A program made the translations under genes and the position numbers. Positions 1-64,000 of a DNA stretch of 64,000 bases are shown here, piece after piece. This DNA comes from Nocardioides marmorisolisilvae (GTDB taxonomy: Bacteria > Actinomycetota > Actinomycetes > Propionibacteriales > Nocardioidaceae): assembly GCF_003725775.1 (NCBI RefSeq), contig NZ_RJSG01000002.1, positions 1,963,871 to 2,027,870 on the forward strand, read 5' to 3'. Within the stretch, counting starts at the first letter, position 1. Every line of letters starts with the position of its first letter. The notes below the pieces were generated by a model. That model was not told the origin of the DNA. It was given only the letters and a program-made list of their open reading frames with translations, and searched no databases.

Positions 1-2442
1 CGTGCCGATCGCGTCGAGGATGTCGTCCTCGCCCTTGACCCGCCCGTGCACGACCTCGACGACGACGTCCTCGGGCGCCAGCGACCCGAGCGAGACGTAG
101 ACCTGCAGGTCGAGCGCGCCGCCGACCTCGGGCGACTCCGAGACACCACCGGACTCCACGTGGTCGATCCGCACGTCGTCCCAGCCGGTGCGCACCCGCT
201 CCTTGAAGGCGGCCAGGTCACGAGCACCGTCGTACGACGAATTGATCGCGTGCGCCGCCTCGGTCGCCGGGAGGTACAGCCGCTCGACGTAGTCGCGCAG
301 CATCCGGGTGGAGATCACCTTCGGCCCCAGCGACTTCAGGGTGTGCCGCACCATCTCGATCCAGCGGATCGGCAGACCCTCGGAGTCGTGGTCGTAGAAC
401 CGCGGGGCGACCTCGTTCTCGATCAGGTCGTAGAGCGCCGCGGCCTCGATGGCGTCGCGCTCGGACTCGTCCCCGACCGCGTCGGCGGACGGGATCGCCC
501 AGCCGTTGTCGCCGTCGTACCACTCGTCCCACCAGCCGTCGAGGATGGACAGGTTCAGCGCGCCGTTGACCGCGGCCTTCATGCCGGAGGTGCCGCAGGC
601 CTCGTACGGGCGCAGCGGGTTGTTCAGCCAGACGTCGCAACCCGGGTAGAGCGGCTGCGCCATCGCGATGTCGTAGTTCGGCAGGAACACGATCCGGTGC
701 CGCACCCCGGCCTCGTCGGCGTACCGGACGATCTCCTGGATCATCTTCTTGCCGCCCTCGTCGGCGGGGTGCGCCTTGCCGGCGATGACCAGCTGCACCG
801 GGCGCTCCGGGTCGAGGAGCAGCCGCGTTAGGCGCTCGCGGTCGTGCAGCATCAGGGTGAGCCGCTTGTACGACGGCACCCGGCGGGCGAAGCCGATGGT
901 GAGCACGTCCGGGTCCAGGACGTCGTCGATCCAGCCGAGCTCGGCCGCCGCGGCGCCGCGCTGCTGCCAGGACTTGCGCAACCGCACCCGCGCATCGGCG
1001 ACGAGTCGCTCGCGCAGGACGCGCTTGGTCGCCCAGAGCTCCTCGGCCGGGACCTTGTCGACCACCGACCAGACCTCATCGCCCCCCTCGTCAGACCCCG
1101 TCGCCTCCACGTCGGCGCCGAGCTTGGTGGCGAGCTCGAAGACCTCACGGGCGACCCAGGTCGGCCCGTGCACGCCGTTGGTGATCGAGGTGATCGGAAC
1201 CTCGGCCTCGTCGAAGGCCGACCAGAGGCCGTTGAACATGCCGCGGCTGACGTGCCCGTGCAGCAGCGAGACTCCGTTGGCCCGCTGCGCGAGCCGGAAC
1301 CCCATCACGGCCATGTTGAACACACCGGGGTCGCCGCCGTCGTAGTCCTCGGCGCCGAGGGCGAGCACGTCGTCGACCTCGATGCCGGCCACCGGGCTGG
1401 TCGGCCCGAAGTACTGGGCGATCAGCTCGCGCGGGAAGCGGTCGATGCCGGCCGGGACCGGGGTGTGGGTGGTGAAGACGGTGCCGGCTCGACTGACCTC
1501 GAGCGCCGAGGCGAAGTCGAGCCGAGGGCCGCCGTCGGCCACCGACAGCTCGCGGATGCGCTCCAGGCCGAGGAAGCCCGCGTGGCCCTCGTTGGTGTGG
1601 AAGACCTCGGGCTCAGGCGCGCCGGTGATCCGCGACCACGCCCGCAGCGCCCGGACCCCTCCGACGCCGAGCAGCAGCTCCTGGCGCAGCCGGTGCTCGA
1701 CCGTCCCGCCGTAGAGCCGGTCGGTCACCTCGCGCAGCGACTCGGGGTTGGCCTCGACGTCGGAGTCGAGCAGCAGCAGCGGGACCCGGCCGACCTGGGC
1801 GACCCAGATCCGGGCCAGCAGCGGGTGGTCACCGGGGATCTCCAGGGAGACCTGGGCGTGGCTCCCGTCGGCTTCGCGCAGCGGTGTGATCGGAAGTCCG
1901 TCCGGGTCGAGCACCGGGTAGGTCTCCTGCTGCCAACCCTCGCGGGAGAGCGACTGGCGGAAGTAGCCGTGCCGGTAGAGAAGCCCGACGCCGACCAGCG
2001 GGATGCCGAGGTCGCTGGCGGTCTTGAGGTGGTCGCCGGCCAGGATGCCGAGGCCGCCGGAGTACTGCGGCAGCACCGAGGTGATGCCGTACTCGGGCGA
2101 GAAGTAGGCGATCGCCGCCGGCATCGGCCGGTCGCCGCGCGCCGTGCGGCGCTGGAACCAGCGCTCGCCGGTCAGGTAGCCGTCGAGGTCGTCCGTGGCC
2201 TGGGCCAGGCGGGCGAGGAAGACCTGGTCGGCGGCGAGCTCGTCCAGCCGGGCCGGGGACAACGCGCCCAGGAGGCGGACCGGGTCGTGGCCGGCCTCGG
2301 CCCACGCCTCGGGGTCCATCTCCGCGAACAGGTCCTGGGTCTGCGGGTGCCAGGACCAGCGCAGGTTGGTCACCAGCTCCAGGAGCGGCGCCAGCGCGGG
2401 CGGCAGGACGGGGCGGACCGTGAATCGTCGAATTGCTCGCAC
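1..2442 (-). CDS. glgP: Alpha-glucan (glycogen) phosphorylase, 3' end outside window
   Basis: Removes glucose from alpha-1,4-glucan as glucose-1-phosphate, using pyridoxal phosphate. The frame is open for 814 codons and runs off the left edge, so the C-terminus is missing. Visible family features are the N-terminal actinobacterial-type extension (LRWSWHPQTQDLF), the PEYGI and GGLGILAGDHLK segments, HTNEGHAGF, ITNGVHGPTW, and the PLRPYEACGTSGMKAAVNG segment of the glucosyl-phosphate site. I chose the GTG at 2442 because the protein starts directly with the conserved R-x-F-T-V-R-P segment; no ATG lies nearby in frame. It is divergent in role from the neighbouring RiPP locus but fits the glgE-treS-mak-glgB operon at 27-34 kb as the degrading enzyme of the same polymer. 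This is the GlgP/maltodextrin-phosphorylase-like short family rather than the classic E. coli-type enzyme. Confidence 0.93.
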   Translation of the reverse strand, partial: MRAIRRFTVRPVLPPALAPLLELVTNLRWSWHPQTQDLFAEMDPEAWAEAGHDPVRLLGALSPARLDELAADQVFLARLAQATDDLDGYLTGERWFQRRTARGDRPMPAAIAYFSPEYGITSVLPQYSGGLGILAGDHLKTASDLGIPLVGVGLLYRHGYFRQSLSREGWQQETYPVLDPDGLPITPLREADGSHAQVSLEIPGDHPLLARIWVAQVGRVPLLLLDSDVEANPESLREVTDRLYGGTVEHRLRQELLLGVGGVRALRAWSRITGAPEPEVFHTNEGHAGFLGLERIRELSVADGGPRLDFASALEVSRAGTVFTTHTPVPAGIDRFPRELIAQYFGPTSPVAGIEVDDVLALGAEDYDGGDPGVFNMAVMGFRLAQRANGVSLLHGHVSRGMFNGLWSAFDEAEVPITSITNGVHGPTWVAREVFELATKLGADVEATGSDEGGDEVWSVVDKVPAEELWATKRVLRERLVADARVRLRKSWQQRGAAAAELGWIDDVLDPDVLTIGFARRVPSYKRLTLMLHDRERLTRLLLDPERPVQLVIAGKAHPADEGGKKMIQEIVRYADEAGVRHRIVFLPNYDIAMAQPLYPGCDVWLNNPLRPYEACGTSGMKAAVNGALNLSILDGWWDEWYDGDNGWAIPSADAVGDESERDAIEAAALYDLIENEVAPRFYDHDSEGLPIRWIEMVRHTLKSLGPKVISTRMLRDYVERLYLPATEAAHAINSSYDGARDLAAFKERVRTGWDDVRIDHVESGGVSESPEVGGALDLQVYVSLGSLAPEDVVVEVVHGRVKGEDDILDAIGT

Positions 2443-2500
2443 CCGACGACCGTAGCCGACGACCACTTGATCGTTCCAATTTCGGCAGCACAACGGGACC

Positions 2501-4177
2501 TCAGGCGTTCGCGACGCGCCCCTCGTCGAGTCGCACCACTGCGCCGGCCCCGTCGGCGACCGCCCGGTGGGTGACCATCAGCACCGCCCGGCTGCCGTCG
2601 AGCAGGCTGGCCAGCAGGCGCGACTCGGTGTCGGCGTCGAGCGCGCTGGTGGCCTCGTCCAGGATCAGCAGCTCCGGCTCACGGGCGAGCGCCCGGGCGA
2701 TGGCGAGACGCTGCTGCTCGCCGCCGGAGAGCTCCGCGACCTCGTGCAACGGCGCCTGCAGTCCCCCGGGCAGTGCCCGGACGACGTCGTCGAGGCAGGC
2801 CGCGGTCAGCGCGGCCCAGGCGGCCTCCTCGGTCAGGGAGCGGCCGGGCTGGAGCGACCACGCCAGGTTCTGCCAGACCGTCCCGGGGACGAGCACGGTC
2901 GCCTGCGGCACGTACCCGACCCGGCTGCGCCAGTGGGCCAGGTCCGCGACCGGGACCCCGTCGACGAGCATCGCGCCGGACTGCGGCTGGAGCAGGCCGA
3001 GGATCAGGTCGAGGAGCGTGCTCTTGCCGGCGCCGCTCGCGCCGACCAGGGTCAGCACCCCGTTCCTGGGCAGCGTCAGGGAGACACCGTCGAGCGCCGG
3101 GGCCGCCTCCGCGTCGTACCGGAAGCCGACCGAGCGCAGCTCGACCAGGGCCGCCCCTGGAACCGGCGCCGCGCTGTTGGCGACAGCGGTCACGGTCTCG
3201 GGGTGGGCACGAGCCTCGGACCGCAGCGAGACCAGGGCCTCGACGGCCGGTACGTCGTTGGCGAACTGCTGCGCCGAGACGAGCACGCCCTGCCCGTTGG
3301 TGAGCAGGCGCATCGCGACCACGATCAGGGTGACCAGCTCGGCGGTCGAGAGCCCGATGTGCCGGCCGAGCAGGATCAGCCCGAGCACGGCGGCGACGGC
3401 GACCACCCCCATGCCGGCGCTCACCATCGAGGAGCGGGCCACGTAGCTGCGGCGGACGTCGCGGACCCGGCCCGCCTCTCCCCCGACGATGTCGAGCCAG
3501 GCGGCCTCGGCGCCGTGCGCGCGCATCACCCGGACCGAGGCGAGCGAGTCCGAGAGCGCTGCTCCGAAACCGGCCAGCCGCTCGCTCATCTCCTGCCCGA
3601 GCGAGGTCGCGCCCCGCGTCGACCGGGCCGAGCCCAGCAGCACCGCCAGCACGACCGCGGCGGCGATGCCGCCGACCAGCGGGGCGATCAGGACGCCGAC
3701 CGCGGCGGTCGCCAGCAGCATCACCACCCCGACGAACAGACGGATCACCATCGCGATCGCGACCTGGGCGCGCTCCACGTTCGTGGTCAGGCTCTGCACC
3801 AGCTCGCTGCGCCGCAGCCCGGCGAGGAAGGACCAGTCAGCGCCGTAGAGGTCGTCGATCAGCCCGAGGCGCAGGCGGTCCAGCGTGAGCAGCCGGATCT
3901 CGGTAGCGAGGACGGCGGCGTACCACTGGGCGATGCCGCGCAGGACGAAGACGGCGAACACGAGGCCGAAGGCCTGGCCGAGACTCAGGTGGAAGTCGAA
4001 CGCCGGGACCGAGAACCGGTGGCCGCCGTCGAGCGCCTGCATCACCGGGACCAGCAGCACCAGGCCCGCGCCCTCGAGGACGGCGACGAGGAGCTGGAGC
4101 ACGATCAGACCGGCGACCCTCCCGGCACCGACCGTGCTGGCCATCAGGCCGAAGCAGGTGCGCGCGCGTCCGATCAC
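2501..4177 (-). CDS. ABC exporter (membrane domain fused to ATPase) of the RiPP locus
   Basis: A half-size ABC exporter of 558 aa: about six membrane helices in the first 300 residues, followed by an ATPase with Walker A GASGAGKST (near residue 378), signature LSGGEQQ and Walker B LLILDEATSALD. Family knowledge: this architecture exports mature peptides in lasso and microcin loci (LarD/McjD-like). The GTG start at 4177 overlaps the stop of the upstream nucleotidyltransferase by 4 bases (GTGA), so the two are translationally coupled. There is no N-terminal C39 peptidase domain, which agrees with a separate B2 leader peptidase across the divergent promoter. The substrate is inferred to be the processed 5573 peptide. 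Confidence 0.88.
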   Translation of the reverse strand: MIGRARTCFGLMASTVGAGRVAGLIVLQLLVAVLEGAGLVLLVPVMQALDGGHRFSVPAFDFHLSLGQAFGLVFAVFVLRGIAQWYAAVLATEIRLLTLDRLRLGLIDDLYGADWSFLAGLRRSELVQSLTTNVERAQVAIAMVIRLFVGVVMLLATAAVGVLIAPLVGGIAAAVVLAVLLGSARSTRGATSLGQEMSERLAGFGAALSDSLASVRVMRAHGAEAAWLDIVGGEAGRVRDVRRSYVARSSMVSAGMGVVAVAAVLGLILLGRHIGLSTAELVTLIVVAMRLLTNGQGVLVSAQQFANDVPAVEALVSLRSEARAHPETVTAVANSAAPVPGAALVELRSVGFRYDAEAAPALDGVSLTLPRNGVLTLVGASGAGKSTLLDLILGLLQPQSGAMLVDGVPVADLAHWRSRVGYVPQATVLVPGTVWQNLAWSLQPGRSLTEEAAWAALTAACLDDVVRALPGGLQAPLHEVAELSGGEQQRLAIARALAREPELLILDEATSALDADTESRLLASLLDGSRAVLMVTHRAVADGAGAVVRLDEGRVANA

Positions 4178-5400
4178 CGGTGCGTCCTGATCACGGGCTC
4201 GACGACCCGGGCACCAGGCTCGCGACGGGCCCAGGCCACGCTCCGCCGGCGAAGCCGACGGACCCGGTGCCACAGGGTCAGCGGTACGCCGGTCCACGCG
4301 CTCTGCGCCTCGATGCCGACCACGGTCTTCACGGGGAGGACCGTCGCGACGACCGCGTGCCGTCGGTCTTGCCCGGTCGAGCTCGCGGCCAGCATGTAGC
4401 GCAGCGCACGCATGCTCTCGACGCCCGGGAACGGGTACGTCGCATAGACCGGCCGCTCCTGCGCGGCCAGCGCGCGCGTGAGCACGGAGGCCGGGACCCG
4501 GTCGAGCTCGGCGAGCACCTCGGCCGGGACGTTCGCCGGCAGTCCGACCACGAACCGGGTCACCGCCAGGGTCTGGACCTCGAGCCGGCGCAGCGGGTCC
4601 TGGTCGAAGGCTCGCTCCCAGGTGCGCGCGTCCGCGGCGATGCGGTGCACGTCGACCAGGCTGCGCAACCAGCGCCAGTAGTCCTTGGCCGCATGCAGGC
4701 TGGTGCTGCCGAGCAGATCGGCGTGGCAGAGGGTGTCCACCCGGACTGCGCCGAGGTCGACGGCCTCGCGCCGGTTCCAGACCTCCTCGAAGTCGGGCAG
4801 CGCATGCAGCGTCGGGTCCAGCCTCCAGTGCAGGTCGACCGTGCTTCCCGGCCCGTCGAAGGTGAACGCGTTGAAGGACCGCATCACGTGGCCCCAGGCC
4901 CAGGTGCCCGGACTGACCTCGGAGCCCAGACGCATCCGCCAGCCGTTCTCCTCCAGCACCCGGCAGGCGGCCTCGACGTCGACCGGGCTGATCACCAGGT
5001 CCAGGTCGCCCGAGCCGCGGGAGGACGGGTCCCCGGTCGTCTGGGCGGCCAGCGCCGGGCCCTTGATCGCCAGGCTGCGCAGACCTGCCGCCCCGAACGC
5101 GCTGTGCAGCCGCTCGAGCTCGAGCAGCTGCACCATCAGCCCGCGACGGCCGACGGCCCGCAGCTCGGCGATCCCGGACGCGACGTCCGGGTCCAGGCCG
5201 AGGGCGTCGACGTGGGCGTCGAGGAGCTCCGCGACCCGGTGCCGGCGTACGGCCTCGACCAGCTCGACAGCCGGTTCCCCGGGCGCTCCCGGAGTCGGGA
5301 CCTGAGCCGGTTCCGGTGCCCACTCCTGCCCCGCCTCCAGGCGCAGGGAACCCCGCACCCACGAGCGGACGCGCCGCACTGCGGCCGGGGAGGGATGCAC
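4174..5400 (-). CDS. Nucleotidyltransferase-family protein of the RiPP locus
   Basis: A 408-aa member of the nucleotidyltransferase family often found next to lasso-type B1/B2 genes (PF14907-like). Visible features are KGPALA followed by a Pol-beta-like active-site segment RGSGDLDLVI (D-x-D metal ligands, near residues 130-137), then CHADLLGSTSLHAAKDYWRWL and LVDVHRI. It starts with GTG at 5400, the first codon after the divergent intergenic region. Its role in RiPP pathways is not established; transfer of a nucleotide or sugar to the peptide, or to a self-protection target, is possible. It is co-transcribed with the exporter and divergent from the precursor operon. Confidence 0.75.
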   Translation of the reverse strand: MHPSPAAVRRVRSWVRGSLRLEAGQEWAPEPAQVPTPGAPGEPAVELVEAVRRHRVAELLDAHVDALGLDPDVASGIAELRAVGRRGLMVQLLELERLHSAFGAAGLRSLAIKGPALAAQTTGDPSSRGSGDLDLVISPVDVEAACRVLEENGWRMRLGSEVSPGTWAWGHVMRSFNAFTFDGPGSTVDLHWRLDPTLHALPDFEEVWNRREAVDLGAVRVDTLCHADLLGSTSLHAAKDYWRWLRSLVDVHRIAADARTWERAFDQDPLRRLEVQTLAVTRFVVGLPANVPAEVLAELDRVPASVLTRALAAQERPVYATYPFPGVESMRALRYMLAASSTGQDRRHAVVATVLPVKTVVGIEAQSAWTGVPLTLWHRVRRLRRRSVAWARREPGARVVEPVIRTHR

Positions 5401-5451
5401 CCGGCAAGCCTAGGAGCAGGAAGGGTCCCAAGGGGTGCGTAACCGGACAAG

Positions 5452-5480
5452 TTGTGGCCTGTCTAGTCCAAAAGGACTAT
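5452..5480 (+). promoter_or_regulatory. Possible sigma-70-type promoter of the precursor operon
   Basis: TTGTGG at 5452-5457 and GACTAT at 5475-5480 are separated by 17 bp, about 90 bp upstream of the precursor start. The match to consensus is moderate (3 of 6 at the -10), and the region is AT-rich compared with its surroundings. The inverted repeat at 5464-5479 lies on the spacer and -10. Confidence 0.3.
5464..5479. promoter_or_regulatory. 16-bp perfect palindrome, likely operator, in the divergent RiPP promoter
   Basis: TAGTCC-AAAA-GGACTA is a perfect inverted repeat in the 172-bp gap between the divergent nucleotidyltransferase and precursor genes. It overlaps the predicted spacer and -10 of the precursor promoter, the position expected for a repressor site. 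No regulator gene lies in the locus, so the cognate protein is unknown. Confidence 0.45.
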
Positions 5481-5572
5481 CTTTTCGAAGTTCACGCAGC
5501 CGATCCGTACCTTTCGTGTGCCGCGATCGTTCAGCACGATTGAGAAGGCAACAACCGACAGGAGCTCCAACG

Positions 5573-5692
5573 ATGACCGGTGCTGACAAGGCGTACAGCG
5601 CTCCGAAGCTGGAGTCGCTCAGCCTGCGGGCCACCAGCGACATCACGATCGGCGGATCGATCACCATCCCGTTCCCGCCGCTCGGTAGCTGA
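5573..5692 (+). CDS. Lasso-type RiPP precursor peptide (39 aa), cyclisation residue missing
   Basis: A 39-aa peptide with a clear lasso leader: Y8-x-x-P11-x-L13, the B1/RRE recognition motif, and Thr21 at the expected distance for the penultimate leader residue. The predicted core after Ser22 is DITIGGSITIPFPPLGS. It has no Asp or Glu at positions 7-9, so a canonical macrolactam cannot form. It ends in serine, the residue phosphorylated in paeninodin-type peptides by HPr-kinase-like enzymes, and such a gene is two genes downstream. AGGAG lies 8 bases before the ATG. It is followed by the B2 peptidase gene. A different cleavage site (after Thr25-Ile26) would also give a core without an acidic residue. 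Confidence 0.85.
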   Translation: MTGADKAYSAPKLESLSLRATSDITIGGSITIPFPPLGS

Positions 5693-5742
5693 CGGCTCTC
5701 GCCACTCAACCGACGTCTCCGGACGTCACGAGGCCACGTTCC

Positions 5743-6210
5743 ATGCGACTCGTTCACACGGTGCGGGGTTTTGTCCGTTTAGGACTCAAGGACCAGGTCC
5801 GCTTCACGGCGGCCTGGTCCTTGCTCGGTTTCTCGAGGCTTTTGATCATCGTGCTGCCGTTCACGGTGATCCGCCGCCTCCTCGGTGAGAACCGCGCGAG
5901 CGACCAGGAGCGCCCGCCGCCCGCGCTGGACGCCGGCCAGCGGATCCGCGCGATGCACATCGGCCGCGTGGTCGAGCTCGCCGCCGCCTACGCCCCCTGG
6001 CGCTCGGACTGCTACCCGCAGGCGCTCACCGCGCGCATGTTCCTGGCACTCCGACGGATCCCGCACGAGGTCGTCTTCGGGGTTCGCCGTGACGGAGACG
6101 CGCTGATCGCCCATGCTTGGGTCCGTGCAGGAGACGTCGAGGTCACCGGGGGCAGTGGTCGTGAGTACACGGAGGTCGGCTGGTTCTCCTGGTCGCCGGA
6201 CGGAGCCTGA
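5743..6210 (+). CDS. Lasso-type B2 leader peptidase (transglutaminase-like fold)
   Basis: A 155-aa split B2 protein of the lasso B family, expected to cleave the leader from the precursor once the B1 partner has bound it. The papain/transglutaminase-type catalytic Cys is C90 in WRSDCYPQALTAR and the His is H124 in LIAHAWV, followed by an acidic residue (D131 or E133). All are present, so the enzyme looks intact. The N-terminal 45 residues are hydrophobic and basic, as in many B2 proteins. It starts 50 bp after the precursor stop and precedes the kinase gene by 18 bp, in one apparent operon. Confidence 0.9.
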   Translation: MRLVHTVRGFVRLGLKDQVRFTAAWSLLGFSRLLIIVLPFTVIRRLLGENRASDQERPPPALDAGQRIRAMHIGRVVELAAAYAPWRSDCYPQALTARMFLALRRIPHEVVFGVRRDGDALIAHAWVRAGDVEVTGGSGREYTEVGWFSWSPDGA

Positions 6211-6228
6211 GCGCCGGGTGAGCCCGGA

Positions 6229-7140
6229 GTGAACGCAGCTCTGACCCGGTACACCTGCTACGGGCTGGTCCTGGCCAGCGAGATCGAGCTCCCCGACCTG
6301 GGTGAGCCGCTGGCAGGAGAACCTGATCCCGACGTCGTCGTCCGCTTCGACCGCCTCGCCGGCCCCCCGGCCGGCGCCGACCCGCTCCCCTACGGGCTGT
6401 GGCGCGAGGGCACCTCAGCGGGCGTCGAGATCCCGGACGTCGGCCGCTACGAGGCGCGTGACGGTCGCGAGGTCGTCATCGACCCCGTCGACGGTGCGGA
6501 CCCGAAGGCGATCCGGCTGTTCCTGCTCGGGAGCCTGCTCGGGGCGGTGATGATGCAGCGCGACCACCTGGTGCTGCACGGCAACGCGTTCCGGATCGGC
6601 GATGCGTGCGCTGTCGTGGTCGGGCACTCCGGGGCCGGCAAGTCCACGCTCGCCGCCGAGCTCGACCGGCGCGGGTACGACGTGCTCTCCGACGACGTGG
6701 TCCCGGTGGATCCGGACGGGATGGCGATCCCGGGCCACCCCCGGATCAAGCTGTGGGGCGACGCGCTCGAGCGGCTCGGGGTCGGCACCGAGGGCCTGGA
6801 ACGGATCAACGACGACCACGAGAAGTTCCAGCTGGCGCTGCGTCGCACCGAGGTGGAGCCGTTGCCGCTGCGCTGGGTCTACGTCCTCGAGCGCCACGCG
6901 GGCACGGAGCTCAGCATCGAGCCGGTCCACGGGGCGACCACGTTCAGCCTGCTGCACGAGCACACCTACCGCAACGAGCTGGTCCACGGACCGGGTCCGA
7001 TGGCCCAGCACCTCCAGCAGTGCGCCAGGCTGGTGTCGGTGGCCCGGGTGAGCCGGGTACGACGACCTGTCGAAACCATGACCGCAGAAGCCACCGCAGA
7101 TGCCATCCTTGCCGACATCAACACCGTCCCGGCCCCGTGA
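6229..7140 (+). CDS. HPr-kinase-like peptide kinase of the RiPP locus
   Basis: A 303-aa homologue of the C-terminal catalytic domain of HPr kinase/phosphorylase. The P-loop is GHSGAGKST (132-140), and a Walker-B-like LSDDVVPVD follows at 153-161. HGNAF with H117 sits where the HPrK fold begins. In paeninodin-type lasso loci such kinases phosphorylate the C-terminal Ser of the precursor; here the precursor also ends in Ser. The GTG start at 6229 is preceded by a purine-rich GGGTGAG. The bacterial HPr function is unlikely because no PTS gene is near. The 3' end encodes RPVET, a faint echo of the dispersed 19-bp repeat seen elsewhere. Confidence 0.85.
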   Translation: MNAALTRYTCYGLVLASEIELPDLGEPLAGEPDPDVVVRFDRLAGPPAGADPLPYGLWREGTSAGVEIPDVGRYEARDGREVVIDPVDGADPKAIRLFLLGSLLGAVMMQRDHLVLHGNAFRIGDACAVVVGHSGAGKSTLAAELDRRGYDVLSDDVVPVDPDGMAIPGHPRIKLWGDALERLGVGTEGLERINDDHEKFQLALRRTEVEPLPLRWVYVLERHAGTELSIEPVHGATTFSLLHEHTYRNELVHGPGPMAQHLQQCARLVSVARVSRVRRPVETMTAEATADAILADINTVPAP

Positions 7141-7159
7141 AGAAGCCCGAGGAGTTTGC

Positions 7160-7444
7160 ATGACCAGCAGCCGTCCCGACGCCAGCTACATCCGGCGCCC
7201 CACGCTGCACGCCGTCGAGATGGACGGCGAACTGGTGATGATGGGTCAGGAGCAGGGCGAGTACTACGGCCTGCGTGACGTGGCCGCCTCGATCTGGAAC
7301 CACCTGGCCGAGCCGCGCACCGTCGAGGACCTGGTCGTGCTGGTCTGCGAGGAGTGGAACGTGACCCCCGAGGTCTGCCGCCCCGACATCGTCGAGTTCC
7401 TCGACGACCTGCTGCTGCGCAAGCTGGCCGAAGAGGTCTCCTAG
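7160..7444 (+). CDS. PqqD-family / B1 RiPP recognition protein
   Basis: A 94-aa PqqD-like RRE protein that should bind the YxxPxL leader and present it to the B2 peptidase and kinase. The usual beta-strand segment (LHAVEMDGELVMM), the short QGEYYGLRDVAASIW segment and the three-helix part (TVEDLVVLV...DIVEFLDDLLLRKLAEE) are all visible. GGAG lies 6 bases upstream of the ATG. The gene ends the operon; its TAG stop lies within CTAG, shared with the stop of the convergent gabT gene, so no terminator separates the two. Confidence 0.88.
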   Translation: MTSSRPDASYIRRPTLHAVEMDGELVMMGQEQGEYYGLRDVAASIWNHLAEPRTVEDLVVLVCEEWNVTPEVCRPDIVEFLDDLLLRKLAEEVS

Positions 7445-8781
7445 ACCGTCGCAGCGACCTCGGCGAGGACGTCCATCGCCTCGTGCAGCAGCTCGTCGGA
7501 GGCGACCAGCGGCGGCAGGAAGCGCAGCACGTTGCCGTAGGTGCCGCACGTCAGGGTGAGCACCCCGGCCTGGTGGCAGCCGGCACTGAGCCGACCGGCC
7601 CGGGCGGCGTCCGGGACCGTGCCACCGGGCTCGACGACCTCGAGGGCGATCATCGCGCCGCGCCCGCGCACGTCACCGATCCACGGGTGGTCCGCAGCCA
7701 GCTCGCGCAGCCGACCGGTGAGCAGGTCCTCGATCTCGCGCGCCCGCTTGTTCAGGTCGAGCTCCCGCATCGTCGCGATCGCCCCCAGGGCCGCGGCGCA
7801 CGCGACCGGGTTGCCGCCGTAGGTGCCGCCCAGCCCGCCGACGTGCACCGCGTCCATGATCTCGGCGCTGCCGACCACCGCTGCCAGCGGCAGACCGCCG
7901 GCGACTCCCTTGGCGACCGTGACCAGGTCCGGGACCACGCCCTCGTGCTCGCTGGCGAACCAGGCACCGGTGCGGCACATGCCGGACTGGATCTCGTCGG
8001 CGACGAAGACGATGCCGTTGGCCCGGGCGTAGTCGGCGAGCTCGGCCAGGTAACCGGGCGCCGGCACGATGAAGCCGCCCTCGCCCAGCACCGGCTCGAT
8101 CACGATGCAGGCGACGTTCCCGGCGCCGACCTGCTTGTCGATGACGTCGATGGTCCGAGCGGCAGCGTCGGTACCCGAGAGGCCGTCGCGGAACGGGTAG
8201 GACATCGGCGCCCGGTAGACCTCGCCGGCGAACGGGCCGAAGCCCTCCTTGTAGGGCATGTTCTTGGCGGTCATCGCCATCGTCAGGTTGGTGCGTCCGT
8301 GGTAGGCGTGGTCGACCACGACGACCGCGTCCCGCCCGGTGCGGACCCGGGCGATCTTGACCGCGTTCTCCACCGCCTCGGCGCCCGAGTTGAACAGCGC
8401 CGCCTTCTTGGGGTGGTCACCCGGGGTGAGCCGGGTGAGCTCCTCGCAGACCTCCACGTAGCCGTCGTACGGGGCCACCATGAAGCAGGTGTGCGTGAAC
8501 GCCGCGACCTGCTGGGTGACCCGCGAGACGACCTGCGGCGCGCTGTTGCCCACGCTGGTGACCGCGATGCCCGAGGCGAGGTCGATCAGCGAGTTGCCGT
8601 CGACGTCGACCAGGACACCGCCACCCGCGGCCGCCACGTAGATCGGCAGCGTGCTGCCGACGCCCGAGGCGACTGCGGCGATCCTGCGCTCGTGCAGCGC
8701 GCGCGAGCGCGGCCCGGGGATCTCGGTGACGAGCTTGCGCTCCTGCGGCAGGGACGGCCCCCCGGCGTTCACGGCGTTCAT
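7441..8781 (-). CDS. gabT: 4-aminobutyrate aminotransferase (class III, PLP)
   Basis: A 446-aa class III omega-aminotransferase. Visible are NSGAEAVENAVKIAR, the HAYHGRTN segment, the PLP-binding Asp in VFVADEIQSG, and the Schiff-base lysine in TVAKGVAGGLPL. Family role: GABA plus 2-oxoglutarate to succinate semialdehyde plus glutamate. It overlaps the upstream saccharopine-dehydrogenase-like gene by ATGA and is the last gene of a three-gene operon whose first gene is an aldehyde dehydrogenase suited to making GABA from 4-aminobutanal. The ATG at 8781 is favoured over an upstream extension because the extension is only the other frame of the overlapping gene. Confidence 0.9.
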   Translation of the reverse strand: MNAVNAGGPSLPQERKLVTEIPGPRSRALHERRIAAVASGVGSTLPIYVAAAGGGVLVDVDGNSLIDLASGIAVTSVGNSAPQVVSRVTQQVAAFTHTCFMVAPYDGYVEVCEELTRLTPGDHPKKAALFNSGAEAVENAVKIARVRTGRDAVVVVDHAYHGRTNLTMAMTAKNMPYKEGFGPFAGEVYRAPMSYPFRDGLSGTDAAARTIDVIDKQVGAGNVACIVIEPVLGEGGFIVPAPGYLAELADYARANGIVFVADEIQSGMCRTGAWFASEHEGVVPDLVTVAKGVAGGLPLAAVVGSAEIMDAVHVGGLGGTYGGNPVACAAALGAIATMRELDLNKRAREIEDLLTGRLRELAADHPWIGDVRGRGAMIALEVVEPGGTVPDAARAGRLSAGCHQAGVLTLTCGTYGNVLRFLPPLVASDELLHEAMDVLAEVAATV

Positions 8782-9989
8782 GACAGCTCCTTCTGGCCCC
8801 ACGGGGACCCGTACTCGGTGAGCAGGTCGAGGAACGGCACCGCGTCGAACGCCTCGGGCCCGAGGACCCCTGCGCCCGACCAGGTCCCGCGCGCGACCAG
8901 CTCCAGGGCGACCACCGGGTTGATCGCGGTCTGCCAGACCACGCACTGGTGGCCGTAGTCCGCCATCACCGTCTCGTTGTCGACCACGTGGAACAAATAG
9001 GATTTGCGGGGCAGTCCATCCTTGCCTTTGCCTGTCACCAACAGCCCGGCACAGGTCTTGCCCTTCATCCGCGGACCGACGGTCGCGGGGTCGGGCAGCA
9101 CTGCCGCGACCACGTCGCGCGGGCTGACCTCGACTCCTTTGACCCGGACCTTCTCGGTGCTGTCCAGCCCCAGCGTGTGCAGCACCTTGAGGATGTTGAT
9201 GAACTCGTCGCCGAGCCCGTACTTGAAGGTGGCACGTCTGCAGTCCACCCAGCGTGGCATCAGCAGAACCTCTTCGTGCTCGACGTTCACGCACTCCACC
9301 GGGCCGATGCCCTCGGGGAAGTCGAACACCTCCGGCTCGCTGAACGGCGCAGTGGTGAACCACTCCCCGTCCTCCCAGATCACGGGCGGGTTCAGGCACT
9401 CCTCGATGGTGGTCCACATCGAGAAGCTCGGCGCGAAGATCTCGTTCCCGTTGTCGTCGGTGACCACCAGGTTCGCGCCGTCCCGGGTGCCGAGCTCGTC
9501 GATCTCGGAGAACAGGTGGTCGGCGGCGTACCGGGCGAACACGTCGGAAAGCCCGGGCTCCACACCCATGCCGACGAGCGCCAGCCGACCGGCAGCCTCC
9601 CACCGGTCCGCCACGGCGAACTGCTCGTCGCCCAGCTTCACCCCGGTCTTCTCGTACGGCGCCTCCGGGTGCGGCTTGGAGAGCGACATCGCCATGTCGA
9701 CGTAGTCGGCACCGGCCTCGAACGCGCCGTCGAAGATCGACATGTTGAAGACCGGGTCGACGGCGTTCATCACGTGGGTGATCCGGTGCTCGCGGCACAG
9801 CGCGGCGACGGCGTCCTTCGAGGTGGCATCGATCTGGGCGGCGGTGAACCGCTCGTCCGCAGCCGCCGCCTTCTCCGCGCGCTCGGCAGAGTAGTCGGCG
9901 ATGACGATGGCCTCGTAGAAGTCGCGGCGCGCGGCGATCGCGGTGAACGCGCCACCGACGCCGCCCGCGCCGACCAGCAGGATCCTCAT
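8778..9989 (-). CDS. Saccharopine-dehydrogenase-family oxidoreductase
   Basis: A 403-aa NAD(P)-dependent enzyme beginning with a Rossmann motif MRILLVGAGGVGGAF, then NAVDPVFNMSIFDGAFEAGADYVDMA and GMGVEPGLSDVFARYA, typical of the saccharopine dehydrogenase / carboxynorspermidine synthase / lysine-6-dehydrogenase group. Length fits this group. In the middle of a polyamine-GABA operon (4 bp after the aldehyde dehydrogenase, overlapping gabT), it could act on an amino-acid or polyamine Schiff base, for example lysine/cadaverine or carboxy-spermidine-like compounds. The exact substrate cannot be read from sequence. Confidence 0.75.
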   Translation of the reverse strand: MRILLVGAGGVGGAFTAIAARRDFYEAIVIADYSAERAEKAAAADERFTAAQIDATSKDAVAALCREHRITHVMNAVDPVFNMSIFDGAFEAGADYVDMAMSLSKPHPEAPYEKTGVKLGDEQFAVADRWEAAGRLALVGMGVEPGLSDVFARYAADHLFSEIDELGTRDGANLVVTDDNGNEIFAPSFSMWTTIEECLNPPVIWEDGEWFTTAPFSEPEVFDFPEGIGPVECVNVEHEEVLLMPRWVDCRRATFKYGLGDEFINILKVLHTLGLDSTEKVRVKGVEVSPRDVVAAVLPDPATVGPRMKGKTCAGLLVTGKGKDGLPRKSYLFHVVDNETVMADYGHQCVVWQTAINPVVALELVARGTWSGAGVLGPEAFDAVPFLDLLTEYGSPWGQKELS

Positions 9990-9993
9990 CGGG

Positions 9994-11424
9994 TCACTCG
10001 CCGATGTACGACATCACGTGCTTGATACGCGTGTAGTCCTCGAGCCCGTAGAGCGAGAGGTCCTTGCCGTAGCCGGAGTGCTTGAAACCGCCGTGCGGCA
10101 TCTCGGAGATGAAGGGGATGTGGGTGTTGATCCACACCACGCCGAAGTCGAGCGCCTTCGACATCCGCATGGCCCGCCCGTGGTCCTTGGTCCACACGCT
10201 CGAGGACAGCCCGTACTCGACACCGTTGGCCCAGCGCAGCGCCTCGGCCTCGTCGGAGAAGCGCTGCACGGTCATCACCGGGCCGAAGATCTCGGACTGG
10301 ATCTGCTCGTCGTCCTGCTGCAGGCCGGAGACGACGGTCGGCTCGTAGAAGTAGCCGGCCGACCCCTTCCGGGTGCCGCCGGTGACCAGGTTCGCGTGGT
10401 CCGGCAGGCGGTCGACCATGCCGGAGACCCGGTCGAACTGGTTCTGGTTGTTCAGCGGGCCGTAGTAGGTGTCCTCGGAGTCCGGCATCCCGGTCGGCAT
10501 GCCCTGGGCGGCCTCGGCGAGGGCTGCGACGAACTCGTCGTGGATGCCGGGCCCGGCGAGCACCCGGGTCGCCGCGGTGCAGTCCTGACCGGCGTTGAAC
10601 AGACCGGCACCGGCGATCCCCTCGGCCGCCTTCTCGATGTCGGCGTCGTCGAAGACGATCACCGGCGCCTTGCCACCGAGCTCGAGGTGCACCCGCTTGA
10701 GATCGGTCGAGGCGGACGCGGCCACCTCCATGCCGGCGCGCACCGAGCCGGTGATCGCGACCATCGCCGGGGTCTTGTGCTCGACCAGGGCGCGGCCGGT
10801 GTCCCGGTCGCCGCAGACGACGTTCAGCACGCCCGGCGGCAGGAACTCCTGGGCCAGCTCGGCGAGCAACGTCGAGCTCGCGGGCGTCGTGTCGCTCGGC
10901 TTGAGCACGACGGTGTTGCCGCCGGCCAGCGCCGGGGCGATCTTCCAGATCATCATCAGCAGCGGGTAGTTCCAGGGGGTCACCTGGCCGACCACACCGA
11001 CGGGCTCGCGGCGGATCCACGAGGTGTGGTCGGCCATGTACTCGCCGGCCGACTTGCCCTCAAGGATCCGGGCGGCGCCGGCGAAGAACCGGAAGTGGTC
11101 GGAGGCGTACGGCATCTCCTCGCTCATCGTCAGGTGCAGCGGCTTGCCGGTGTCGCGGCACTCGACCGCGTTGAGCTCCTCGGCACGGGCCTCGATGGCA
11201 TCGGCGATCTTCAGCAGGGCCGAGGCCCGGTCCTGGGGCGTGGTGTTGCGCCACGACTCGAAGGCGGTCGCCGCAGCGCCGTACGCGCGGTCGACGTCCT
11301 CGGCCCCCGACATCGGCGCGGCGGCGTACACCTCCCCCGTGGTCGGGTCGATGACGTCGTAGGTGGCGCCGTCCGCGGCGTCCACCAGCTGTCCGTTGAC
11401 GATGTTCTTGAAGGCCTCAGGCAT
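9994..11424 (-). CDS. Gamma-aminobutyraldehyde dehydrogenase-like NAD+ aldehyde dehydrogenase
   Basis: A 476-aa aldehyde dehydrogenase. The oxyanion Asn sits in VTPWNYPL, the general base Glu in HLELGGKAPV and the catalytic Cys in FNAGQDCTAATR. The AGQDCTA segment and YGLEDYTRIKHVM end resemble 4-aminobutanal dehydrogenases, so I infer oxidation of 4-aminobutanal (from putrescine) to GABA, the substrate of gabT in the same operon. A TTG at 11436 could add four residues and has a closer GGAG, but the ATG at 11424 is the conventional choice. The palindromic operator at 11464 lies just upstream. Confidence 0.85.
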   Translation of the reverse strand: MPEAFKNIVNGQLVDAADGATYDVIDPTTGEVYAAAPMSGAEDVDRAYGAAATAFESWRNTTPQDRASALLKIADAIEARAEELNAVECRDTGKPLHLTMSEEMPYASDHFRFFAGAARILEGKSAGEYMADHTSWIRREPVGVVGQVTPWNYPLLMMIWKIAPALAGGNTVVLKPSDTTPASSTLLAELAQEFLPPGVLNVVCGDRDTGRALVEHKTPAMVAITGSVRAGMEVAASASTDLKRVHLELGGKAPVIVFDDADIEKAAEGIAGAGLFNAGQDCTAATRVLAGPGIHDEFVAALAEAAQGMPTGMPDSEDTYYGPLNNQNQFDRVSGMVDRLPDHANLVTGGTRKGSAGYFYEPTVVSGLQQDDEQIQSEIFGPVMTVQRFSDEAEALRWANGVEYGLSSSVWTKDHGRAMRMSKALDFGVVWINTHIPFISEMPHGGFKHSGYGKDLSLYGLEDYTRIKHVMSYIGE

Positions 11425-11463
11425 GGCCCAAGTCAAACGACTCCCACGAAGACCGTCAAGGAC

Positions 11464-11484
11464 TCACAACGAAATCCGTTGTGA
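11464..11484. promoter_or_regulatory. Palindromic operator in the aldehyde dehydrogenase / aminotransferase divergent promoter
   Basis: TCACAACG-AAATC-CGTTGTGA: perfect 8-bp arms, lying between the genes starting at 11424 (minus) and 11571 (plus). The half-sites TCACAACGAAA and TCCGTTGTGAA both reappear in the potD/Lrp divergent promoter (21292-21317), which makes the Lrp/AsnC-type protein at 21333 the likely ligand. Confidence 0.6.
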
Positions 11485-11570
11485 AATCGCGGTTTCAGGT
11501 ACGGATTCGCTTGCCGGACCCCGTACCTCCTTGGCAGACTGGCAGGGACCCAACGAAAGAGTCGATATCC

Positions 11571-12935
11571 ATGAACGACCCCCAGCAGGTCGCACACGAC
11601 CACCTCTGGATGCACTTCACCCGGCACACCGACGCCGAGATCCCGACCATCGAGCGCGGCGAGGGTGCCTACATCTACGACACCGCCGGCCGCCAGTACC
11701 TCGACGGACTCTCCGGTCTGTTCGTCGTCCAGGCGGGGCACGGACGCGCCGAGCTCGCCGAGGCCGCCGCCAAGCAGGCCGAGAAGCTGGCCTACTTCCC
11801 GATCTGGTCCTACGCCCACCCCGGCGCCATCGACCTGGCCGGACGGGTCGCCGAGTACGCGCCTGGCGACCTCAACCGAGTCTTCTTCACCACGGGTGGC
11901 GGGGAGGCCGTCGAGACCGCGTGGAAGCTGGCCAAGAACTACTTCAAGCTGGTCGGCAAGCCCGGCAAGCACAAGGTGGTCAGCCGGGCGATCGCCTACC
12001 ACGGCACTCCGCAGGGCGCCCTCTCGATCACCGGCCTGCCCGGGATGAAGGCGCCGTTCGAGCCGCTGGTCCCGAGCACCTTCCGGGTGCCGAACACCAA
12101 CCTCTACCGCGCTCCCGACCAGTTCCAGGGAGGCACCCCCGCAGACGAGGAGGCCTTCGGCCTCTGGGCCGCGGACCGCATCGCCGAGGCGATCGAGTTC
12201 GAGGGGCCGGACACCGTCGCGGCGGTGTTCCTGGAGCCGGTGCAGAACGCCGGCGGCTGCTTCCCGCCTCCCCCGGGCTACTTCCAGCGGGTGCGCGAGA
12301 TCTGCGACGAGTACGACGTGCTGCTGGTCTCCGACGAGGTGATCTGCGCCTTCGGTCGGCTCGGCCACATGTTCGCCGCGGACCGCTACGAGTACCAGCC
12401 GGACATGATCACCTTCGCGAAGGGCCTCACCTCCGGCTACTCCCCGCTGGGCGGCATGATCGCGACCGACCGCCTCTTCGAACCGTTCAAGAACACCGGG
12501 GAGTCGTTCCTGCACGGCTACACCTTCGGCGGCCACCCGGTCTCGACCGCGGTGGCGATGGCGAACCTCGACATCTTCGAGCGCGAGAAGCTCAACCAGA
12601 ACGTGCTCGAGAACGAGGACGCCTTCCGGGCCACCCTGGAGAAGCTGCTCGACCTGCCGCTGGTCGGTGACGTCCGCGGCGACGGGTACTTCTACGGGAT
12701 CGAGATGGTCAAGGACAAGGCGACCAAGGAGACCTTCAACGACGCCGAGTGCGAGCGGCTGCTGCGCGGGTTCCTGTCCAAGGCCCTGTTCGAGGCCGGC
12801 CTGTACTGCCGCGCCGACGACCGCGGCGACCCGGTGGTCCAGCTCGCGCCGCCGCTGATCTGCGAGCAGGAGCACTTCGACGAGATCGAGGCCAAGCTCC
12901 GCACGGTTCTCACCGAGGCCGAGAACCACCTCTAA
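11571..12935 (+). CDS. Class III aminotransferase, probable putrescine/polyamine:pyruvate type
   Basis: A 454-aa PLP enzyme with HAYHGTPQ-like segment (IAYHGTPQGALSITG), GGGEAVETAWKLAK, the PLP Asp in LLVSDEVICAFGRLG and the Schiff-base Lys in ITFAKGLTSGYSPLGG. The FLEPVQNAGGCFPPPPGY segment and the LDGLSGLFVVQAGHGR N-terminus resemble the SpuC/omega-amino acid:pyruvate group, so I infer transfer of an amino group from putrescine or a similar diamine to pyruvate. The ATG at 11571 removes an unconserved extension. It is divergent from the aldehyde dehydrogenase operon and shares its operator. A strong hairpin follows. Confidence 0.82.
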   Translation: MNDPQQVAHDHLWMHFTRHTDAEIPTIERGEGAYIYDTAGRQYLDGLSGLFVVQAGHGRAELAEAAAKQAEKLAYFPIWSYAHPGAIDLAGRVAEYAPGDLNRVFFTTGGGEAVETAWKLAKNYFKLVGKPGKHKVVSRAIAYHGTPQGALSITGLPGMKAPFEPLVPSTFRVPNTNLYRAPDQFQGGTPADEEAFGLWAADRIAEAIEFEGPDTVAAVFLEPVQNAGGCFPPPPGYFQRVREICDEYDVLLVSDEVICAFGRLGHMFAADRYEYQPDMITFAKGLTSGYSPLGGMIATDRLFEPFKNTGESFLHGYTFGGHPVSTAVAMANLDIFEREKLNQNVLENEDAFRATLEKLLDLPLVGDVRGDGYFYGIEMVKDKATKETFNDAECERLLRGFLSKALFEAGLYCRADDRGDPVVQLAPPLICEQEHFDEIEAKLRTVLTEAENHL

Positions 12936-12958
12936 GACGCCCTGGGGGGTGAAGCTCC

Positions 12959-12988
12959 GGCAGGCCTGACCTCGTGGTCGGGCCTGCC
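12959..12988 (+). terminator. Hairpin terminator after the aminotransferase gene
   Basis: A 13-bp stem (GGCAGGCCTGACC with GGTCGGGCCTGCC, one G-T pair) with a TCGT loop, 24 bp after the stop, followed by GAAGTCTTT. A second 7-bp hairpin (CTCCGTG-CTCA-CACGGAG, 13004-13021) lies ahead of the cyclase gene. Confidence 0.75.
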
Positions 12989-13055
12989 GAAGTCTTTCGG
13001 GGACTCCGTGCTCACACGGAGGCATCGGCACCTTCGGTGGCGGTAGCGTCCGGTC

Positions 13056-14342
13056 ATGGACGCAGCGCTGTCCCTGGACCGGCACGGCCTTCTCGGCCGG
13101 TTCGACGCGCCCGTCGAGGCGGACTACCAGCGCTGGTTGGAGCTGCACCTCTACCCCTTGGCGCTGGCGATGGCGTACAGCTCACTCGTCGCCTGGCTGG
13201 TGACGGTCCCGGCGGCCTTCCTGTTCGCGCGCGACGACCTCAACATCGTCCTGGTCGTGGTTGTCTGCTGGGGCGTCAACGCCGGCGGCATCCTGGTCGG
13301 CACGGCCTGGGCCCGCCGCAACCACGGCCGCAGCGTCGTCGCTCTCGGCACCCTGGGCATCGGGATCACGGCGGTCGACAGCATCGCGATCCTCGGCCCG
13401 GCGATGGACGCGGACCCGATGGTCTACCTGGCCGGCGGCCTGTTCTACGGCTTGCTGGCCCCGATGACCCAGGTCCCGCTGCGCCAGTGCGCCTTCCTGG
13501 GCGTCCTGATCTGCGGCCTCACGGCGACGTTCAGCCTCACCCACCCGGATCAGCACTGGGACGTCCAGTTCACCGCCGTCTTCGTGACCTGCATGGCGGG
13601 GACCCTGGGGATCGGACTCGCCATGGCCTGGACCGCGGAGCGTGGCAACCGCAGCATCTACGCCGCCGAGAAGACGATCGAGCACCAGCGCACGCTGATC
13701 CGCCGCTACGCACCCAGCACCGTGGTGTCCCGGATCGAGCAGGGCGACACCACCGTCGACTCACCGCAGCGGCGCAAGGTCACCGTCTTCTTCTCCGACG
13801 TCGTCGGCTTCACCGAGATGGCGGACCGCGTCGATCCCGAGGCACTCGCGGCGATCGTCAACGACTACCTCGGCTCGCTCGCCGACCTCATCGAGCGCCA
13901 CGGCGGCACCCTCAACGAGTTCGCCGGCGACGGCGTCATGGCGATCTTCGGCGCCCCCGACCACCTCGAGCCGGCCGACCAGGTCCGCGCAGCCCTCGCG
14001 GCCGCCCAGGAGCTGCAACGCAGCCTGCCGGCGTGGAGCCAGGGCTGGTACCAGCACGGCATCGTCGAGGACGCCCAGGCCCGCATCGGCATCAACACCG
14101 GCACCCTCTCGGTCGGCACCTTCGGCTCGGCCGTGCGGGCGACGTACACCGGCATCGGACTGCAGACCAACATCGCCGCCCGCGTCCAGGCGCAGGCCGA
14201 GCCCGGCGGCATCCTGCTCTCCAACACCAGCTGGCACCTGGTCAAGGACACCATCGCCTGCGAGCCGCGCGGCGAGGTGATGGTGAAGGGCGTGCACTTC
14301 CCGATCGAGCTGTACGAGCCCCGGATCCCGACCAGCACCTAG
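13056..14342 (+). CDS. Membrane-bound class III adenylate/guanylate cyclase
   Basis: A 428-aa protein: about six hydrophobic helices in residues 30-200, then a class III cyclase domain (about 238-425). Metal-binding Asps are D248 in FFSDVVGFTEM and D292 in EFAGDGVMAIFG; the transition-state Asn and Arg lie in YTGIGLQTNIAARVQ, so it looks catalytically complete. It makes cAMP or cGMP from the nucleotide triphosphate. It stands alone between the polyamine genes, with its own short upstream region, and its TAG stop shares a CTAG with the convergent mmsA-like gene. Whether it senses anything through the membrane part is unknown. Confidence 0.88.
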   Translation: MDAALSLDRHGLLGRFDAPVEADYQRWLELHLYPLALAMAYSSLVAWLVTVPAAFLFARDDLNIVLVVVVCWGVNAGGILVGTAWARRNHGRSVVALGTLGIGITAVDSIAILGPAMDADPMVYLAGGLFYGLLAPMTQVPLRQCAFLGVLICGLTATFSLTHPDQHWDVQFTAVFVTCMAGTLGIGLAMAWTAERGNRSIYAAEKTIEHQRTLIRRYAPSTVVSRIEQGDTTVDSPQRRKVTVFFSDVVGFTEMADRVDPEALAAIVNDYLGSLADLIERHGGTLNEFAGDGVMAIFGAPDHLEPADQVRAALAAAQELQRSLPAWSQGWYQHGIVEDAQARIGINTGTLSVGTFGSAVRATYTGIGLQTNIAARVQAQAEPGGILLSNTSWHLVKDTIACEPRGEVMVKGVHFPIELYEPRIPTST

Positions 14343-15841
14343 TCGTGCTGCGGGAACCCCAGGTTGACCCCGGTCTGCGCGTCCGGCTCCGGCCAGCGCG
14401 TCGTGACCACCTTGCCGCGGGTGAAGAAGTGCACACCCTCGGGGCCGTAGGCGTGGCTGTCGCCGAACAGTGACGCCTTCCAGCCACCGAACGAGTAGAA
14501 CGCGGCCGGCACCGGGATCGGCACGTTGACGCCGACCATGCCGACCTCGACCTCGTTCACGTAGCGGCGCGCCGCGCCGCCGTCGCGGGTGAAGATCGCG
14601 GTCCCGTTGCCGTAGGGCAGCGAGTTCACCAGCTCCAGGGCCGCGTCGTAGGTCGGCACCCGGAGCACGCTCAGCACCGGGCCGAAGATCTCCTCCGCGT
14701 GCACCCGGGACCCCGGTTGCACGTGGTCGATCAACGACGGACCCAACCAGAAGCCGTCCGCCTCGCCGGCGGCGTCGACGGTGCGCCCGTCGACGACCAC
14801 GGTGGCACCCTCACCGGAAGCGATGTCGAGGTAGCCCGCCACCTTGTCCCGGTGCTCCCGGGTGATGAGGGGACCCATGTCGGGCTCCTCCGCGTTCGCC
14901 CCGGAGCCGACCCGGATCTTGCCCATCCGGTCGACGATCCGCGAGACCAGCTCGTCCCCGACCGGCTCGACGGCGACCAGTGCCGAGATCGCCATGCAGC
15001 GCTCCCCCGCGGATCCGAAGCCGGCGCTGACCGCCGCGTCGGCGGCCTGGTCGAGGTCGGCGTCGGGCAGCACGACCATGTGGTTCTTGGCACCACCGAG
15101 GGCCTGCACCCGCTTGCCGTGCGCGGTGCCTGTCTCGTAGACGTAGCGCGCGACCGGGGTGGAGCCGACGAACGAGACCGCGGCGATGCCCGGGTGGGTG
15201 AGCAGCGCGTCGACCGCCTCCTTGTCACCGTGCACGACGCTGAGCACGCCGGGCGGCAGCCCTGCCTCGGCCCACAGCGCGGCGATCAGGTTCGCGGCGC
15301 TCGGGTCCTTCTCGCTCGGCTTGAGCACGACCGCGTTGCCGACCGCCAGGGCGATCGGCAGGAACCAGAGCGGCACCATCGCCGGGAAGTTGAACGGCGA
15401 GATCACCGCGACCACGCCCAGCGGCTGCCGGATCGAGGACACGTCGACGCCGGTGGAGACCTCGCTGGACAGCCCGCCCTTGACCAGGTGCGGGAGACCG
15501 CACGCGAACTCGACCACCTCGAGACCGCGCTGCACCTCGCCGAGCGCGTCCGAGGGCACCTTGCCGTGCTCGGCGGTGATCGCGGCGGCGACCTCGTGCT
15601 TGCGGGCGTTGAGCAGCTCGCGGAACGCGAACAGCACCTGGGTGCGCCGGGTCAGCGACATCCGTCCCCAGGCCGCACCGGCGTCGGCCGCCGAGGTGAC
15701 GACGCGGTCGACGAGCGCCGCCGACGCGAAGCCGACCGCCCCGGTCACCTGACCGGTCGCCGGGTTGGTGATCGGGCCGGTCCGAGCACCAGCCTCGGTG
15801 AGCTCGGCACCGTCGATCCAGTGCGGCAGCTGCTTGCTCAT
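14339..15841 (-). CDS. mmsA: CoA-acylating (methyl)malonate-semialdehyde dehydrogenase
   Basis: A 500-aa aldehyde dehydrogenase of the CoA-acylating type. Hallmarks are FNFPAMVPLWFLPIALAVGN, the catalytic Cys in SAGERCMAISALVAV, GGAKNHMVVLPDAD, and the FFTRGKVVTTRW end. It converts malonate- or methylmalonate-semialdehyde to acetyl- or propionyl-CoA. In this polyamine block, a malonate-semialdehyde substrate derived from beta-alanine (the aminopropyl half of spermidine) is a reasonable inference. The ATG overlaps the stop of the upstream FAD oxidoreductase (ATGA at 15838-15841), and both follow the pot genes on the same strand. Confidence 0.87.
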   Translation of the reverse strand: MSKQLPHWIDGAELTEAGARTGPITNPATGQVTGAVGFASAALVDRVVTSAADAGAAWGRMSLTRRTQVLFAFRELLNARKHEVAAAITAEHGKVPSDALGEVQRGLEVVEFACGLPHLVKGGLSSEVSTGVDVSSIRQPLGVVAVISPFNFPAMVPLWFLPIALAVGNAVVLKPSEKDPSAANLIAALWAEAGLPPGVLSVVHGDKEAVDALLTHPGIAAVSFVGSTPVARYVYETGTAHGKRVQALGGAKNHMVVLPDADLDQAADAAVSAGFGSAGERCMAISALVAVEPVGDELVSRIVDRMGKIRVGSGANAEEPDMGPLITREHRDKVAGYLDIASGEGATVVVDGRTVDAAGEADGFWLGPSLIDHVQPGSRVHAEEIFGPVLSVLRVPTYDAALELVNSLPYGNGTAIFTRDGGAARRYVNEVEVGMVGVNVPIPVPAAFYSFGGWKASLFGDSHAYGPEGVHFFTRGKVVTTRWPEPDAQTGVNLGFPQHD

Positions 15842-17244
15842 GAGTCGAACCCCATTCCCAGTGTGTCCATCGTCCGCAACCACAGATTCTTCCTCCCGCC
15901 GTTCGCATCCGCACGTGCGAGCGAGCGTCGGGTCAGCTCGATGCCGGTCCAGCGCAGCGGCTCCGGCGGGAACGGCAGCGGCCGCTCGCGGATCATCCGC
16001 AGCGCCGTCCGCTCGGTCTCCGCGCCAGCGAGCTGATCCAGTGCGACCTCGGCGGCGAACCGGGTGGCGCCGACGCCGAGTCCGGTGAACCCCAGCGCGT
16101 ACGCCACCGCCCCGTCGTACGCCGTGCCGTGGAACGCGGTGAACCGGGTGCAGGTGTCGATCACCCCGCCCCAGGCGTGGGTGAACCGCAGGCCCTCGAG
16201 CTGCGGGAAGGTCGCGAAGAAGTGCTCGGCGAGCACCTCGTGCGTCGCCGACCGCCCCTCGAGCTCGGGCCGCTGCCGGCTCGCGTAGTGGTAGACCGCG
16301 TCGTAGCCGCCCCAGAGGATCCGGCCGTCGCGGGTGGTCCGGTAGTAGTGGAAGAGATTGGTGCGGTCCCCGATCCCCTCGCGACCGGCCCAACCGATCA
16401 CGGCGCGCTGCGCCTCGGTGAGCGGCTCGGTCATCAGCGCGTAGTCGTAGACCGGCACGGTCATCAGCCGCAGCCGGCGCAGCAGCGGCCGGAAGGCGTT
16501 GGTCGCCAGCAGCACCCGTCGGGCCGTGACGGTTCCCCGGGGGGTGCGCACCTCGACGCGTCCGCGGACGATGCCGTCCGGCGCCCTCCCCAAGCGGGTC
16601 GCCTTCGTGCCCTCGTGGATGCGCACGCCGCGTCGCAGGCAGGCCTCGCGCAGTCCCCACGCCAGCCGCGCCGGCTCGAGGATCGCGACCTCGGGATCGA
16701 AGAGACCGCCGAGGTAGGTCGGCGAGTCGACGCGTCCGCGCAGGGCCTGCGCGTCGACCAGCTCCAGGACGTGCCCGTACGCCGCGGCCTCGGCCTGCTC
16801 CTCGGCCAGCTCGTCCACCTGCTCCGGCTGGGTCGCCACGCTCAGCGCTCCCGAGCGGACGAAGTCGCAGTCGATCAGCTCGGAGCGCACCGCGGTCTCG
16901 ATGGCGTCGAGGTTCTCCCGTCCGAGGCGCAGCAGCACGCTCAGCTCCTCGGGCCAGCGCGCCAGCCCGTTCCCGAAGCCGTGGGTCAGGCTCGCCTCGC
17001 AGAAGCCGCCGTTGCGCCCGCTGGCGGCGTGCCCGCACGTCTCCGCCTCGAGCACGAGCACGTCGCGCCCGGGCTCGCGGGTCACCGCGAGCAGCGCGGC
17101 CCAGAGCCCGAGGTAGCCGCCTCCGACGACCACCAGCTCGGCAGCGGTGTCGCCGGCCAGGGGCGGGAGCTGGTCGGGCCGACCGGTGTCGTCGAGCCAG
17201 TACGGCACCGGCGCCGCGTCGATGAGGGACGCGGCGGTTCTCAT
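15838..17244 (-). CDS. FAD-dependent amine oxidoreductase (PuuB/DAO family)
   Basis: A 468-aa DAO-type flavoprotein. The dinucleotide motif is VVVGGGYLGLWAALLA, followed by the family signature GHAASGRNGGFCEASL and a C-terminal FTGLGVGATRFAAEVALDQLAG. Relatives oxidise gamma-glutamylputrescine, sarcosine or other secondary amines. Placed directly after potC (7-bp gap) and coupled to mmsA, it probably oxidises an imported polyamine or a derivative to an aldehyde. A second paralogue lies next to the Lrp gene at 21776, suggesting two different substrates or steps. Confidence 0.82.
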   Translation of the reverse strand: MRTAASLIDAAPVPYWLDDTGRPDQLPPLAGDTAAELVVVGGGYLGLWAALLAVTREPGRDVLVLEAETCGHAASGRNGGFCEASLTHGFGNGLARWPEELSVLLRLGRENLDAIETAVRSELIDCDFVRSGALSVATQPEQVDELAEEQAEAAAYGHVLELVDAQALRGRVDSPTYLGGLFDPEVAILEPARLAWGLREACLRRGVRIHEGTKATRLGRAPDGIVRGRVEVRTPRGTVTARRVLLATNAFRPLLRRLRLMTVPVYDYALMTEPLTEAQRAVIGWAGREGIGDRTNLFHYYRTTRDGRILWGGYDAVYHYASRQRPELEGRSATHEVLAEHFFATFPQLEGLRFTHAWGGVIDTCTRFTAFHGTAYDGAVAYALGFTGLGVGATRFAAEVALDQLAGAETERTALRMIRERPLPFPPEPLRWTGIELTRRSLARADANGGRKNLWLRTMDTLGMGFDS

Positions 17245-17251
17245 GCCGGCG

Positions 17252-18076
17252 TCATGAGGCGAGCGCTCGTGCCTTGAGCCGGTTGTTCAGCTCGCCGCCG
17301 AGCACGATCACGATCGCGATCAGGAACATCAGGGTGCCGATCACGTTGACCTGCATCGGCACCCCGCGCTGGGCGGCGCCGTAGACGAACATCGGGAAGG
17401 TCGTCTCCTGCCCGGCGTTCAGGTTCGTGATGATGAAGTCGTCGAACGACAGCGAGAACGCCAGCAGCGCCGCGCCGAGGATGCCGGGCAGCACCAGCGG
17501 GAAGGTGATCCGCCAGAAGGTCTCCCGCTCGTTGGCGTACAGGTCCATCGCGGCCTGCTCGAGGTTGTCGTCGAGACCCGCGAGGCGCGCCTTGACCGTC
17601 ACGATCACGAACGACAGGCAGAACATCACGTGCGCGATGAAGATCGTCCAGAAACCCAGGGTGATGATCTTCGAGCCCGAGATGAACAGCGCCAGCAGCG
17701 AGGAGCCCATCACGATCTCGGGCGACGCCATCGGCAGGAAGATCACGGTGTTGGCGAAGGAACGGCCCTTGAAGTCGTGGCGGACCAGGCCGAACGCCGC
17801 CATCGTGCCGATGATCGTGGCGACGACCGTCGCCAGCAGCCCGATGCCGAGGCTGAGCCCGACGGCGTGGCACATCCCGGCCGGGTGGCAGGGGTTCGTC
17901 CAGTTGTCGAGGGTGAAGCTGCGGAACTTGTAGACGTTCTTCGACTTGCCGGGGTCGTTGAAGCTCATCAGGACCACGACCGCGATCGGCACGAACATGT
18001 AGACCAGGACCAGCAGACCCAGGCCGAGGACCACGTGCGCCTTGATCCAGCGCCAGGTGCGAGCCAGCGGACTCAT
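17252..18076 (-). CDS. potC: Polyamine ABC transporter permease PotC-like
   Basis: A 274-aa inner-membrane permease with about six helices and the coupling-loop EAA motif region (LEQAAMDLYANERETFWRITFPLVLPGI). The N-terminus has LVLVYMFVPIAVVVLMSFNDP, typical of PotC. Overlaps potB by ATGA. The gene order potD-potA-potB-potC and the Tat-type binding protein support spermidine/putrescine import. Confidence 0.9.
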   Translation of the reverse strand: MSPLARTWRWIKAHVVLGLGLLVLVYMFVPIAVVVLMSFNDPGKSKNVYKFRSFTLDNWTNPCHPAGMCHAVGLSLGIGLLATVVATIIGTMAAFGLVRHDFKGRSFANTVIFLPMASPEIVMGSSLLALFISGSKIITLGFWTIFIAHVMFCLSFVIVTVKARLAGLDDNLEQAAMDLYANERETFWRITFPLVLPGILGAALLAFSLSFDDFIITNLNAGQETTFPMFVYGAAQRGVPMQVNVIGTLMFLIAIVIVLGGELNNRLKARALAS

Positions 18077-18930
18077 ACCAGCTCCTCCGTCCCGGCCCTG
18101 CGGATGTAGACCATCACCAGGCCCACGATGAGTGCCATCAGGATCACCGACAGCGCCCCCGCGGCCGCGTAGTCCTGGGTCGAGGTGAACAGGCTCTGGA
18201 TCGTGTTGCCGACCATCCGCTGACCCGGGCCACCGAGCAGCTGGGCATTGATGAAGTCGCCGGCCGCGGGGATGAAGGTGAGCAGGGTGCCGGCGACGAC
18301 GCCGGGGAGCGAGAGCGGCCAGGTCACCTTGAAGAACGCCTTGAACGGGTTCGCGTAGAGGTCACCGGCGGCCTCGATCAGGCGGCCGTCGATCTTCTCC
18401 AGGCTGGCGTAGAGCGGCAGCACCATGAACGGCAGGAAGTTGTAGACGATGCCGGCCACGACCGCGAACCAGGTGTTCAGCAACCGTCCGTCGCTGCCGA
18501 GGATGTGCACCTTCTGCAGGGTGTCCACCACGAAGCCGTGGTCGGAGAGGATCAGCTTCCACGACAGCGTGCGCAGCAGGAAGCTGGTGAAGAACGGCGC
18601 GATCACCAGCACCAGCAGCAGGTTCCGCCAACGGCCGGCCTTGAACGCGATCGCGTAGGCGAGCACGTAGCCGATGACCAGGCAGACCAGGGTCGCCAGG
18701 CCGGCGTACCAGAGCGAGCGGAGCAGCTCGGGGTAGTAGTTCTTGATCGCGTTGCCGAAGTTGGCGAAGTGGTACGTCACGTCGTAGCCGGTGAGCACCG
18801 ACCCGTTCGGGTCGAACAGGCTGGCCGAGACCAGCGAGTAGAACGGGATGACGAAGAACAGCCCGAGCCAGATCGCACCCGGCGCGAGCAACCAGTACGC
18901 CGTGTAGCGACCCTTGCCCTGACGAGGCAT
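18073..18930 (-). CDS. potB: Polyamine ABC transporter permease PotB-like
   Basis: A 285-aa permease with six helices and an EAA-like loop (LIEAAGDLYANPFKAFFKVTWPLSLPGV). The ATG at 18930 shares one base with the potA stop (TGATG), which fixes the start; the open frame extends further upstream only inside potA. Partners with PotC to form the membrane channel. Confidence 0.9.
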   Translation of the reverse strand: MPRQGKGRYTAYWLLAPGAIWLGLFFVIPFYSLVSASLFDPNGSVLTGYDVTYHFANFGNAIKNYYPELLRSLWYAGLATLVCLVIGYVLAYAIAFKAGRWRNLLLVLVIAPFFTSFLLRTLSWKLILSDHGFVVDTLQKVHILGSDGRLLNTWFAVVAGIVYNFLPFMVLPLYASLEKIDGRLIEAAGDLYANPFKAFFKVTWPLSLPGVVAGTLLTFIPAAGDFINAQLLGGPGQRMVGNTIQSLFTSTQDYAAAGALSVILMALIVGLVMVYIRRAGTEELV

Positions 18931-20060
18931 CAGTCGTCCTCGATCCCGGCGTTCACGTCCTGGCTGGCATCGAGCAGGAAGGCGTACTCGGGGCGCCAGG
19001 AGAGATCGACGCTCTCCCCCTTGTTGAACAGACGGCGCCGCCCGGTGTTCTGCTCGAAGACCTGCAGCTCCTGCCCCCACGGCATCCGGACCAGGTACTG
19101 GGTGCTGACGCCGACGAAGCTGACGTCGGTGACCACTCCGCCGTCGAGGTGGTTGCCCGGCGCGTCGATGTCCTCGCCGACCGCGGCGATCAGGACCTTC
19201 TCGGGCCGGATCCCGACCCAGCCGTCGCCCGTTTTCACGTGCGCGCGCTCCTGCGGGATCGAGACGGTGATGCCGTGCATGTCGACCTTGACGAAGTCGC
19301 CCTCGGCGCCGAGCACCTTGCCGGCGATCAGGTTGGACTGGCCGAGGAAGTTGGCCACGAAGGTGGTCCGCGGGTTCTCGTAGAGCTCGGCCGGGGCGCC
19401 CATCTGCTCGATCACGCCGGCGTTCATCACCGCGACCGTGTCGGCCATCGTCATGGCCTCCTCCTGGTCGTGGGTGACGTGCACGAACGTCAGTCCGACC
19501 TCGGTCTGGATCCGCTTGAGCTCGATCTGCATCGCCCGGCGGAGCTTGAGGTCGAGCGCGCCCAGCGGCTCGTCGAGCAGCAGCACGTCGGGCCGGTTGA
19601 TCAGCGCCCGCGCCAGGGCGACCCGCTGCTGCTGACCGCCGGAGAGCTGCGGCGGCTTCTTCCGTGCCTGCGTCCCGAGCTCGACGAGGTCGAGCATCTC
19701 CTTGACCTGCCGGTCCACGTCACCGGACTTGCGACGGCGCAGCCCGAAGGCGACGTTCTCGTAGATGTCCAGGTGCGGGAACAGGGCGTAGCTCTGGAAG
19801 ACGGTGTTGACCGGCCGCTGGTACGGCTTGGCGTAGGTGATGTCGGTGTCGCCGAGCCGGATCGAACCGGAGGTCGGCGTCTCCAGTCCGGCCACCATCC
19901 TCAAGGTGGTGGTCTTGCCGCACCCGGACGGCCCGAGCAGCGCGAAGAAGCTCCCGTGCGGGACGTCGAGGTCGAGCGCCTTGACCGCGGTGAAGGTGGC
20001 GAACTCCTTGGTGAGCTGGCTCAGGTGCAGGCTGCGGGAACCCTCAGACGCCTGTGACAT
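18930..20060 (-). CDS. potA: Polyamine ABC transporter ATPase PotA-like
   Basis: A 376-aa importer ATPase. Walker A is GPSGCGKTTT, the signature is LSGGQQQRVALARAL, Walker B is VLLLDEPLGALD and the switch His is in HVTHDQEEAM; a TOBE-type domain follows (about residues 280-350). The ATG at 20060 gives a 17-bp overlap with potD. Confidence 0.92.
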   Translation of the reverse strand: MSQASEGSRSLHLSQLTKEFATFTAVKALDLDVPHGSFFALLGPSGCGKTTTLRMVAGLETPTSGSIRLGDTDITYAKPYQRPVNTVFQSYALFPHLDIYENVAFGLRRRKSGDVDRQVKEMLDLVELGTQARKKPPQLSGGQQQRVALARALINRPDVLLLDEPLGALDLKLRRAMQIELKRIQTEVGLTFVHVTHDQEEAMTMADTVAVMNAGVIEQMGAPAELYENPRTTFVANFLGQSNLIAGKVLGAEGDFVKVDMHGITVSIPQERAHVKTGDGWVGIRPEKVLIAAVGEDIDAPGNHLDGGVVTDVSFVGVSTQYLVRMPWGQELQVFEQNTGRRRLFNKGESVDLSWRPEYAFLLDASQDVNAGIEDD

Positions 20061-21216
20061 TGGAGAACTGCCTCTCGTACTCGCGGGTCTGGAACTCCTT
20101 GAGCGCCATGAACCGGTGCGTCTGCTTCAGGGTCTCGTCGGTCGGGAAGATCAGCGGGTTGTCGACGTTGTCCGGGTCGACCTTCTCCATCGCCTTCTGG
20201 GCGCCCTTCACGGGGCAGATGTACTGGTTGTAGTCGGCCAGCTTCGCGGCGTTGTGCGGGTCGTAGTAGAAGTCGATCCACTTCTCCGCGTTGCCCTCGC
20301 GGGTCGCCAGGTTGGGCACCAGCATGTTGTCGGCCCAGATCATCATTCCCTCCTCCGGAGGGACGAAGACCAGGTTGTCGTCGCCGGCGTTGGCGATGTC
20401 GCCGGACCACGCCTCGCACGCCAGCACGTTGCCGGCGGAGAGGTCCTGGACGTAGTCGTTGCCGGTGAAGCGCCGGATCTGGCCGTCGCTGGTCGCCTTC
20501 GTGAGGGCGTCCATCGCGGTGTTCCACTGCGCGTCGCTGAACTTCGCCGGGTCGACGCCCTGGCTCAGCAGGATCAGGCCCATCGTGTCGCGCAGCTCGG
20601 TGAGCATGGTGACCCGACCGTGCAGGTCCTTGCGGGTCAGCAGCTCGCCGTACTGCTTGACCGGCTTCTTCAGGTACTTCTTGTTGTACGCCAGCCCGGT
20701 GAGCCCGCTCTGCCACGGTGCGGAGTAGGTGCGCTTGGGGTCCCAGTCCGGGCTCTTCAGCGAGTCGATGATGTTCTCGTGCAGGTTCGGCACCTTGGCC
20801 GGGTCGAGCGGCTGGATCCAGCCGACGTCGATCATCCGGGCCGCCATCCAGTCGGTGAGCACGAACATGTCGCGCTTGGTCGACTCGCAGGCGCCGAGCT
20901 GGTTCTTCACCTTCGCGAAGAACTCCGAGTTGTCGTTGACGTCGTCGGTGTAGTGCACCTTGATGCCGGTCTGCTTCTCGAAGTCCTGGAGCGTCGAGCG
21001 GTAGCCCTTGTCCGGCTCGTCGATGTACAGCGGCCAGTTCGAGATCACGAAGTTCTTGTCGTGCGCGGACTCGTCGGTCGCCCTGCAGGTGGCCGGGTCC
21101 TGCTTGAGACCGGAGGTCCCGAAGCCCTTGAGCGCCAGTACGCTGCCCAGGCCGAAGGCCGTTCCCGCAGCGCCCTTCAGCATCGTCCTGCGGCTGAGCC
21201 CGCCGTTGTCCGTCAA
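20044..21216 (-). CDS. potD: Polyamine-binding protein PotD-like, Tat-exported
   Basis: A 390-aa extracellular solute-binding protein. The N-terminus carries a twin-arginine signal (LSRRTMLKGAAGTAFGLGS), so folded export through Tat is likely; no lipobox Cys is apparent at the usual position. The mature part starts with FVISNWPLYIDEP and contains VPPEEGMMIWADNMLVP, typical of spermidine/putrescine-binding proteins. First gene of a potDABC-FAD oxidoreductase-mmsA run and divergent from the Lrp gene, with the shared palindromic operator between them. Confidence 0.9.
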   Translation of the reverse strand: MTDNGGLSRRTMLKGAAGTAFGLGSVLALKGFGTSGLKQDPATCRATDESAHDKNFVISNWPLYIDEPDKGYRSTLQDFEKQTGIKVHYTDDVNDNSEFFAKVKNQLGACESTKRDMFVLTDWMAARMIDVGWIQPLDPAKVPNLHENIIDSLKSPDWDPKRTYSAPWQSGLTGLAYNKKYLKKPVKQYGELLTRKDLHGRVTMLTELRDTMGLILLSQGVDPAKFSDAQWNTAMDALTKATSDGQIRRFTGNDYVQDLSAGNVLACEAWSGDIANAGDDNLVFVPPEEGMMIWADNMLVPNLATREGNAEKWIDFYYDPHNAAKLADYNQYICPVKGAQKAMEKVDPDNVDNPLIFPTDETLKQTHRFMALKEFQTREYERQFSNVTGV

Positions 21217-21291
21217 GCGAAACCTCCCCAGGAGTCGGACCGGTCCTTGAGGCGCATCGTGGCACGATGACCGGTCTTCGACAAGGGATTC

Positions 21292-21317
21292 CGTTGTGAA
21301 GATCTTGTTTCACAACG
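21292..21317. promoter_or_regulatory. Palindromic operator in the potD / Lrp divergent promoter
   Basis: CGTTGTGAA-8 bp-TTCACAACG: perfect 9-bp arms 16 bp upstream of the Lrp start and 76 bp upstream of potD. The same half-sites occur in opposite order at 11464-11484. The site is placed for autoregulation by the Lrp/AsnC protein and control of the pot operon. Confidence 0.6.
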
Positions 21318-21332
21318 AAAACCGCTGAAAGA

Positions 21333-21791
21333 ATGGGAACCATGCCAGCACTCGACGACGTCTCCAAAGCCATCATCGAGCAGCTCCAGCAGGACGGGCG
21401 GCGACCGTACGCCCGGATCGGCGAAGCCGTGGGCCTCTCCGAGGCCGCCGTGCGCCAGCGGGTGCAGCGGCTGATCGACTCCGGCGTGATGCAGATCGTC
21501 GCGGTCACCGATCCGATGGAGCTCGGCTTCGCCCGGCAGGCGATGATCGGCCTGCACGTCGACGGTCCCCTCGAACCGGTGGCCGACGCCCTCGCCGAGA
21601 TGCCGGAGATCGAGTACGTCGTGATCACCGCCGGCGGGTTCGACATCCTGGTCGAGGCCGTCTGCGAGAGCGACCAGCACCTGCTCGAGGTGCTCTCCGA
21701 GAAGATCCGCACCGTTCCCGGCGTCCGCAGCACCGAGACCTTCGTCTACCTCAAGCTGCGCAAGCAGACCTACTCGTGGGGCGTGCGCTGA
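21333..21791 (+). CDS. Lrp/AsnC-family regulator of the polyamine block
   Basis: A 152-aa Lrp-type regulator: helix-turn-helix in residues about 8-55 (IIEQLQQDGRRPYARIGEAVGLSEAAVRQRVQRL) and a C-terminal RAM/AsnC ligand domain (EIEYVVITAGGFDILVEAVC, VPGVRSTETFVYLKL). It likely senses an amino acid or polyamine intermediate. An alternative ATG at 21342 is equally plausible. It overlaps the following FAD oxidoreductase by 16 bp and is divergent from potD; the two identical half-site pairs in this window are its most likely targets. Confidence 0.88.
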   Translation: MGTMPALDDVSKAIIEQLQQDGRRPYARIGEAVGLSEAAVRQRVQRLIDSGVMQIVAVTDPMELGFARQAMIGLHVDGPLEPVADALAEMPEIEYVVITAGGFDILVEAVCESDQHLLEVLSEKIRTVPGVRSTETFVYLKLRKQTYSWGVR

Positions 21792-23095
21792 GCCCGTCGC
21801 TCTGGGCCGACACCGCGCCCGCGCTCGTCGCACGCGAACCTCTGCCCGGACCGGCGACCTACGACGTCGCGATCGTCGGCGCCGGGTTCACGGGCCTGTG
21901 GACCGCCTACTACCTGGCCAAGGCCGAGCCCGGCCTGCGCATCGTGGTGCTCGAGGCCGAGCACGCCGGGTTCGGTGCCTCCGGTCGCAACGGCGGCTGG
22001 TGCAGCGCACTGTTCCCGAGTCCGGCCGGACCTGAGCTCACCCGGGCGATGCAGGACACCGTCGTCGAGATCGGCGCGGTGCTCGAGGCTGAGGGCATCG
22101 AGGCCGACTACCACCGCGGCGGGACGGTGACGCTGGCCCGGTCGCCCTCGCAGTGGCAACGACTTCAGCTCACGGCCACCGCGGACGACCGGCTCCTGGA
22201 CGCCGGCGAGGCGACGGCGATGCTGGCCGCCACCGACGTGGTCGGCGGGCTGTTCACGCCGCACTGCGCGGCCGTGCATCCGGCCAAGATGGTCCGAGGC
22301 CTGGCTGCCGCCGTCGAGCGTCGGGGAGTCACGATCCACGAGGCCACGCCGGTTCTCGCCATCGAGCCCGGCGGCGTCCGCACGGCCGCGGGCCGGGTCA
22401 CCGCCGACGTCGTCGTCCGCGCCACCGAGGCCTGGACCGCGCGACTGCCCGGAACCCGACGCGCGGTCGCCCCGGTCTACTCGCTGATGGTCGCCACCGA
22501 GCCGCTGCACGAGGAGACGTGGGCGGCGATCGGGCTCGCCGACCGGCAGACCTTCTCCGACGGGCGGCACGTGATCATCTACGGCCAGCGCACCGCGGAC
22601 GGCCGGCTGGCGTTCGGCGGCCGCGGCGCGCCGTACCACCTGGGCTCGCGGATCCAGCCCGGGTACGACCTCGCCCCCCGCGTCTTCGCCACGCTGCGCC
22701 GCACGCTCAACGGGATGCTCCCCCAGCTGCCGGCCGCCGGGGTCCGGTTCACCCACGCCTGGGGCGGACCGCTGGGCATCGCCCGCGACTGGCACGCCTC
22801 CGTCGGGTTCGACCGCGCCACCGGCCAGGCCTGGGCGGGCGGCTACGTCGGCGACGGCGTCGGTACGACGAACCTGGCCGGCCGCACCCTCGCCGACCTG
22901 ATCACCGGCACGGCGTCGGACCTCGTCGCACTGCCGTGGGTCGGGCACCGAAGTCCCTCCTGGGAGCCCGAGCCGTTCCGCTGGCTCGGCATAAACGCCG
23001 GCCTCAAGGCGATGCAGGTTGCCGACGCCGAGGAGCGGCTGACCCGGCGACCGAGCCTGGTCGCCCGCGCGATGGCCCCGCTGATCCACGGCTGA
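21776..23095 (+). CDS. FAD-dependent amine oxidoreductase, second copy (DAO family)
   Basis: A 439-aa flavoprotein, paralogous to the one at 15838. The nucleotide-binding motif is VAIVGAGFTGLWTAYYLA, followed by GFGASGRNGGWCSALFP and the C-terminal YVGDGVGTTNLAGRTLADL. Relatives oxidise gamma-glutamylputrescine, other amines or N-methyl amino acids. The GTG at 21776 overlaps the Lrp gene, so both are co-transcribed; only the GTG or a weak CTG at 21788 is available in frame. The pairing with the regulator suggests it handles the inducing compound or its precursor. Confidence 0.82.
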   Translation: MGRALSPSLWADTAPALVAREPLPGPATYDVAIVGAGFTGLWTAYYLAKAEPGLRIVVLEAEHAGFGASGRNGGWCSALFPSPAGPELTRAMQDTVVEIGAVLEAEGIEADYHRGGTVTLARSPSQWQRLQLTATADDRLLDAGEATAMLAATDVVGGLFTPHCAAVHPAKMVRGLAAAVERRGVTIHEATPVLAIEPGGVRTAAGRVTADVVVRATEAWTARLPGTRRAVAPVYSLMVATEPLHEETWAAIGLADRQTFSDGRHVIIYGQRTADGRLAFGGRGAPYHLGSRIQPGYDLAPRVFATLRRTLNGMLPQLPAAGVRFTHAWGGPLGIARDWHASVGFDRATGQAWAGGYVGDGVGTTNLAGRTLADLITGTASDLVALPWVGHRSPSWEPEPFRWLGINAGLKAMQVADAEERLTRRPSLVARAMAPLIHG

Positions 23096-23212
23096 CAGGT
23101 GGCCTAGTCAGGTACTAGGCAGGACCCCCGGACAGGCGCATGATGCGGATCACCATTCGCGGTAGGCACCCATCCGCAGTGCTCTGCCGCGCCAACGTGA
23201 TCGGGGTACGTC

Positions 23213-26200
23213 ATGGTCGGAATCCGGGTTCGTCGTGCTGCTCTCGTGGTCGGGGTCGTCGCCGCCACCGCAGCGGCCAGCACATCGCTGGCCAACACAG
23301 CAGCCAGCTCCCCACCGACCGGGGCCCATCGCTTCGTTCGCGTCGCGCACCAGGCGGTGACCGACGCGAACGTCTTCGGCCTCAGCAACAAGCCCGTCAC
23401 CGTGATGGTGCAGACGAGCGGTGACGCCATCACCGTCGCCCAGGCCAAGGCCGGCCACAAGCTGAGCAAGAGCGAGAAGGCCGCGATCCGCAGCAACCTG
23501 GAGAACCGCCAGGCCGGCGTCGAGAAGCAGGTGCGCGCCAAGGGCGGCAAGGTCGGCGCGAGCTACCAGAACGCCTACAACGGCTTCAAGGTGACGATCG
23601 CCAGCAAGAAGGCCGCTTCACTGGCCGACATCCCCGGCGTGGTGGGCGTGCGCAAGCTGACGCCCAAGTCCTTCGACAACATCCACGGCGTCCCGCTGAT
23701 CGGCGCCCCCGCCGCCTGGGACGGCGTCAACGGCTTCAACGGAACCGGCATCAAGATCGGCATCATCGACACCGGCATCGACTACACCCACGCCGACTTC
23801 GGCGGCCCGGGAACCGTCTCGGCGTACCAGGCCGCGCTGGCCACCGACGACCAGGCGCCGAACCCGGCGCTGTTCGGTCCGGCGGCACCGCGCGTCAAGG
23901 GCGGCACCGACCTGGTCGGTGACAGCTACAACGCCGACCCGACCGACCCGGCCCTGTACCAGCCGGTTCCGCACCCGGACAGCAACCCGCTGGACTGCAC
24001 CGACCACGGCACCCACGTGGCCGGCACCGCGGCCGGTTCCGGTGTGCTCGCCAACGGCAGCACCTACAACGGCACCTACAACGCGACCACGGTCGCCAAC
24101 AACAGCTGGAAGGTCGGACCGGGCGTCGCGCCGAAGGCCGACCTGTACGCGATCCGGGTCTTCGGCTGCGCGGGCTCGACCGACGTGGTCGTGGACGCCA
24201 TCGAGTGGGCCGTGGACCACGGCATGAACGTGATCAACATGTCGCTCGGCTCGCCGTTCGGTGGACCGGACGACCCGGACGCGGTCGCGGTCGACAACGC
24301 CACCGCTGCCGGCACGATCGTGGTCACCTCCTCCGGCAACGAGGGACCGAACCCGTACATGACCGGTAGCCCGGGCAGCGCGACCAGCACCATCAGCGTC
24401 GCCGCCGAGGACGCCACCCCGTCCTACGCCGGGGTCGACCTGGCGCTGCCGGGCGGTCACGTCCAGGCGATCCTGGCCAACGACGTCGCGGCGAACGGGT
24501 TGAGCGCCCCGATCAAGGTGCTCTACAACCCCGGTCCGCACACCGCCGCGAACATCTCGCTGGGCTGCGACCCGGCCGAGTACACCGCAGCGAACGTGAC
24601 CGGCACCATCGTCGTGGTCAAGCGCGGCACCTGCGCCCGCGTGGCCCGCGCGATCTTCGGCCAGCAGGCCGGTGCCGCGGCGGTCGTGATGGTGAACAAC
24701 GTCGACGCATTGCCGCCGGCCGAGGGCCAGATCACCTCGAACCCCGACACCGGGGTGCCGTACGACGTGACGATCCCGTTCCTGGGCGTGAAGTCGAGCG
24801 ACGCCGGTGCCCTGGTGGCCGCTGACGGCGCCATCGCGACCACGACCGACAACCAGATCGCCAACCCGACCTTCCTGGGCACCGCGAGCTTCAGCTCGGC
24901 CGGCCCGCGGTCGGGCGACAGCGCCCTGAAGCCGGACGTGACCGCTGCCGGCGTGAGCGTGGTGTCCGCAGGCATGGGCACCGGCAACGGCCCGGCCACC
25001 ATCTCCGGCACCTCGATGGCCTCGCCGCACGTGGCCGGAGCTGCTGCCCTGGTCCGCCAGGCGCACCCGACCTGGGGCAAGGTGGCCTACTGGAAGGCCG
25101 CGCTGGTGAACACCGGAGACCCGACCCTGGTGTCCGACTACAGCACCCGCAGCAACGGAACGGGTGCCGCCCAGGTGCAGAAGGCGGTGAAGACCCAGGT
25201 GATCGCCACGGCGGCCGACGACGGCACCGCGACGCTGAGCTACGGCTTCGCCGACCTCGCCCAGGACTTCAGCCGGCAGCGGCTGATCACCCTGCGCAAC
25301 TTCGGCAGCACTGCGGTCACCTTCAAGGTCACCCACCTGCTGGACGCGGGCAGCCCGCACACCTTCACCTCGTCGATGGCTTCGGTCACCGTCCCGGCGA
25401 AGGGCACCAAGTCCTTCGGGGTCACCCTCAAGGTGCCGGCCAAGACCGTCGGTGACGCCACCGACTTCCGCGACGCCTCCGGCATCGTGCGGCTGACGCC
25501 GACGACGGGCCAGAACGGCAACGTGGCGCTGAGCATGGCCTACTACCTGGTCCCGCGGGCTGACTCGAACCTGAAGCTCAGCCTGAACATGACCACGCTG
25601 AAGACCAAGCACACCTCCACCGCGAGCATCACCAACAACCCGGCGCCCATCGCCGGGAACGCGGACTGGTACGCCTGGGGCACCTCGGACGTCAAGGAAG
25701 CCGATCTCGGCTCCGACGACATCCGCGCCACCGGGGTCCAGACGTTCCCGGACGACGGCGTGCTGGCGTTCGGCATCTCGACCTACAAGCGCTGGTCGAA
25801 CGCCGCTGCCAACGAGTTCGACACCTACGTCGACGTCGACGGTGACGGCAACGACGACTACGTGGTGGTCGTGGCCGACGAGGGTCAGGTGACCGCGGGC
25901 GACGCCAACGGTGTCGCAGCCGTGTTCGTCTTCAACCTCGCCACCGGGGAGGGCACCGAGGACTTCCTCGCTGACGCCCCGACCGACAGCCAGTCGATGG
26001 CGGTGCCGGTGCTGTTCGACCAGCTCTGCGACCCGGGCTCGCCGTGCCTCACCGCCGGCAGCGGGAAGATCCGCTACTACACGGTCTCCTTCGGCCCCGA
26101 CGGAACCACGGACGCACCTGAGCAGATGGCGACGTTCAACGTGCTGCACCCGGCCATCAGCACCGGGATGTTCAACACGGTGGCGCCGTACAAGACGGTC

Positions 26201-26317
26201 AAGCAGGTCGTCACGCTCGACCCGGCCCAGTACCTGCTGGCGCCGCCGAAGGGCGTGATGGTGATGTCCCACGACAACCGCAGCGACCTGGAGACCGCGA
26301 CGCTGGCGCTCCCCTAG
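23213..26317 (+). CDS. Secreted subtilisin-like serine protease (S8) with PA insert
   Basis: A 1034-aa secreted protease. A Sec-type signal covers about residues 1-32, followed by an I9-like propeptide. The catalytic triad is D186 (GIIDTGIDYTH), H268 (DHGTHVAGT) and S601 (ISGTSMASPHVAG). Between His and Ser lies a protease-associated (PA) domain (about residues 410-540). After the catalytic domain come fibronectin/Ig-like segments and a calcium-binding-like DVDGDGNDDYVVV stretch. No sorting signal or membrane anchor is visible, so release to the medium is likely. GGGG lies about 8 bases upstream of the ATG. A hairpin terminator follows. Confidence 0.92.
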   Translation: MVGIRVRRAALVVGVVAATAAASTSLANTAASSPPTGAHRFVRVAHQAVTDANVFGLSNKPVTVMVQTSGDAITVAQAKAGHKLSKSEKAAIRSNLENRQAGVEKQVRAKGGKVGASYQNAYNGFKVTIASKKAASLADIPGVVGVRKLTPKSFDNIHGVPLIGAPAAWDGVNGFNGTGIKIGIIDTGIDYTHADFGGPGTVSAYQAALATDDQAPNPALFGPAAPRVKGGTDLVGDSYNADPTDPALYQPVPHPDSNPLDCTDHGTHVAGTAAGSGVLANGSTYNGTYNATTVANNSWKVGPGVAPKADLYAIRVFGCAGSTDVVVDAIEWAVDHGMNVINMSLGSPFGGPDDPDAVAVDNATAAGTIVVTSSGNEGPNPYMTGSPGSATSTISVAAEDATPSYAGVDLALPGGHVQAILANDVAANGLSAPIKVLYNPGPHTAANISLGCDPAEYTAANVTGTIVVVKRGTCARVARAIFGQQAGAAAVVMVNNVDALPPAEGQITSNPDTGVPYDVTIPFLGVKSSDAGALVAADGAIATTTDNQIANPTFLGTASFSSAGPRSGDSALKPDVTAAGVSVVSAGMGTGNGPATISGTSMASPHVAGAAALVRQAHPTWGKVAYWKAALVNTGDPTLVSDYSTRSNGTGAAQVQKAVKTQVIATAADDGTATLSYGFADLAQDFSRQRLITLRNFGSTAVTFKVTHLLDAGSPHTFTSSMASVTVPAKGTKSFGVTLKVPAKTVGDATDFRDASGIVRLTPTTGQNGNVALSMAYYLVPRADSNLKLSLNMTTLKTKHTSTASITNNPAPIAGNADWYAWGTSDVKEADLGSDDIRATGVQTFPDDGVLAFGISTYKRWSNAAANEFDTYVDVDGDGNDDYVVVVADEGQVTAGDANGVAAVFVFNLATGEGTEDFLADAPTDSQSMAVPVLFDQLCDPGSPCLTAGSGKIRYYTVSFGPDGTTDAPEQMATFNVLHPAISTGMFNTVAPYKTVKQVVTLDPAQYLLAPPKGVMVMSHDNRSDLETATLALP

Positions 26318-26323
26318 GTCAGA

Positions 26324-26368
26324 CCCCGTGCTGGTTGAGCCTGTCGAAACCAGGTGACCAGCACGGGG
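26324..26368 (+). terminator. Hairpin terminator carrying one copy of the 19-bp dispersed repeat
   Basis: Perfect 11-bp arms (CCCCGTGCTGG and CCAGCACGGGG) start 7 bp after the protease stop. The loop holds a minus-oriented copy of the dispersed repeat (26332-26350). It may act as terminator and may itself be a mobile REP-like unit. Confidence 0.6.
26332..26350 (-). repeat. Dispersed 19-bp repeat, copy 1
   Basis: Reverse complement of GTTTCGACAGGCTCAACCA. A shorter trace of the same element (GCTTGTCGAAAC) lies at 26448-26459. Together with the copies at 26821-26977 they bracket the GIY-YIG gene. Confidence 0.8.
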
Positions 26369-26393
26369 TACGGCCAGGCGCTGGACGCCAGTC

Positions 26394-26430
26394 CGTGCTG
26401 GGCGCCCGCCAGTTCGTGCTGGGCGCCCGC
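26394..26430 (+). repeat. Short tandem duplication, 21-bp period
   Basis: CGTGCTGGGCGCCCGC occurs at 26394-26409 and again at 26415-26430, in the 209-bp gap between the subtilase and the GIY-YIG gene. Confidence 0.7.
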
Positions 26431-26526
26431 TCCCCAGATCGGGTATCGCTTGTCGAAACCCGGTTCGTCCACAGGTCCGACCGGCAGCTGTGCGGGCTGA
26501 AGGCGGAACCGTTGAGGGTTCCAGGC

Positions 26527-26856
26527 ATGCCTTTCACCTACATCCTCGAGTGCTCCGACGGGTCGCTCTACGTCGGCAGCACGTGGAACCTCGAGCGGCG
26601 CCTCAACGAGCACAACCTGGGCGTCGGCGCCAGGTACACAGCCAAACGCCGTCCTGTCCGGCTGGCGTGGGCCGGCGAATTCGAACGGATGCCGGACGCC
26701 TTTGCGTTCGAGAAACAGCTTCAGGGATGGTCCCGAGCCAAGCGGCAAGCGGTGATCGACGGCAGGTATGCGGACCTGCCCGGACTGTCGCGGTGTTCCG
26801 CCGAACCGTCCACGGATCAGGTTTCGACAGGCTCAACCAGCACAACGCCGGACTGA
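26527..26856 (+). CDS. Small GIY-YIG endonuclease-domain protein
   Basis: A 109-aa stand-alone GIY-YIG protein of the UvrC/YhbQ-like group: TYILECSDGSLYVGSTWNLERRLNEHN gives the two Tyr positions (Y5, Y15) and R23/R24, and EKQLQGWSRAKR contains the catalytic Glu and basic helix. The ATG at 26527 is directly before the domain. The last 20 codons run into the dispersed repeat (VSTGSTSTTPD), and the stop codon lies in the repeat unit's flank. Cellular role is unknown; these orphan nucleases are often linked to repeats, and here repeats flank both sides. Confidence 0.85.
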   Translation: MPFTYILECSDGSLYVGSTWNLERRLNEHNLGVGARYTAKRRPVRLAWAGEFERMPDAFAFEKQLQGWSRAKRQAVIDGRYADLPGLSRCSAEPSTDQVSTGSTSTTPD

Positions 26857-26977
26857 GCGCGACCCGGATCAGGTTTCGACAAGCTCAACCAGCACGACGC
26901 CGGACTGAGCGCGACGCGGAACCAGGTTTCGACAAGCTCAACCAACACAGCTACCCGGGTTTCGACAAGCTCAACCA
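26821..26977 (+). repeat. Cluster of four copies of the 19-bp dispersed repeat
   Basis: GTTTCGACA(A/G)GCTCAACCA occurs at 26821-26839, 26873-26891, 26926-26944 and 26959-26977. The first three are in units of about 52-53 bp that also repeat the flank CGCCGGACTGAGCGCGAC. The first copy overlaps the 3' end of the GIY-YIG gene, and the last is 50 bp from the glgE start, so the glgE promoter must lie in or beyond the repeats. Confidence 0.88.
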
Positions 26978-27027
26978 GCGAGGCGACCGGGTTTGCGTCC
27001 GGGCTGCAGACCCGCAAGGGTTGTCCC

Positions 27028-29027
27028 ATGGTGGGTCGCATCCCCGTGATGGACGTGGCGCCCGTGGTCGAGCACGGGCGTTACCCGGCCAAGGCCTGCG
27101 TCGGTGAGACCTTCGACGTCTCCGCGCTGGTCTTCCGCGACGGTCACGACCAGCTCGGCGCCGACGTGGTGCTCGTGGACCCGGCCGGCCAGCGGCGCGA
27201 CCCGGTGCGGATGCGGTCGCTCCCGCTCGAGACCGCCCGCCGCAGTGCGCCGGTGACGCCGGATCTCGTCGGGGCGTGGTCGTTCTCGATCGAGTCCTGG
27301 AGCGACACCCTCGGCACCTGGCTGCACGACGCGGCCATCAAGATCCGTGCCGAGGTCGACGTCGAGCTGATGTTCCTCGAGGGCACCCTGCTGCTGGAGC
27401 GCTGGGGTCGCGAAGTGCAGGCGTCCAAGGCCGAGCGCAAGCGCGTGCTGGACGCGATCAGCGCGCTGCGCGACACCGACCGCCCGGTCGAGGCCCGGCT
27501 GGCCGCCGCGGAGGACCCGGCGCTGGTCGAGGTGCTGACCGCGCACCCGTTGCGCGACCTGCTCACCACCGAGGGCCCGTACCCGTTCTTCGCCGACCGC
27601 GAGCGGGCGCTGACCGGCAGCTGGTACGAGCTCTTCCCCCGCTCGGAGGGCGCGTACGTCGACAAGGACGGCGTGATCGTCCCGGGGACGTTCGCGACCG
27701 CGGCCAAGCGTCTCGACGCGGTCGCCGCCATGGGCTTCGACGTGGTCTACCTGCCCCCGATCCACCCGATCGGCGAGGTCAACCGCAAGGGCCGCAACAA
27801 CACCCTGACACCGAGCCCGACCGACGTCGGCTCCCCCTGGGCGATCGGTGCGAAAGCCGGCGGCCACGACAAGGTCCATCCGGCCCTGGGCTCGATCAAG
27901 GACTTCGACGCGTTCGTGAAGCGGGCCGCCGACCTCGGCCTCGAGGTGGCTCTCGACCTCGCACTGCAGGCTGCTCCTGACCACCCGTGGGTCAAGGCGC
28001 ACCCGGAGTGGTTCACCACCCGGGCGGACGGCACCATCGCGTACGCCGAGAACCCGCCCAAGAAGTACCAGGACATCTACCCGGTCAACTTCGACAACGA
28101 CCCCGAGGGCATCTACGCCGAGGTCGTGCGCGTCGTCCGGTTCTGGATGAAGCACGGCGTGCGGATCTTCCGCGTCGACAACCCGCACACCAAGCCGGTC
28201 GCGTTCTGGGAGCGCCTGCTCGCCGAGGTCCGCACCCAGGACCCGGACGTGATCTTCCTGTCCGAGGCGTTCACGGTGCCGGCGATGATGCACGCGCTCG
28301 GCAAGGTCGGCTTCCACCAGAGCTACACCTACTTCACCTGGCGCAACACCCGCCCGGAGATCGAGTCCTACCTGGTCGAGCTGGCCCGGGACAGCGCGAG
28401 CTTCCTGCGACCGAACTTCTTCACCAACACCCCCGACATCCTGCACGAGTACCTCCAGTACGGCGGCCCGGCGGCCTTCCGGGTCCGGGCCACCCTGGCG
28501 GCGACCGGCTCCCCGAGCTGGGGCGTCTACGCCGGCTTCGAGCTCTACGAGCGGATCGCGGTGCGCCCGGGCAGCGAGGAGTACCTGGACTCGGAGAAGT
28601 ACGAGGTCAAGGTCCGCGACTGGGACGCCGCCGAGGCCGAGGGCCGCTCGCTGGCGCCGTACCTGACCGAGCTCAACGAGCTGCGCCGACGGCACCCCGC
28701 CCTCCAGCAGCTTCGCAACCTCACGGTGCACGGCGGCGACGACGAGAACATCGTCTGCTTCTCGAAGAGGGTTTCGACAGGCTCAACCACCCAGAACGAC
28801 GGCCCGCCCAACGACGACGATGTGGTCATCGTCGTGCTCAACCTCGACCCGCACGCCGCCCACGAGACCGTGGTGCACCTCGACCTCGCGGCGCTCGGGC
28901 TCCCCGACGACGCCCGCTTCGAGGTCCACGACGAGCTGTCCGACCAGACCTGGCAGTGGAGCCGGGACAACTACGTCCGCCTCGACCCGAACGTCGCGGT
29001 GGCGCACATCCTGAGCGTGAGGACCGC

Positions 29028-29031
<4 letters not shown>
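27028..29031 (+). CDS. glgE: Alpha-1,4-glucan:maltose-1-phosphate maltosyltransferase
   Basis: A 667-aa GH13_3 enzyme that elongates alpha-1,4-glucan with maltose-1-phosphate. The nucleophile is D384 in [15 protein letters not shown] and the acid/base is E413 in [28 protein letters not shown] and the N-terminal [11 protein letters not shown] segment are typical. AAGGG precedes the ATG. First gene of glgE-treS-mak-glgB; the GTGA overlap couples it to treS. Odd feature: the segment [10 protein letters not shown] near residue 587 is encoded by an in-frame copy of the dispersed repeat (28771-28789) in the C-terminal domain. Confidence 0.94.
28771..28789 (+). repeat. Dispersed 19-bp repeat inside glgE
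   Basis: GTTTCGACAGGCTCAACCA lies in frame in the C-terminal domain of glgE and encodes VSTGST. The coding frame is kept on both sides. Confidence 0.8.
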
Positions 29032-30787
<1,756 letters not shown>

Positions 30788-30791
<4 letters not shown>

Positions 30792-32134
30792 CCCACCCCC
30801 AGCGGGAGGCCTTCCTGGCGAACCAGCGCTGGTTCGCGGGGAAGGGGCGTGACTTCGCGATCACCGAGGTCAGGGTGGTCGCGCAGCTCGACGAGCACGT
30901 CCGGGTCGAGCTGGTCGAGGTCCGCTACGCCCACGGCGTGCCGGCGACCGAGACCTACCAGATGCCCGTCTCGGCGTACGACGAGCCGCAGGAGCGGTTG
31001 GCCCACGCGCTGGTCCGCGAGGGCGATGGTGAGTGGACCTACGACGCGGTGCACGACAAGGACGCGATGGCCGTCTTCCTCGCCGCGTTCGACGAGAGCC
31101 CCGACGTGAAGGGCGTCCGGTTCCACCGGCTGCCCGGGCACGACCTGGACACCGGCACGCACTCGACGCTCTTCGGCGGCGAGCAGAGCAACTCCTCGCT
31201 GGCGTTCGGCGAGGACAGCCTGCTGAAGTTCTTCCGTCGGCTGACCAGCGGCACCAACCCCGACATCGAGATCCACGAGGCGCTCACGACGGCCGGCAAC
31301 ACCCACGTGGCCGCGCTCTACGGGTACCTCGCGGCTGACGACGAGGACCTCCAGCTCGCGATCCTCCAGCAGTTCCTGCGCACCGCCAGCGACGGCTGGG
31401 ACCTGGCACTGGCGAGCGCGCGCAACCTGTTCACAACGGTCGACCTGCCCGCCGACGCTGCGTCTGATGAGATACGTGGCGGCGACTTCGCCGCCGAGGC
31501 CCACCGCCTGGGTCAGACGCTGGCCAGCGTGCACGCGACACTGGTCGAAGCCTTCGGGTCCGGCGAGTTCGACGGGCCGGCCACCGCCCGGGTCATGCAG
31601 GAACGGCTGGCCGCTGCGACCGAGGTGGTGCCCGAGCTCGCGGACTTCGCGCTCGCCGACCGGTTCACCGCGATCGCCGAGCTCACCGGCGAGGTCCAGC
31701 GGGTGCACGGCGACCTGCACCTGGGCCAGACGTTGCGCACCTCGCTCGGCTGGAAGCTCGTCGACTTCGAGGGCGAGCCGGCCAAGGACCTGACCGAGCG
31801 GCGGCGCCCCGACTCGCCGTGGCGCGACGTCGCCGGGATGATCCGGTCCTTCGACTACGCAGCCTCCGCGGTGGCCCGCGACCTCGGTGGTGGCGACGAG
31901 GCCACCCAGATCGCCTACCGCGCTGGTGAGTGGACCGAGCACAACACGCAGGCCTTCCTGGCCGGGTACACCGAGGAGCGCGGCCACCCGCTCACCCCGG
32001 GCGAGGAGATCCTGCTGGCGGCGTACGTGGCGGACAAGGCGGTCTACGAGGTCGTGTACGAAGCGCGGAACCGCCCCGGGTGGCGCAACATCCCGCTCTC
32101 CGCACTGGCCCGGCTGACCGAGGAGGACCGATGA
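30788..32134 (+). CDS. mak: Maltokinase
   Basis: A 448-aa kinase (Pep2/Mak, aminoglycoside-phosphotransferase-like fold) that makes maltose-1-phosphate from maltose and ATP. It starts with [12 protein letters not shown], typical of Mak, and has the catalytic loop [11 protein letters not shown] and the metal-binding [33 protein letters not shown]. The GTG start overlaps treS by GTGA and the stop overlaps glgB by ATGA, so translation of the operon is coupled throughout. Confidence 0.93.
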
Positions 32135-34008
32135 CCAGCGGCACCCGGGACAGCCTCGGCGACGTCGACCTGTACCTGATCGGCGAAGGCCGCCACCACC
32201 GGTTGTGGGAGGCGTTGGGCGCGCACGTCCTCCCCGAAGGAGGCGTGCACTTCTCCGTCTGGGCACCGAGCGCCCAGGAGGTCCGCCTGGTCGGCGACTT
32301 CAACGGCTGGGACCGGGCGACGATGCCGATGACCCGGCTGCAAGGCTCCGGGGTCTGGCAGCGCACCGTGACCGAGGCTGTGCCCGGTCAGCGCTACAAG
32401 TACGTCGTGCACGGTGCGGACGGCCGCTGGACCGACCGGGCCGACCCGATGGCGCAGCACACCGCGGTCCCGCCCGAGACGCACTCGGTGGTCTTCGCCA
32501 GCGCCCACGCCTGGGCAGACGACGACTGGATCGCCGGGCGCAGCACCCGTCCCGACACGAAGCCGATGTCGATCTACGAGGTGCACCTCGGGTCCTGGCG
32601 CAAGGAGCTCTCCTACGACGACCTCGCTGACCAGCTGACGGCGTACGTGGTCGAGATGGGGTTCACCCACGTCGAGTTCCTGCCCGTGATGGAGCACCCC
32701 TTCGGTGGTTCGTGGGGCTACCAGGTCACCTCCTACTACGCCCCCACGGCCCGCTACGGCGACCCCGACGGGCTGCGCCGCCTGGTCGATCGGCTGCACC
32801 AGGCCGGCATCGGCGTGATCCTGGACTGGGTGCCGGCGCACTTCCCGAAGGACGAGTTCGCGCTGGCGCGCTTCGACGGGACCCCGCTCTACGAGGACCC
32901 GAACCCGACCCGGGGCGAGCACCCGGAGTGGGGCACCCTGATCTTCGACTTCGGTCGGCTCGAGGTGCGCAACTTCCTGATCGCGAACGCGCTGTACTGG
33001 ATCGAGGAGTTCCACGTCGACGGACTGCGCGTGGACGCCGTCGCCTCGATGCTCTACCTCGACTACGCCCGTGCCGCGGGGTCGTGGACGCCGAACGTGC
33101 ACGGCGGCCGGGAGAACCTGGAGGCGGTGGCCTTCCTGCAGGAGCTCAACATCGCGGTCGGCGCGCGGTTCCCCGGGACCACGGTGATCGCCGAGGAGTC
33201 CACGTCCTGGCCCGGCGTCACCCGCCGCGTCGACGCTGACGGTCTCGGTTTCGGCTTCAAGTGGAACATGGGCTGGATGCACGACTCGCTCGGGTACGTC
33301 GCCCGCGACCCGATGTACCGGACGCACCACCACGACCAGCTCACCTTCAGCCTGGTCTACGCCTTCTCCGAGCAGTACGTGCTGCCGATCAGCCACGACG
33401 AGGTCGTGCACGGGAAGGGCTCGCTGCTCCGCAAGATGCCGGGTGACCGGTGGAAGCAGCTGGCCGGCGTCCGGTCGTTCCTGGCCTACCAGTGGGCGCA
33501 CCCCGGCAAGCAGCTGCTGTTCATGGGCTGCGAGTTCGCCCAGGACAACGAGTGGGCCGAGTCCGGCCAGCTGGACTGGTGGCTGCTCGACCACGACGAC
33601 CACCAGGGGGTGCAGCGCCTCGTGCGCGACCTCAACGCCCTTTACGTCCCCGACCCGGCACTGTGGTCGCAGGACACCGTGGCGGCCGGCTTCACCTGGC
33701 TCGCCGCGGACGACCGCGGCGCGAACGTGATCGCGTTCGTGCGCTGGGGCGAGGACGGCGAGGCGCTGGTGTGCGTCTGCAACTTCTCCGGACGTCCGCA
33801 CGAGTCCTACCGGCTGCCGCTGCCCTTCGCCGGCGCCTGGGACGAGGTGCTCAACACCGACGCCGAGGTGTACGGCGGCTCCGGGGTCGGCAACCTCGGC
33901 GTGGTCACCGCCACCGAGCAGCCGTACGGCGACCAGCCGGCGAGCGCCCAGCTCCGGCTCCCGCCGCTGGGCGTGCTGTGGCTCCGGCCGTCGTCCCCGG
34001 GTGCTTGA
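32131..34008 (+). CDS. glgB: 1,4-alpha-glucan branching enzyme
   Basis: A 625-aa GH13_9 enzyme that adds alpha-1,6 branches. A CBM48 domain ([23 protein letters not shown]) precedes the catalytic barrel; the nucleophile is D302 in [11 protein letters not shown], the acid/base lies in [10 protein letters not shown] (about 355-356) and the third Asp in [11 protein letters not shown]. It is shorter than E. coli GlgB at the N-terminus. Last gene of the GlgE operon. A short gap of about 50 bp separates it from the NUDIX gene. Confidence 0.94.
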
Positions 34009-34058
34009 GGTTCGAGCGCGCTAGCCCGAGCCGCGAAGCCACCGCATAGGGTGGACGC

Positions 34059-34829
34059 ATGGCCACCGAACTGACGCCCGTCTCCCCCGGGGTCGTGCGC
34101 GTCAGCTGGTCACCGGAGCTCCAGGCCGAGGGTCTGGGCCCGTCCGTCGAGGCCGTCCGCGGCGCCCTGGTGCGTGGCTTCGAGGCCGGGAACCAGCGCG
34201 TCGAGGCGCTGGTCGATCCCGACGACGAAGCCGCCCAGCGGATCGCGACCTTCTCCGGCCTGATGCGCGAGGGCGTGGCGCGGAGCGTGGAGAGCGGCTT
34301 CGACCGGATCGTCTACGCCCGATTGGCCGACGACACCCCGGTCGACGACCCGATCGGGTTCCGGCGGCTGCTGAACTCGTTCCTGCCGCGCAAGCGCGCG
34401 ATCAGCCAGATGCTCATCCGCGACACGCAGGAGCGGGTGCTGCTCTGCCAGCTCACCTACAAGAAGGACTGGGACCTGCCCGGCGGCGTGGTCGAGGTCG
34501 GTGAGTCCCCCCAGCTGGCGGTCGGCCGCGAGGTCGAGGAGGAGCTCGGTCTCAAGCTCGACACGGGCCGACTGGTGCTGACCGACTGGCTGCCCGCCTG
34601 GGGCGGTTGGGACGACGCGGTCTGCCTGGTCTTCGACGGCGGCACGCATGCCCCCGAGCTCGTCGAGCAGATCGTGCGTCAGAAGCGCGAGATCAAGTCA
34701 GCGCGGTTCTGCACCGTCGAGGAGGTGCACGAGCTCTGCGCCGACTTCACCGCGCGCCGGATCGTCTCGGCCCTCATCAACCTCACCGACACCCCCGGAC
34801 CGGGGTACACCGAGAGCGGCCGGGGCTGA
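34059..34829 (+). CDS. NUDIX hydrolase with N-terminal acetyltransferase-like extension
   Basis: A 256-aa protein. The Nudix box is complete: GGVVEVGE-x7-REVEEELGL at about residues 147-169, so hydrolysis of a nucleoside-diphosphate-linked substrate is expected. The first 95 residues (RVEALVDPDDEAAQRIATFSGLMREGVAR) resemble the C-terminal half of a GNAT fold. The substrate is unknown. Its last 132 bp overlap the convergent EamA gene. Confidence 0.82.
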   Translation: MATELTPVSPGVVRVSWSPELQAEGLGPSVEAVRGALVRGFEAGNQRVEALVDPDDEAAQRIATFSGLMREGVARSVESGFDRIVYARLADDTPVDDPIGFRRLLNSFLPRKRAISQMLIRDTQERVLLCQLTYKKDWDLPGGVVEVGESPQLAVGREVEEELGLKLDTGRLVLTDWLPAWGGWDDAVCLVFDGGTHAPELVEQIVRQKREIKSARFCTVEEVHELCADFTARRIVSALINLTDTPGPGYTESGRG

Positions 34830-35684
34830 CCCGGCTGCGGACCGGGTCGTCACCACGACGCCCAGCAGCACCACCAGGCCGCCGGCCAGCTCGGCGGCGT
34901 TCGGGACCTGGTCGAGCAGCGCCCAGGCGCTGACCATGGCCACCGGCGGCGCCACCAGCACGAACGGGACCACCGAGGACGCCGGGTAGCGGGCCAGCAG
35001 GCCGTTGAAGATCGAGTACCCGACCAGCGACGCCAGGCCTGCGGTGTAGAGCGTCGAGAGCAGCGCCTCCGGCCCGAGGTGCGCCAGCGCGTGGCCGACC
35101 TCGTGCGGTCCGTCGAGCACCAGGCTGAGCCCGAGCAGCGGGACCGGGACCACCAGGGACGACCACACCGCCAGCGACAGGCCCGACTTCACCCCGGCGC
35201 TCCGGCTCACGACGTTCCCGACGCCCCAGGACAGCGCGCCGGCCAGGCAGAGCAGCAGGGCGCTGAGCGGGATGTGGCCGCCGCGCCCGATCCCGACCAC
35301 GACCAGGCCGGCCGCGCCGACCAGGACACCGACCACCTGACCGCGGGTGGGCCGCTCGCGCAACCAGAACGCGGCGATCAGCACCGTGAAGAGCACCTGG
35401 GCCTGCAGCACCAGGGCCGCCAGGCCGGGAGACATCCCGAGGTGCATCGAGGTGTAGAGGAACCCGAACTGACCCAGCGACATGAACACCCCGACCAGGG
35501 CGACGGTCCGCCAGCCGGCATCGGGGCGCGGCACCAGGAACACCGCCGGCAGCACCACCGCGGTGAACCGGAGCGCGACGAAGAGCATGGGCGGGACGTC
35601 GTGCATCCCCCACTCGATGACCACGAAATTGAAGCCCCAGATCACCGGCACCAGGACGGCGAGGAGCGTGTCACGACGGGTCAT
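34698..35684 (-). CDS. EamA/DMT-family transporter
   Basis: A 328-aa membrane protein with about ten helices and two EamA repeats (DTLLAVLVPVIWGFNFVVIEWG... and LSALLLCLAGALSWGVGN). Relatives export amino acids or metabolites. The ATG at 35684 starts directly at the first helix. The last 45 residues, after VVVTTRSAAG, are hydrophilic and lie antisense to the NUDIX gene. The gene is divergent from a LysR-type regulator, which probably controls it. Confidence 0.82.
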   Translation of the reverse strand: MTRRDTLLAVLVPVIWGFNFVVIEWGMHDVPPMLFVALRFTAVVLPAVFLVPRPDAGWRTVALVGVFMSLGQFGFLYTSMHLGMSPGLAALVLQAQVLFTVLIAAFWLRERPTRGQVVGVLVGAAGLVVVGIGRGGHIPLSALLLCLAGALSWGVGNVVSRSAGVKSGLSLAVWSSLVVPVPLLGLSLVLDGPHEVGHALAHLGPEALLSTLYTAGLASLVGYSIFNGLLARYPASSVVPFVLVAPPVAMVSAWALLDQVPNAAELAGGLVVLLGVVVTTRSAAGSAPAALGVPRSGGVGEVDEGRDDPARGEVGAELVHLLDGAEPR

Positions 35685-35708
35685 GGCACCCAGTCTGGGT
35701 TCGATCTC

Positions 35709-35760
35709 CATGAAGCACCAGCGATATTAAGTGCACAGATCCATGTACTCTCGCTTCATG
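35709..35760. promoter_or_regulatory. Divergent EamA / LysR promoter with inverted repeats
   Basis: Perfect 8-bp arms CATGAAGC (35709-35716) and GCTTCATG (35753-35760) bracket an inner imperfect dyad AGTGCA-8 bp-TGTACT, inside an AT-rich 73-bp gap. This spacing suits a LysR-type regulator contacting recognition and activation sites. The second arm overlaps the regulator start codon. Confidence 0.4.
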
Positions 35761-36681
35761 ATCGATCTGGTCGCCCTGCGCTCCCTGAAGGCCGTGGACG
35801 AGCACGGCTCGGTGGTCGCGGCGGCCGTCGAGCTCGGGTTCACACCCTCCGCGGTCTCCCAGCAGATCAAGCGCCTCGAGCGGCAGTCGGGCGTCGACCT
35901 GCTCGAGCGCGTCGGCCGGGGCGTGATCCTCAGCGGGCCAGGACGGCTCCTCGTCGCCGAGGCCGACCGGATCAGCGCCGACCTCGAACGGTTGGAGAGC
36001 GACCTGCACGCCCATGCCGGTGAGGTCGTCGGTGAGATCAGGCTGGTCGGCTTCTCGACGGCGATGCGCGGACTGATCGGCCCGGTCGTGGCGCGGCTCG
36101 ACACCGAGCACGCGGACCTGCGGATCCGGCTCGTCGAGCTCGAGCCGTGGGACGCCGTCGACCAGGTCGCCGCCGGGCAGGCGGACGTGGGCCTGGTGCA
36201 CCGCTGGGGCGACGTCGTCCTGGAGATCCCGGACCACCTCGAGCGCCGGGTGGTGCACCGCGACGAGGCCGAGGTCATCCTGCGCGGGGACCACCCGTTG
36301 GCCGGGCGTCGATCGGTCACGCCGCACGACCTCGTCGACGAGCGGTGGATCGCCACCCCCGAGAGCACGATCTGCCGCCAGTGGCTGCACCGGATGTACG
36401 CCGGCACCGGGCGGCTGCCCCAGATCGAGCACGTCTCGATGGAGTTCGCCTCGCACACCGAGCTGGTCGCCGCCGGCCTCGGGATCGCCCTGGTCCCACG
36501 CCTGGGCCGGGCGGAGCTGCCGCCCGGGACGAAGGCGGTCCGGGTCACCGATCCCGTGCCCGAGCGCGAGGCGATCGCGATCTGGCGACGCAGCCAGGAC
36601 CGCTCCCCCGCCGTACGGGCGATCGTCGAGGCGCTCGCCGCGGCCGGGAGCCTCGGTCAGCCGAAGCGACCGTTGACGTAG
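35758..36681 (+). CDS. LysR-type transcriptional regulator
   Basis: A 307-aa LTTR. The N-terminal winged helix is LRSLKAVDEHGSVVAAAVELGFTPSAVSQQIKRLERQSGVDLLERVGRG, followed by a co-inducer domain (about residues 85-290). The ATG at 35758 is used because MIDLVALRSL matches the family start; the open frame extends nine codons further. It probably regulates the divergent EamA exporter. Its 3' end overlaps pstB by 25 bp. Confidence 0.87.
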   Translation: MIDLVALRSLKAVDEHGSVVAAAVELGFTPSAVSQQIKRLERQSGVDLLERVGRGVILSGPGRLLVAEADRISADLERLESDLHAHAGEVVGEIRLVGFSTAMRGLIGPVVARLDTEHADLRIRLVELEPWDAVDQVAAGQADVGLVHRWGDVVLEIPDHLERRVVHRDEAEVILRGDHPLAGRRSVTPHDLVDERWIATPESTICRQWLHRMYAGTGRLPQIEHVSMEFASHTELVAAGLGIALVPRLGRAELPPGTKAVRVTDPVPEREAIAIWRRSQDRSPAVRAIVEALAAAGSLGQPKRPLT

Positions 36682-37523
36682 TCCTCGGTGCGCTGGTCAC
36701 GGGGCGCGTTGAAGATCGCCTCGGTGGCGCCGTGCTCCACGATCACGCCCGGGGTGTTGTGCGAGGCCAGGAAGAACGCGCACTGGTCGGAGATCCGGTG
36801 GGCCTGCTGCATGTTGTGGGTGACGATCACGATGGTGACCTCCCCGCGCAGCTCGGCGATGGTGTCCTCGATCCGCCGGGTCGAGCTGGGGTCGAGCGCG
36901 GAGGCGGGCTCGTCCATCAGCAGGATCTCGGGGGTCAGCGCCATCGCGCGCGCGATGCAGAGGCGCTGCTGCTGTCCGCCGGAAAGCCCGCCGCCGGGCT
37001 GGTGCAGCCGGTCCTTGACCTCGTCCCAGAGCGAGGCCTTCTTCAGCGCCTCCTCGACCAGGAAGTCCTTCTCGGCCCGGCTGGCCTTCACACCGGTCAG
37101 CGGCAGCGCCGAGATGGTGTTCTCGTAGATCGACATCGCCGGGAACGGGTTCGGCTTCTGGAAGACCATGCCGATGCGCTTGCGCGCGTCGGTGACGCGC
37201 ATCCCCGGCGCGTAGATGTCCTCGTTGCCGATCCTGACCTCACCGCTGAGCTTCGCGATCGGGATCAGCTCGTGCATCCGGTTGAGGATCCGCAGGAACG
37301 TCGACTTGCCGCAGCCGGACGGGCCGATGAGCGCGGTCACCTGGCCGGCGGGCATCGTCAGCGAGACCCGGTCGAGCACCTTGCGGTCCCCGAACCAGGC
37401 CGAGATGTTGTCGGCCTGGAGGGCGGCCGCAGGCTTGGTCTCGAGGTACCCGGCCAGCGCGTCCAGGCGCGGCGGCGGGCCGGCGGCACGTCGTCCGCGC
37501 GGCTTCGCGATGAGGTCGACCAT
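36657..37523 (-). CDS. pstB: Phosphate ABC transporter ATPase PstB
   Basis: A 288-aa ATPase: Walker A GPSGCGKST, FQKPNPFPAMSIYENT (typical of PstB), signature LSGGQQQRLCIARAM, Walker B ILLMDEPASALDP and THNMQQAHRISD. The 35-residue basic N-terminal extension (MVDLIAKPRGRR...) is longer than usual. Last gene of the operon that starts with the large PstS-like protein. No phoU follows. Confidence 0.94.
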   Translation of the reverse strand: MVDLIAKPRGRRAAGPPPRLDALAGYLETKPAAALQADNISAWFGDRKVLDRVSLTMPAGQVTALIGPSGCGKSTFLRILNRMHELIPIAKLSGEVRIGNEDIYAPGMRVTDARKRIGMVFQKPNPFPAMSIYENTISALPLTGVKASRAEKDFLVEEALKKASLWDEVKDRLHQPGGGLSGGQQQRLCIARAMALTPEILLMDEPASALDPSSTRRIEDTIAELRGEVTIVIVTHNMQQAHRISDQCAFFLASHNTPGVIVEHGATEAIFNAPRDQRTEDYVNGRFG

Positions 37524-37540
37524 CAGAAGTTCCTCTCAGC

Positions 37541-38488
37541 TCACATCAAGTTCGGCAGCAGGTCGCAGACCCGGTCGGCGCAGGCCAACCCGGTCGCGGC
37601 GAGCACCGGGACGAAGACGACCCACATCGCCGGGTGGCTCCAGCGCTTCCACGCCCACACGGAGCCAACCGCCATCAGCACCAGCAGCTCCAGCAGCCAG
37701 GACAGCGAGAACATCCTGCTGTGGTCGCTGCCGAGAGCCCCTTGGTTGGCGTCGACCCTCGAGTACGCGATCGGCGGACGAGGGACGGTTTTCGAGACCA
37801 GGTCGGCGTCGACCTGGAGAACGCCGTGCGGCATGAACGCTGCGCCCTTGGCGGTCACCAGGGTGAGCCGACCGCTCGTCGGGGTCATCGCCGGCACCTT
37901 CTCCCCGGTGCGCTGTCCGATGACCCGATAGGTGAACTTCCCCTGACCGGTGAGCACCGTGAACTCTTGCCCGGCCCGCAGCCGGTCGAGGTTCGCGAAC
38001 ACCCCGCCGTAGGCCGCCTTGCGACCGAACAGCACGGCCGGGCTGCCGCCCTGGCCCGGGAAGGGGGTGTTGGGCTGGTGGCCGACCCCGAGCTTCGTCT
38101 GGCGGGACGCCGAGCCCTCGACGACCACCTCGGAGATCCCCAGCTCGGGGATCTTCAGCAGCGCGATCGGCGTACCGGGCTTGATCGGGTTGTTCTTGTC
38201 GTCCAGCTGGCCGATCGGGGTCGAACCCTCGGCCAGCGACCTGCGCAGCTCGCCGTACAGGCGGTGCTGGGCGGTGAAGTGCTGGATCTGGCTGATCACC
38301 GTGAGGTTGAGCAGCAAGGTGAAGAGCACGAGCGCCAGCACGGTCAGGCCGTAGGAGGCGTCGACGAGGGCCGAGGGCCGCCGCTCCGACTCCGGGATCC
38401 GGGTCACCCTGGGCAGGTTGCGGGTCAGCCCGGGCAGGGGATTGTTCCTCCCCCACCGGGACCTGCTCTCCTGGAACGTGGTCGTCAT
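37541..38488 (-). CDS. Sortase-fold protein without catalytic residues (pseudo-sortase)
   Basis: A 315-aa membrane protein inside the pst operon. One helix (about 44-66), a sortase class E/F-like barrel (about 105-232: PIALLKIPELGISEVVVEGS, LGVGHQPNTPFPGQGG, LDRLRAGQEFTVLTGQGKFTYRV), then two C-terminal helices (about 262-305). The catalytic positions are changed: the His of G-H-R is R156 (LFGRKAAYGG), the Cys of TLxTC is A213 (RLTLVTAKGA), and the Arg region reads PHGVLQV. So no transpeptidase activity is expected. It could be a scaffold or peptide-binding subunit of the Pst complex or of the surface proteins encoded upstream. Confidence 0.72.
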   Translation of the reverse strand: MTTTFQESRSRWGRNNPLPGLTRNLPRVTRIPESERRPSALVDASYGLTVLALVLFTLLLNLTVISQIQHFTAQHRLYGELRRSLAEGSTPIGQLDDKNNPIKPGTPIALLKIPELGISEVVVEGSASRQTKLGVGHQPNTPFPGQGGSPAVLFGRKAAYGGVFANLDRLRAGQEFTVLTGQGKFTYRVIGQRTGEKVPAMTPTSGRLTLVTAKGAAFMPHGVLQVDADLVSKTVPRPPIAYSRVDANQGALGSDHSRMFSLSWLLELLVLMAVGSVWAWKRWSHPAMWVVFVPVLAATGLACADRVCDLLPNLM

Positions 38489-38491
38489 CGA

Positions 38492-40240
38492 TCAGGCCTG
38501 ACCCGGACCGTGCGGCTGGGTGGGGATCGAGCCTGCCGGCGCGGCGGGCGCAGCGGACCTGCGGCGGGAATCCAGCGAGCGGGCCAGCAGCGGCGGGGCC
38601 AGCACCAGCAGGAAGACGAACACCGCGCACAGGATCAGCGCCCACTGCACGGATCCCCAGGTGCTCTGCCCGTCGATCACCGCCGAGGTGTTCTGCGGCA
38701 GCGGACCTCCCGCAGCCTGCGCCGGGTCGCTGCAGACCCCGGTGTTCGGGTCACAGCCCTGATTCGCTCCCGGGGTCCCCCCTCCGCCCGGCACGCCGGG
38801 GTTGTTCGGGTCCGATCCTGAGGCACCACCGGTCGGGTTCGCACCGGGAGTGTTCCCACCGCCGGCACCACCACCGCGCACGACGATGCCCTTGTGCGCC
38901 CACGGAGCTGCGCAGGCGTCGTCGCACCCGGCCGGGAAGGGCGCGGTGTCGGTGAGGATGTTGTGCGAGGGGCTGTCGCCGGGCTTGAAGGTCGGGTTGT
39001 TGCACGGGTTCGAGGTTCCCGACTTCACGCCGGCCTTGGTGTTGTTGATCTGCTTCTTCGTGGCCGCGTCGACACCCGGGATGGCCAGCACCTGGTCCAT
39101 CGCCGCGAGCACCAGGTTCATCGGCAACGGCGAGTAGCCGAGCGCACCCATCGTCCGCTGGCCCTCGCACAGCGAGAACGTCGAGAAGTAGCCCAGGGTG
39201 GCGCCCTTCCCGGTGTTGAAGCTGCCGTGGGTCTGCTTGGGCACGATCAGGTACGAGTACGCCGAGATCGGGTAGGTGCGCGGGTCCTTGTAGGCGTAGA
39301 CCTTGGACAGGTCCTGCGACAGGTAGTTCAGCGAGGTCTTGTCCATGTTGATCTTGGCCTGGCTGAGCGCGACCGCGACGGCCGAGTCCGTCGGCACGGT
39401 GTAGAAGCCGGCCGCGTTCTTGATCTTCGCGACCGGGAAGCCCACACCGAGCGCGTAGGAGTACTCGTCGTAGTTGATCGTGTACGGCGTGTTCGAGGTG
39501 TAGGTCGTGACACCGTTCGAGCCGGACTGGGCGGTGAAGTTCGACAAGCCCTGGTACGGGTAGTAGGACGTCGCGTGGCTCTTGTTGCAGCCGGTCTTGG
39601 CGCAGAGCTTCGCGTAGTCGCCCGGGAACTGGCGCAGCATCCACAGCGTGAACTGCGCGGTCGCGCCCGAGCCGTCCGAACGGACGACCACGGTGATCCG
39701 CTGGGCCGGCAGCGCGACACCCGGGTTGGTCGCCGCGATGACCGGGTCGTTCCACTTGGTGACCTGGCCGGAGAAGATCTTCGCCAGCGCGGCCTGCGAC
39801 AGGTTCAGCTTGGTGAAGCGCTTGCCACCGACGGGCAGGTTGTACATGAAGGAGGTACCACCGGCGACAGCCGGGACCAGGCCGTACTTGAAGTTCGGGC
39901 GGGCGGAGTCCTGGGGGTCGGCGGTGTCACCGGTGTACGGGATCTCGGAGACGGCGAAGTCGGCCAGACCCTGGGCGAAGTTCTTGCGACCCGAGGACGA
40001 ACCGTCCGGCGTGAAGTCGACCGTGACGCCCTGCGCCTTCACCGCAGAGACCCAGTCGGACATCGCGTTGCCGGCCCAGGACGAGCCGTTGCCGCTGATG
40101 CGGGCGGTCGGGACCGCCGCCGCGGCCGCGAACAGGGCTCCGGCGCTGATGATCAGCGTCGCGGCGACGGTGGCCGCCGTCGAGCGACGGAGCGTGGGTC
40201 GGCGCAGGCTCAGTCGGCCCAGGGTGGGTCGGCGGGTCAT
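38492..40240 (-). CDS. pstS: PstS-like phosphate-binding protein with C-terminal membrane anchor
   Basis: A 582-aa protein: signal/anchor (about 18-42), a PBP domain with GNGSSWAGNAMSDW, FAVSEIPYTGD and VVVRSDGSGATAQFTLWM (phosphate loop), then a low-complexity Gly/Pro/Asn spacer (about 440-530) and a C-terminal helix ALILCAVFVFLLVLAPPLLA. Family PstS proteins are about 330-370 aa lipoproteins; this one has no lipobox and is instead held by a C-terminal segment. Overlaps pstA (4 bp) and is 3 bp from the pseudo-sortase. Confidence 0.85.
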   Translation of the reverse strand: MTRRPTLGRLSLRRPTLRRSTAATVAATLIISAGALFAAAAAVPTARISGNGSSWAGNAMSDWVSAVKAQGVTVDFTPDGSSSGRKNFAQGLADFAVSEIPYTGDTADPQDSARPNFKYGLVPAVAGGTSFMYNLPVGGKRFTKLNLSQAALAKIFSGQVTKWNDPVIAATNPGVALPAQRITVVVRSDGSGATAQFTLWMLRQFPGDYAKLCAKTGCNKSHATSYYPYQGLSNFTAQSGSNGVTTYTSNTPYTINYDEYSYALGVGFPVAKIKNAAGFYTVPTDSAVAVALSQAKINMDKTSLNYLSQDLSKVYAYKDPRTYPISAYSYLIVPKQTHGSFNTGKGATLGYFSTFSLCEGQRTMGALGYSPLPMNLVLAAMDQVLAIPGVDAATKKQINNTKAGVKSGTSNPCNNPTFKPGDSPSHNILTDTAPFPAGCDDACAAPWAHKGIVVRGGGAGGGNTPGANPTGGASGSDPNNPGVPGGGGTPGANQGCDPNTGVCSDPAQAAGGPLPQNTSAVIDGQSTWGSVQWALILCAVFVFLLVLAPPLLARSLDSRRRSAAPAAPAGSIPTQPHGPGQA

Positions 40241-41496
40241 CGGGGTGCTCCCTCGGTCGGGTTGTGGAACCGGCGCCGCTCCTCGAGCTGCGCCTTGATG
40301 TAGGCGTGGTTGTTCTCGATCCGGGACAGGTCCCGGACCGACTTGTCGGCGCGGCCGCGCAGCTGGCGGTCGCTGAGGACACCGGCCTGCTGACCACCGA
40401 TCGCGCGGGCGATCACGAACAGGATCAGCACCAGCAGGAGCAGCAGCGCGGCGGTGGCGTACCCGCGGGTGCGCATGTCCGGCTGCGGGCTCTTGATGAA
40501 CTCCAGGGCCGCGAGCGGCAGCGAGATCTGCGGGCCGTTGAACGGGTTGAAGTTCAGGTTGTTGGTGACACCCGAGGTGAGCAGCACCGGCGCGGTCTCA
40601 CCGATGCCGTGCGCCGTGCCGAGGATGATCGCGGTGGTCAGACCCGAGCGCACCGTCGGCAGCACCACGCGGCGCACCGTGCTCCACTGACCGGCACCGA
40701 GTGCCAGCCCGGCCTCGCGCAGGTTGCCGGGCACCAGACGGAGGACGACGTCGGCCGACCGGATCATGATCGGCAGCATCAGCACGGTGATCGCCAGCGC
40801 AGCGGCGAAGCCGTTGAACTGCTTGGTGAAGAGCAGGATCACCGAGGCGTAGATGAACAGACCGGCGACCACCGAGGGCAGCGCGGTCATCGCCTCGACG
40901 ACCGTGCGCACCAGGCGGGCGTACTTGCCGCCGATCTCGTTGAGGAACAGCGCGGTGGAGATGCCCAGCGGGATGCTGATCGCCAGCGCGATGCCGATCT
41001 GCTCCAGGGTGCCGACGATCGCGTGCTTCACCCCACCCTGGGTGAGTGGCGAGAGCGGGCCGGTCAGGCCCATGTCCGTGGTCAGGAAGCTGAACCGGAT
41101 CGAGCCCAGGATCTTCGCCGCCTGGAACAGCACGAAGCCGATGACCAGGGCGAGGATGCCGACCACGACGAATCCCGCCGAGGAGATCATCACGCCGGAG
41201 AACCGGTCCTTGACCGCCTGAAAGTCCTCGGTCAGGCCGGTCAGCACGGCATAGGTGACCAACATCCACAGGAACGAGGTGATCGGGACCCAGCCGCCAC
41301 CGATGAGCCCGAGGACAGGTCCGACCAGCAGGCCGAAGGCGATGGCAGCGATGATCGCGCCCGGCAGCGCGAGCCGTTCGTGCATCGGAGCCGAGAAGCG
41401 GACCCGCTCGGGCTCGTGCGTGCGCGGCGTCAGGTGCGCCGTCGGGATAACGGTGGATCCGATGTACTCGGGGTCCGGGGTCGCGGTCGTCATCAT
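40237..41496 (-). CDS. pstA: Phosphate ABC transporter permease PstA
   Basis: A 419-aa permease with additional N-terminal helices (about 45-130) before the usual six-helix core (SIPLGISTALFLNEIGGKYARLVRTVVEAMTALPSVVAGLF, then GAGQWSTVRRVVLPTVRSGLTTAIILGTAHGIGETAPVLL). The C-terminus extends 60 residues into the cytoplasm. Overlaps pstC by ATGA at the start and pstS by 4 bp at the end. Confidence 0.9.
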   Translation of the reverse strand: MMTTATPDPEYIGSTVIPTAHLTPRTHEPERVRFSAPMHERLALPGAIIAAIAFGLLVGPVLGLIGGGWVPITSFLWMLVTYAVLTGLTEDFQAVKDRFSGVMISSAGFVVVGILALVIGFVLFQAAKILGSIRFSFLTTDMGLTGPLSPLTQGGVKHAIVGTLEQIGIALAISIPLGISTALFLNEIGGKYARLVRTVVEAMTALPSVVAGLFIYASVILLFTKQFNGFAAALAITVLMLPIMIRSADVVLRLVPGNLREAGLALGAGQWSTVRRVVLPTVRSGLTTAIILGTAHGIGETAPVLLTSGVTNNLNFNPFNGPQISLPLAALEFIKSPQPDMRTRGYATAALLLLLVLILFVIARAIGGQQAGVLSDRQLRGRADKSVRDLSRIENNHAYIKAQLEERRRFHNPTEGAPR

Positions 41497-42521
41497 GCCT
41501 CGCTGTCGGCGCCGGAGCGCGATCGGGCGATGATCGCGGACGCGGTGAAGTTGATCGCCATGGTCATCAGGAACAGCGCGAGGCCGGCGGCCATCAGGGC
41601 GCTCATGGTGAAGTCGTTGGCCTCGCCGTAGCGCAGCGCGATGGTCATCGCGACCGTGTTGCCACCGTTCTGGAGGACGTGGAGGTTGATGTCGAAGATC
41701 GGCGACAGGATCAGGTAGACCGCGATCGTCTCGCCGAGCGCGCGACCCAGGCCGAGCATCGTGCCGCCGATGATGCCGCCGCGGCCGAAGGGCAGCACGA
41801 CCGACCGGATCATCCCCCAGCGGGTGGCACCGAGGGCGTAGGCGCCCTCGCGCTCACCAGCGGGCGCGCGGGAGAACGACTCCCGCATCATCGAGGTCAT
41901 GATCGGGATGATCATCATGCTGACGATCACGCCACCGATCAGCGACGAGGACGTGTAGAGCGCGTCGTTCGGAAGCGGGTTCTTCGGGTCGGCCCCGTCC
42001 ACCTTGAACAGCGGGATCCAGCCGAAGTACGTCGAGAGCCAGTAGGCGAACGGCACCATGTGCTTCTGCAGGAAGACCAGACCGAAGAGTCCGTAGACGA
42101 CCGAGGGCACCGCGGCCATCAGGTCGATCGCCCCGGTCAGGATGCTCTTGGCCCAGCCGCTGGAGATCTCGGTGATGAACAGCGCACCACCCAGCGAGAG
42201 CGGCAGCGCGACGACCAGCGCGATCAGCGCGACGGTCACCGTGCCGAAGAGCAGCGCGGCGATGCCGAAGTGGTTGGTCTCCGGCGACCAGGCCTGGGTC
42301 GTGATGAAGTCCCAGAGACCGACCGACTTGATCGCCCGGACCGCCTTGATGGTCAGGAAGGTGCCGACCAGCAGCATGATCAGCAGCACGAACGAGCCCG
42401 AGAGCCGGGTGATCTGGCGGAACGCCTGGTCCACGGGCGCGTGCGAGACCGTGATCTCGCGCGGCTGGGCATCGTCGAGCCCGTTCACGGGGTAGTCCGG
42501 GAGGTAGGTAGCGGTGGTCAC
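41493..42521 (-). CDS. pstC: Phosphate ABC transporter permease PstC
   Basis: A 342-aa permease. PstC-type motifs are ALPLSLGGALFITEIS, LMAAVPSVVYGLFGLVFL and GATRWGMIRSVVLPFGRGGIIGGTMLGLGRALGETIAVYLILS. The GTG at 42521 starts 3 bp after the stop of the 906-aa gene. Pairs with PstA to form the phosphate channel. Confidence 0.92.
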   Translation of the reverse strand: MTTATYLPDYPVNGLDDAQPREITVSHAPVDQAFRQITRLSGSFVLLIMLLVGTFLTIKAVRAIKSVGLWDFITTQAWSPETNHFGIAALLFGTVTVALIALVVALPLSLGGALFITEISSGWAKSILTGAIDLMAAVPSVVYGLFGLVFLQKHMVPFAYWLSTYFGWIPLFKVDGADPKNPLPNDALYTSSSLIGGVIVSMMIIPIMTSMMRESFSRAPAGEREGAYALGATRWGMIRSVVLPFGRGGIIGGTMLGLGRALGETIAVYLILSPIFDINLHVLQNGGNTVAMTIALRYGEANDFTMSALMAAGLALFLMTMAINFTASAIIARSRSGADSEA

Positions 42522-42524
42522 GGG

Positions 42525-45245
42525 TCAGCCGATCTGGAAAGCGTTGCGGAAACGGATGAGGGGCCCGGCGAGGCCGGCGATCAGGGCGATCCCGAGACCC
42601 AGCGGCAGCGGCCACTTGGGCCAGTGCTCGGTGCCGGCCGCGAGGGTGACGAACTGCGGCGCAGCCTGGGGTCCGTCGGTGACCGGAGCTGCGGTCGGGC
42701 CGCCGGCCGGGGCCGAGGGTGCGTCCGCCGGCGCGTCGGTCTGGGTGCCGCCCGGACCGTCGCTCGAGCCGGGCGTGGACGTCTGGCCGGATCCCGCGCG
42801 CAGGGCGGCGATCGCCGCCTTCGCCTGGGCCAGCATGGACTTGGGCAGCGGGGCGTAGCCGGGCGGCAGGCTGCCCGGCGCGAAGCCCGGCTTCTGCCCG
42901 GTGGTGACGACGTAGTTCAGGGCGTCGGCGTACGCCTCGCGCTCGGCCTGCGGCAGTGTCTTGGACACCCCGACGTACACGGGCTGGGCCAGCGGGTACG
43001 CGCCGGCGGCGTAGTCGGTGCTCCCGGGCTTCTCCACCCCGGGCGCGTCGCCGTCCACGAACCGGGCAGCGGCCCGGGTGAGCGAGCCCGCGTCCGCGCC
43101 GACGCAGTGCGACCCGTCCGAGCTGCAGAGCTGGGCCGTCGGCAGCTGGAACCGGGCCGCAGTCGCAGCGGTGGTGATCGCCATGACGCCGAGCCGGTCG
43201 CCGGACTGGCGGCTCTTCGGGTCCGTCCACTTGCCCGGAGCCGGCTGGCAGCTGACGTCGAGCACGGTCAGGCAGAGGTTCGTGCTGCGCGGCACGTAGC
43301 CGATCGCGACGTCGCGCCCTGCGACCGGCATCGAGTCCACGCGCGGCAGGAAGTCGAAGACCGTGTACGGCGGGTTGTCCTGGACGTCCGCCTCCTGCCA
43401 CCCGGGGAGCGGGAACGGTGAGCCGTCCGGCGGGTAGGTCACCGGGAGGTCCGCGTAGCTGGCCGGCTTCGGGGTGTCGTGCCGGTCGGCGTCGGCCTGC
43501 GCGGCCAGCGCCGCCCGTTGGTCCTCGCAGCCCTGGTAGGTGCGGGTCGAGTAGAACGGGTTGATCACCAGACCGTCGGGGTCCGGGCAGCCGTTCAGGA
43601 ACGCGCGACCGTCGGGGTCCTTGAGGATCCAGTCCCAGACCGCCGAGGCCGCGTCCGAGCGCAGCGCTGCCAGCACCAGGTGGTCGAGGCTGTTCACCGA
43701 GCTCGTGGTCGGGCTGATGTGGGCCAGGTCCGGGTTCAGGCGGAGGAACTCGGGGTCCTTGGCGATCGAGACCGGGCGGTGCACCATCCAGCCGCTGCGC
43801 CGGAACCCCTCCTGGTCGAAGATCGAGAACGCGTAGCTCTGGGTCAGCAGCTTGGCCACCAGGCGGGCGTCGAGCTTGAGGTTCCGCACCAGCGTGCCTG
43901 AACGCAGGATGTCGGCGTCGAGGTCGGCGACGCTCGCGTACCCGCAGGTGTGCGCCTGCTCCTCGGTGTACGGCTCGACCTGGGCGGCACAGTTCGGCTG
44001 GTAGCTGAGCGCGTAGGCGATGACGGGCGCCGAGAGTCCGGCCGGGACGTAGTACGCCGGTTTGTCCGCCGGTTGCGTCGTCAGAACCGCGTCCGCGGCG
44101 CCGTTCTGGAACTCCGTCCGCGCCACCGGGTCCCCGAGCTGGGTGTAGCCCAGCGCGATGTTCTTCGCGGCGCACAGACCCGGCGTCCAGGACGCCGCCG
44201 CGATCGAGAGCAGCTCGGATCCGACGGTCAGGGTGCGGCTCTGGCCACCCGGGCAGCCCGCGACGATGTCACGGAACCCGAGCTTGACCTGCAGCCGCTG
44301 CGCCCACAGGGACGGGGCGATCGGCCCGTTCTGGTCGAGCACGCCGGAGACCCGCGGGACGACGACGAGCCAGCACGACCGGGTGCTGGTGACCCCGCGT
44401 CGCAGGCCGCAGCCCAGGCCCGCCGACTCCAGCGAGGTCTGCACCTCGAACTGGCGCGTCGCGGTGCCGTTGGCGGAGACCTGGATCGAGGAGACCTCGT
44501 TGGTGGTCGCGGGGTTGAAGAACTGGTTGTCCGAGCCGTTGGTGCTGCCCGACTTCGTGCCGGTCAGGGCGGTGAAGGGGACGTCGTTCTTGCCGCCCTT
44601 GTTGAAGTACTTGTCCCAGTCGCCTCCGGGCACCAGCGGGTCGGAGTTGATGTAGCGCGAGTTGGACAGCGCGAACGCCTGGCCGTGGGAGGCGGGGTCG
44701 CCTGCTCCGACCTGGCAGGTGGCCGGGTCCGGGTCGGCCGCGCCCGGGTCGGGCTTGCCGCTGTCGGTCAGGCCGCCCCAGCACTGGAAGACCTGGAGCG
44801 AGACCGGGGACGGGATGCCGAACGGGGCGCCGCCCTTGACGCCGGAGATGTCCAGGTTCACCGACTGGTTCACCAGGTCGCGGGTCTGGGAGACGGTCAT
44901 CTTCAGACCGCCGAGCCCGTTGTCCTTGCCGAAGTAGTCGAAGTACTGGCTGACCACCGAGCCGGAGATGGCGTCGTAGTTCTGCCCGCCCGTGTGCGGC
45001 AGCAGCTGACGACCGTCCCGCGGCACGCGATCCGCGCCCGGGTTCTTGTCGTCGGGGTCGTCCCAGCGGACCGTGACGGCGCTGGAGCTCTTCGACAGAC
45101 CGGTCGAGGACCAGTCCGAACCGTCACCGGCGGCGCCGGCCGCCGCCGCGCTCGAGGTGCCGATCCACGCCGGCAGACCGGCAGCAGCGATCGCCAGGCC
45201 GACCAGCGCCGTGACGACGCGGATCCGGACCAGGGTGGTCGACAT
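42525..45245 (-). CDS. Large surface-anchored, diverged PstS-like protein (906 aa)
   Basis: Starts with a signal peptide (MSTTLVRIRVVTALVGLAIAAAGLPAWIG) at the ATG with AAAGG 6 bases upstream. No known name. The region about 380-560 follows PstS order: GAADAVLTTQPADKPAYYVP, APVIAYALSY, LKLDARLVAKLLTQSY, FLRLNPDLA, and ALRSDAASAVWDW in the place of the RSDGSGTT phosphate loop, whose Ser/Gly residues are lost. It may therefore bind a different ligand. Many cysteines occur in the N-terminal half. A Pro/Gly/Thr-rich linker and a C-terminal helix (WPLPLGLGIALIAGLAGPLI) anchor it. First gene of the pstCAS operon. Confidence 0.6.
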   Translation of the reverse strand: MSTTLVRIRVVTALVGLAIAAAGLPAWIGTSSAAAAGAAGDGSDWSSTGLSKSSSAVTVRWDDPDDKNPGADRVPRDGRQLLPHTGGQNYDAISGSVVSQYFDYFGKDNGLGGLKMTVSQTRDLVNQSVNLDISGVKGGAPFGIPSPVSLQVFQCWGGLTDSGKPDPGAADPDPATCQVGAGDPASHGQAFALSNSRYINSDPLVPGGDWDKYFNKGGKNDVPFTALTGTKSGSTNGSDNQFFNPATTNEVSSIQVSANGTATRQFEVQTSLESAGLGCGLRRGVTSTRSCWLVVVPRVSGVLDQNGPIAPSLWAQRLQVKLGFRDIVAGCPGGQSRTLTVGSELLSIAAASWTPGLCAAKNIALGYTQLGDPVARTEFQNGAADAVLTTQPADKPAYYVPAGLSAPVIAYALSYQPNCAAQVEPYTEEQAHTCGYASVADLDADILRSGTLVRNLKLDARLVAKLLTQSYAFSIFDQEGFRRSGWMVHRPVSIAKDPEFLRLNPDLAHISPTTSSVNSLDHLVLAALRSDAASAVWDWILKDPDGRAFLNGCPDPDGLVINPFYSTRTYQGCEDQRAALAAQADADRHDTPKPASYADLPVTYPPDGSPFPLPGWQEADVQDNPPYTVFDFLPRVDSMPVAGRDVAIGYVPRSTNLCLTVLDVSCQPAPGKWTDPKSRQSGDRLGVMAITTAATAARFQLPTAQLCSSDGSHCVGADAGSLTRAAARFVDGDAPGVEKPGSTDYAAGAYPLAQPVYVGVSKTLPQAEREAYADALNYVVTTGQKPGFAPGSLPPGYAPLPKSMLAQAKAAIAALRAGSGQTSTPGSSDGPGGTQTDAPADAPSAPAGGPTAAPVTDGPQAAPQFVTLAAGTEHWPKWPLPLGLGIALIAGLAGPLIRFRNAFQIG

Positions 45246-45307
45246 TCCAGCCTTTCGTTCGAACTGTGACGCCGGCCGAGAACTGGAAGTCACTTCGTGG
45301 GGATGTC

Positions 45308-45343
45308 GCTGGTGCCGGACTCTGGGGGTCGTCCGGCACCAGC
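45308..45343 (-). terminator. Strong hairpin between the Ig-repeat protein and the pst operon
   Basis: Perfect 13-bp arms (GCTGGTGCCGGAC and GTCCGGCACCAGC) with a 10-nt loop, starting 9 bp after the 45352 stop on the minus strand. There is no T tract, as is common in high-GC actinobacteria. It may attenuate rather than abolish read-through into the pst genes. Confidence 0.65.
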
Positions 45344-45351
45344 GCCGAGAA

Positions 45352-47025
45352 TCAGGTGACCTTGTAGGAGTAGGTCTTCGTCGCGGCCAGGACCGGGCTG
45401 TGGCCGTTGTAGGTCACCGTGATCTTGGTCGTCCCGGCAACCGCCTTCGGCAGCGTGAAGGTCTTGGCGCCACCGGACAGCGTCAGGGTGTACGTCTTGG
45501 TGCTCCCGGATGCCGGGTCGTAGGTGACCTTGATCGTCCCGCTCACCGAGGTACCCGTGGCCACGACCTTGATCGTCAGCTTCGGAGAAGTCCCGTGCCG
45601 GACGGTCGAGGGCGACTTGGTGATCGAGATCGTCGGCTTGTAGACGCTCTTGCTCGCCGTCGAGACCGTGTACGAGGTGTTGGTCGGCGTGAAGGTCGCG
45701 GTGATGGTGTGCTTCTTCGCGCTGAGCAGCTTCTTGTACTGGGCGATCCCGGTCGAGGTGCTCACCGTGGCCGTGCCGATCGTGGTGGTGCCGTCCTTGA
45801 ACGAGACCTTGCCGGCCGTCTTCGGGGAGACCGTGGCCTTCAGGGTGTCGGAGGTGGAACCACCGGTGATGCTCAGCGAGACCGTGGTCGGGTTGACCGT
45901 GACGCGCTTGGGAGCACTGGTCAGGTAGGTGGCCTGCGCAGGCGCGTCCGGGACGTAGGTGATGTCGTAGGTGCGCGAGCCGGTGGTGAAGCCGGACAGC
46001 GACAGGGTCGCCGCTCCGCCCGAGACCGGCACCGACGTCGGGGTCTGGTCCACGCCACCGATGACCTGGGCGAACTGCAGGGTGCCGGTCGCGTCGGTCG
46101 CGGTGCCGTTCGCCTTGTTCTTGATCGTGGCCTTGAGCGAGGTCCCGGTGCTGGTGGACGTGGCGGTGGCGGTGATCGTCGGGGCGTAGGCACCGGCGAC
46201 CTGGTAACCGGCCGAGGTGCGCAGCGCGTTGCCCGGCTTCCCGACGGTGGTGAACGGCATCCAGGCGGTCTTGGCCTTGCCGCTGCCGTCGTCCGCGACC
46301 AGCGGGACCTGGTTGTCGAGGTCCGGGTCCATCCCGTTGGTGACGAACGCGACCAGGCTCAGGTTGGTGCCGGCCGGCCAGGCGTTCAGGATCGACTTGC
46401 CCTGCGGGGTGAGCGAGACGTTGCCCGAGCTCACGTCGACCATCTGCAGGTTGTTGTTGAAGGTCTGCAGCGGGCGACCGGCCGCGACCCAGGCCTCCAC
46501 CTCCGACTTCGAGGACACGACCGTGACCGAGTCGTTGGCGAGGGTCGAGCCGTTCATGGCGCCACCGAAGCCCAGGTACAGGACGCGGCCGGCGCCACCG
46601 GCGTTGAACACCTCGGCCGCGTTCTGGCCGGCGACGACCGCCGGGTCCTCGTTGCTGCCGTTCGAGGTGGTCGGCACGATCGCGTAGCCGATGTGGTCGA
46701 GGTCCGGGGCGCCCAGGGCGAGGAGGGTCGCCGCGAGGGTGGTGTCGTCGACGGTGTTCGTCCCGTTCGACGCATCCAGCGACAGGAAGGTCGAACCCGT
46801 CCCGGTGCCGTTGTTGCCGCCTCCCTCGTGGCCCCACCACCCGGAGGTGAGGGCGTGGGTCGGGTCACCGGTGGCCGAGCTGCCGGTCTCCACCTGGATC
46901 GGGATCCGGGACCCGTCGGGCTTGGCGGCGTCGGCCGGGTTGAGCAGCGCGCCGGCGAGCACGAGAGCGCCGACGACGCCGAGGGCCAGTCGCGAGCGGG
47001 AGCGGGCGAACGTGGTCAAAGACAT
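45352..47025 (-). CDS. Secreted GWWGHEG-domain protein with Ig-like repeats
   Basis: A 557-aa secreted protein; signal peptide about residues 1-33. The N-terminal domain (about 40-277) is shared with the proteins at 47171 and 49533: GWWGHEG (62-68), STFLSLDAS, NGSNEDP, NDSV, TPQGKSILNAWPAGT, TAWMPFTTV and RTSAGY. I do not recognise it. It is followed by three Ig-like/bacterial Ig3-type repeats (about 285-557), the last ending at the C-terminus without anchor or sorting motif. A PHO-box-like site lies about 95 bp upstream. Confidence 0.72.
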   Translation of the reverse strand: MSLTTFARSRSRLALGVVGALVLAGALLNPADAAKPDGSRIPIQVETGSSATGDPTHALTSGWWGHEGGGNNGTGTGSTFLSLDASNGTNTVDDTTLAATLLALGAPDLDHIGYAIVPTTSNGSNEDPAVVAGQNAAEVFNAGGAGRVLYLGFGGAMNGSTLANDSVTVVSSKSEVEAWVAAGRPLQTFNNNLQMVDVSSGNVSLTPQGKSILNAWPAGTNLSLVAFVTNGMDPDLDNQVPLVADDGSGKAKTAWMPFTTVGKPGNALRTSAGYQVAGAYAPTITATATSTSTGTSLKATIKNKANGTATDATGTLQFAQVIGGVDQTPTSVPVSGGAATLSLSGFTTGSRTYDITYVPDAPAQATYLTSAPKRVTVNPTTVSLSITGGSTSDTLKATVSPKTAGKVSFKDGTTTIGTATVSTSTGIAQYKKLLSAKKHTITATFTPTNTSYTVSTASKSVYKPTISITKSPSTVRHGTSPKLTIKVVATGTSVSGTIKVTYDPASGSTKTYTLTLSGGAKTFTLPKAVAGTTKITVTYNGHSPVLAATKTYSYKVT

Positions 47026-47119
47026 GACGGTCCTTCCAGGGGGCTTTGAGACAAGGGCGGATCAGTGAGCTGGAGCCGGAGCGCCACGTGCACGCACGTC
47101 CTGGCGCTAACCAATCCCA

Positions 47120-47152
47120 GGGCGGGTAATGAAAGGTGAACGGCGTGTGAAT
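47120..47152 (-). promoter_or_regulatory. PHO-box-like triple direct repeat upstream of the 47025 gene
   Basis: On the minus strand three adjacent 11-nt units read ATTCACACGCC, GTTCACCTTTC and ATTACCCGCCC. This matches the actinobacterial PhoP pattern of GTTCACC-like 7-mers repeated every 11 nt. It lies 95-127 bp upstream of the ATG, in the gap after the 47171 gene. Confidence 0.6.
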
Positions 47153-47170
47153 CGGGACCGAAACTTGCGC

Positions 47171-48235
47171 TCATCCGGCCCTCCGGAGCCGGAGGGTGAC
47201 CAGCGACACGGCTCCTGCGAGGAGCACGACGAGCAACGCGTAGAAGGTCGGCCGTCCGCCCGGGAGCGAGCCGGTGAGCCCGCCGTCGTCCGAGCCGCTG
47301 CCCGCGCCGGGGTCACCGGGCTGCGTGGTCGCGCCGGTCTTGTCAGGCTTCGTCCCGGCCTGTCCGCCCTGGTCCTGGCCGGTGGCGGTAGACCTCGGCT
47401 TCGCCGCGGCCTTCGGGCCGGTTCCGGCACCGGTGAGCACCTGGTACCCGCCCGAGGTCCGCACGGGGTTCGTCGGGCTGGCGACCGTCTCGAAGGTCAT
47501 CCAGGCGGTCATGGCACGGCCGTCCTTGCCGACCTTGACCGTCGGGACCTGCGGCATGTCCTTGTCCACGCCGTCGGAGACGTAGAAGACCAGGCTGATC
47601 TTCGTGCCGGCCGGCCACCGGTCGAGGAGAGACCTGCCCTGGGGGGTCGCGCTCGCCGTCGCGTGGCCGTCGCTGGCGACGTCGAGAACGCCGAGCTTGT
47701 CGGTGAAGGCCTGGACCGGCCGGCCGGCTCGCCACCACTGGGTGTACTCCGCCAGCGTCGAGACGACGGCCACCGAGTCGTTCTTGTTCTTGTTGCCGTT
47801 CAGGGCACTGCTGAAGCCCAGGTCGGCGAACCAGCGGAACGCCTCGCCGGCGTTCTCGCCCTTGTGGACCACCGGGCGCTCGTTCGACCCGTCGGCGCTG
47901 AACGGCACGAACGCCACCCGGAGAGCGTCGAAGTTGCCGCCGTCCCCCAGCTCGCGGTGCAGCCGGGCGATGGTGGCCTCGCTGACCACGCCGTGGCCGT
48001 CGGAAGCATCGAGCGACAGGTACGTCGAGCCGATGCCCGTGTCCTGGCTCTTGCCCTCGTGGCCCCACCAGCCGTCGAGGGAGGCGTAGTACGGCTGCCC
48101 GGTGGACGGCTTCTTCTCCAGGATGACCTCGGCACGCGAGCCGTGCGGGGTCTCCGCGCTCGCGGCGGTGAGGAACGCCGTGGGGACCATCAGGGCCAGC
48201 GCGGCGAGCAGGATCTTCAGGGTGGTGCGGTGCAT
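47171..48235 (-). CDS. Secreted GWWGHEG-domain protein with C-terminal membrane anchor
   Basis: A 354-aa protein: signal peptide (about 1-27), GWWGHEG domain (about 33-265; motif at 55-61, with DGSNERP, NDSV, TPQGRSLLDRWPAGT, AWMTF, RTSGGY), a charged Gly/Pro/Asp linker and a C-terminal helix (FYALLVVLLAGAVSLVTL) followed by RLRRAG. So it is a membrane-held version of the shared domain. The start is the ATG at 48235, 23 bp after the DUF916-type gene, with which it is probably co-transcribed. Confidence 0.72.
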   Translation of the reverse strand: MHRTTLKILLAALALMVPTAFLTAASAETPHGSRAEVILEKKPSTGQPYYASLDGWWGHEGKSQDTGIGSTYLSLDASDGHGVVSEATIARLHRELGDGGNFDALRVAFVPFSADGSNERPVVHKGENAGEAFRWFADLGFSSALNGNKNKNDSVAVVSTLAEYTQWWRAGRPVQAFTDKLGVLDVASDGHATASATPQGRSLLDRWPAGTKISLVFYVSDGVDKDMPQVPTVKVGKDGRAMTAWMTFETVASPTNPVRTSGGYQVLTGAGTGPKAAAKPRSTATGQDQGGQAGTKPDKTGATTQPGDPGAGSGSDDGGLTGSLPGGRPTFYALLVVLLAGAVSLVTLRLRRAG

Positions 48236-48258
48236 GGGAATCGTCCTCGCGTCCGAGA

Positions 48259-49395
48259 TCAGTTGTTCGAGGGGCCGGCGTGCCGGGGCGGCGGGGCCGA
48301 CTTGGCGATCGCGCGCTCGCGCGCGACCAGGCGTCGGTGCCGCAGGTAGCGCCAGGTTCCGAGCCCGACGACCAGCAGCACCGCGACGATGATGAGGATC
48401 AGCAGCCACGGCAGGGCCCAGAAGCCCGTCGAGGCGGTGACGTCCGGGATCTTCTTCGTGTACGACGGGTCGACCGCCGTCACGTGCAGGGTGACCTTGG
48501 CCGAGGGCCGACCCAGGCCGAACCTGTTCTTGAAGGTCTCGGTGATCTTCACCCTCGTCCCGGGGAGGAGGTCCGGCTGGGTCGCCGGGTGCGCGACCAA
48601 GGACGACGACGGGCAGATCAGCGGCAGGATGCAGCGCTTGACGGTGACGTCCTGGCGGACCTTCACCCGGAGGTTGCCCGTGTTGTGCAGGGTGTAGCTG
48701 ACCGTGTAGAGACCGCGACCCAGCGGGTCCCACTGGTTCTTGTACGACGCCTTCAGGTCCTCGATCGCCACGCCCGGCTTGAGCTTGCCGGTGAGCGTGA
48801 AGTAGGTGCGCAGACCGACCCGCTGGTCCAGGGTGATCTTCGCGCCCTTCTTGTTCTTGCTGGTCGACTTCACCGAGACGATGACGCCACCGGCGTGGTC
48901 GCCCGGGGAGGCCTTGAGCGGGATCGAGACCGTGAAGGGGATCCGCAGGACCCCGAACGGGTGGCTCCCGGTGCGCGCCGGGATCGTCACGTAGCCGCTC
49001 TTCGGGACCTGGAGCTTGATCCACTTCCCGGCATCGGTCGCCGCCTCGCCACCGGGCTTGAGGCCGAACGCGCCGTCCTCGCTGGGCTCGGCGTCGGTCG
49101 CGTAGACCTGGACGCGGAGCGGCTTGGCGCCGTAGTTGAACAGCGCGACGCGGTCGAAGAGGGTGGCGCCGGGGTTGGCGAAGTAGACCAGGTAGGCCCG
49201 GCCGTCCACGACCTGCTTGGGCGGGACGTGCTTGGCCGGACCGATGCCGAACTTGAGCGAACCGTCGCCGTTCTTCACGGTGCCGGTGCCCTGGCCGGGA
49301 CCGGTGTCGTCAGCGGCCGCGAGGCCCGCGAGGGAGCCGGCCAGCAGGACGAGCAGGGCCAGGAGCGCGGCGAAGCGAGTCAGAGCTTTGTGCAT
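48259..49395 (-). CDS. DUF916-type (WxL-interacting) membrane protein
   Basis: A 378-aa protein of the family that partners WxL surface proteins. Signal peptide (about 1-28); N-terminal beta domain FGIGPAKHVPPKQVVDGRAYLVYFANPGATLFDRVALFNYGAKPLRVQVYATDAEPSEDGAF..., ending in the family segment SPGDHAGGVIVSV; a second beta domain with HNTGNLRVKVRQDV; then a membrane helix (about 325-347) and a basic tail. In Firmicutes such proteins bind peptidoglycan and WxL domains. The WxL-like partner is the next gene upstream (49533). Confidence 0.8.
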   Translation of the reverse strand: MHKALTRFAALLALLVLLAGSLAGLAAADDTGPGQGTGTVKNGDGSLKFGIGPAKHVPPKQVVDGRAYLVYFANPGATLFDRVALFNYGAKPLRVQVYATDAEPSEDGAFGLKPGGEAATDAGKWIKLQVPKSGYVTIPARTGSHPFGVLRIPFTVSIPLKASPGDHAGGVIVSVKSTSKNKKGAKITLDQRVGLRTYFTLTGKLKPGVAIEDLKASYKNQWDPLGRGLYTVSYTLHNTGNLRVKVRQDVTVKRCILPLICPSSSLVAHPATQPDLLPGTRVKITETFKNRFGLGRPSAKVTLHVTAVDPSYTKKIPDVTASTGFWALPWLLILIIVAVLLVVGLGTWRYLRHRRLVARERAIAKSAPPPRHAGPSNN

Positions 49396-49448
49396 CAGGG
49401 GGCGGACCTTCTGTGTTCGTTGTTCCTCGTGGTGAACGACCCAGGGGT

Positions 49449-49482
49449 GGTGGGACGGGTGCTCGGGAGCACCCGCCCCACC
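49449..49482 (-). terminator. Strong hairpin after the WxL-like gene
   Basis: 16-bp arms (GGTGGGACGGGTGCTC and GAGCACCCGCCCCACC, one mismatch) with a 2-nt loop, 51 bp after the 49533 stop on the minus strand and before the DUF916-type gene. No T tract. It probably ends the WxL transcript. Confidence 0.7.
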
Positions 49483-49532
49483 TGTGCAGGAGAACGCGTC
49501 CGTCTCCTCCGCCCCCTAGGCGGTTCTTGGGA

Positions 49533-51479
49533 TCAGGAAGCCGTGAACGTGATCGTGCCCGTGTACACACCAGTGGTCGTGGTGGTGGGCGCGAACAGGG
49601 TCAGGGTTCCCGAGTACCAGGCGTCGGCCGGACCCTGGGTGGAGGACAGCACGACGTGCTGAGCACCACCCAGACCTGCCGTACCAGCAACACCGGACTG
49701 CACCGGCGTGGCCGGAACGGGGTTGTTGGTCGCCGTGATCGTGCCGAGGCCCGGGTTGTTGTTCCGGTTCGGCAGGACGTTGGCGGTCTCCGGCAGGAGC
49801 GCGGTCAGACCGAGGTTCTGGCCGTTGATGAAGTGACCCGCACCGTCGCTCATGTCGCCCGCGATCGCGGTCAGCGTCCAGGGCTGCGCACCCGAGCGGG
49901 TGTCGAGGACGTTGATGTGCTGGAACGGGGCGCTCCCCAGGTAACCGGTCAGAGCCGTGTTCAGGTTGACCGTGCCCAGGTCGAGCGGGTTGGCCGGCGT
50001 GTACGGCGTGGTGACCGTGATCGTGCCGGGCGGGATCGTCGCGGTGATCGTCTGGTCGTCGGTCGAGACGCCGGACGGCGGGTCGAGCGAGAACGTGATC
50101 GAGCCCTGCGACGCCGAGTAGTTGGACGAGCCCGCGTCGGGGGTGAAGAACGCGGTCACGGTGTGGCTACCCGGGGTGGTGAAGGTGTGCGACAGGTTGG
50201 CGACGTTGTCACCGGCGGTGATGTTGTCGTTACCGATCGTGGTGGCGCCGTCCTTGAAGACGACGTTGCCGGTGACGCCCAGCGGGGTCACGGTGGCGGT
50301 CAGGTCGACGGCGTGGGTGACGTCACCGTTCGGGGTTGCCGACGCTGCGGTGTTCGTCGCGATGCCGTTGATCACGAAGGGCTTGTCGGGCGACGTCGAG
50401 GTGTTGAACGCCAGCGCGACGGTGTTGGTCGGGGTGAAGACCGCCTTGAGGGTGTGGCTGCCGACCGGCAGGACCACGCCGCTCTTGGTGGCGACGCCCG
50501 AGCCGTTCACGGTGGCGGTGCCCAGCGAGCTGGCGCCGTCGAAGAACTCCACCGAGCCGACCGGGGTGTCGGTGCCGGTGTCGGCGGTGACGGTGGCGGT
50601 CAGGTCGATCGAGGTGCCCGAGTTCTGCGGCGAGGCGACCGAGGTGGCCAGCGCGGTGTGGGTGTTCACCGCCACGGCGCCGAAGGACTCGTTGACGTAC
50701 CCGGCCGAGGTGCGGACGGCGTCGCCCGGCTTGGCCACGGTGGTGAACGGCATGTATGCGGTGACGGCGTGGCCACCGACGACCTTGACGACCGGCTTGC
50801 CGTTGGAGGTCGCACCGGTGGACTCGTAGAAGACCAGCGAGATGTGCGACCCGGCGGGCCAGCGGTTGAGGATCGACTTGCCCTGCGGGGTGGCCGACAC
50901 GGTGTTCGGGCCGATGTCGATCATCTGCAGGCTGTTGTTGAAGCCCTGCAGCGGCTGTCCGGCGCCGAACCAGGCGTCGAACTCGCTGCCGGTGGAGACC
51001 ACGGCGACGGAGTCGTTGGCGTTGCCGTTGCCGTTCAGGCCCGCCTGCAGGCCGGCGTCCATGAACCAGGGGAAGACCTGGTCGACGGTCTGGCCGGCGC
51101 TCGCGGTCGGGTCCTCGGCCGAGCCGTCAGCCGAGGTGGTGACGAACGCGACGCGGATGTTGGACGGGTCGGAGAACTGGGAGAAGTCCGGGTCCGAACC
51201 GTTGAGGTCGAGGAACGTGGTCTTGTTGCCGGTGCCGTTGTCCGGGGTGCCGACGCCGCTGGCAACGGTGCCCTCGTGGCCCCACCAGCCGTGGGCGATG
51301 GAGTCCAGGACGGAGGCGCTGGAGGTGGTGTCGGTGAAGACCTCGACGGGCGAACCCGGAGCCTCGTGAGCCGAGGCCATGCCGCCGGTGGCGGCCACGA
51401 TGCCGAGCGGCAACGCAGCCACAGCGACAGCAGCTACGACGCGGCGGAAGGAGCCGCGGGTAGTGAGACGTGTGCGCAT
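49533..51479 (-). CDS. Secreted protein: GWWGHEG domain, Ig repeats, C-terminal WxL-like domain
   Basis: A 648-aa protein. Signal peptide (about 1-37); GWWGHEG domain (about 43-265; motif 64-70, plus DGSAEDP, NDSV, TPQGKSILNRWPAGS, AYMPFTTV, RTSAGY); two bacterial Ig-like repeats (about 275-455); then a WxL-like domain (about 460-648) with DTRSGAQPWTLTAIAGDM (W534) and the terminal YTGTITFT strand. Only the first W-x-L motif is kept. WxL domains bind the cell wall non-covalently and pair with DUF916 proteins, which fits the neighbour. Followed by a strong hairpin. Confidence 0.75.
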   Translation of the reverse strand: MRTRLTTRGSFRRVVAAVAVAALPLGIVAATGGMASAHEAPGSPVEVFTDTTSSASVLDSIAHGWWGHEGTVASGVGTPDNGTGNKTTFLDLNGSDPDFSQFSDPSNIRVAFVTTSADGSAEDPTASAGQTVDQVFPWFMDAGLQAGLNGNGNANDSVAVVSTGSEFDAWFGAGQPLQGFNNSLQMIDIGPNTVSATPQGKSILNRWPAGSHISLVFYESTGATSNGKPVVKVVGGHAVTAYMPFTTVAKPGDAVRTSAGYVNESFGAVAVNTHTALATSVASPQNSGTSIDLTATVTADTGTDTPVGSVEFFDGASSLGTATVNGSGVATKSGVVLPVGSHTLKAVFTPTNTVALAFNTSTSPDKPFVINGIATNTAASATPNGDVTHAVDLTATVTPLGVTGNVVFKDGATTIGNDNITAGDNVANLSHTFTTPGSHTVTAFFTPDAGSSNYSASQGSITFSLDPPSGVSTDDQTITATIPPGTITVTTPYTPANPLDLGTVNLNTALTGYLGSAPFQHINVLDTRSGAQPWTLTAIAGDMSDGAGHFINGQNLGLTALLPETANVLPNRNNNPGLGTITATNNPVPATPVQSGVAGTAGLGGAQHVVLSSTQGPADAWYSGTLTLFAPTTTTTGVYTGTITFTAS

Positions 51480-51606
51480 GACACTTCTTTCTCTATGGGA
51501 GTTGAGATTGCGTGTGCTGCAGCCAGGCCGTCACCTGGGAGGAGCCCTCACCTAGGGGTTCGTGAACGAGGTGGTGCGAACAGGCGCTTCCCTCGTGGGG
51601 GCCGGC

Positions 51607-51622
51607 CCGGGCTCGCGCCCGG
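51607..51622 (-). terminator. Weak hairpin after the 402-aa PstS-like gene
   Basis: CCGGGC-TCGC-GCCCGG, 6-bp arms, 42 bp after the stop at 51664 on the minus strand. The rest of the 184-bp gap before the WxL-like gene shows only a single GTTCACG half-site. Confidence 0.35.
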
Positions 51623-51663
51623 ACCGACCACCACCGAGAAGTGGAAGCTCTACCTGCGGTGGA

Positions 51664-52872
51664 TCAGCTGAACGCCCCGTCGAGGAAGTTCGCCGAGTTG
51701 CCGAGGTACGACAGCGAGCCGAAGCCGAAGGCCCGGATCACGCTCTTCGCACCCGCGCCACCGAGGGTTCCGCCGAGGATGTTGACCAGTGCGGACTGCT
51801 TCGCGGTGGCGGATCCGAGGAGGAACGTCGACGGCACGATGTTGAAGGTGTCGCGGTTGAAGGTGCCGACGGTGCCGGTCGGGACGACGTCGTAGTCGCC
51901 ACCGAGGGTCTTGTGACCGAACAGCGCGCCCGCGACCATGCTCGGAGCCGAACCGGAGGTCGGAGCCGAACCGTTGATCGAGGAGAGCGCCAGACCGGAC
52001 GTGGTGTCGAACGCCTTGCCGTTCTGCTGCGAGATCCACTGCGCGGCGGAGAACGGGATCAGGTCACCGTCGTTCGGGATCTGGGTACCGTCGTTCTCCG
52101 GGAGACCGCCGGCGGCCACCGTGTTGTTCGGCACCGGGATGTACGGCGCGAGCTGAGCGGTGGTCACGTTGATCGCGCCCAGGAAGAACTTCCGGGTGCC
52201 CGATCCGTTCTGCGGGATCTTCGGGTGCACGACCGCACCGTTGACCGTCACGACGGTCGAGGCGGTGGCCGGCTGCTCGGAGAACTGGACGACCGGGTCG
52301 CCGGTGGCGTCCACGCCCGAGTACAGCTCGGTGATCTGGGCGGTGGTCAGGTTGAGGCCGACGCCCAGGCCCGTCTCGGTGTTGTACGCGACCGCGACGG
52401 CGTCACGGGCGAACGGCAGGTACTTCAGGCCGGTGCCGGCGGTCGGACCACCGGAGGAGCGAGCGAAGTCCACGTCCTCGTGGTTCAGCACCGCAGCGGT
52501 GGTGCCGGAGAACGGGTACTGGTGGCTCGGGTGGCCGGTGTTGTCCCAGACGGCGCTGAGGGCCTTGACGCCCTCACCGGAACCGGACGGGCGGATGAAC
52601 CAGTTGCCGCCGGTCTTGGTCTGGATGTAGGCGTTGCTGACGGTGGTGTCAGCAGCGGGCGGGTTCGGGAAGGCGTTCCACGAGGCGACGGACGGCACCA
52701 CGGCGCCGAAGTCGTTGGTCAGGCCGTTCCAGACGTCCTGAATGGTGTCGGAGCCCGCTGCGGCGTACGGACGGGTCGGGTCCGCGGCGGCCGGGCTGAT
52801 GGAGGTTCCGATGAGGCCGGCGGTCGCGGTCAACGCGACCAGACCTCCGATCACTGCCTTGTTCAGCTTCAT
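51664..52872 (-). CDS. Secreted PstS-like phosphate-binding protein (402 aa)
   Basis: Signal peptide (MKLNKAVIGGLVALTATAGLIGTSISPAAA) and a PBP domain with AAGSDTIQDVWNGL, RPSGSGEGVKAL, DVDFARSSGG, KYLPFARDAVAVAYNT, LTTAQITELYSG and NGSGTRKFFLG, which keeps the Ser-Gly-Ser/Thr type phosphate loops. Neither lipobox nor membrane anchor is visible, so it is probably secreted or wall-associated. The ATG at 52872 is fixed by the signal peptide. A clear PHO-box-like site lies about 165 bp upstream, so phosphate limitation should induce it. Confidence 0.82.
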   Translation of the reverse strand: MKLNKAVIGGLVALTATAGLIGTSISPAAADPTRPYAAAGSDTIQDVWNGLTNDFGAVVPSVASWNAFPNPPAADTTVSNAYIQTKTGGNWFIRPSGSGEGVKALSAVWDNTGHPSHQYPFSGTTAAVLNHEDVDFARSSGGPTAGTGLKYLPFARDAVAVAYNTETGLGVGLNLTTAQITELYSGVDATGDPVVQFSEQPATASTVVTVNGAVVHPKIPQNGSGTRKFFLGAINVTTAQLAPYIPVPNNTVAAGGLPENDGTQIPNDGDLIPFSAAQWISQQNGKAFDTTSGLALSSINGSAPTSGSAPSMVAGALFGHKTLGGDYDVVPTGTVGTFNRDTFNIVPSTFLLGSATAKQSALVNILGGTLGGAGAKSVIRAFGFGSLSYLGNSANFLDGAFS

Positions 52873-53036
52873 AGTCAGAGCTGCCACTCTCTTCTCGGGG
52901 ATGGCGCGTCCGCGGGATTGCGGCACACGCGCATGGCTCGAGAACCCCCTTTTCGCTGCGTACCGAGCTGCGCAGTGGGCAGGGCTCCCCCGAGCCGCGA
53001 CGAGTACAACAAGGCCAGGGGTGGCGAAGAAGGTGC

Positions 53037-53069
53037 GATTCAGGTACGCCGGGAGAACACTCGGTGAAC
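53037..53069 (-). promoter_or_regulatory. PHO-box-like triple direct repeat upstream of the 402-aa PstS-like gene
   Basis: On the minus strand three adjacent 11-nt units read GTTCACCGAGT, GTTCTCCCGGC and GTACCTGAATC. The first two are close to the PhoP consensus GTTCACC plus 4 nt. The 295-bp gap (52873-53167) holds this site and otherwise nothing recognisable. Confidence 0.7.
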
Positions 53070-53167
53070 AGCGCGACCGGGCCGGACACGAACCGGGTAT
53101 TCCGGGGCAAGCATAGGTACTTTCGTCCGCCACTTCCGCGCCGGACGACCCGCGGATCGCCTGCGGG

Positions 53168-54289
53168 CTAGGCGATCTGGAGCACGTAACCGCGCTTGAT
53201 GACCGTGCGCACGAGGGTGTGCCCGCCGGGCAGGTCACGCAGGGACTCCCGCAACCGGGCCACCGCGACCTCGGCGGTGTGCGGGTCGGCCGAGGCACCG
53301 GGAAGCACCTCCAGGAGCCGGTCGCGGCTGACCACCTCGCCGGGGTTCCTCGCGAGCCGGCGCAGGATCGCGAGCCCGTTCGGTGAGAGCGGCAGCACGT
53401 CGTGGTCGAGCGTCGCCGCAGCGGCTCGGACGTGCAGGACGCCGGACGGCGTGAGCACGCTGTGCGCCTCGTCGCCCAGGGTGAGGATCACCAGGCGCAC
53501 CAGCGCACCCATCCGGGACCGGTCCGGGAACACGGTGGCCATCCCCGCGTTGATCAACGGGTCGGCGGTGACCGGTCCGACGGCCGCGATCAGCAGTCGC
53601 CCGGACGCGGCCAGGTCGCGGACCACGTCGGTGACGCCCTGCTTCTCGAGCTCGGTGAGCCAGGCGATCGCGGCCGGCGCCGAGGTGAACATCACCGCGT
53701 CGTAGCCGCCGGCGGCGACGTCGAGCACGGTCTCGCTGACCGCGCCCGGGTCTGTCGGCGGCCCCCAGCGGTAGACCTCGAGCGGGATCACCGCCGCTCC
53801 CCCGTCGACGAGCTGCTGCTCGAGGTGCGGGTCGCCGGCACCGTGGTGCTGGACCGCGATCCGCGTTCCGTCCACGCCCTCGGCCAGCAGGAACTCCACG
53901 ATCTCGGCCGACGTCTCCGACTCCGCCACCCAGTCGGCGCGCAGCCCGACGGCCTGCAGGGCCCCGCGCGCCTTGGGCCCGCGCGCCACGAGGCGCACGT
54001 CGTCGAGCACCGTGATCAGGTCATCGGCCAGGCCGGCCGCTTCACAGGCGTCCATCCAGCCGCGGAAGCCGATCCCGGTGGTCACCACCAAGGTGTCGAC
54101 CGGTTCGGCCAGGATCTCCCGGGTGCGCCGGAGCAGCTCGTCCTCGTCCACGTGCGGGACGACGCCGAGGGCAGGCGCGATCGTCACCTCGGCCCCGCGC
54201 CGGGACAGCGCGCTGGCGAGCTCGTCGGCCCGCCGCTGGGCGGTGACGAGGATCCGGGTGCCGGCGAGGACCGGGGTGAGCTCGGTCAT
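53168..54289 (-). CDS. nnaR: HemD-like / winged-helix regulator of nitrate assimilation (NnaR type)
   Basis: A 373-aa fusion: uroporphyrinogen-III synthase-like domain (about 8-260; GTRILVTAQRRADEL, VTTGIGFRGWMD, VARGPKARGALQAVG, AVMFTSAPAAIAWL, AAVGPVTADPL) and a C-terminal OmpR-type winged helix (about 285-372; LSPNGLAILRRLARNPGEVVSRDRLLEVL, HTAEVAVARLRESL, VRTVIKRGYVLQI). This is the NnaR architecture known from mycobacteria and Streptomyces, an activator of nitrate/nitrite genes together with GlnR. It is the last gene of the nitrite reductase operon, 10 bp after nirD. A true HemD role is less likely, given the fusion and context. Confidence 0.87.
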   Translation of the reverse strand: MTELTPVLAGTRILVTAQRRADELASALSRRGAEVTIAPALGVVPHVDEDELLRRTREILAEPVDTLVVTTGIGFRGWMDACEAAGLADDLITVLDDVRLVARGPKARGALQAVGLRADWVAESETSAEIVEFLLAEGVDGTRIAVQHHGAGDPHLEQQLVDGGAAVIPLEVYRWGPPTDPGAVSETVLDVAAGGYDAVMFTSAPAAIAWLTELEKQGVTDVVRDLAASGRLLIAAVGPVTADPLINAGMATVFPDRSRMGALVRLVILTLGDEAHSVLTPSGVLHVRAAAATLDHDVLPLSPNGLAILRRLARNPGEVVSRDRLLEVLPGASADPHTAEVAVARLRESLRDLPGGHTLVRTVIKRGYVLQIA

Positions 54290-54299
54290 GGGTCGCCTT

Positions 54300-54683
54300 C
54301 TAGGTTGCCATCGCGTCGACGAGGTTCGGGACCGGGTGCACGTAGACGACGCCGCCGGCGATCCAGGTCCGGTAGACCGGCAGCCGTTCCGAGGAGTCGG
54401 TGTAGCACTCGCCGGTCGCCAGGTCGAAGACGTGCTTGTACATCGGCGAGGCCACCGTGTCGCGATGCTCGCCGTCCCGGTTCAACGAGCCGACGATGCC
54501 GCGCGCGATGACGTTGGCGTCCGCGAACGGGTCGCGGTGCCCGACGGCGTAGACGAACTCGCTGCCGTCCGGACCGGTGACCCGGAACAGGGCGACCTGC
54601 TGGTCGCGCACCAGGACCGCCACTCCGCGCTCGGGGATCAGCTGTCCCTTGGTGCAGACACCCACCCACTCGCCTGCGCTCAT
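54300..54683 (-). CDS. nirD: Nitrite reductase (NADH) small subunit
   Basis: A 127-aa NirD. It has the Rieske-like fold (GVCTKGQLIPERGVAVLVRDQQVALFRV, SPMYKHVFDLATGEC) but, as in other NirD proteins, not the Cys/His cluster ligands. It partners NirB in reducing nitrite to ammonium. The ATG at 54683 overlaps the nirB stop by ATGA. It precedes nnaR by 10 bp. Confidence 0.9.
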   Translation of the reverse strand: MSAGEWVGVCTKGQLIPERGVAVLVRDQQVALFRVTGPDGSEFVYAVGHRDPFADANVIARGIVGSLNRDGEHRDTVASPMYKHVFDLATGECYTDSSERLPVYRTWIAGGVVYVHPVPNLVDAMAT

Positions 54684-57262
54684 GCCCGTACTCCGATCGT
54701 CGGTCCCGAGATGAAGGTCGCGCGTTCCGCTGCCGTCGCCGGGCGACGCTGCCCGCGCTCGGTGACGTAGGCGAGGTCGGGGTCGCTCGCCTCCGGGTCG
54801 TTCACGAACGAGACGAACTGCGCCAGCTTGTCCGGGTCGGCCAACGTCGCGGCCCACTCGTCGCGGTAGCTGTCGACGTGCGCCTCCATGGCGGCGTCGA
54901 GGTCGGCGCAGATGCCCAGCGAGTCCTCCATGATCACCTCGCGGATGGCCTCGATGCCGCCCTCGTGCGCCTCGACCCAGGGAGCGGTGCGCTGCAACCG
55001 GTCGGCGGTGCGCACGTAGTACATGAGGAACCGGTCGATGGTCCGGATCAGGGTCTCGGTGTCGAGGTCCTCGGCGAAGAGCTCGGCGTGCCGCGGGGTG
55101 AAGCCGCCGTTGCCGCCGACGTACAGGTTCCAGCCGTTGTCGGTGGCGATGACACCGACGTCCTTGCCCCGGGCCTCGGCGCACTCGCGGGCGCAGCCGC
55201 TGACGCCGAGCTTGAGCTTGTGCGGCGAGCGCAGTCCGCGGTAGCGCAGCTCGAGCTCGACCGCCATCCCGACGGAGTCCTGGACGCCGTACCGGCACCA
55301 GGTCGAGCCGACGCAGGACTTCACCGTGCGCAGCGCCTTGCCGTAGGCGTGCCCGGACTCGAAGCCGGCGTCGACCAGCCGCTTCCAGATCGAGGGCAGC
55401 TGCTCGAGCCGCGCGCCGAAGAGGTCGATCCGCTGACCGCCGGTGATCTTCGTGTAGAGCCCGAAGTCCTGGGCGACCTCGCCGATCGCGATCAGGCCCT
55501 CGGGAGTGATCTCGCCGGCCGGGACCCGCGGCACCACCGAGTAGGTGCCGTCCTTCTGCAGGTTCGCCATCACGTGGTCGTTGGTGTCCTGCAACCGTGC
55601 CAGGTCCTTGTCCATCACGTGCCCGGTGCCGAGCGAGGACAGGATCGAGGCGACCACCGGCCGGCAGATGTCGCAGCCGCGGCCGGTGCCGTGCGCGGCG
55701 ATGATCTCGGAGAACGTGCGCAGCCCGGTGACCGAGATGATGTCGAAGAGCTGGGCCCGGCTGAACTCGAAGTGTTCGCAGAGCGCGTTGCTGACGGTGA
55801 CGCCCGCCTTCTCGAGCTCGCTCGTCATCAGCTTCTTGACCAGCGGCAGGCAGGAGCCGCAGCTCGTGCCGGCCTTGGTGCACGCCTTCACGCCGGCCAG
55901 GTCGGTGCAGCCTCCGCCGCAGACCGACTCACGGATCGTGCCGGCGGTGACGTTGTTGCACGAGCACACGTTCGCTGCGTCCGGCAGGTCGCCGGTCACC
56001 GGAGCGCCGGTCCCCTCCGGCAGCAGCCACGCGTTCGGGTCGGACCCGAGCTCGGCTCCGACCATCGGGCGCAGCGAGGCGTAGGCACTCGCGTCGCCGA
56101 CGAGGACGCCTCCCAGGAGCGTCTTCGCGTCGTCGGAGAGCACCAGCTTCTTGTAGACGCCGGCGACCGGGTCGGCGTACACGACCTCGAGACTGCCCGG
56201 CGACTCGGCGAACGCGTCCCCGAACGAGGCGACGTCGACCCCGAGCAGCTTGAGCTTGGTGCTGGTGTCGGCGCCGGGGAAGGTGGCCTCGCCGCCGAGC
56301 AGCCGGTCGACGACCACCTCGGCCATGGTGTTGCCCGGGCCGACCAGACCCCAGGTCCGCCCCTGGATGCAGGCGACCTCACCCACCGCGTAGACGTCGG
56401 CGAATTCGGTGGTTGAGCCTGTCGAAACCCTGCAGGCATCGTCCACCAGGACGCCGCCGCGCTCCCCGACCGGCAGACCGGCAGCACGGGCCAGCTCGTC
56501 GCGCGGCCGGACCCCGGTCGCGAACACCACGACCTCGGCCTCGACCTTGGTGCCGTCGGCGAACTCCATCGCTGCGACGCACCCGTCACCGCCGGCGTGC
56601 AGCGCAGCACTCGCGGTCGACGTACGCACCTCCACGCCCATCCCCTCGACGATGCGCCGCAGGGCAGCACCGCCGCCCTCGTCGACCTGGAGCGGCATCA
56701 GCCGGTTCGCGAACTCGACGACGGTGGTGGCGACGCCCAACCCGTGCAGGGCGCCGGCGGCCTCGAGCCCGAGCAGGCCTCCGCCGACGACGACACCGCG
56801 CACGCCGCTCCCCCGTTCGCCGGCGAGCTTCTGGACCCAGGCCTCGAGGGTCTGCACGTCCTCGATCGTCCGGTAGACGAACGCACCGGGGAGGTCGGCT
56901 CCGGCGACCGGCGGCACGAACGCCGACGAACCGGTGGCGAGCACCAGCGCGTCGTACGGCACCGCAGAGCCGGCGACCTCGACGCTGCGCGTCTCGGTGT
57001 TGATCGCGGTGACCGCGGCGTTCAGGTGGACGGTGACGAGAGCGTCCTCGTCCAGCCCGCTCTCGCCGAGCAGCAGGTCCGCCGGGGACTTGCCGGCGAA
57101 GTACGACGTCAGGGCGACCCGGTCGTAGGGCGCGTGCGGCTCCTCGCAGTACAGGTCGACGCTCCACGTCCGGTCGACGTCGCGGTCGCGCAGCGCTTCG
57201 ATCAGCCGGTGGGCGACCATGCCGCCACCGACCACGGCCAGCTTCTGGTGAGTACTGGTCAT
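54680..57262 (-). CDS. nirB: Nitrite reductase (NADH) large subunit
   Basis: An 860-aa NirB. FAD/NAD part: VVGGGMVAHRLIEAL and VVVGGGLLGLEAAGAL; a BFD-like [2Fe-2S] part (CSCNNVTAGTIRESVCGGGC, CTKAGTSCGSC); then the sulfite/nitrite reductase half with siroheme-[4Fe-4S] ligands CVGSTWC and GCARECAEA. The ATG at 57262 is chosen because AAGGTG lies 6-8 bases upstream; a GTG at 57271 is the alternative. Odd: a copy of the dispersed repeat (56410-56428) encodes RVSTGSTTE near the FAD-domain VYAVGE motif. It uses NADH to reduce nitrite by six electrons. Confidence 0.94.
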   Translation of the reverse strand: MTSTHQKLAVVGGGMVAHRLIEALRDRDVDRTWSVDLYCEEPHAPYDRVALTSYFAGKSPADLLLGESGLDEDALVTVHLNAAVTAINTETRSVEVAGSAVPYDALVLATGSSAFVPPVAGADLPGAFVYRTIEDVQTLEAWVQKLAGERGSGVRGVVVGGGLLGLEAAGALHGLGVATTVVEFANRLMPLQVDEGGGAALRRIVEGMGVEVRTSTASAALHAGGDGCVAAMEFADGTKVEAEVVVFATGVRPRDELARAAGLPVGERGGVLVDDACRVSTGSTTEFADVYAVGEVACIQGRTWGLVGPGNTMAEVVVDRLLGGEATFPGADTSTKLKLLGVDVASFGDAFAESPGSLEVVYADPVAGVYKKLVLSDDAKTLLGGVLVGDASAYASLRPMVGAELGSDPNAWLLPEGTGAPVTGDLPDAANVCSCNNVTAGTIRESVCGGGCTDLAGVKACTKAGTSCGSCLPLVKKLMTSELEKAGVTVSNALCEHFEFSRAQLFDIISVTGLRTFSEIIAAHGTGRGCDICRPVVASILSSLGTGHVMDKDLARLQDTNDHVMANLQKDGTYSVVPRVPAGEITPEGLIAIGEVAQDFGLYTKITGGQRIDLFGARLEQLPSIWKRLVDAGFESGHAYGKALRTVKSCVGSTWCRYGVQDSVGMAVELELRYRGLRSPHKLKLGVSGCARECAEARGKDVGVIATDNGWNLYVGGNGGFTPRHAELFAEDLDTETLIRTIDRFLMYYVRTADRLQRTAPWVEAHEGGIEAIREVIMEDSLGICADLDAAMEAHVDSYRDEWAATLADPDKLAQFVSFVNDPEASDPDLAYVTERGQRRPATAAERATFISGPTIGVRA
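56410..56428 (-). repeat. Dispersed 19-bp repeat inside nirB
   Basis: GTTTCGACAGGCTCAACCA on the coding strand of nirB, in frame (VSTGST), located just before the conserved VYAVGE segment of the FAD domain. Confidence 0.8.
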
Positions 57263-57272
57263 GTCAGGCACC

Positions 57273-58820
57273 TTAGGTAGTAGTTCGTACGGGGATGTTT
57301 CGCTCTGTTACAGCCGTGCTAACTGGCCCGGAGTCAGACTCGGCAGCGGTCCCGGGATCGCTGGCGTTGAGCCAGTCGACGAGCCCGCAGACGACCTCCT
57401 TGCAGCCGCCGCACCCGGTGGTGGCGCGGGTCGCTCCGGCAACGGCGTCGACGGTCGCTGCGCCCTGCTCCCAGGCCGTCACGATCTGCTTCTTGGTGAC
57501 CCCGGTGCACCGGCAGACCGTGGTCGAGCCGGGCATCCGCATGGGTGACGGGGTCTCCTCGACCGCACCCGAGGAACCGCCCGGCACCAGCAGCGCCAGC
57601 GGGTCGGCGGGCAGCGGCGTACGGCGGTCGTAGGCCAGCGTCAGGGCCGCCGAGACCTCGGGGAAGCCGAGGACGGTGACCCCGACGAGCTCACCGTCAC
57701 GGACGACGAGGTCGACGTGGCGGCGGGCTCCCCCGTCGCTGACCGAGAGCACCCGGTCGTGGTCGCAGGCCTGCGAGGCGCGCACGCCCATGGTGACCAG
57801 GTCGACGCCGGCCGCCTTGAGCTTCACCGGCTCCGGCCGCTCGTCGCCGACGCCCGACGGATCGAGCTCGTCGCGCCCGAGGAACGAGGCGACCAGCTGC
57901 TCGGCCTGGCGCCACCCGGGCGCCAGCAGCCCGGTCGTCCCGGACGGAGGCTGCGCGCAGTCGCCGATCGCGTAGACGCGGTCCTGCGAGGTACGCAGGT
58001 CCTCGTCGACGACGATCCCGCGCTCGACGGTGATCCCGGCATCCGCGGCCAGCGCGCTCTCGGCACGGATGCCGCAGGAGACCAGCATCAGGTCGGCGGC
58101 GAGCAGCCGCTCGTCGGTCAGCCGGACGGCCACGATCTCGTCGTACGCGCTGATCACCTCGACGACGCTGGTGCCGGTGACCACGTCGACCCCGAGGCTG
58201 CGCAGCTGGGCGGCGAGCATCCGCGCGGGCGCCTGGTCGAGCTGGGTGGCCATCAGGTGGGTGTCCAGGTCGACGACCGTGACCGGGACACCGCGACGGC
58301 GCAGTCCGCAGGCGGCCTCCAGGCCGAGGAGTCCACCGCCGAGCACCACGGCGTGCTTGGCGTTCATCGCCCGGGCGGCGATGTTGCGGGTGTCGTCGAG
58401 GGTGCGGAGCACGTGCACGTGCTTCGGCGCGCTCTCGAGGCCGGGCAGCGGCGGTACGAAGGCGCGGGCTCCGGTGGCGAGGACCAGGTGGTCGTAGTCG
58501 CGCCTGCTGCCGTCGGAGAGCAGCACCTGGCGCGACGCGGGGTCGATCGAGTCGGCGGCCACGCCCCGCCAGAAGGTGACGCGCTCCTGCGGAGGCAGCG
58601 GCAGTCCGAGCGCCCGCAGGTCGGCCCGCCCGGCGAGGACCTCGGAGAGCAGGATCCGGTTGTAGGGCTCGTACTCCTCGGCCCCCACCAGCTCGATCTC
58701 GAACCGTCCGGCGACGTCACCGCGGACCAGCTCGTCGACGAAGCGGTGTCCGACCATGCCGGCACCGACGACGACCACCTTCTCGGTCCGTGTTGGTTGA
58801 GCTTGTCGAAACCCGGTCAC
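57273..58820 (-). CDS. FAD oxidoreductase with C-terminal [2Fe-2S] domain, nitrate reductase electron-transfer subunit
   Basis: A 515-aa protein of the NasB type. Two nucleotide-binding motifs (VVVVGAGMVGHRFVDEL, VVLGGGLLGLEAACGL), VYAIGDCA for FAD, and a BFD-like cluster VCRCTGVTKKQIVTAWEQG with GCGGCKEVV. It would pass electrons from NAD(P)H to the nitrate reductase encoded just upstream. The GTG at 58820 overlaps nasA (GTGA). The second to ninth codons come from a dispersed-repeat copy (58794-58812: GFRQAQPT), so the N-terminus is rebuilt from repeat sequence. The 3' end carries the nirB-proximal motif. Confidence 0.85.
   Translation of the reverse strand: MTGFRQAQPTRTEKVVVVGAGMVGHRFVDELVRGDVAGRFEIELVGAEEYEPYNRILLSEVLAGRADLRALGLPLPPQERVTFWRGVAADSIDPASRQVLLSDGSRRDYDHLVLATGARAFVPPLPGLESAPKHVHVLRTLDDTRNIAARAMNAKHAVVLGGGLLGLEAACGLRRRGVPVTVVDLDTHLMATQLDQAPARMLAAQLRSLGVDVVTGTSVVEVISAYDEIVAVRLTDERLLAADLMLVSCGIRAESALAADAGITVERGIVVDEDLRTSQDRVYAIGDCAQPPSGTTGLLAPGWRQAEQLVASFLGRDELDPSGVGDERPEPVKLKAAGVDLVTMGVRASQACDHDRVLSVSDGGARRHVDLVVRDGELVGVTVLGFPEVSAALTLAYDRRTPLPADPLALLVPGGSSGAVEETPSPMRMPGSTTVCRCTGVTKKQIVTAWEQGAATVDAVAGATRATTGCGGCKEVVCGLVDWLNASDPGTAAESDSGPVSTAVTERNIPVRTTT
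57289..57303 (-). promoter_or_regulatory. NnaR/GlnR-like motif upstream of nirB
   Basis: The minus strand reads GCGAAACATCCCCGT, 27-41 bp before the nirB ATG and inside the 3' end of the preceding gene. GCGAAACATCCC recurs exactly upstream of narK (62593-62604). It contains a GAAAC GlnR-type b-site with TGTAAC close by. This suggests an internal promoter for nirBD-nnaR. Confidence 0.45.
58794..58812 (-). repeat. Dispersed 19-bp repeat at the 5' end of the FAD oxidoreductase gene
   Basis: GTTTCGACAAGCTCAACCA on the coding strand, starting 8 bases after the GTG start. It forms codons 4-9 in a different reading frame from the copies in nirB and glgE (FRQAQP instead of VSTGST). Confidence 0.8.
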
Positions 58821-60979
58821 ACGAGCACCTCCACTTGAGCAGGGACGAACAGATCGGCGCGGGCGATGGAGACCGCGCAGACCTTGAACTCGGGCATCCC
58901 GGAGACCGGGTCGGTGGCGTCGTTGGTGACGGCGTTCGCCATCCCGTCGCCGGGCCAGTGGAACGGCATGAAGACGGTGTCCGGCCGGATCGTGCCGGTG
59001 ATCCGGGCGCGAGCGATCGCGGTCCCCCGCACCGAGGTCACCGCCACGTCATCGCCGTCGTCGATCTGGTGCAGCCGCGCCAGGTGCGGGTGCAGCTCGA
59101 CGAACGCCGCCGGGGCGACTGCGTTGAGCGCCTCGACGCGGCGGGTCTGCGCCCCGGACTGGTACTGGGCGAGCACGCGACCGGTGACCAGGTAGACCGG
59201 GGCGTCACGGCGCAGGTCGTCCTCGGGGGCTCCCGGCGAGACCGCGACCATCCGGGCGCGGCCGTCGGGGTGCGCGAACCGGCGGGCGAAGAGCCGCGGG
59301 GTGCCTCCCGACCCGGCCGGCGCCGGCCAGTAGTGACCGCGCGTCGAATCCTCGGCGTCGAGCACCGCGTGCGAGAGACCGGAGTAGTCGGCCTTGCCGC
59401 CGGCGCTGGCCCGGGCGAGCTCGTCGAAGACCAGCGACGGCTCGGTGTCGAAGTGCACCTGGGACCCGAGTGCGCGCGCGAGGTCGGCGAGGATCTCCAG
59501 CTCGCTGCGCGCCTGCCCCGGAGGGTCGATCGCCTTGCGCCGCCGCAGCACCCGGCCCTCGAGGTTCGTCATGGTGCCCTCCTCCTCGGCCCACTGGGTG
59601 ACCGGGAGGACGACGTCGGCGAGCAGCGCGGTCTCGCTGGGCACGAAGTCGCAGACGACGAGCAGGTCCAGCTGCTCCAGCCGCCTGCGCACCGCGGTCG
59701 CGTCGGGGGCGCTGACCAGCACGTTGGCCCCGTGCACGAACAGCGCCTTCACCTCGCCGCCGAGCTTGCCGAGCAGCTGGACCGCGGGCACGCCCTTGCC
59801 GGGCAGGCTGTCGGGGTCAACACCCCAGACACCGGCGACGTGGGCCCGCGCGGCCGGGTCGTCGATCATCCGGTAACCCGGCAGCTGGTCGGCCTTCTGG
59901 CCGTGCTCGCGGCCACCCTGGCCATTGCCCTGACCTGTCAGGCACCCGTACCCGCTGGCCGGGCGTCCGGGCAGGCCGAGCGCCAGGGCCAGGTTGATCG
60001 CAGCGGTGACGGTGTCGGTGCCGTCGGTGTGCTGCTCGGACCCGCGGCCGGACAGGATCATCGCGCCGCGGCCGCCACGCGACGGCGAGGCGGCGGCGAG
60101 CAGTGCCGCGGTCCGCCGCAGCTGCTCCTCCGGCACTCCGGTGGTCGCGGCGACCCGGGACGGCCACCACAGGGAGACCGAGCGCCGCACCTCGTCCCAG
60201 CCGGTGGTCCGCGCGGCGAGGTACTCCTCGTCGGTCAGGCCGTCGGCGACGACGAGGTGCAGCAGCCCCAGCAGCAGGGTCTGGTCGGTCCCGGGCAACG
60301 GCTGCAGGTGCAGGCCACCCTCCCCGGCCGCGACCGGGTCGGTGAGTGCGGCGGTCGCGGACCGACGCGGGTCGACCACGATCAGGCCGCCCCGCTCGCG
60401 GACCCCGGCGAGGTGCTGCACGAACGGTGGCATCGTGTCCGCGACGTTGCTGCCCAGCAGCAGCACGGCGCCGGTGCCGGCGAGGTCGTCGAGCCGGAAC
60501 GGCATGCCACGGTCGATGCCGAACGCGCGGTTGCTCGCCGCCGCGGCCGAGGACATGCAGAACCGGCCGTTGTAGTCGATGTGCTTGGTGCGCAGCACGG
60601 TCCGGGTGAACTTGCCGAGCTGGTAGGCCTTCTCGTTGGTCAGCCCGCCGCCGCCGAACACGCCGATCGCGTCGCGCCCGTGCTCGGCCTGGATCGACCG
60701 GACGGTGCCGGCGATCATCGAGAGCGCGTGCTCCCAGGTGGTCGGCTCCAGGTCGCCGGCGGCGTTGCGGACCAGCGGCTCGGTGATCCGGTCGGGGGCC
60801 CGGAGCACCGACCCGCTGGTCCAGCCCTTGTGGCACAGCCCGCCCTTGCTGGTCGGGAACGCGCGCGGGGCGACGCTGACCCCCTCCCCGGCGTCGGGTG
60901 CCGGGGAGGGAGTCAGCGTCATCGCGCACTGCAGGGCGCAGTACGGGCAGTGCGACTGTGTTGCCTTTTCTGGGGTCAC
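58817..60979 (-). CDS. nasA: Assimilatory nitrate reductase, molybdopterin catalytic subunit
   Basis: A 720-aa molybdopterin oxidoreductase of the NasA/NarB type. N-terminal [4Fe-4S] ligands CPYCALQC and GLCHKG; FGGGGLTNEKAYQLGKF, NGRFCMSSAAAASNRAFG (molybdenum-ligand Cys region), GRGSEQHTDGT and the C-terminal MGD-binding YLVTGRVLAQYQSGAQTRR. Reduces nitrate to nitrite in the cytoplasm. The GTG at 60979 directly follows the narK stop. Odd: between the third and fourth cluster cysteines an approximately 17-residue Pro/Ala/Gly-rich insert (TLTPSPAPDAGEGVSV) is encoded by a 49-bp near-perfect palindrome. Confidence 0.92.
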   Translation of the reverse strand: MTPEKATQSHCPYCALQCAMTLTPSPAPDAGEGVSVAPRAFPTSKGGLCHKGWTSGSVLRAPDRITEPLVRNAAGDLEPTTWEHALSMIAGTVRSIQAEHGRDAIGVFGGGGLTNEKAYQLGKFTRTVLRTKHIDYNGRFCMSSAAAASNRAFGIDRGMPFRLDDLAGTGAVLLLGSNVADTMPPFVQHLAGVRERGGLIVVDPRRSATAALTDPVAAGEGGLHLQPLPGTDQTLLLGLLHLVVADGLTDEEYLAARTTGWDEVRRSVSLWWPSRVAATTGVPEEQLRRTAALLAAASPSRGGRGAMILSGRGSEQHTDGTDTVTAAINLALALGLPGRPASGYGCLTGQGNGQGGREHGQKADQLPGYRMIDDPAARAHVAGVWGVDPDSLPGKGVPAVQLLGKLGGEVKALFVHGANVLVSAPDATAVRRRLEQLDLLVVCDFVPSETALLADVVLPVTQWAEEEGTMTNLEGRVLRRRKAIDPPGQARSELEILADLARALGSQVHFDTEPSLVFDELARASAGGKADYSGLSHAVLDAEDSTRGHYWPAPAGSGGTPRLFARRFAHPDGRARMVAVSPGAPEDDLRRDAPVYLVTGRVLAQYQSGAQTRRVEALNAVAPAAFVELHPHLARLHQIDDGDDVAVTSVRGTAIARARITGTIRPDTVFMPFHWPGDGMANAVTNDATDPVSGMPEFKVCAVSIARADLFVPAQVEVLV
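60872..60920. repeat. 49-bp palindrome inside nasA
   Basis: 21-bp arms with one mismatch (60872-60892 and 60900-60920; pairs 60881/60911 differ) around a 7-nt loop GTCGGGT. The arms begin GACGCTGAC and end CTCCCCGGC. It is in frame and encodes the loop between Fe-S ligands of NasA. This looks like a small inserted palindromic element rather than an old part of the enzyme. Confidence 0.75.
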
Positions 60980-62539
60980 TCAGACACCGGCCTTCGCCAT
61001 CGGCGCGCCCTTGCGCAGGTAGACGGCCCAGGTGACGACGAGGCAGACCAGGTAGAACGCGGTGAAGATGATGAACGCGCTGTGCGTGGCCGCGACCGGG
61101 TCGGAGACCCACGGGGACGAGAACGTGATCGGGATCAGGAAGCCGCCCAGCGCTCCGACCGCGCCGACGATGCCGAGCACCGCGGAAGCCTCCTTCGTGG
61201 CCTTGGCCTCGGCGTCCTGGCGCTGGGTCGAGCCGACCGGTCCGGCCGAGGCCGCGTAGGACTTCCAGATCGCCGGGATCATCCGGTACGCCGACCCGTT
61301 GCCGATGCCGGTCGCCGCGAAGACGAAGAGGAAGCAGGCCAGGAACCACGGGAAGATGTCGCTGTTGTGGTTGACCGCGTGCACCACGGCGGGCGCGAAG
61401 CCCGGGAACGAGGACGGGTCCTTCGCCCAGGCCGCCAGCTTGGCCGGGTCCGGCGTGGGCACGGTGTCCAGGCGGGTCAGCGAGAACAGCACGCCCAGGG
61501 TGCCGAGGATCATCGCTGCGAACGCACCGAACGTGACCCGCGCACCGCCGTACTTGTCGGCCAGCCAGCCGCCGAACGGACGGGCGACCGAGCCGACCAG
61601 CGCACCCAGGAAGGCGTAGTAGGCGAAGTTGATGCCGATCGAGGCGGTCGGGATCGGCGAGCGGAAGAAGTTGATCTTGATCAGCAGCGGCATCGCCGCC
61701 GAGAAGCCGATGAACGAGCCGAACGTGCCGATGTAGAGGAACGCCATGATCCAGGTGTGCTGGTAGCGCACCACGGCGAGCTGCTCACGCGGCCGCGAGT
61801 ACGCCGCCCGCAGGTTGTTCATGAACGCGAAGGCGCACACCGCGGCCAGCACCGCCAGAGCGGCGTACAGGTAGCCGGCCCGCTGGAGCACCAGGCCGCT
61901 CTCGCTGGCCTTGACCAGGCCGAAGGCGCCGGCGCCGCCGACGATGATCGGCAGGAAGAACTGGATCACCGCGACGCCGGCGTTGCCGCCCGCGGCGTTC
62001 AGCCCGAGGGCCGCGCCCTTCTTGTCGGCCGGGAAGAAGAAGTTGATGCTCGCCATCGAGGAGGCGAAGTTGCCGCCACCGACACCGGCGGTCGCCGCGA
62101 TCACCACGAACACCCAGTACGGCGTGTCCGGGCGCTGCACGAAGTAGGAGAACAGCCCGGTCGGGATCAGCAGCAGCAACGCCGAGACGACCGTCCAGTT
62201 GCGGCCGCCGAACTTCGGCACCGCGAAGGTGTACGGCAGCCGGAGCAGCGAGCCGACCAGGTTCGGGACGGCGACCAGCCAGAACAGCTGCTGCGGCGTG
62301 AACCCGAAGCCGGCCTTGGCGAGCAGCGCTGCGCTCACGCTCCACAGCAGCCAGACCGAGAAGCCGAGGTGCTCGGCGAGGATCGAGAAGATCAGGTTGC
62401 GGCGCGCGGTCGTGCGCCCGGTCGCTTCCCAGAACGCGGGGTCCTCGGGCTCCCAGTGGTCGATCCAGCCGCTGCGCGGAGCAGGGGCGATCGGGGCAGC
62501 TGCCGCTACGGCGGCTGTCGGGGTCTCGGTCGCGGACAT
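60980..62539 (-). CDS. narK: Nitrate/nitrite MFS transporter
   Basis: A 519-aa major-facilitator protein with 12 helices and the two nitrate-signature regions, NAAGGNAGVAVIQFFLP and AATGIGNGSAYRMIPAIW. The conserved N-terminal WEPEDPAFWEATGRTTARRNL is typical of actinobacterial NarK. It imports nitrate and may export nitrite. First gene of the narK-nasA-FAD oxidoreductase-nirBD-nnaR set; a GlnR/NnaR-like site lies 48-74 bp upstream. Confidence 0.92.
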   Translation of the reverse strand: MSATETPTAAVAAAAPIAPAPRSGWIDHWEPEDPAFWEATGRTTARRNLIFSILAEHLGFSVWLLWSVSAALLAKAGFGFTPQQLFWLVAVPNLVGSLLRLPYTFAVPKFGGRNWTVVSALLLLIPTGLFSYFVQRPDTPYWVFVVIAATAGVGGGNFASSMASINFFFPADKKGAALGLNAAGGNAGVAVIQFFLPIIVGGAGAFGLVKASESGLVLQRAGYLYAALAVLAAVCAFAFMNNLRAAYSRPREQLAVVRYQHTWIMAFLYIGTFGSFIGFSAAMPLLIKINFFRSPIPTASIGINFAYYAFLGALVGSVARPFGGWLADKYGGARVTFGAFAAMILGTLGVLFSLTRLDTVPTPDPAKLAAWAKDPSSFPGFAPAVVHAVNHNSDIFPWFLACFLFVFAATGIGNGSAYRMIPAIWKSYAASAGPVGSTQRQDAEAKATKEASAVLGIVGAVGALGGFLIPITFSSPWVSDPVAATHSAFIIFTAFYLVCLVVTWAVYLRKGAPMAKAGV

Positions 62540-62586
62540 CGCGGCTCCTTCGGGTAGGAGATCCGGGTGGATCGTGACCCGAAGGT

Positions 62587-62613
62587 GTCACCGGGATGTT
62601 TCGCGACGATCAC
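62587..62613 (-). promoter_or_regulatory. GlnR/NnaR-type site upstream of narK
   Basis: The minus strand reads GTGAT-6-GAAAC-6-GTGAC, the alternating a-/b-site spacing (gTnAC-6-GaAAC) of actinobacterial GlnR boxes. It includes GCGAAACATCCC, identical to the site upstream of nirB. The remainder of the 204-bp gap (62540-62743) shows only a further GTTAC (62631-62635 region), which may extend the site. Confidence 0.6.
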
Positions 62614-62743
62614 GCCTGCGTTGACGCTGACGTAACCAGTTCCTCGCACGCGTGCAGGAGGGACTGTGAGGACCGTGAGTCACCTCACGTGGGCGGCCGC
62701 CGACCGTGAGGCGCCCGAAACGGGACCCACGGCCAGGAGGGGA

Positions 62744-63661
62744 TCAGAACAGCGCGGAGGCGAGGTCCCGGCGGGCGCGCTGGACCCGGGGGTCCTCGTT
62801 GCCGACGGCGCCGAAGAGGCCGATCAGGTGGGTACGGGCCGCGTCGCGGTCGTCACCCTCGGTGCGCCCGACCAGGTTGATCAGCCGGAGGAACGCGTCC
62901 TCGACGTGGCCGCCGAGCAGGTCCAGGTCGGCCACCATCGTCTGCGCGGCGACGTCGTCCGGGTTGGACCCGGCCGCCTCGCGCGCCTGGTTCAGGTCCA
63001 CGCCCTCGGTGCGCTTGAGGAGCTGGGCCATCGCCAGACCGGCGGAGGCCTCGACGTCGGCCGGGTTCGCGTCGACCAGCTTCTGGTACTCGGCGACGGC
63101 CGCGTCGATGTCGCCGCGCTCGAGGGCGTCCTGGGCCGGGACGTAGCGCGGGTCGACGATCTCCTCGCCGGTCTCCTCGTCGACCTCGCTGCCGGCGCGC
63201 GGCTGGTGCCGGCCTGCGAACCCTGAGGTCGTCAGCTGCTGGAGCACCTGGGTGATCGCGGCGCGCAGCTCCGACAGCGGCACCGCGTCCTGCAGCAGCG
63301 GGGCCGGTCGGCCCTGGGCGACCAGCACCACCAGCGGGACCGACGGGATCTGCATCGCCTGGGCGATCTGCGGCGCCGTCTCGATGTCGACCCGGCCCAG
63401 CAGGAACCGGCCCTCGAACTCGTTGGAGAGCAGCTGCAGGTCGTCGGCGAGCTGGACGCTCTCCGGCGAGCGCGTCGAGGAGTAGAAGACCAGCAGCACC
63501 GCGGCGCTCATCGAGCTCTCCAGCACGGACTGGAAGTTCTGCTCGGTCACGCCGACCGTGTAGGCACCGCTGACCCCGGCACCACCGGCACCGGCCGCGG
63601 GCACGCCCTGCAAGCCGGAGAGGTCGACGGCACCAGGACGGGAGAAGGGCTGCTGCGTCAT
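62744..63661 (-). CDS. Thioredoxin-like / TPR co-chaperone (YbbN/CnoX type)
   Basis: A 305-aa protein: N-terminal thioredoxin fold (about 35-140; FQSVLESSMSAAVLLVFYSSTRSPES, RVDIETAPQIAQAMQIPSVPLVV with the cis-Pro) and C-terminal tetratricopeptide repeats (about 165-300; DPRYVPAQDALERGDIDAAVAEYQKLVDANPADVEASAGLA). The CxxC motif is replaced by S-T-R-S, so it is redox-inactive in the classical sense; related actinobacterial proteins share this. The ATG at 63661 is 19 bp from the mutase gene stop. Confidence 0.85.
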   Translation of the reverse strand: MTQQPFSRPGAVDLSGLQGVPAAGAGGAGVSGAYTVGVTEQNFQSVLESSMSAAVLLVFYSSTRSPESVQLADDLQLLSNEFEGRFLLGRVDIETAPQIAQAMQIPSVPLVVLVAQGRPAPLLQDAVPLSELRAAITQVLQQLTTSGFAGRHQPRAGSEVDEETGEEIVDPRYVPAQDALERGDIDAAVAEYQKLVDANPADVEASAGLAMAQLLKRTEGVDLNQAREAAGSNPDDVAAQTMVADLDLLGGHVEDAFLRLINLVGRTEGDDRDAARTHLIGLFGAVGNEDPRVQRARRDLASALF

Positions 63662-63680
63662 GGGCCCATTGTGCCGAACG

Positions 63681-64000
63681 TCAGAAGCGCGCGGGCTCCC
63701 GGTACTCCCCCCACTCCGCGCGCAGCGCGTCGCAGATCTCGCTCAGCGACGCCTCGGCGCGTACCGCGTCCAGCATCGCCGGGATCATGTTGCCCTCGGT
63801 GCGGGAGATCTCGACCATCCGGGCGATCGCCGCCTCGACGGCCGCAGCGTCGCGGCCGTCCTTGCGCGTCCGCAGCTCGCGGACCTGCTCGACCTCGACC
63901 TCGTGGGAGACCCGCAGGATCTCCAGATCGGTGCTGACCGAGTCCAGGTGGGTGTTCACCCCGACGACCTTCTTGTCGCCCTTCTCCAGTGCCTTCTGGT
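63681..64000 (-). CDS. Acyl-CoA mutase large subunit family protein, 5' end outside window
   Basis: The last 106 residues of a methylmalonyl-CoA-mutase-like large subunit: QKALEKGDKKVVGVNTHLD, ILRVSHEVEVEQVRELRTRKDGRD, MVEISRTEGNMIPAMLDAVRAEASLSEICDALRAEWGEYREP. This C-terminus, without a B12-binding domain, is that of two-component mutases (isobutyryl-CoA or related mutase, or a MeaA-type enzyme). The substrate cannot be decided from this part. Confidence 0.85.
   Translation of the reverse strand, partial: QKALEKGDKKVVGVNTHLDSVSTDLEILRVSHEVEVEQVRELRTRKDGRDAAAVEAAIARMVEISRTEGNMIPAMLDAVRAEASLSEICDALRAEWGEYREPARF

Follow-up and report, generated by a model that had tools for sequence, protein, structure and literature searches.

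A lasso-type RiPP locus without a cyclase in Nocardioides marmorisolisilvae, probably directed to a linear, C-terminally modified peptide

In the paeninodin and pseudomycoidin pathways, which have their own cyclase and form a lasso ring, precursors processed by B1 and B2 are modified by an HprK-like kinase. The kinases PadeK, ThcoK, SyanK, and PsmK are described as targeting the C-terminal serine, the pseudomycoidin pathway includes a nucleotidyltransferase, and PsmN adds a hexose (PMC9266682). The bsf cluster of Bradymonas sediminis comprises A, B1, B2, kinase, nucleotidyltransferase, and exporter genes together with the cyclase BsfC; as described, its B1 assists both the kinase and the B2 peptidase, its leader carries Ile at position -2, and BsfK phosphorylates Ser3 and not the last serine (PMC10368454). 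The Linear Polyphosphorylated Peptides (LPPs) of Bacillota, published in May 2026, come closer still. The lpp cluster of Paenibacillus alginolyticus is described as having a discrete RRE, an HprK-like kinase, an NTP transferase, an MsbA-like exporter, and a signal-peptidase-like (SpI-like) protease but no macrolactam cyclase, with a linear intermediate and a lasso-like [Y/W]xxP leader; LppK phosphorylates Ser3, not the last serine, and LPPs are stated to be restricted to Bacillota (PMC13381572). At the level of titles and abstract openings in the open-licence literature, that paper is the sole close precedent for cyclase-less lasso loci in Nocardioides or actinobacteria.

The locus studied here occupies positions 2501-7444 of the window, the whole 64,000-nucleotide stretch of Nocardioides marmorisolisilvae DNA that was analysed. 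An ABC exporter (permease-ATPase; 2501..4174, minus strand) and a PF14907 nucleotidyltransferase (4174..5400, minus strand) point away from the precursor gene (5573..5692, plus strand), a B2 transglutaminase-like leader peptidase (5743..6210, plus strand), an HprK-like precursor kinase (6229..7140, plus strand), and a PqqD-like RiPP recognition element, B1 (7160..7444, plus strand). On its left the locus is flanked by a carbohydrate phosphorylase (PF00343, 88.7 bits) and on its right by a class-III aminotransferase (PF00202, 398.6), which we take to be glgP and gabT. No cyclase gene lies between them, which bears out the initial annotation of a cyclase-less locus with unrelated neighbours. The identical six-gene order, again without a cyclase, occurs in 8 other genomes of the genus, and the contig that holds the window is 2.34 Mb long, from a genome whose stated completeness is 99.99%, so an effect of chance or of a contig edge can be rejected. 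Searches with PHROGs, for tRNA genes, and with Rfam (gathering threshold) gave no matches.

The kinase of the cyclase-less system was found in 31 of the 341 genomes of the family, taken to be Nocardioidaceae; several carrier genomes come from draft or metagenome assemblies, of which one is just 75% complete. To judge from this occurrence, the system is maintained in the family.

The initial annotation had named B1, B2, kinase, nucleotidyltransferase, and exporter, and profile matches support all five, the kinase with the help of its catalytic residues. B2 scores 86.4 bits on NF033537 (lasso_biosyn_B2, cut-off 33) and keeps Cys90 and His124 in 31/31 loci, in a setting that matches cyclase-containing relatives. 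B1 scores 62.5 bits on PF05402 (PqqD, cut-off 23.4) and 62.3 on the lasso B1 model NF033536, under its cut-off of 80; its relatives in the PDB are PbaB1 (39.3 bits), TbiB1 (35.8), LppB (25.0), and TfuB1 (22.2). The kinase scores under the curated cut-offs (27.0 bits on PF07475 versus 33.3), and its assignment is based on this match together with His117, Lys138, Ser139, Asp155, and Asp156, which are invariant in the 10-row and 31-row alignments. The nucleotidyltransferase (118.9 bits), predicted to add a group to a phosphoserine, retains G131, D132, D134, and D189 in 31/31 loci. The exporter, predicted to export the product, matches PF00005 (ABC_tran, 112.5 bits) and PF00664 (30.8); it occupies the same place in 12/31 family loci, and an adjacent exporter is absent at 18/31.

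The precursor gene begins with an ATG preceded by an AGGAG ribosome-binding site (5560..5564, plus strand). Its leader, MTGADKAYSAPKLESLSLRATS (5573..5638), contains the YxxPxL motif and the Thr at -2 that had been read from it initially, both of which, with B1 and B2, are lasso features. The core, DITIGGSITIPFPPLGS (5639..5692 with the stop codon), ends in the serine that is the predicted phosphorylation site, and also carries Ser7 and two Thr. A further peptide sequence, DIDIDIDITLGLGS, is named beside this core. A palindrome at 5464-5479, upstream of the precursor, was dropped as it is absent from relatives.

Precursors were obtained from 30 of the 31 loci, L020 being rearranged and yielding none. 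The search covered about 1.5 kb ahead of the kinase gene and demanded Y/W/F-x-x-P with an ATG upstream of it; the leader motif is thus partly built into the search, whereas Thr and the C-terminal Ser were not demanded; the precursor of L133, with a GTG start, was spotted by eye. All 30 have GGAG no more than 20 bases before the start, Thr at Tyr+13, i.e., at -2, and a C-terminal Ser in the core, which in 16/30 is the sole Ser/Thr of the core. Acidic and hydrophobic residues alternate in the cores, and Lys, Arg, Cys, and Tyr are absent from all 30. The comparison of related genomes and their precursors, proposed in the initial annotation, thus recovered homologous loci without a cyclase whose precursors keep both the Thr and the terminal Ser. 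The invariant Ser, together with kinase residues H117, K138, D155, and D156, is consistent with a paeninodin-like function. The absence of Asp/Glu at core positions 7-9, where a lasso core has one, was also claimed initially; it holds for 10/12 exporter-type cores, that of the window among them, but is not general, given that 17 of 18 exporter-less cores have Asp/Glu there, as part of a D-I-D-I run (19/30 cores overall).

Because of these acidic residues, a macrolactam formed by an unknown enzyme would be chemically possible in the 19 cores, and one has to weigh a product closed into a lasso or another macrolactam, either by an unrelated enzyme or by a cyclase encoded elsewhere. PF00733 has no match in the neighbourhood of the 31 loci and, at E up to 0.001, none genome-wide in 25/31 carrier genomes; among the six genomes with some match, one match belongs to a distinct lasso-type locus, as its cyclase. 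The lasso-cyclase model NF033535, which also catches ordinary asparagine synthases (9/14 control genomes, none above cut-off), matched in 2/31 genomes, both times on other contigs and under cut-off. On these genome-wide searches, a cyclase overlooked through poor annotation was rejected. An author-built Asn_synthase profile (eight genus hits) is insensitive, having missed the L153 cyclase that PF00733 detected, and its negatives were not counted as proof. The genome of the window does contain one orphan Asn_synthase-like gene (617 aa, 28.6 bits), which may serve as a cyclase in this one strain. As a general solution, its action in trans is rejected, since no full-length match exists in 23 other genus genomes (one 58-residue match, in G003); moreover, author-built profiles found no B1, B2, kinase, or nucleotidyltransferase in the 19 kb around it, and the window core has no Asp/Glu at 7-9. 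A macrolactam product is therefore considered unlikely, and of the distant cyclase, which the initial annotation had set against its own reading, only this weak orphan remains.

The 31 kinases form a single clade (100/99, in a tree whose bootstrap had not settled). The nearest kinases sampled are proteobacterial, 12 of 15 being near an Asn_synthase-like gene as detected with the author-built profile; for the four such genes checked, the lasso-cyclase model was the best match, below cut-off. The B1 tree was built on few columns and with a single LPP row; it places B1 among lasso B1s (90/91) and unites the cyclase-less rows (97/90), counting L055, a locus of the cyclase-less family identical to L141. 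One kinase clade beside cyclase-associated proteobacterial kinases fits a single loss of the cyclase. The reading that we regard as likely, drawn from sequence comparison, is that of a paeninodin-like, C-terminally phosphorylated lasso pathway whose cyclase was lost once in the family and which was kept for making linear peptides.

In such a pathway, B1 would bind the YxxPxL leader, as in its family. The kinase would phosphorylate, possibly polyphosphorylate, the invariant C-terminal Ser, as suggested by residue conservation and by characterised homologues; the site is not to be taken for granted because LppK and BsfK act on Ser3. From its fold and from pseudomycoidin, the PF14907 enzyme may cap the phosphate with a nucleotide, a sugar, or something similar. 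B2, with B1, would cleave one residue past the Thr, placing it at -2, and the exporter, where present, would secrete the peptide. The product is probably a linear peptide phosphorylated at its last Ser and capped there. The initial proposal of a linear, kinase-modified peptide thus stands as regards a maintained cyclase-less locus that reuses B1 and B2 with a kinase, and loses the general absence of Asp/Glu as an argument.

Another conceivable role for the peptide is that of a scaffold or carrier: a small molecule or glycan would be loaded onto its C-terminal phosphoserine, and the peptide would later be discarded or anchored. The structure model of the PF14907 enzyme (pLDDT 86.2) gives mostly weak nucleotidyltransferase-fold matches and a weak match to FKRP, listed as a complex with CDP-ribitol, and the 18 loci without an adjacent exporter would also suit this role. 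Nonetheless, a single fold match has E < 0.001 (MenAT1 complex chain B), and no extra conserved biosynthetic gene was seen in window-type loci with crude gene calls, making a scaffold improbable.

It is very unlikely that we are dealing with a genuine Bacillota LPP locus that spread by transfer. The two systems share a cyclase-less set of RRE, HprK-like kinase, NTP transferase, and MsbA-like exporter (adjacent in 12/31 loci here), but B2 takes the place of the SpI protease: the locus encodes no SpI-like peptidase among its six proteins, and the closest of six TIGR02228 matches in the genome is about 138 kb from the locus. The leader, YSAPKLESLSLRATS, does not carry the LPP consensus YxxPxVLxHQxIxFETxxS, and the invariant C-terminal Ser of an actinomycetotal family differs from the Ser3 target in Bacillota, to which LPPs are said to be confined (PMC13381572). 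The kinase groups with lasso proteins, as does B1 in the tree with its single LPP row, and B1 scores higher with PbaB1 than with LppB, the one LPP protein compared.

The locus is apparently an independent, B2-using actinobacterial version of the LPP idea, with an acidic/hydrophobic alternating core. Of the distinct RiPP class proposed initially, this version survives, although it is largely anticipated by the LPPs as described, the main difference being the leader peptidase (PMC13381572). Taken further, and only as a tentative possibility, the family could represent a second, independently evolved linear lasso-derived RiPP class, so far seen only in one actinobacterial family, that makes a short strand in which Asp/Gly alternates with Ile/Leu and on which a phosphate-linked nucleotide, sugar, or alditol at the invariant terminal Ser is the only conserved modification; the strand pattern suggests a peptide that binds metal or forms beta-sheets, either at the cell surface or, in the exporter-less lineage, within the cell. 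If the likely reading, a lasso pathway that lost its cyclase, is right, lasso-type machinery has shed its defining enzyme at least two times, in the Bacillota LPPs and in the clade of the window, retaining kinase and nucleotidyltransferase, which would suggest that selection in such pathways favours the phosphate-linked residue and not the knot. Such loci would escape genome-mining rules built on the presence of a cyclase, and because B2 is retained, the clade lets the roles of the kinase and the PF14907 enzyme be studied without a ring.

For the precursor, a short gene, the dN/dS estimates from 7 pairs (0.12-0.94) are noisy. A lasso cluster in decay, its cyclase lost only recently, would account for one gene fewer than in most proteobacterial relatives but is hardly credible against 31 carrier genomes, catalytic residues invariant in 31/31, the Thr and C-terminal Ser kept in every precursor, and dN/dS below 1 for the enzymes, with values of 0.23-0.77 for B2, kinase, B1, and nucleotidyltransferase between the window and the 8 genus loci.

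Six genes lie within window positions 2501-7444. The ABC exporter (2501-4174) and the PF14907 nucleotidyltransferase (4174-5400) are read leftward, and the precursor of 39 residues (5573-5692) is read rightward together with the B2 leader peptidase, the HprK-like kinase and the PqqD-like recognition protein B1. A carbohydrate phosphorylase gene flanks the locus on the left and a class-III aminotransferase gene on the right. In agreement with the initial annotation, no lasso cyclase gene is found inside or adjoining this locus. Across the genus, B2 is present in 10 of 24 genomes (own genome counted), and eight of the other nine carry all six genes in identical order and no cyclase, the ninth (G013, locus L020) being rearranged. 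An inverted repeat, TAGTCCAAAAGGACTA, is located at 5464-5479, upstream of the precursor, and was not seen in the relatives compared.

Beyond the locus, of the 31 carrier genomes 25 lack any match to the asparagine-synthase family PF00733 (E <= 0.001). The matches in the remaining six (G000, the own genome; G013, G020, G087, G622 and G660) all lie on a different contig or at least 90 kb away from the locus. Two of the 31 carriers give a match to the lasso-cyclase model NF033535, both below its cut-off. One, in G013, scores strongly as a general asparagine synthase (PF00733, 272.6 bits); the other genome, G622, has besides its cyclase-less locus a separate lasso-type locus (L153, contig C76), which includes a cyclase, a kinase, an exporter and a candidate precursor of its own with a W-type leader and a C-terminal Ser. 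The single PF00733 match of the own genome is an orphan of 617 residues (28.6 bits; G000:C4:1019941-1021791; loci L021, L036), with no full-length match among the 23 other genus genomes and no pathway gene detected by our own profiles in the 19 kb examined around it. Since no recognisable cyclase is found, we infer that the peptide would be linear.

Of 341 Nocardioidaceae genomes, 31 have a match to the kinase profile (E <= 1e-30), and these belong to 3 of 26 genera. At the class level 78 of the 394 genomes in the sample match, three of them strongly (>350 bits, all Nocardioidaceae) and the other 75 below 90 bits; in the order sample, 17 of the 18 matching genomes (of 391; E <= 1e-20) are Nocardioidaceae. 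A kinase relative from another family of the order (L183, G863; 128 bits) has an adjacent B1-like gene, and neither B2 nor cyclase was found there with our own profiles. Carriers include Nocardioides marmoriginsengisoli, N. daejeonensis, N. daeguensis and Pimelobacter simplex. By a crude method, dN/dS is 0.23-0.77 for the enzymes (window versus eight genus loci) and 0.12-0.94 for the precursor (seven pairs).

Two architectures are found. An exporter is adjacent in 12 of the 31 loci (the window, L012-L019, L132, L133 and L146) and is missing from that position in 18 others (L134-L145, L147-L152) and in L020; seven of these 18 have weaker ABC matches (<=83 bits) more than 3 kb off. All 18 exporter-less loci have a common neighbourhood, with one gene cluster on each side, which by eye we take to be an MshA-like glycosyltransferase and a TypA-like GTPase. 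In 12 of them, the ORF directly after B1 appears by eye to be an aspartate/glutamate racemase. GGTAAA or GGTTAAA occurs within 170 bases before the precursor start in 18/18 exporter-less and 0/12 exporter-type loci, and is possibly a promoter element.

Precursors were found in 30 loci, none being called in L020. All 30 have a Thr 13 residues past the Tyr of the leader motif and end in Ser, and their cores contain no Lys, Arg, Cys or Tyr. The cores begin with Asp in 23 cases, with Gly in six and with Glu in one. The last residue is the sole Ser in 26 cores and the sole Ser or Thr in 16; the window core differs in having one extra Ser and two Thr. Scored without the last three core residues, polar and hydrophobic residues alternate in 0.931 of neighbouring steps across 25 distinct cores versus 0.533 when shuffled, with none of 5000 shuffles reaching the observed value, and in 0.915 versus 0.530 for 17 collapsed cores; the window core alternates more weakly (0.769). 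This pattern suggests a possible role in metal binding or beta-sheet assembly. Asp or Glu occurs at positions 7-9 in 19 of the 30 cores, namely 2/12 exporter-type and 17/18 exporter-less. The absence of an acidic residue there, which the initial annotation regarded as a second loss, stands for 10 of the 12 exporter-type cores, the window's included, fails for 17 of the 18 exporter-less ones, and is therefore a trait of the window's subtype.

Kinase residues His117, Lys138, Ser139, Asp155 and Asp156 are invariant, matching the His-Lys-Asp-Asp motif described for lasso kinases in PMC9266682. B2 Cys90 and His124 are kept in 31/31, in the same setting as in cyclase-containing relatives. In the nucleotidyltransferase, GDxD and Asp189 are invariant; its structure model (pLDDT 86.2) has one PDB match at E <0.001, chain B of a MenAT1 complex, and weaker matches to LnuA, ANT(2'')-Ia and FKRP.

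The 31 family kinases form one clade (support 100/99), with proteobacterial kinases as the closest in the sample. Named genomes scanned by pattern yielded 34 loci, of which 19 are from Nocardioidaceae and 15 from Proteobacteria. Our own profile detects an Asn_synthase-like gene in 12 of these 15; four that were tested match PF00733 at 95-114 bits, with NF033535 as best NCBIfam match (190.7-312.2 bits, cut-off 525). Five of the 15 (L054, L057, L059, L062 and L065) have candidate precursors with a C-terminal Ser and, read by eye, Asp/Glu at about positions 8-10; L056 has a candidate with C-terminal Ser and no clear Thr(-2), and no convincing candidate was seen in the remaining nine. The B1 tree, of few columns, agrees with the kinase tree when one mislabelled row is allowed for (family group 97/90), and joins the family to lasso B1s and PbaB1 at 90/91. 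The simplest reading is that the cyclase was lost once. A transfer out of Proteobacteria is possible, and hangs on the midpoint root.

The Linear Polyphosphorylated Peptides (LPPs) of Bacillota are described in PMC13381572 as linear counterparts of phosphorylated lasso peptides, made by an RRE, an HprK-like kinase, an NTP transferase, an exporter and an SpI-like protease. Phosphate was demonstrated on Ser3, and LPPs and paeninodins are there stated to be restricted to Bacillota. The Nocardioidaceae loci are predicted to follow the same pathway logic, but differ in peptidase, leader consensus, phylum, probable phosphorylation site and probable origin. They would therefore be a new form of the already known linear phosphopeptide logic of LPPs. 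The own genome also encodes SpI-type peptidases, the nearest match being about 138 kb from the locus.

In the rearranged locus of G013 (L020/L052), the family kinase and B1 lie opposite another kinase, itself divergent, a divergent B2 and an ORF that by eye is sulfotransferase-like. An ORF adjoining B1 there, with the end YAAPHLIRLDARATLSLPTPAADDIYVS, may be the precursor of that locus.
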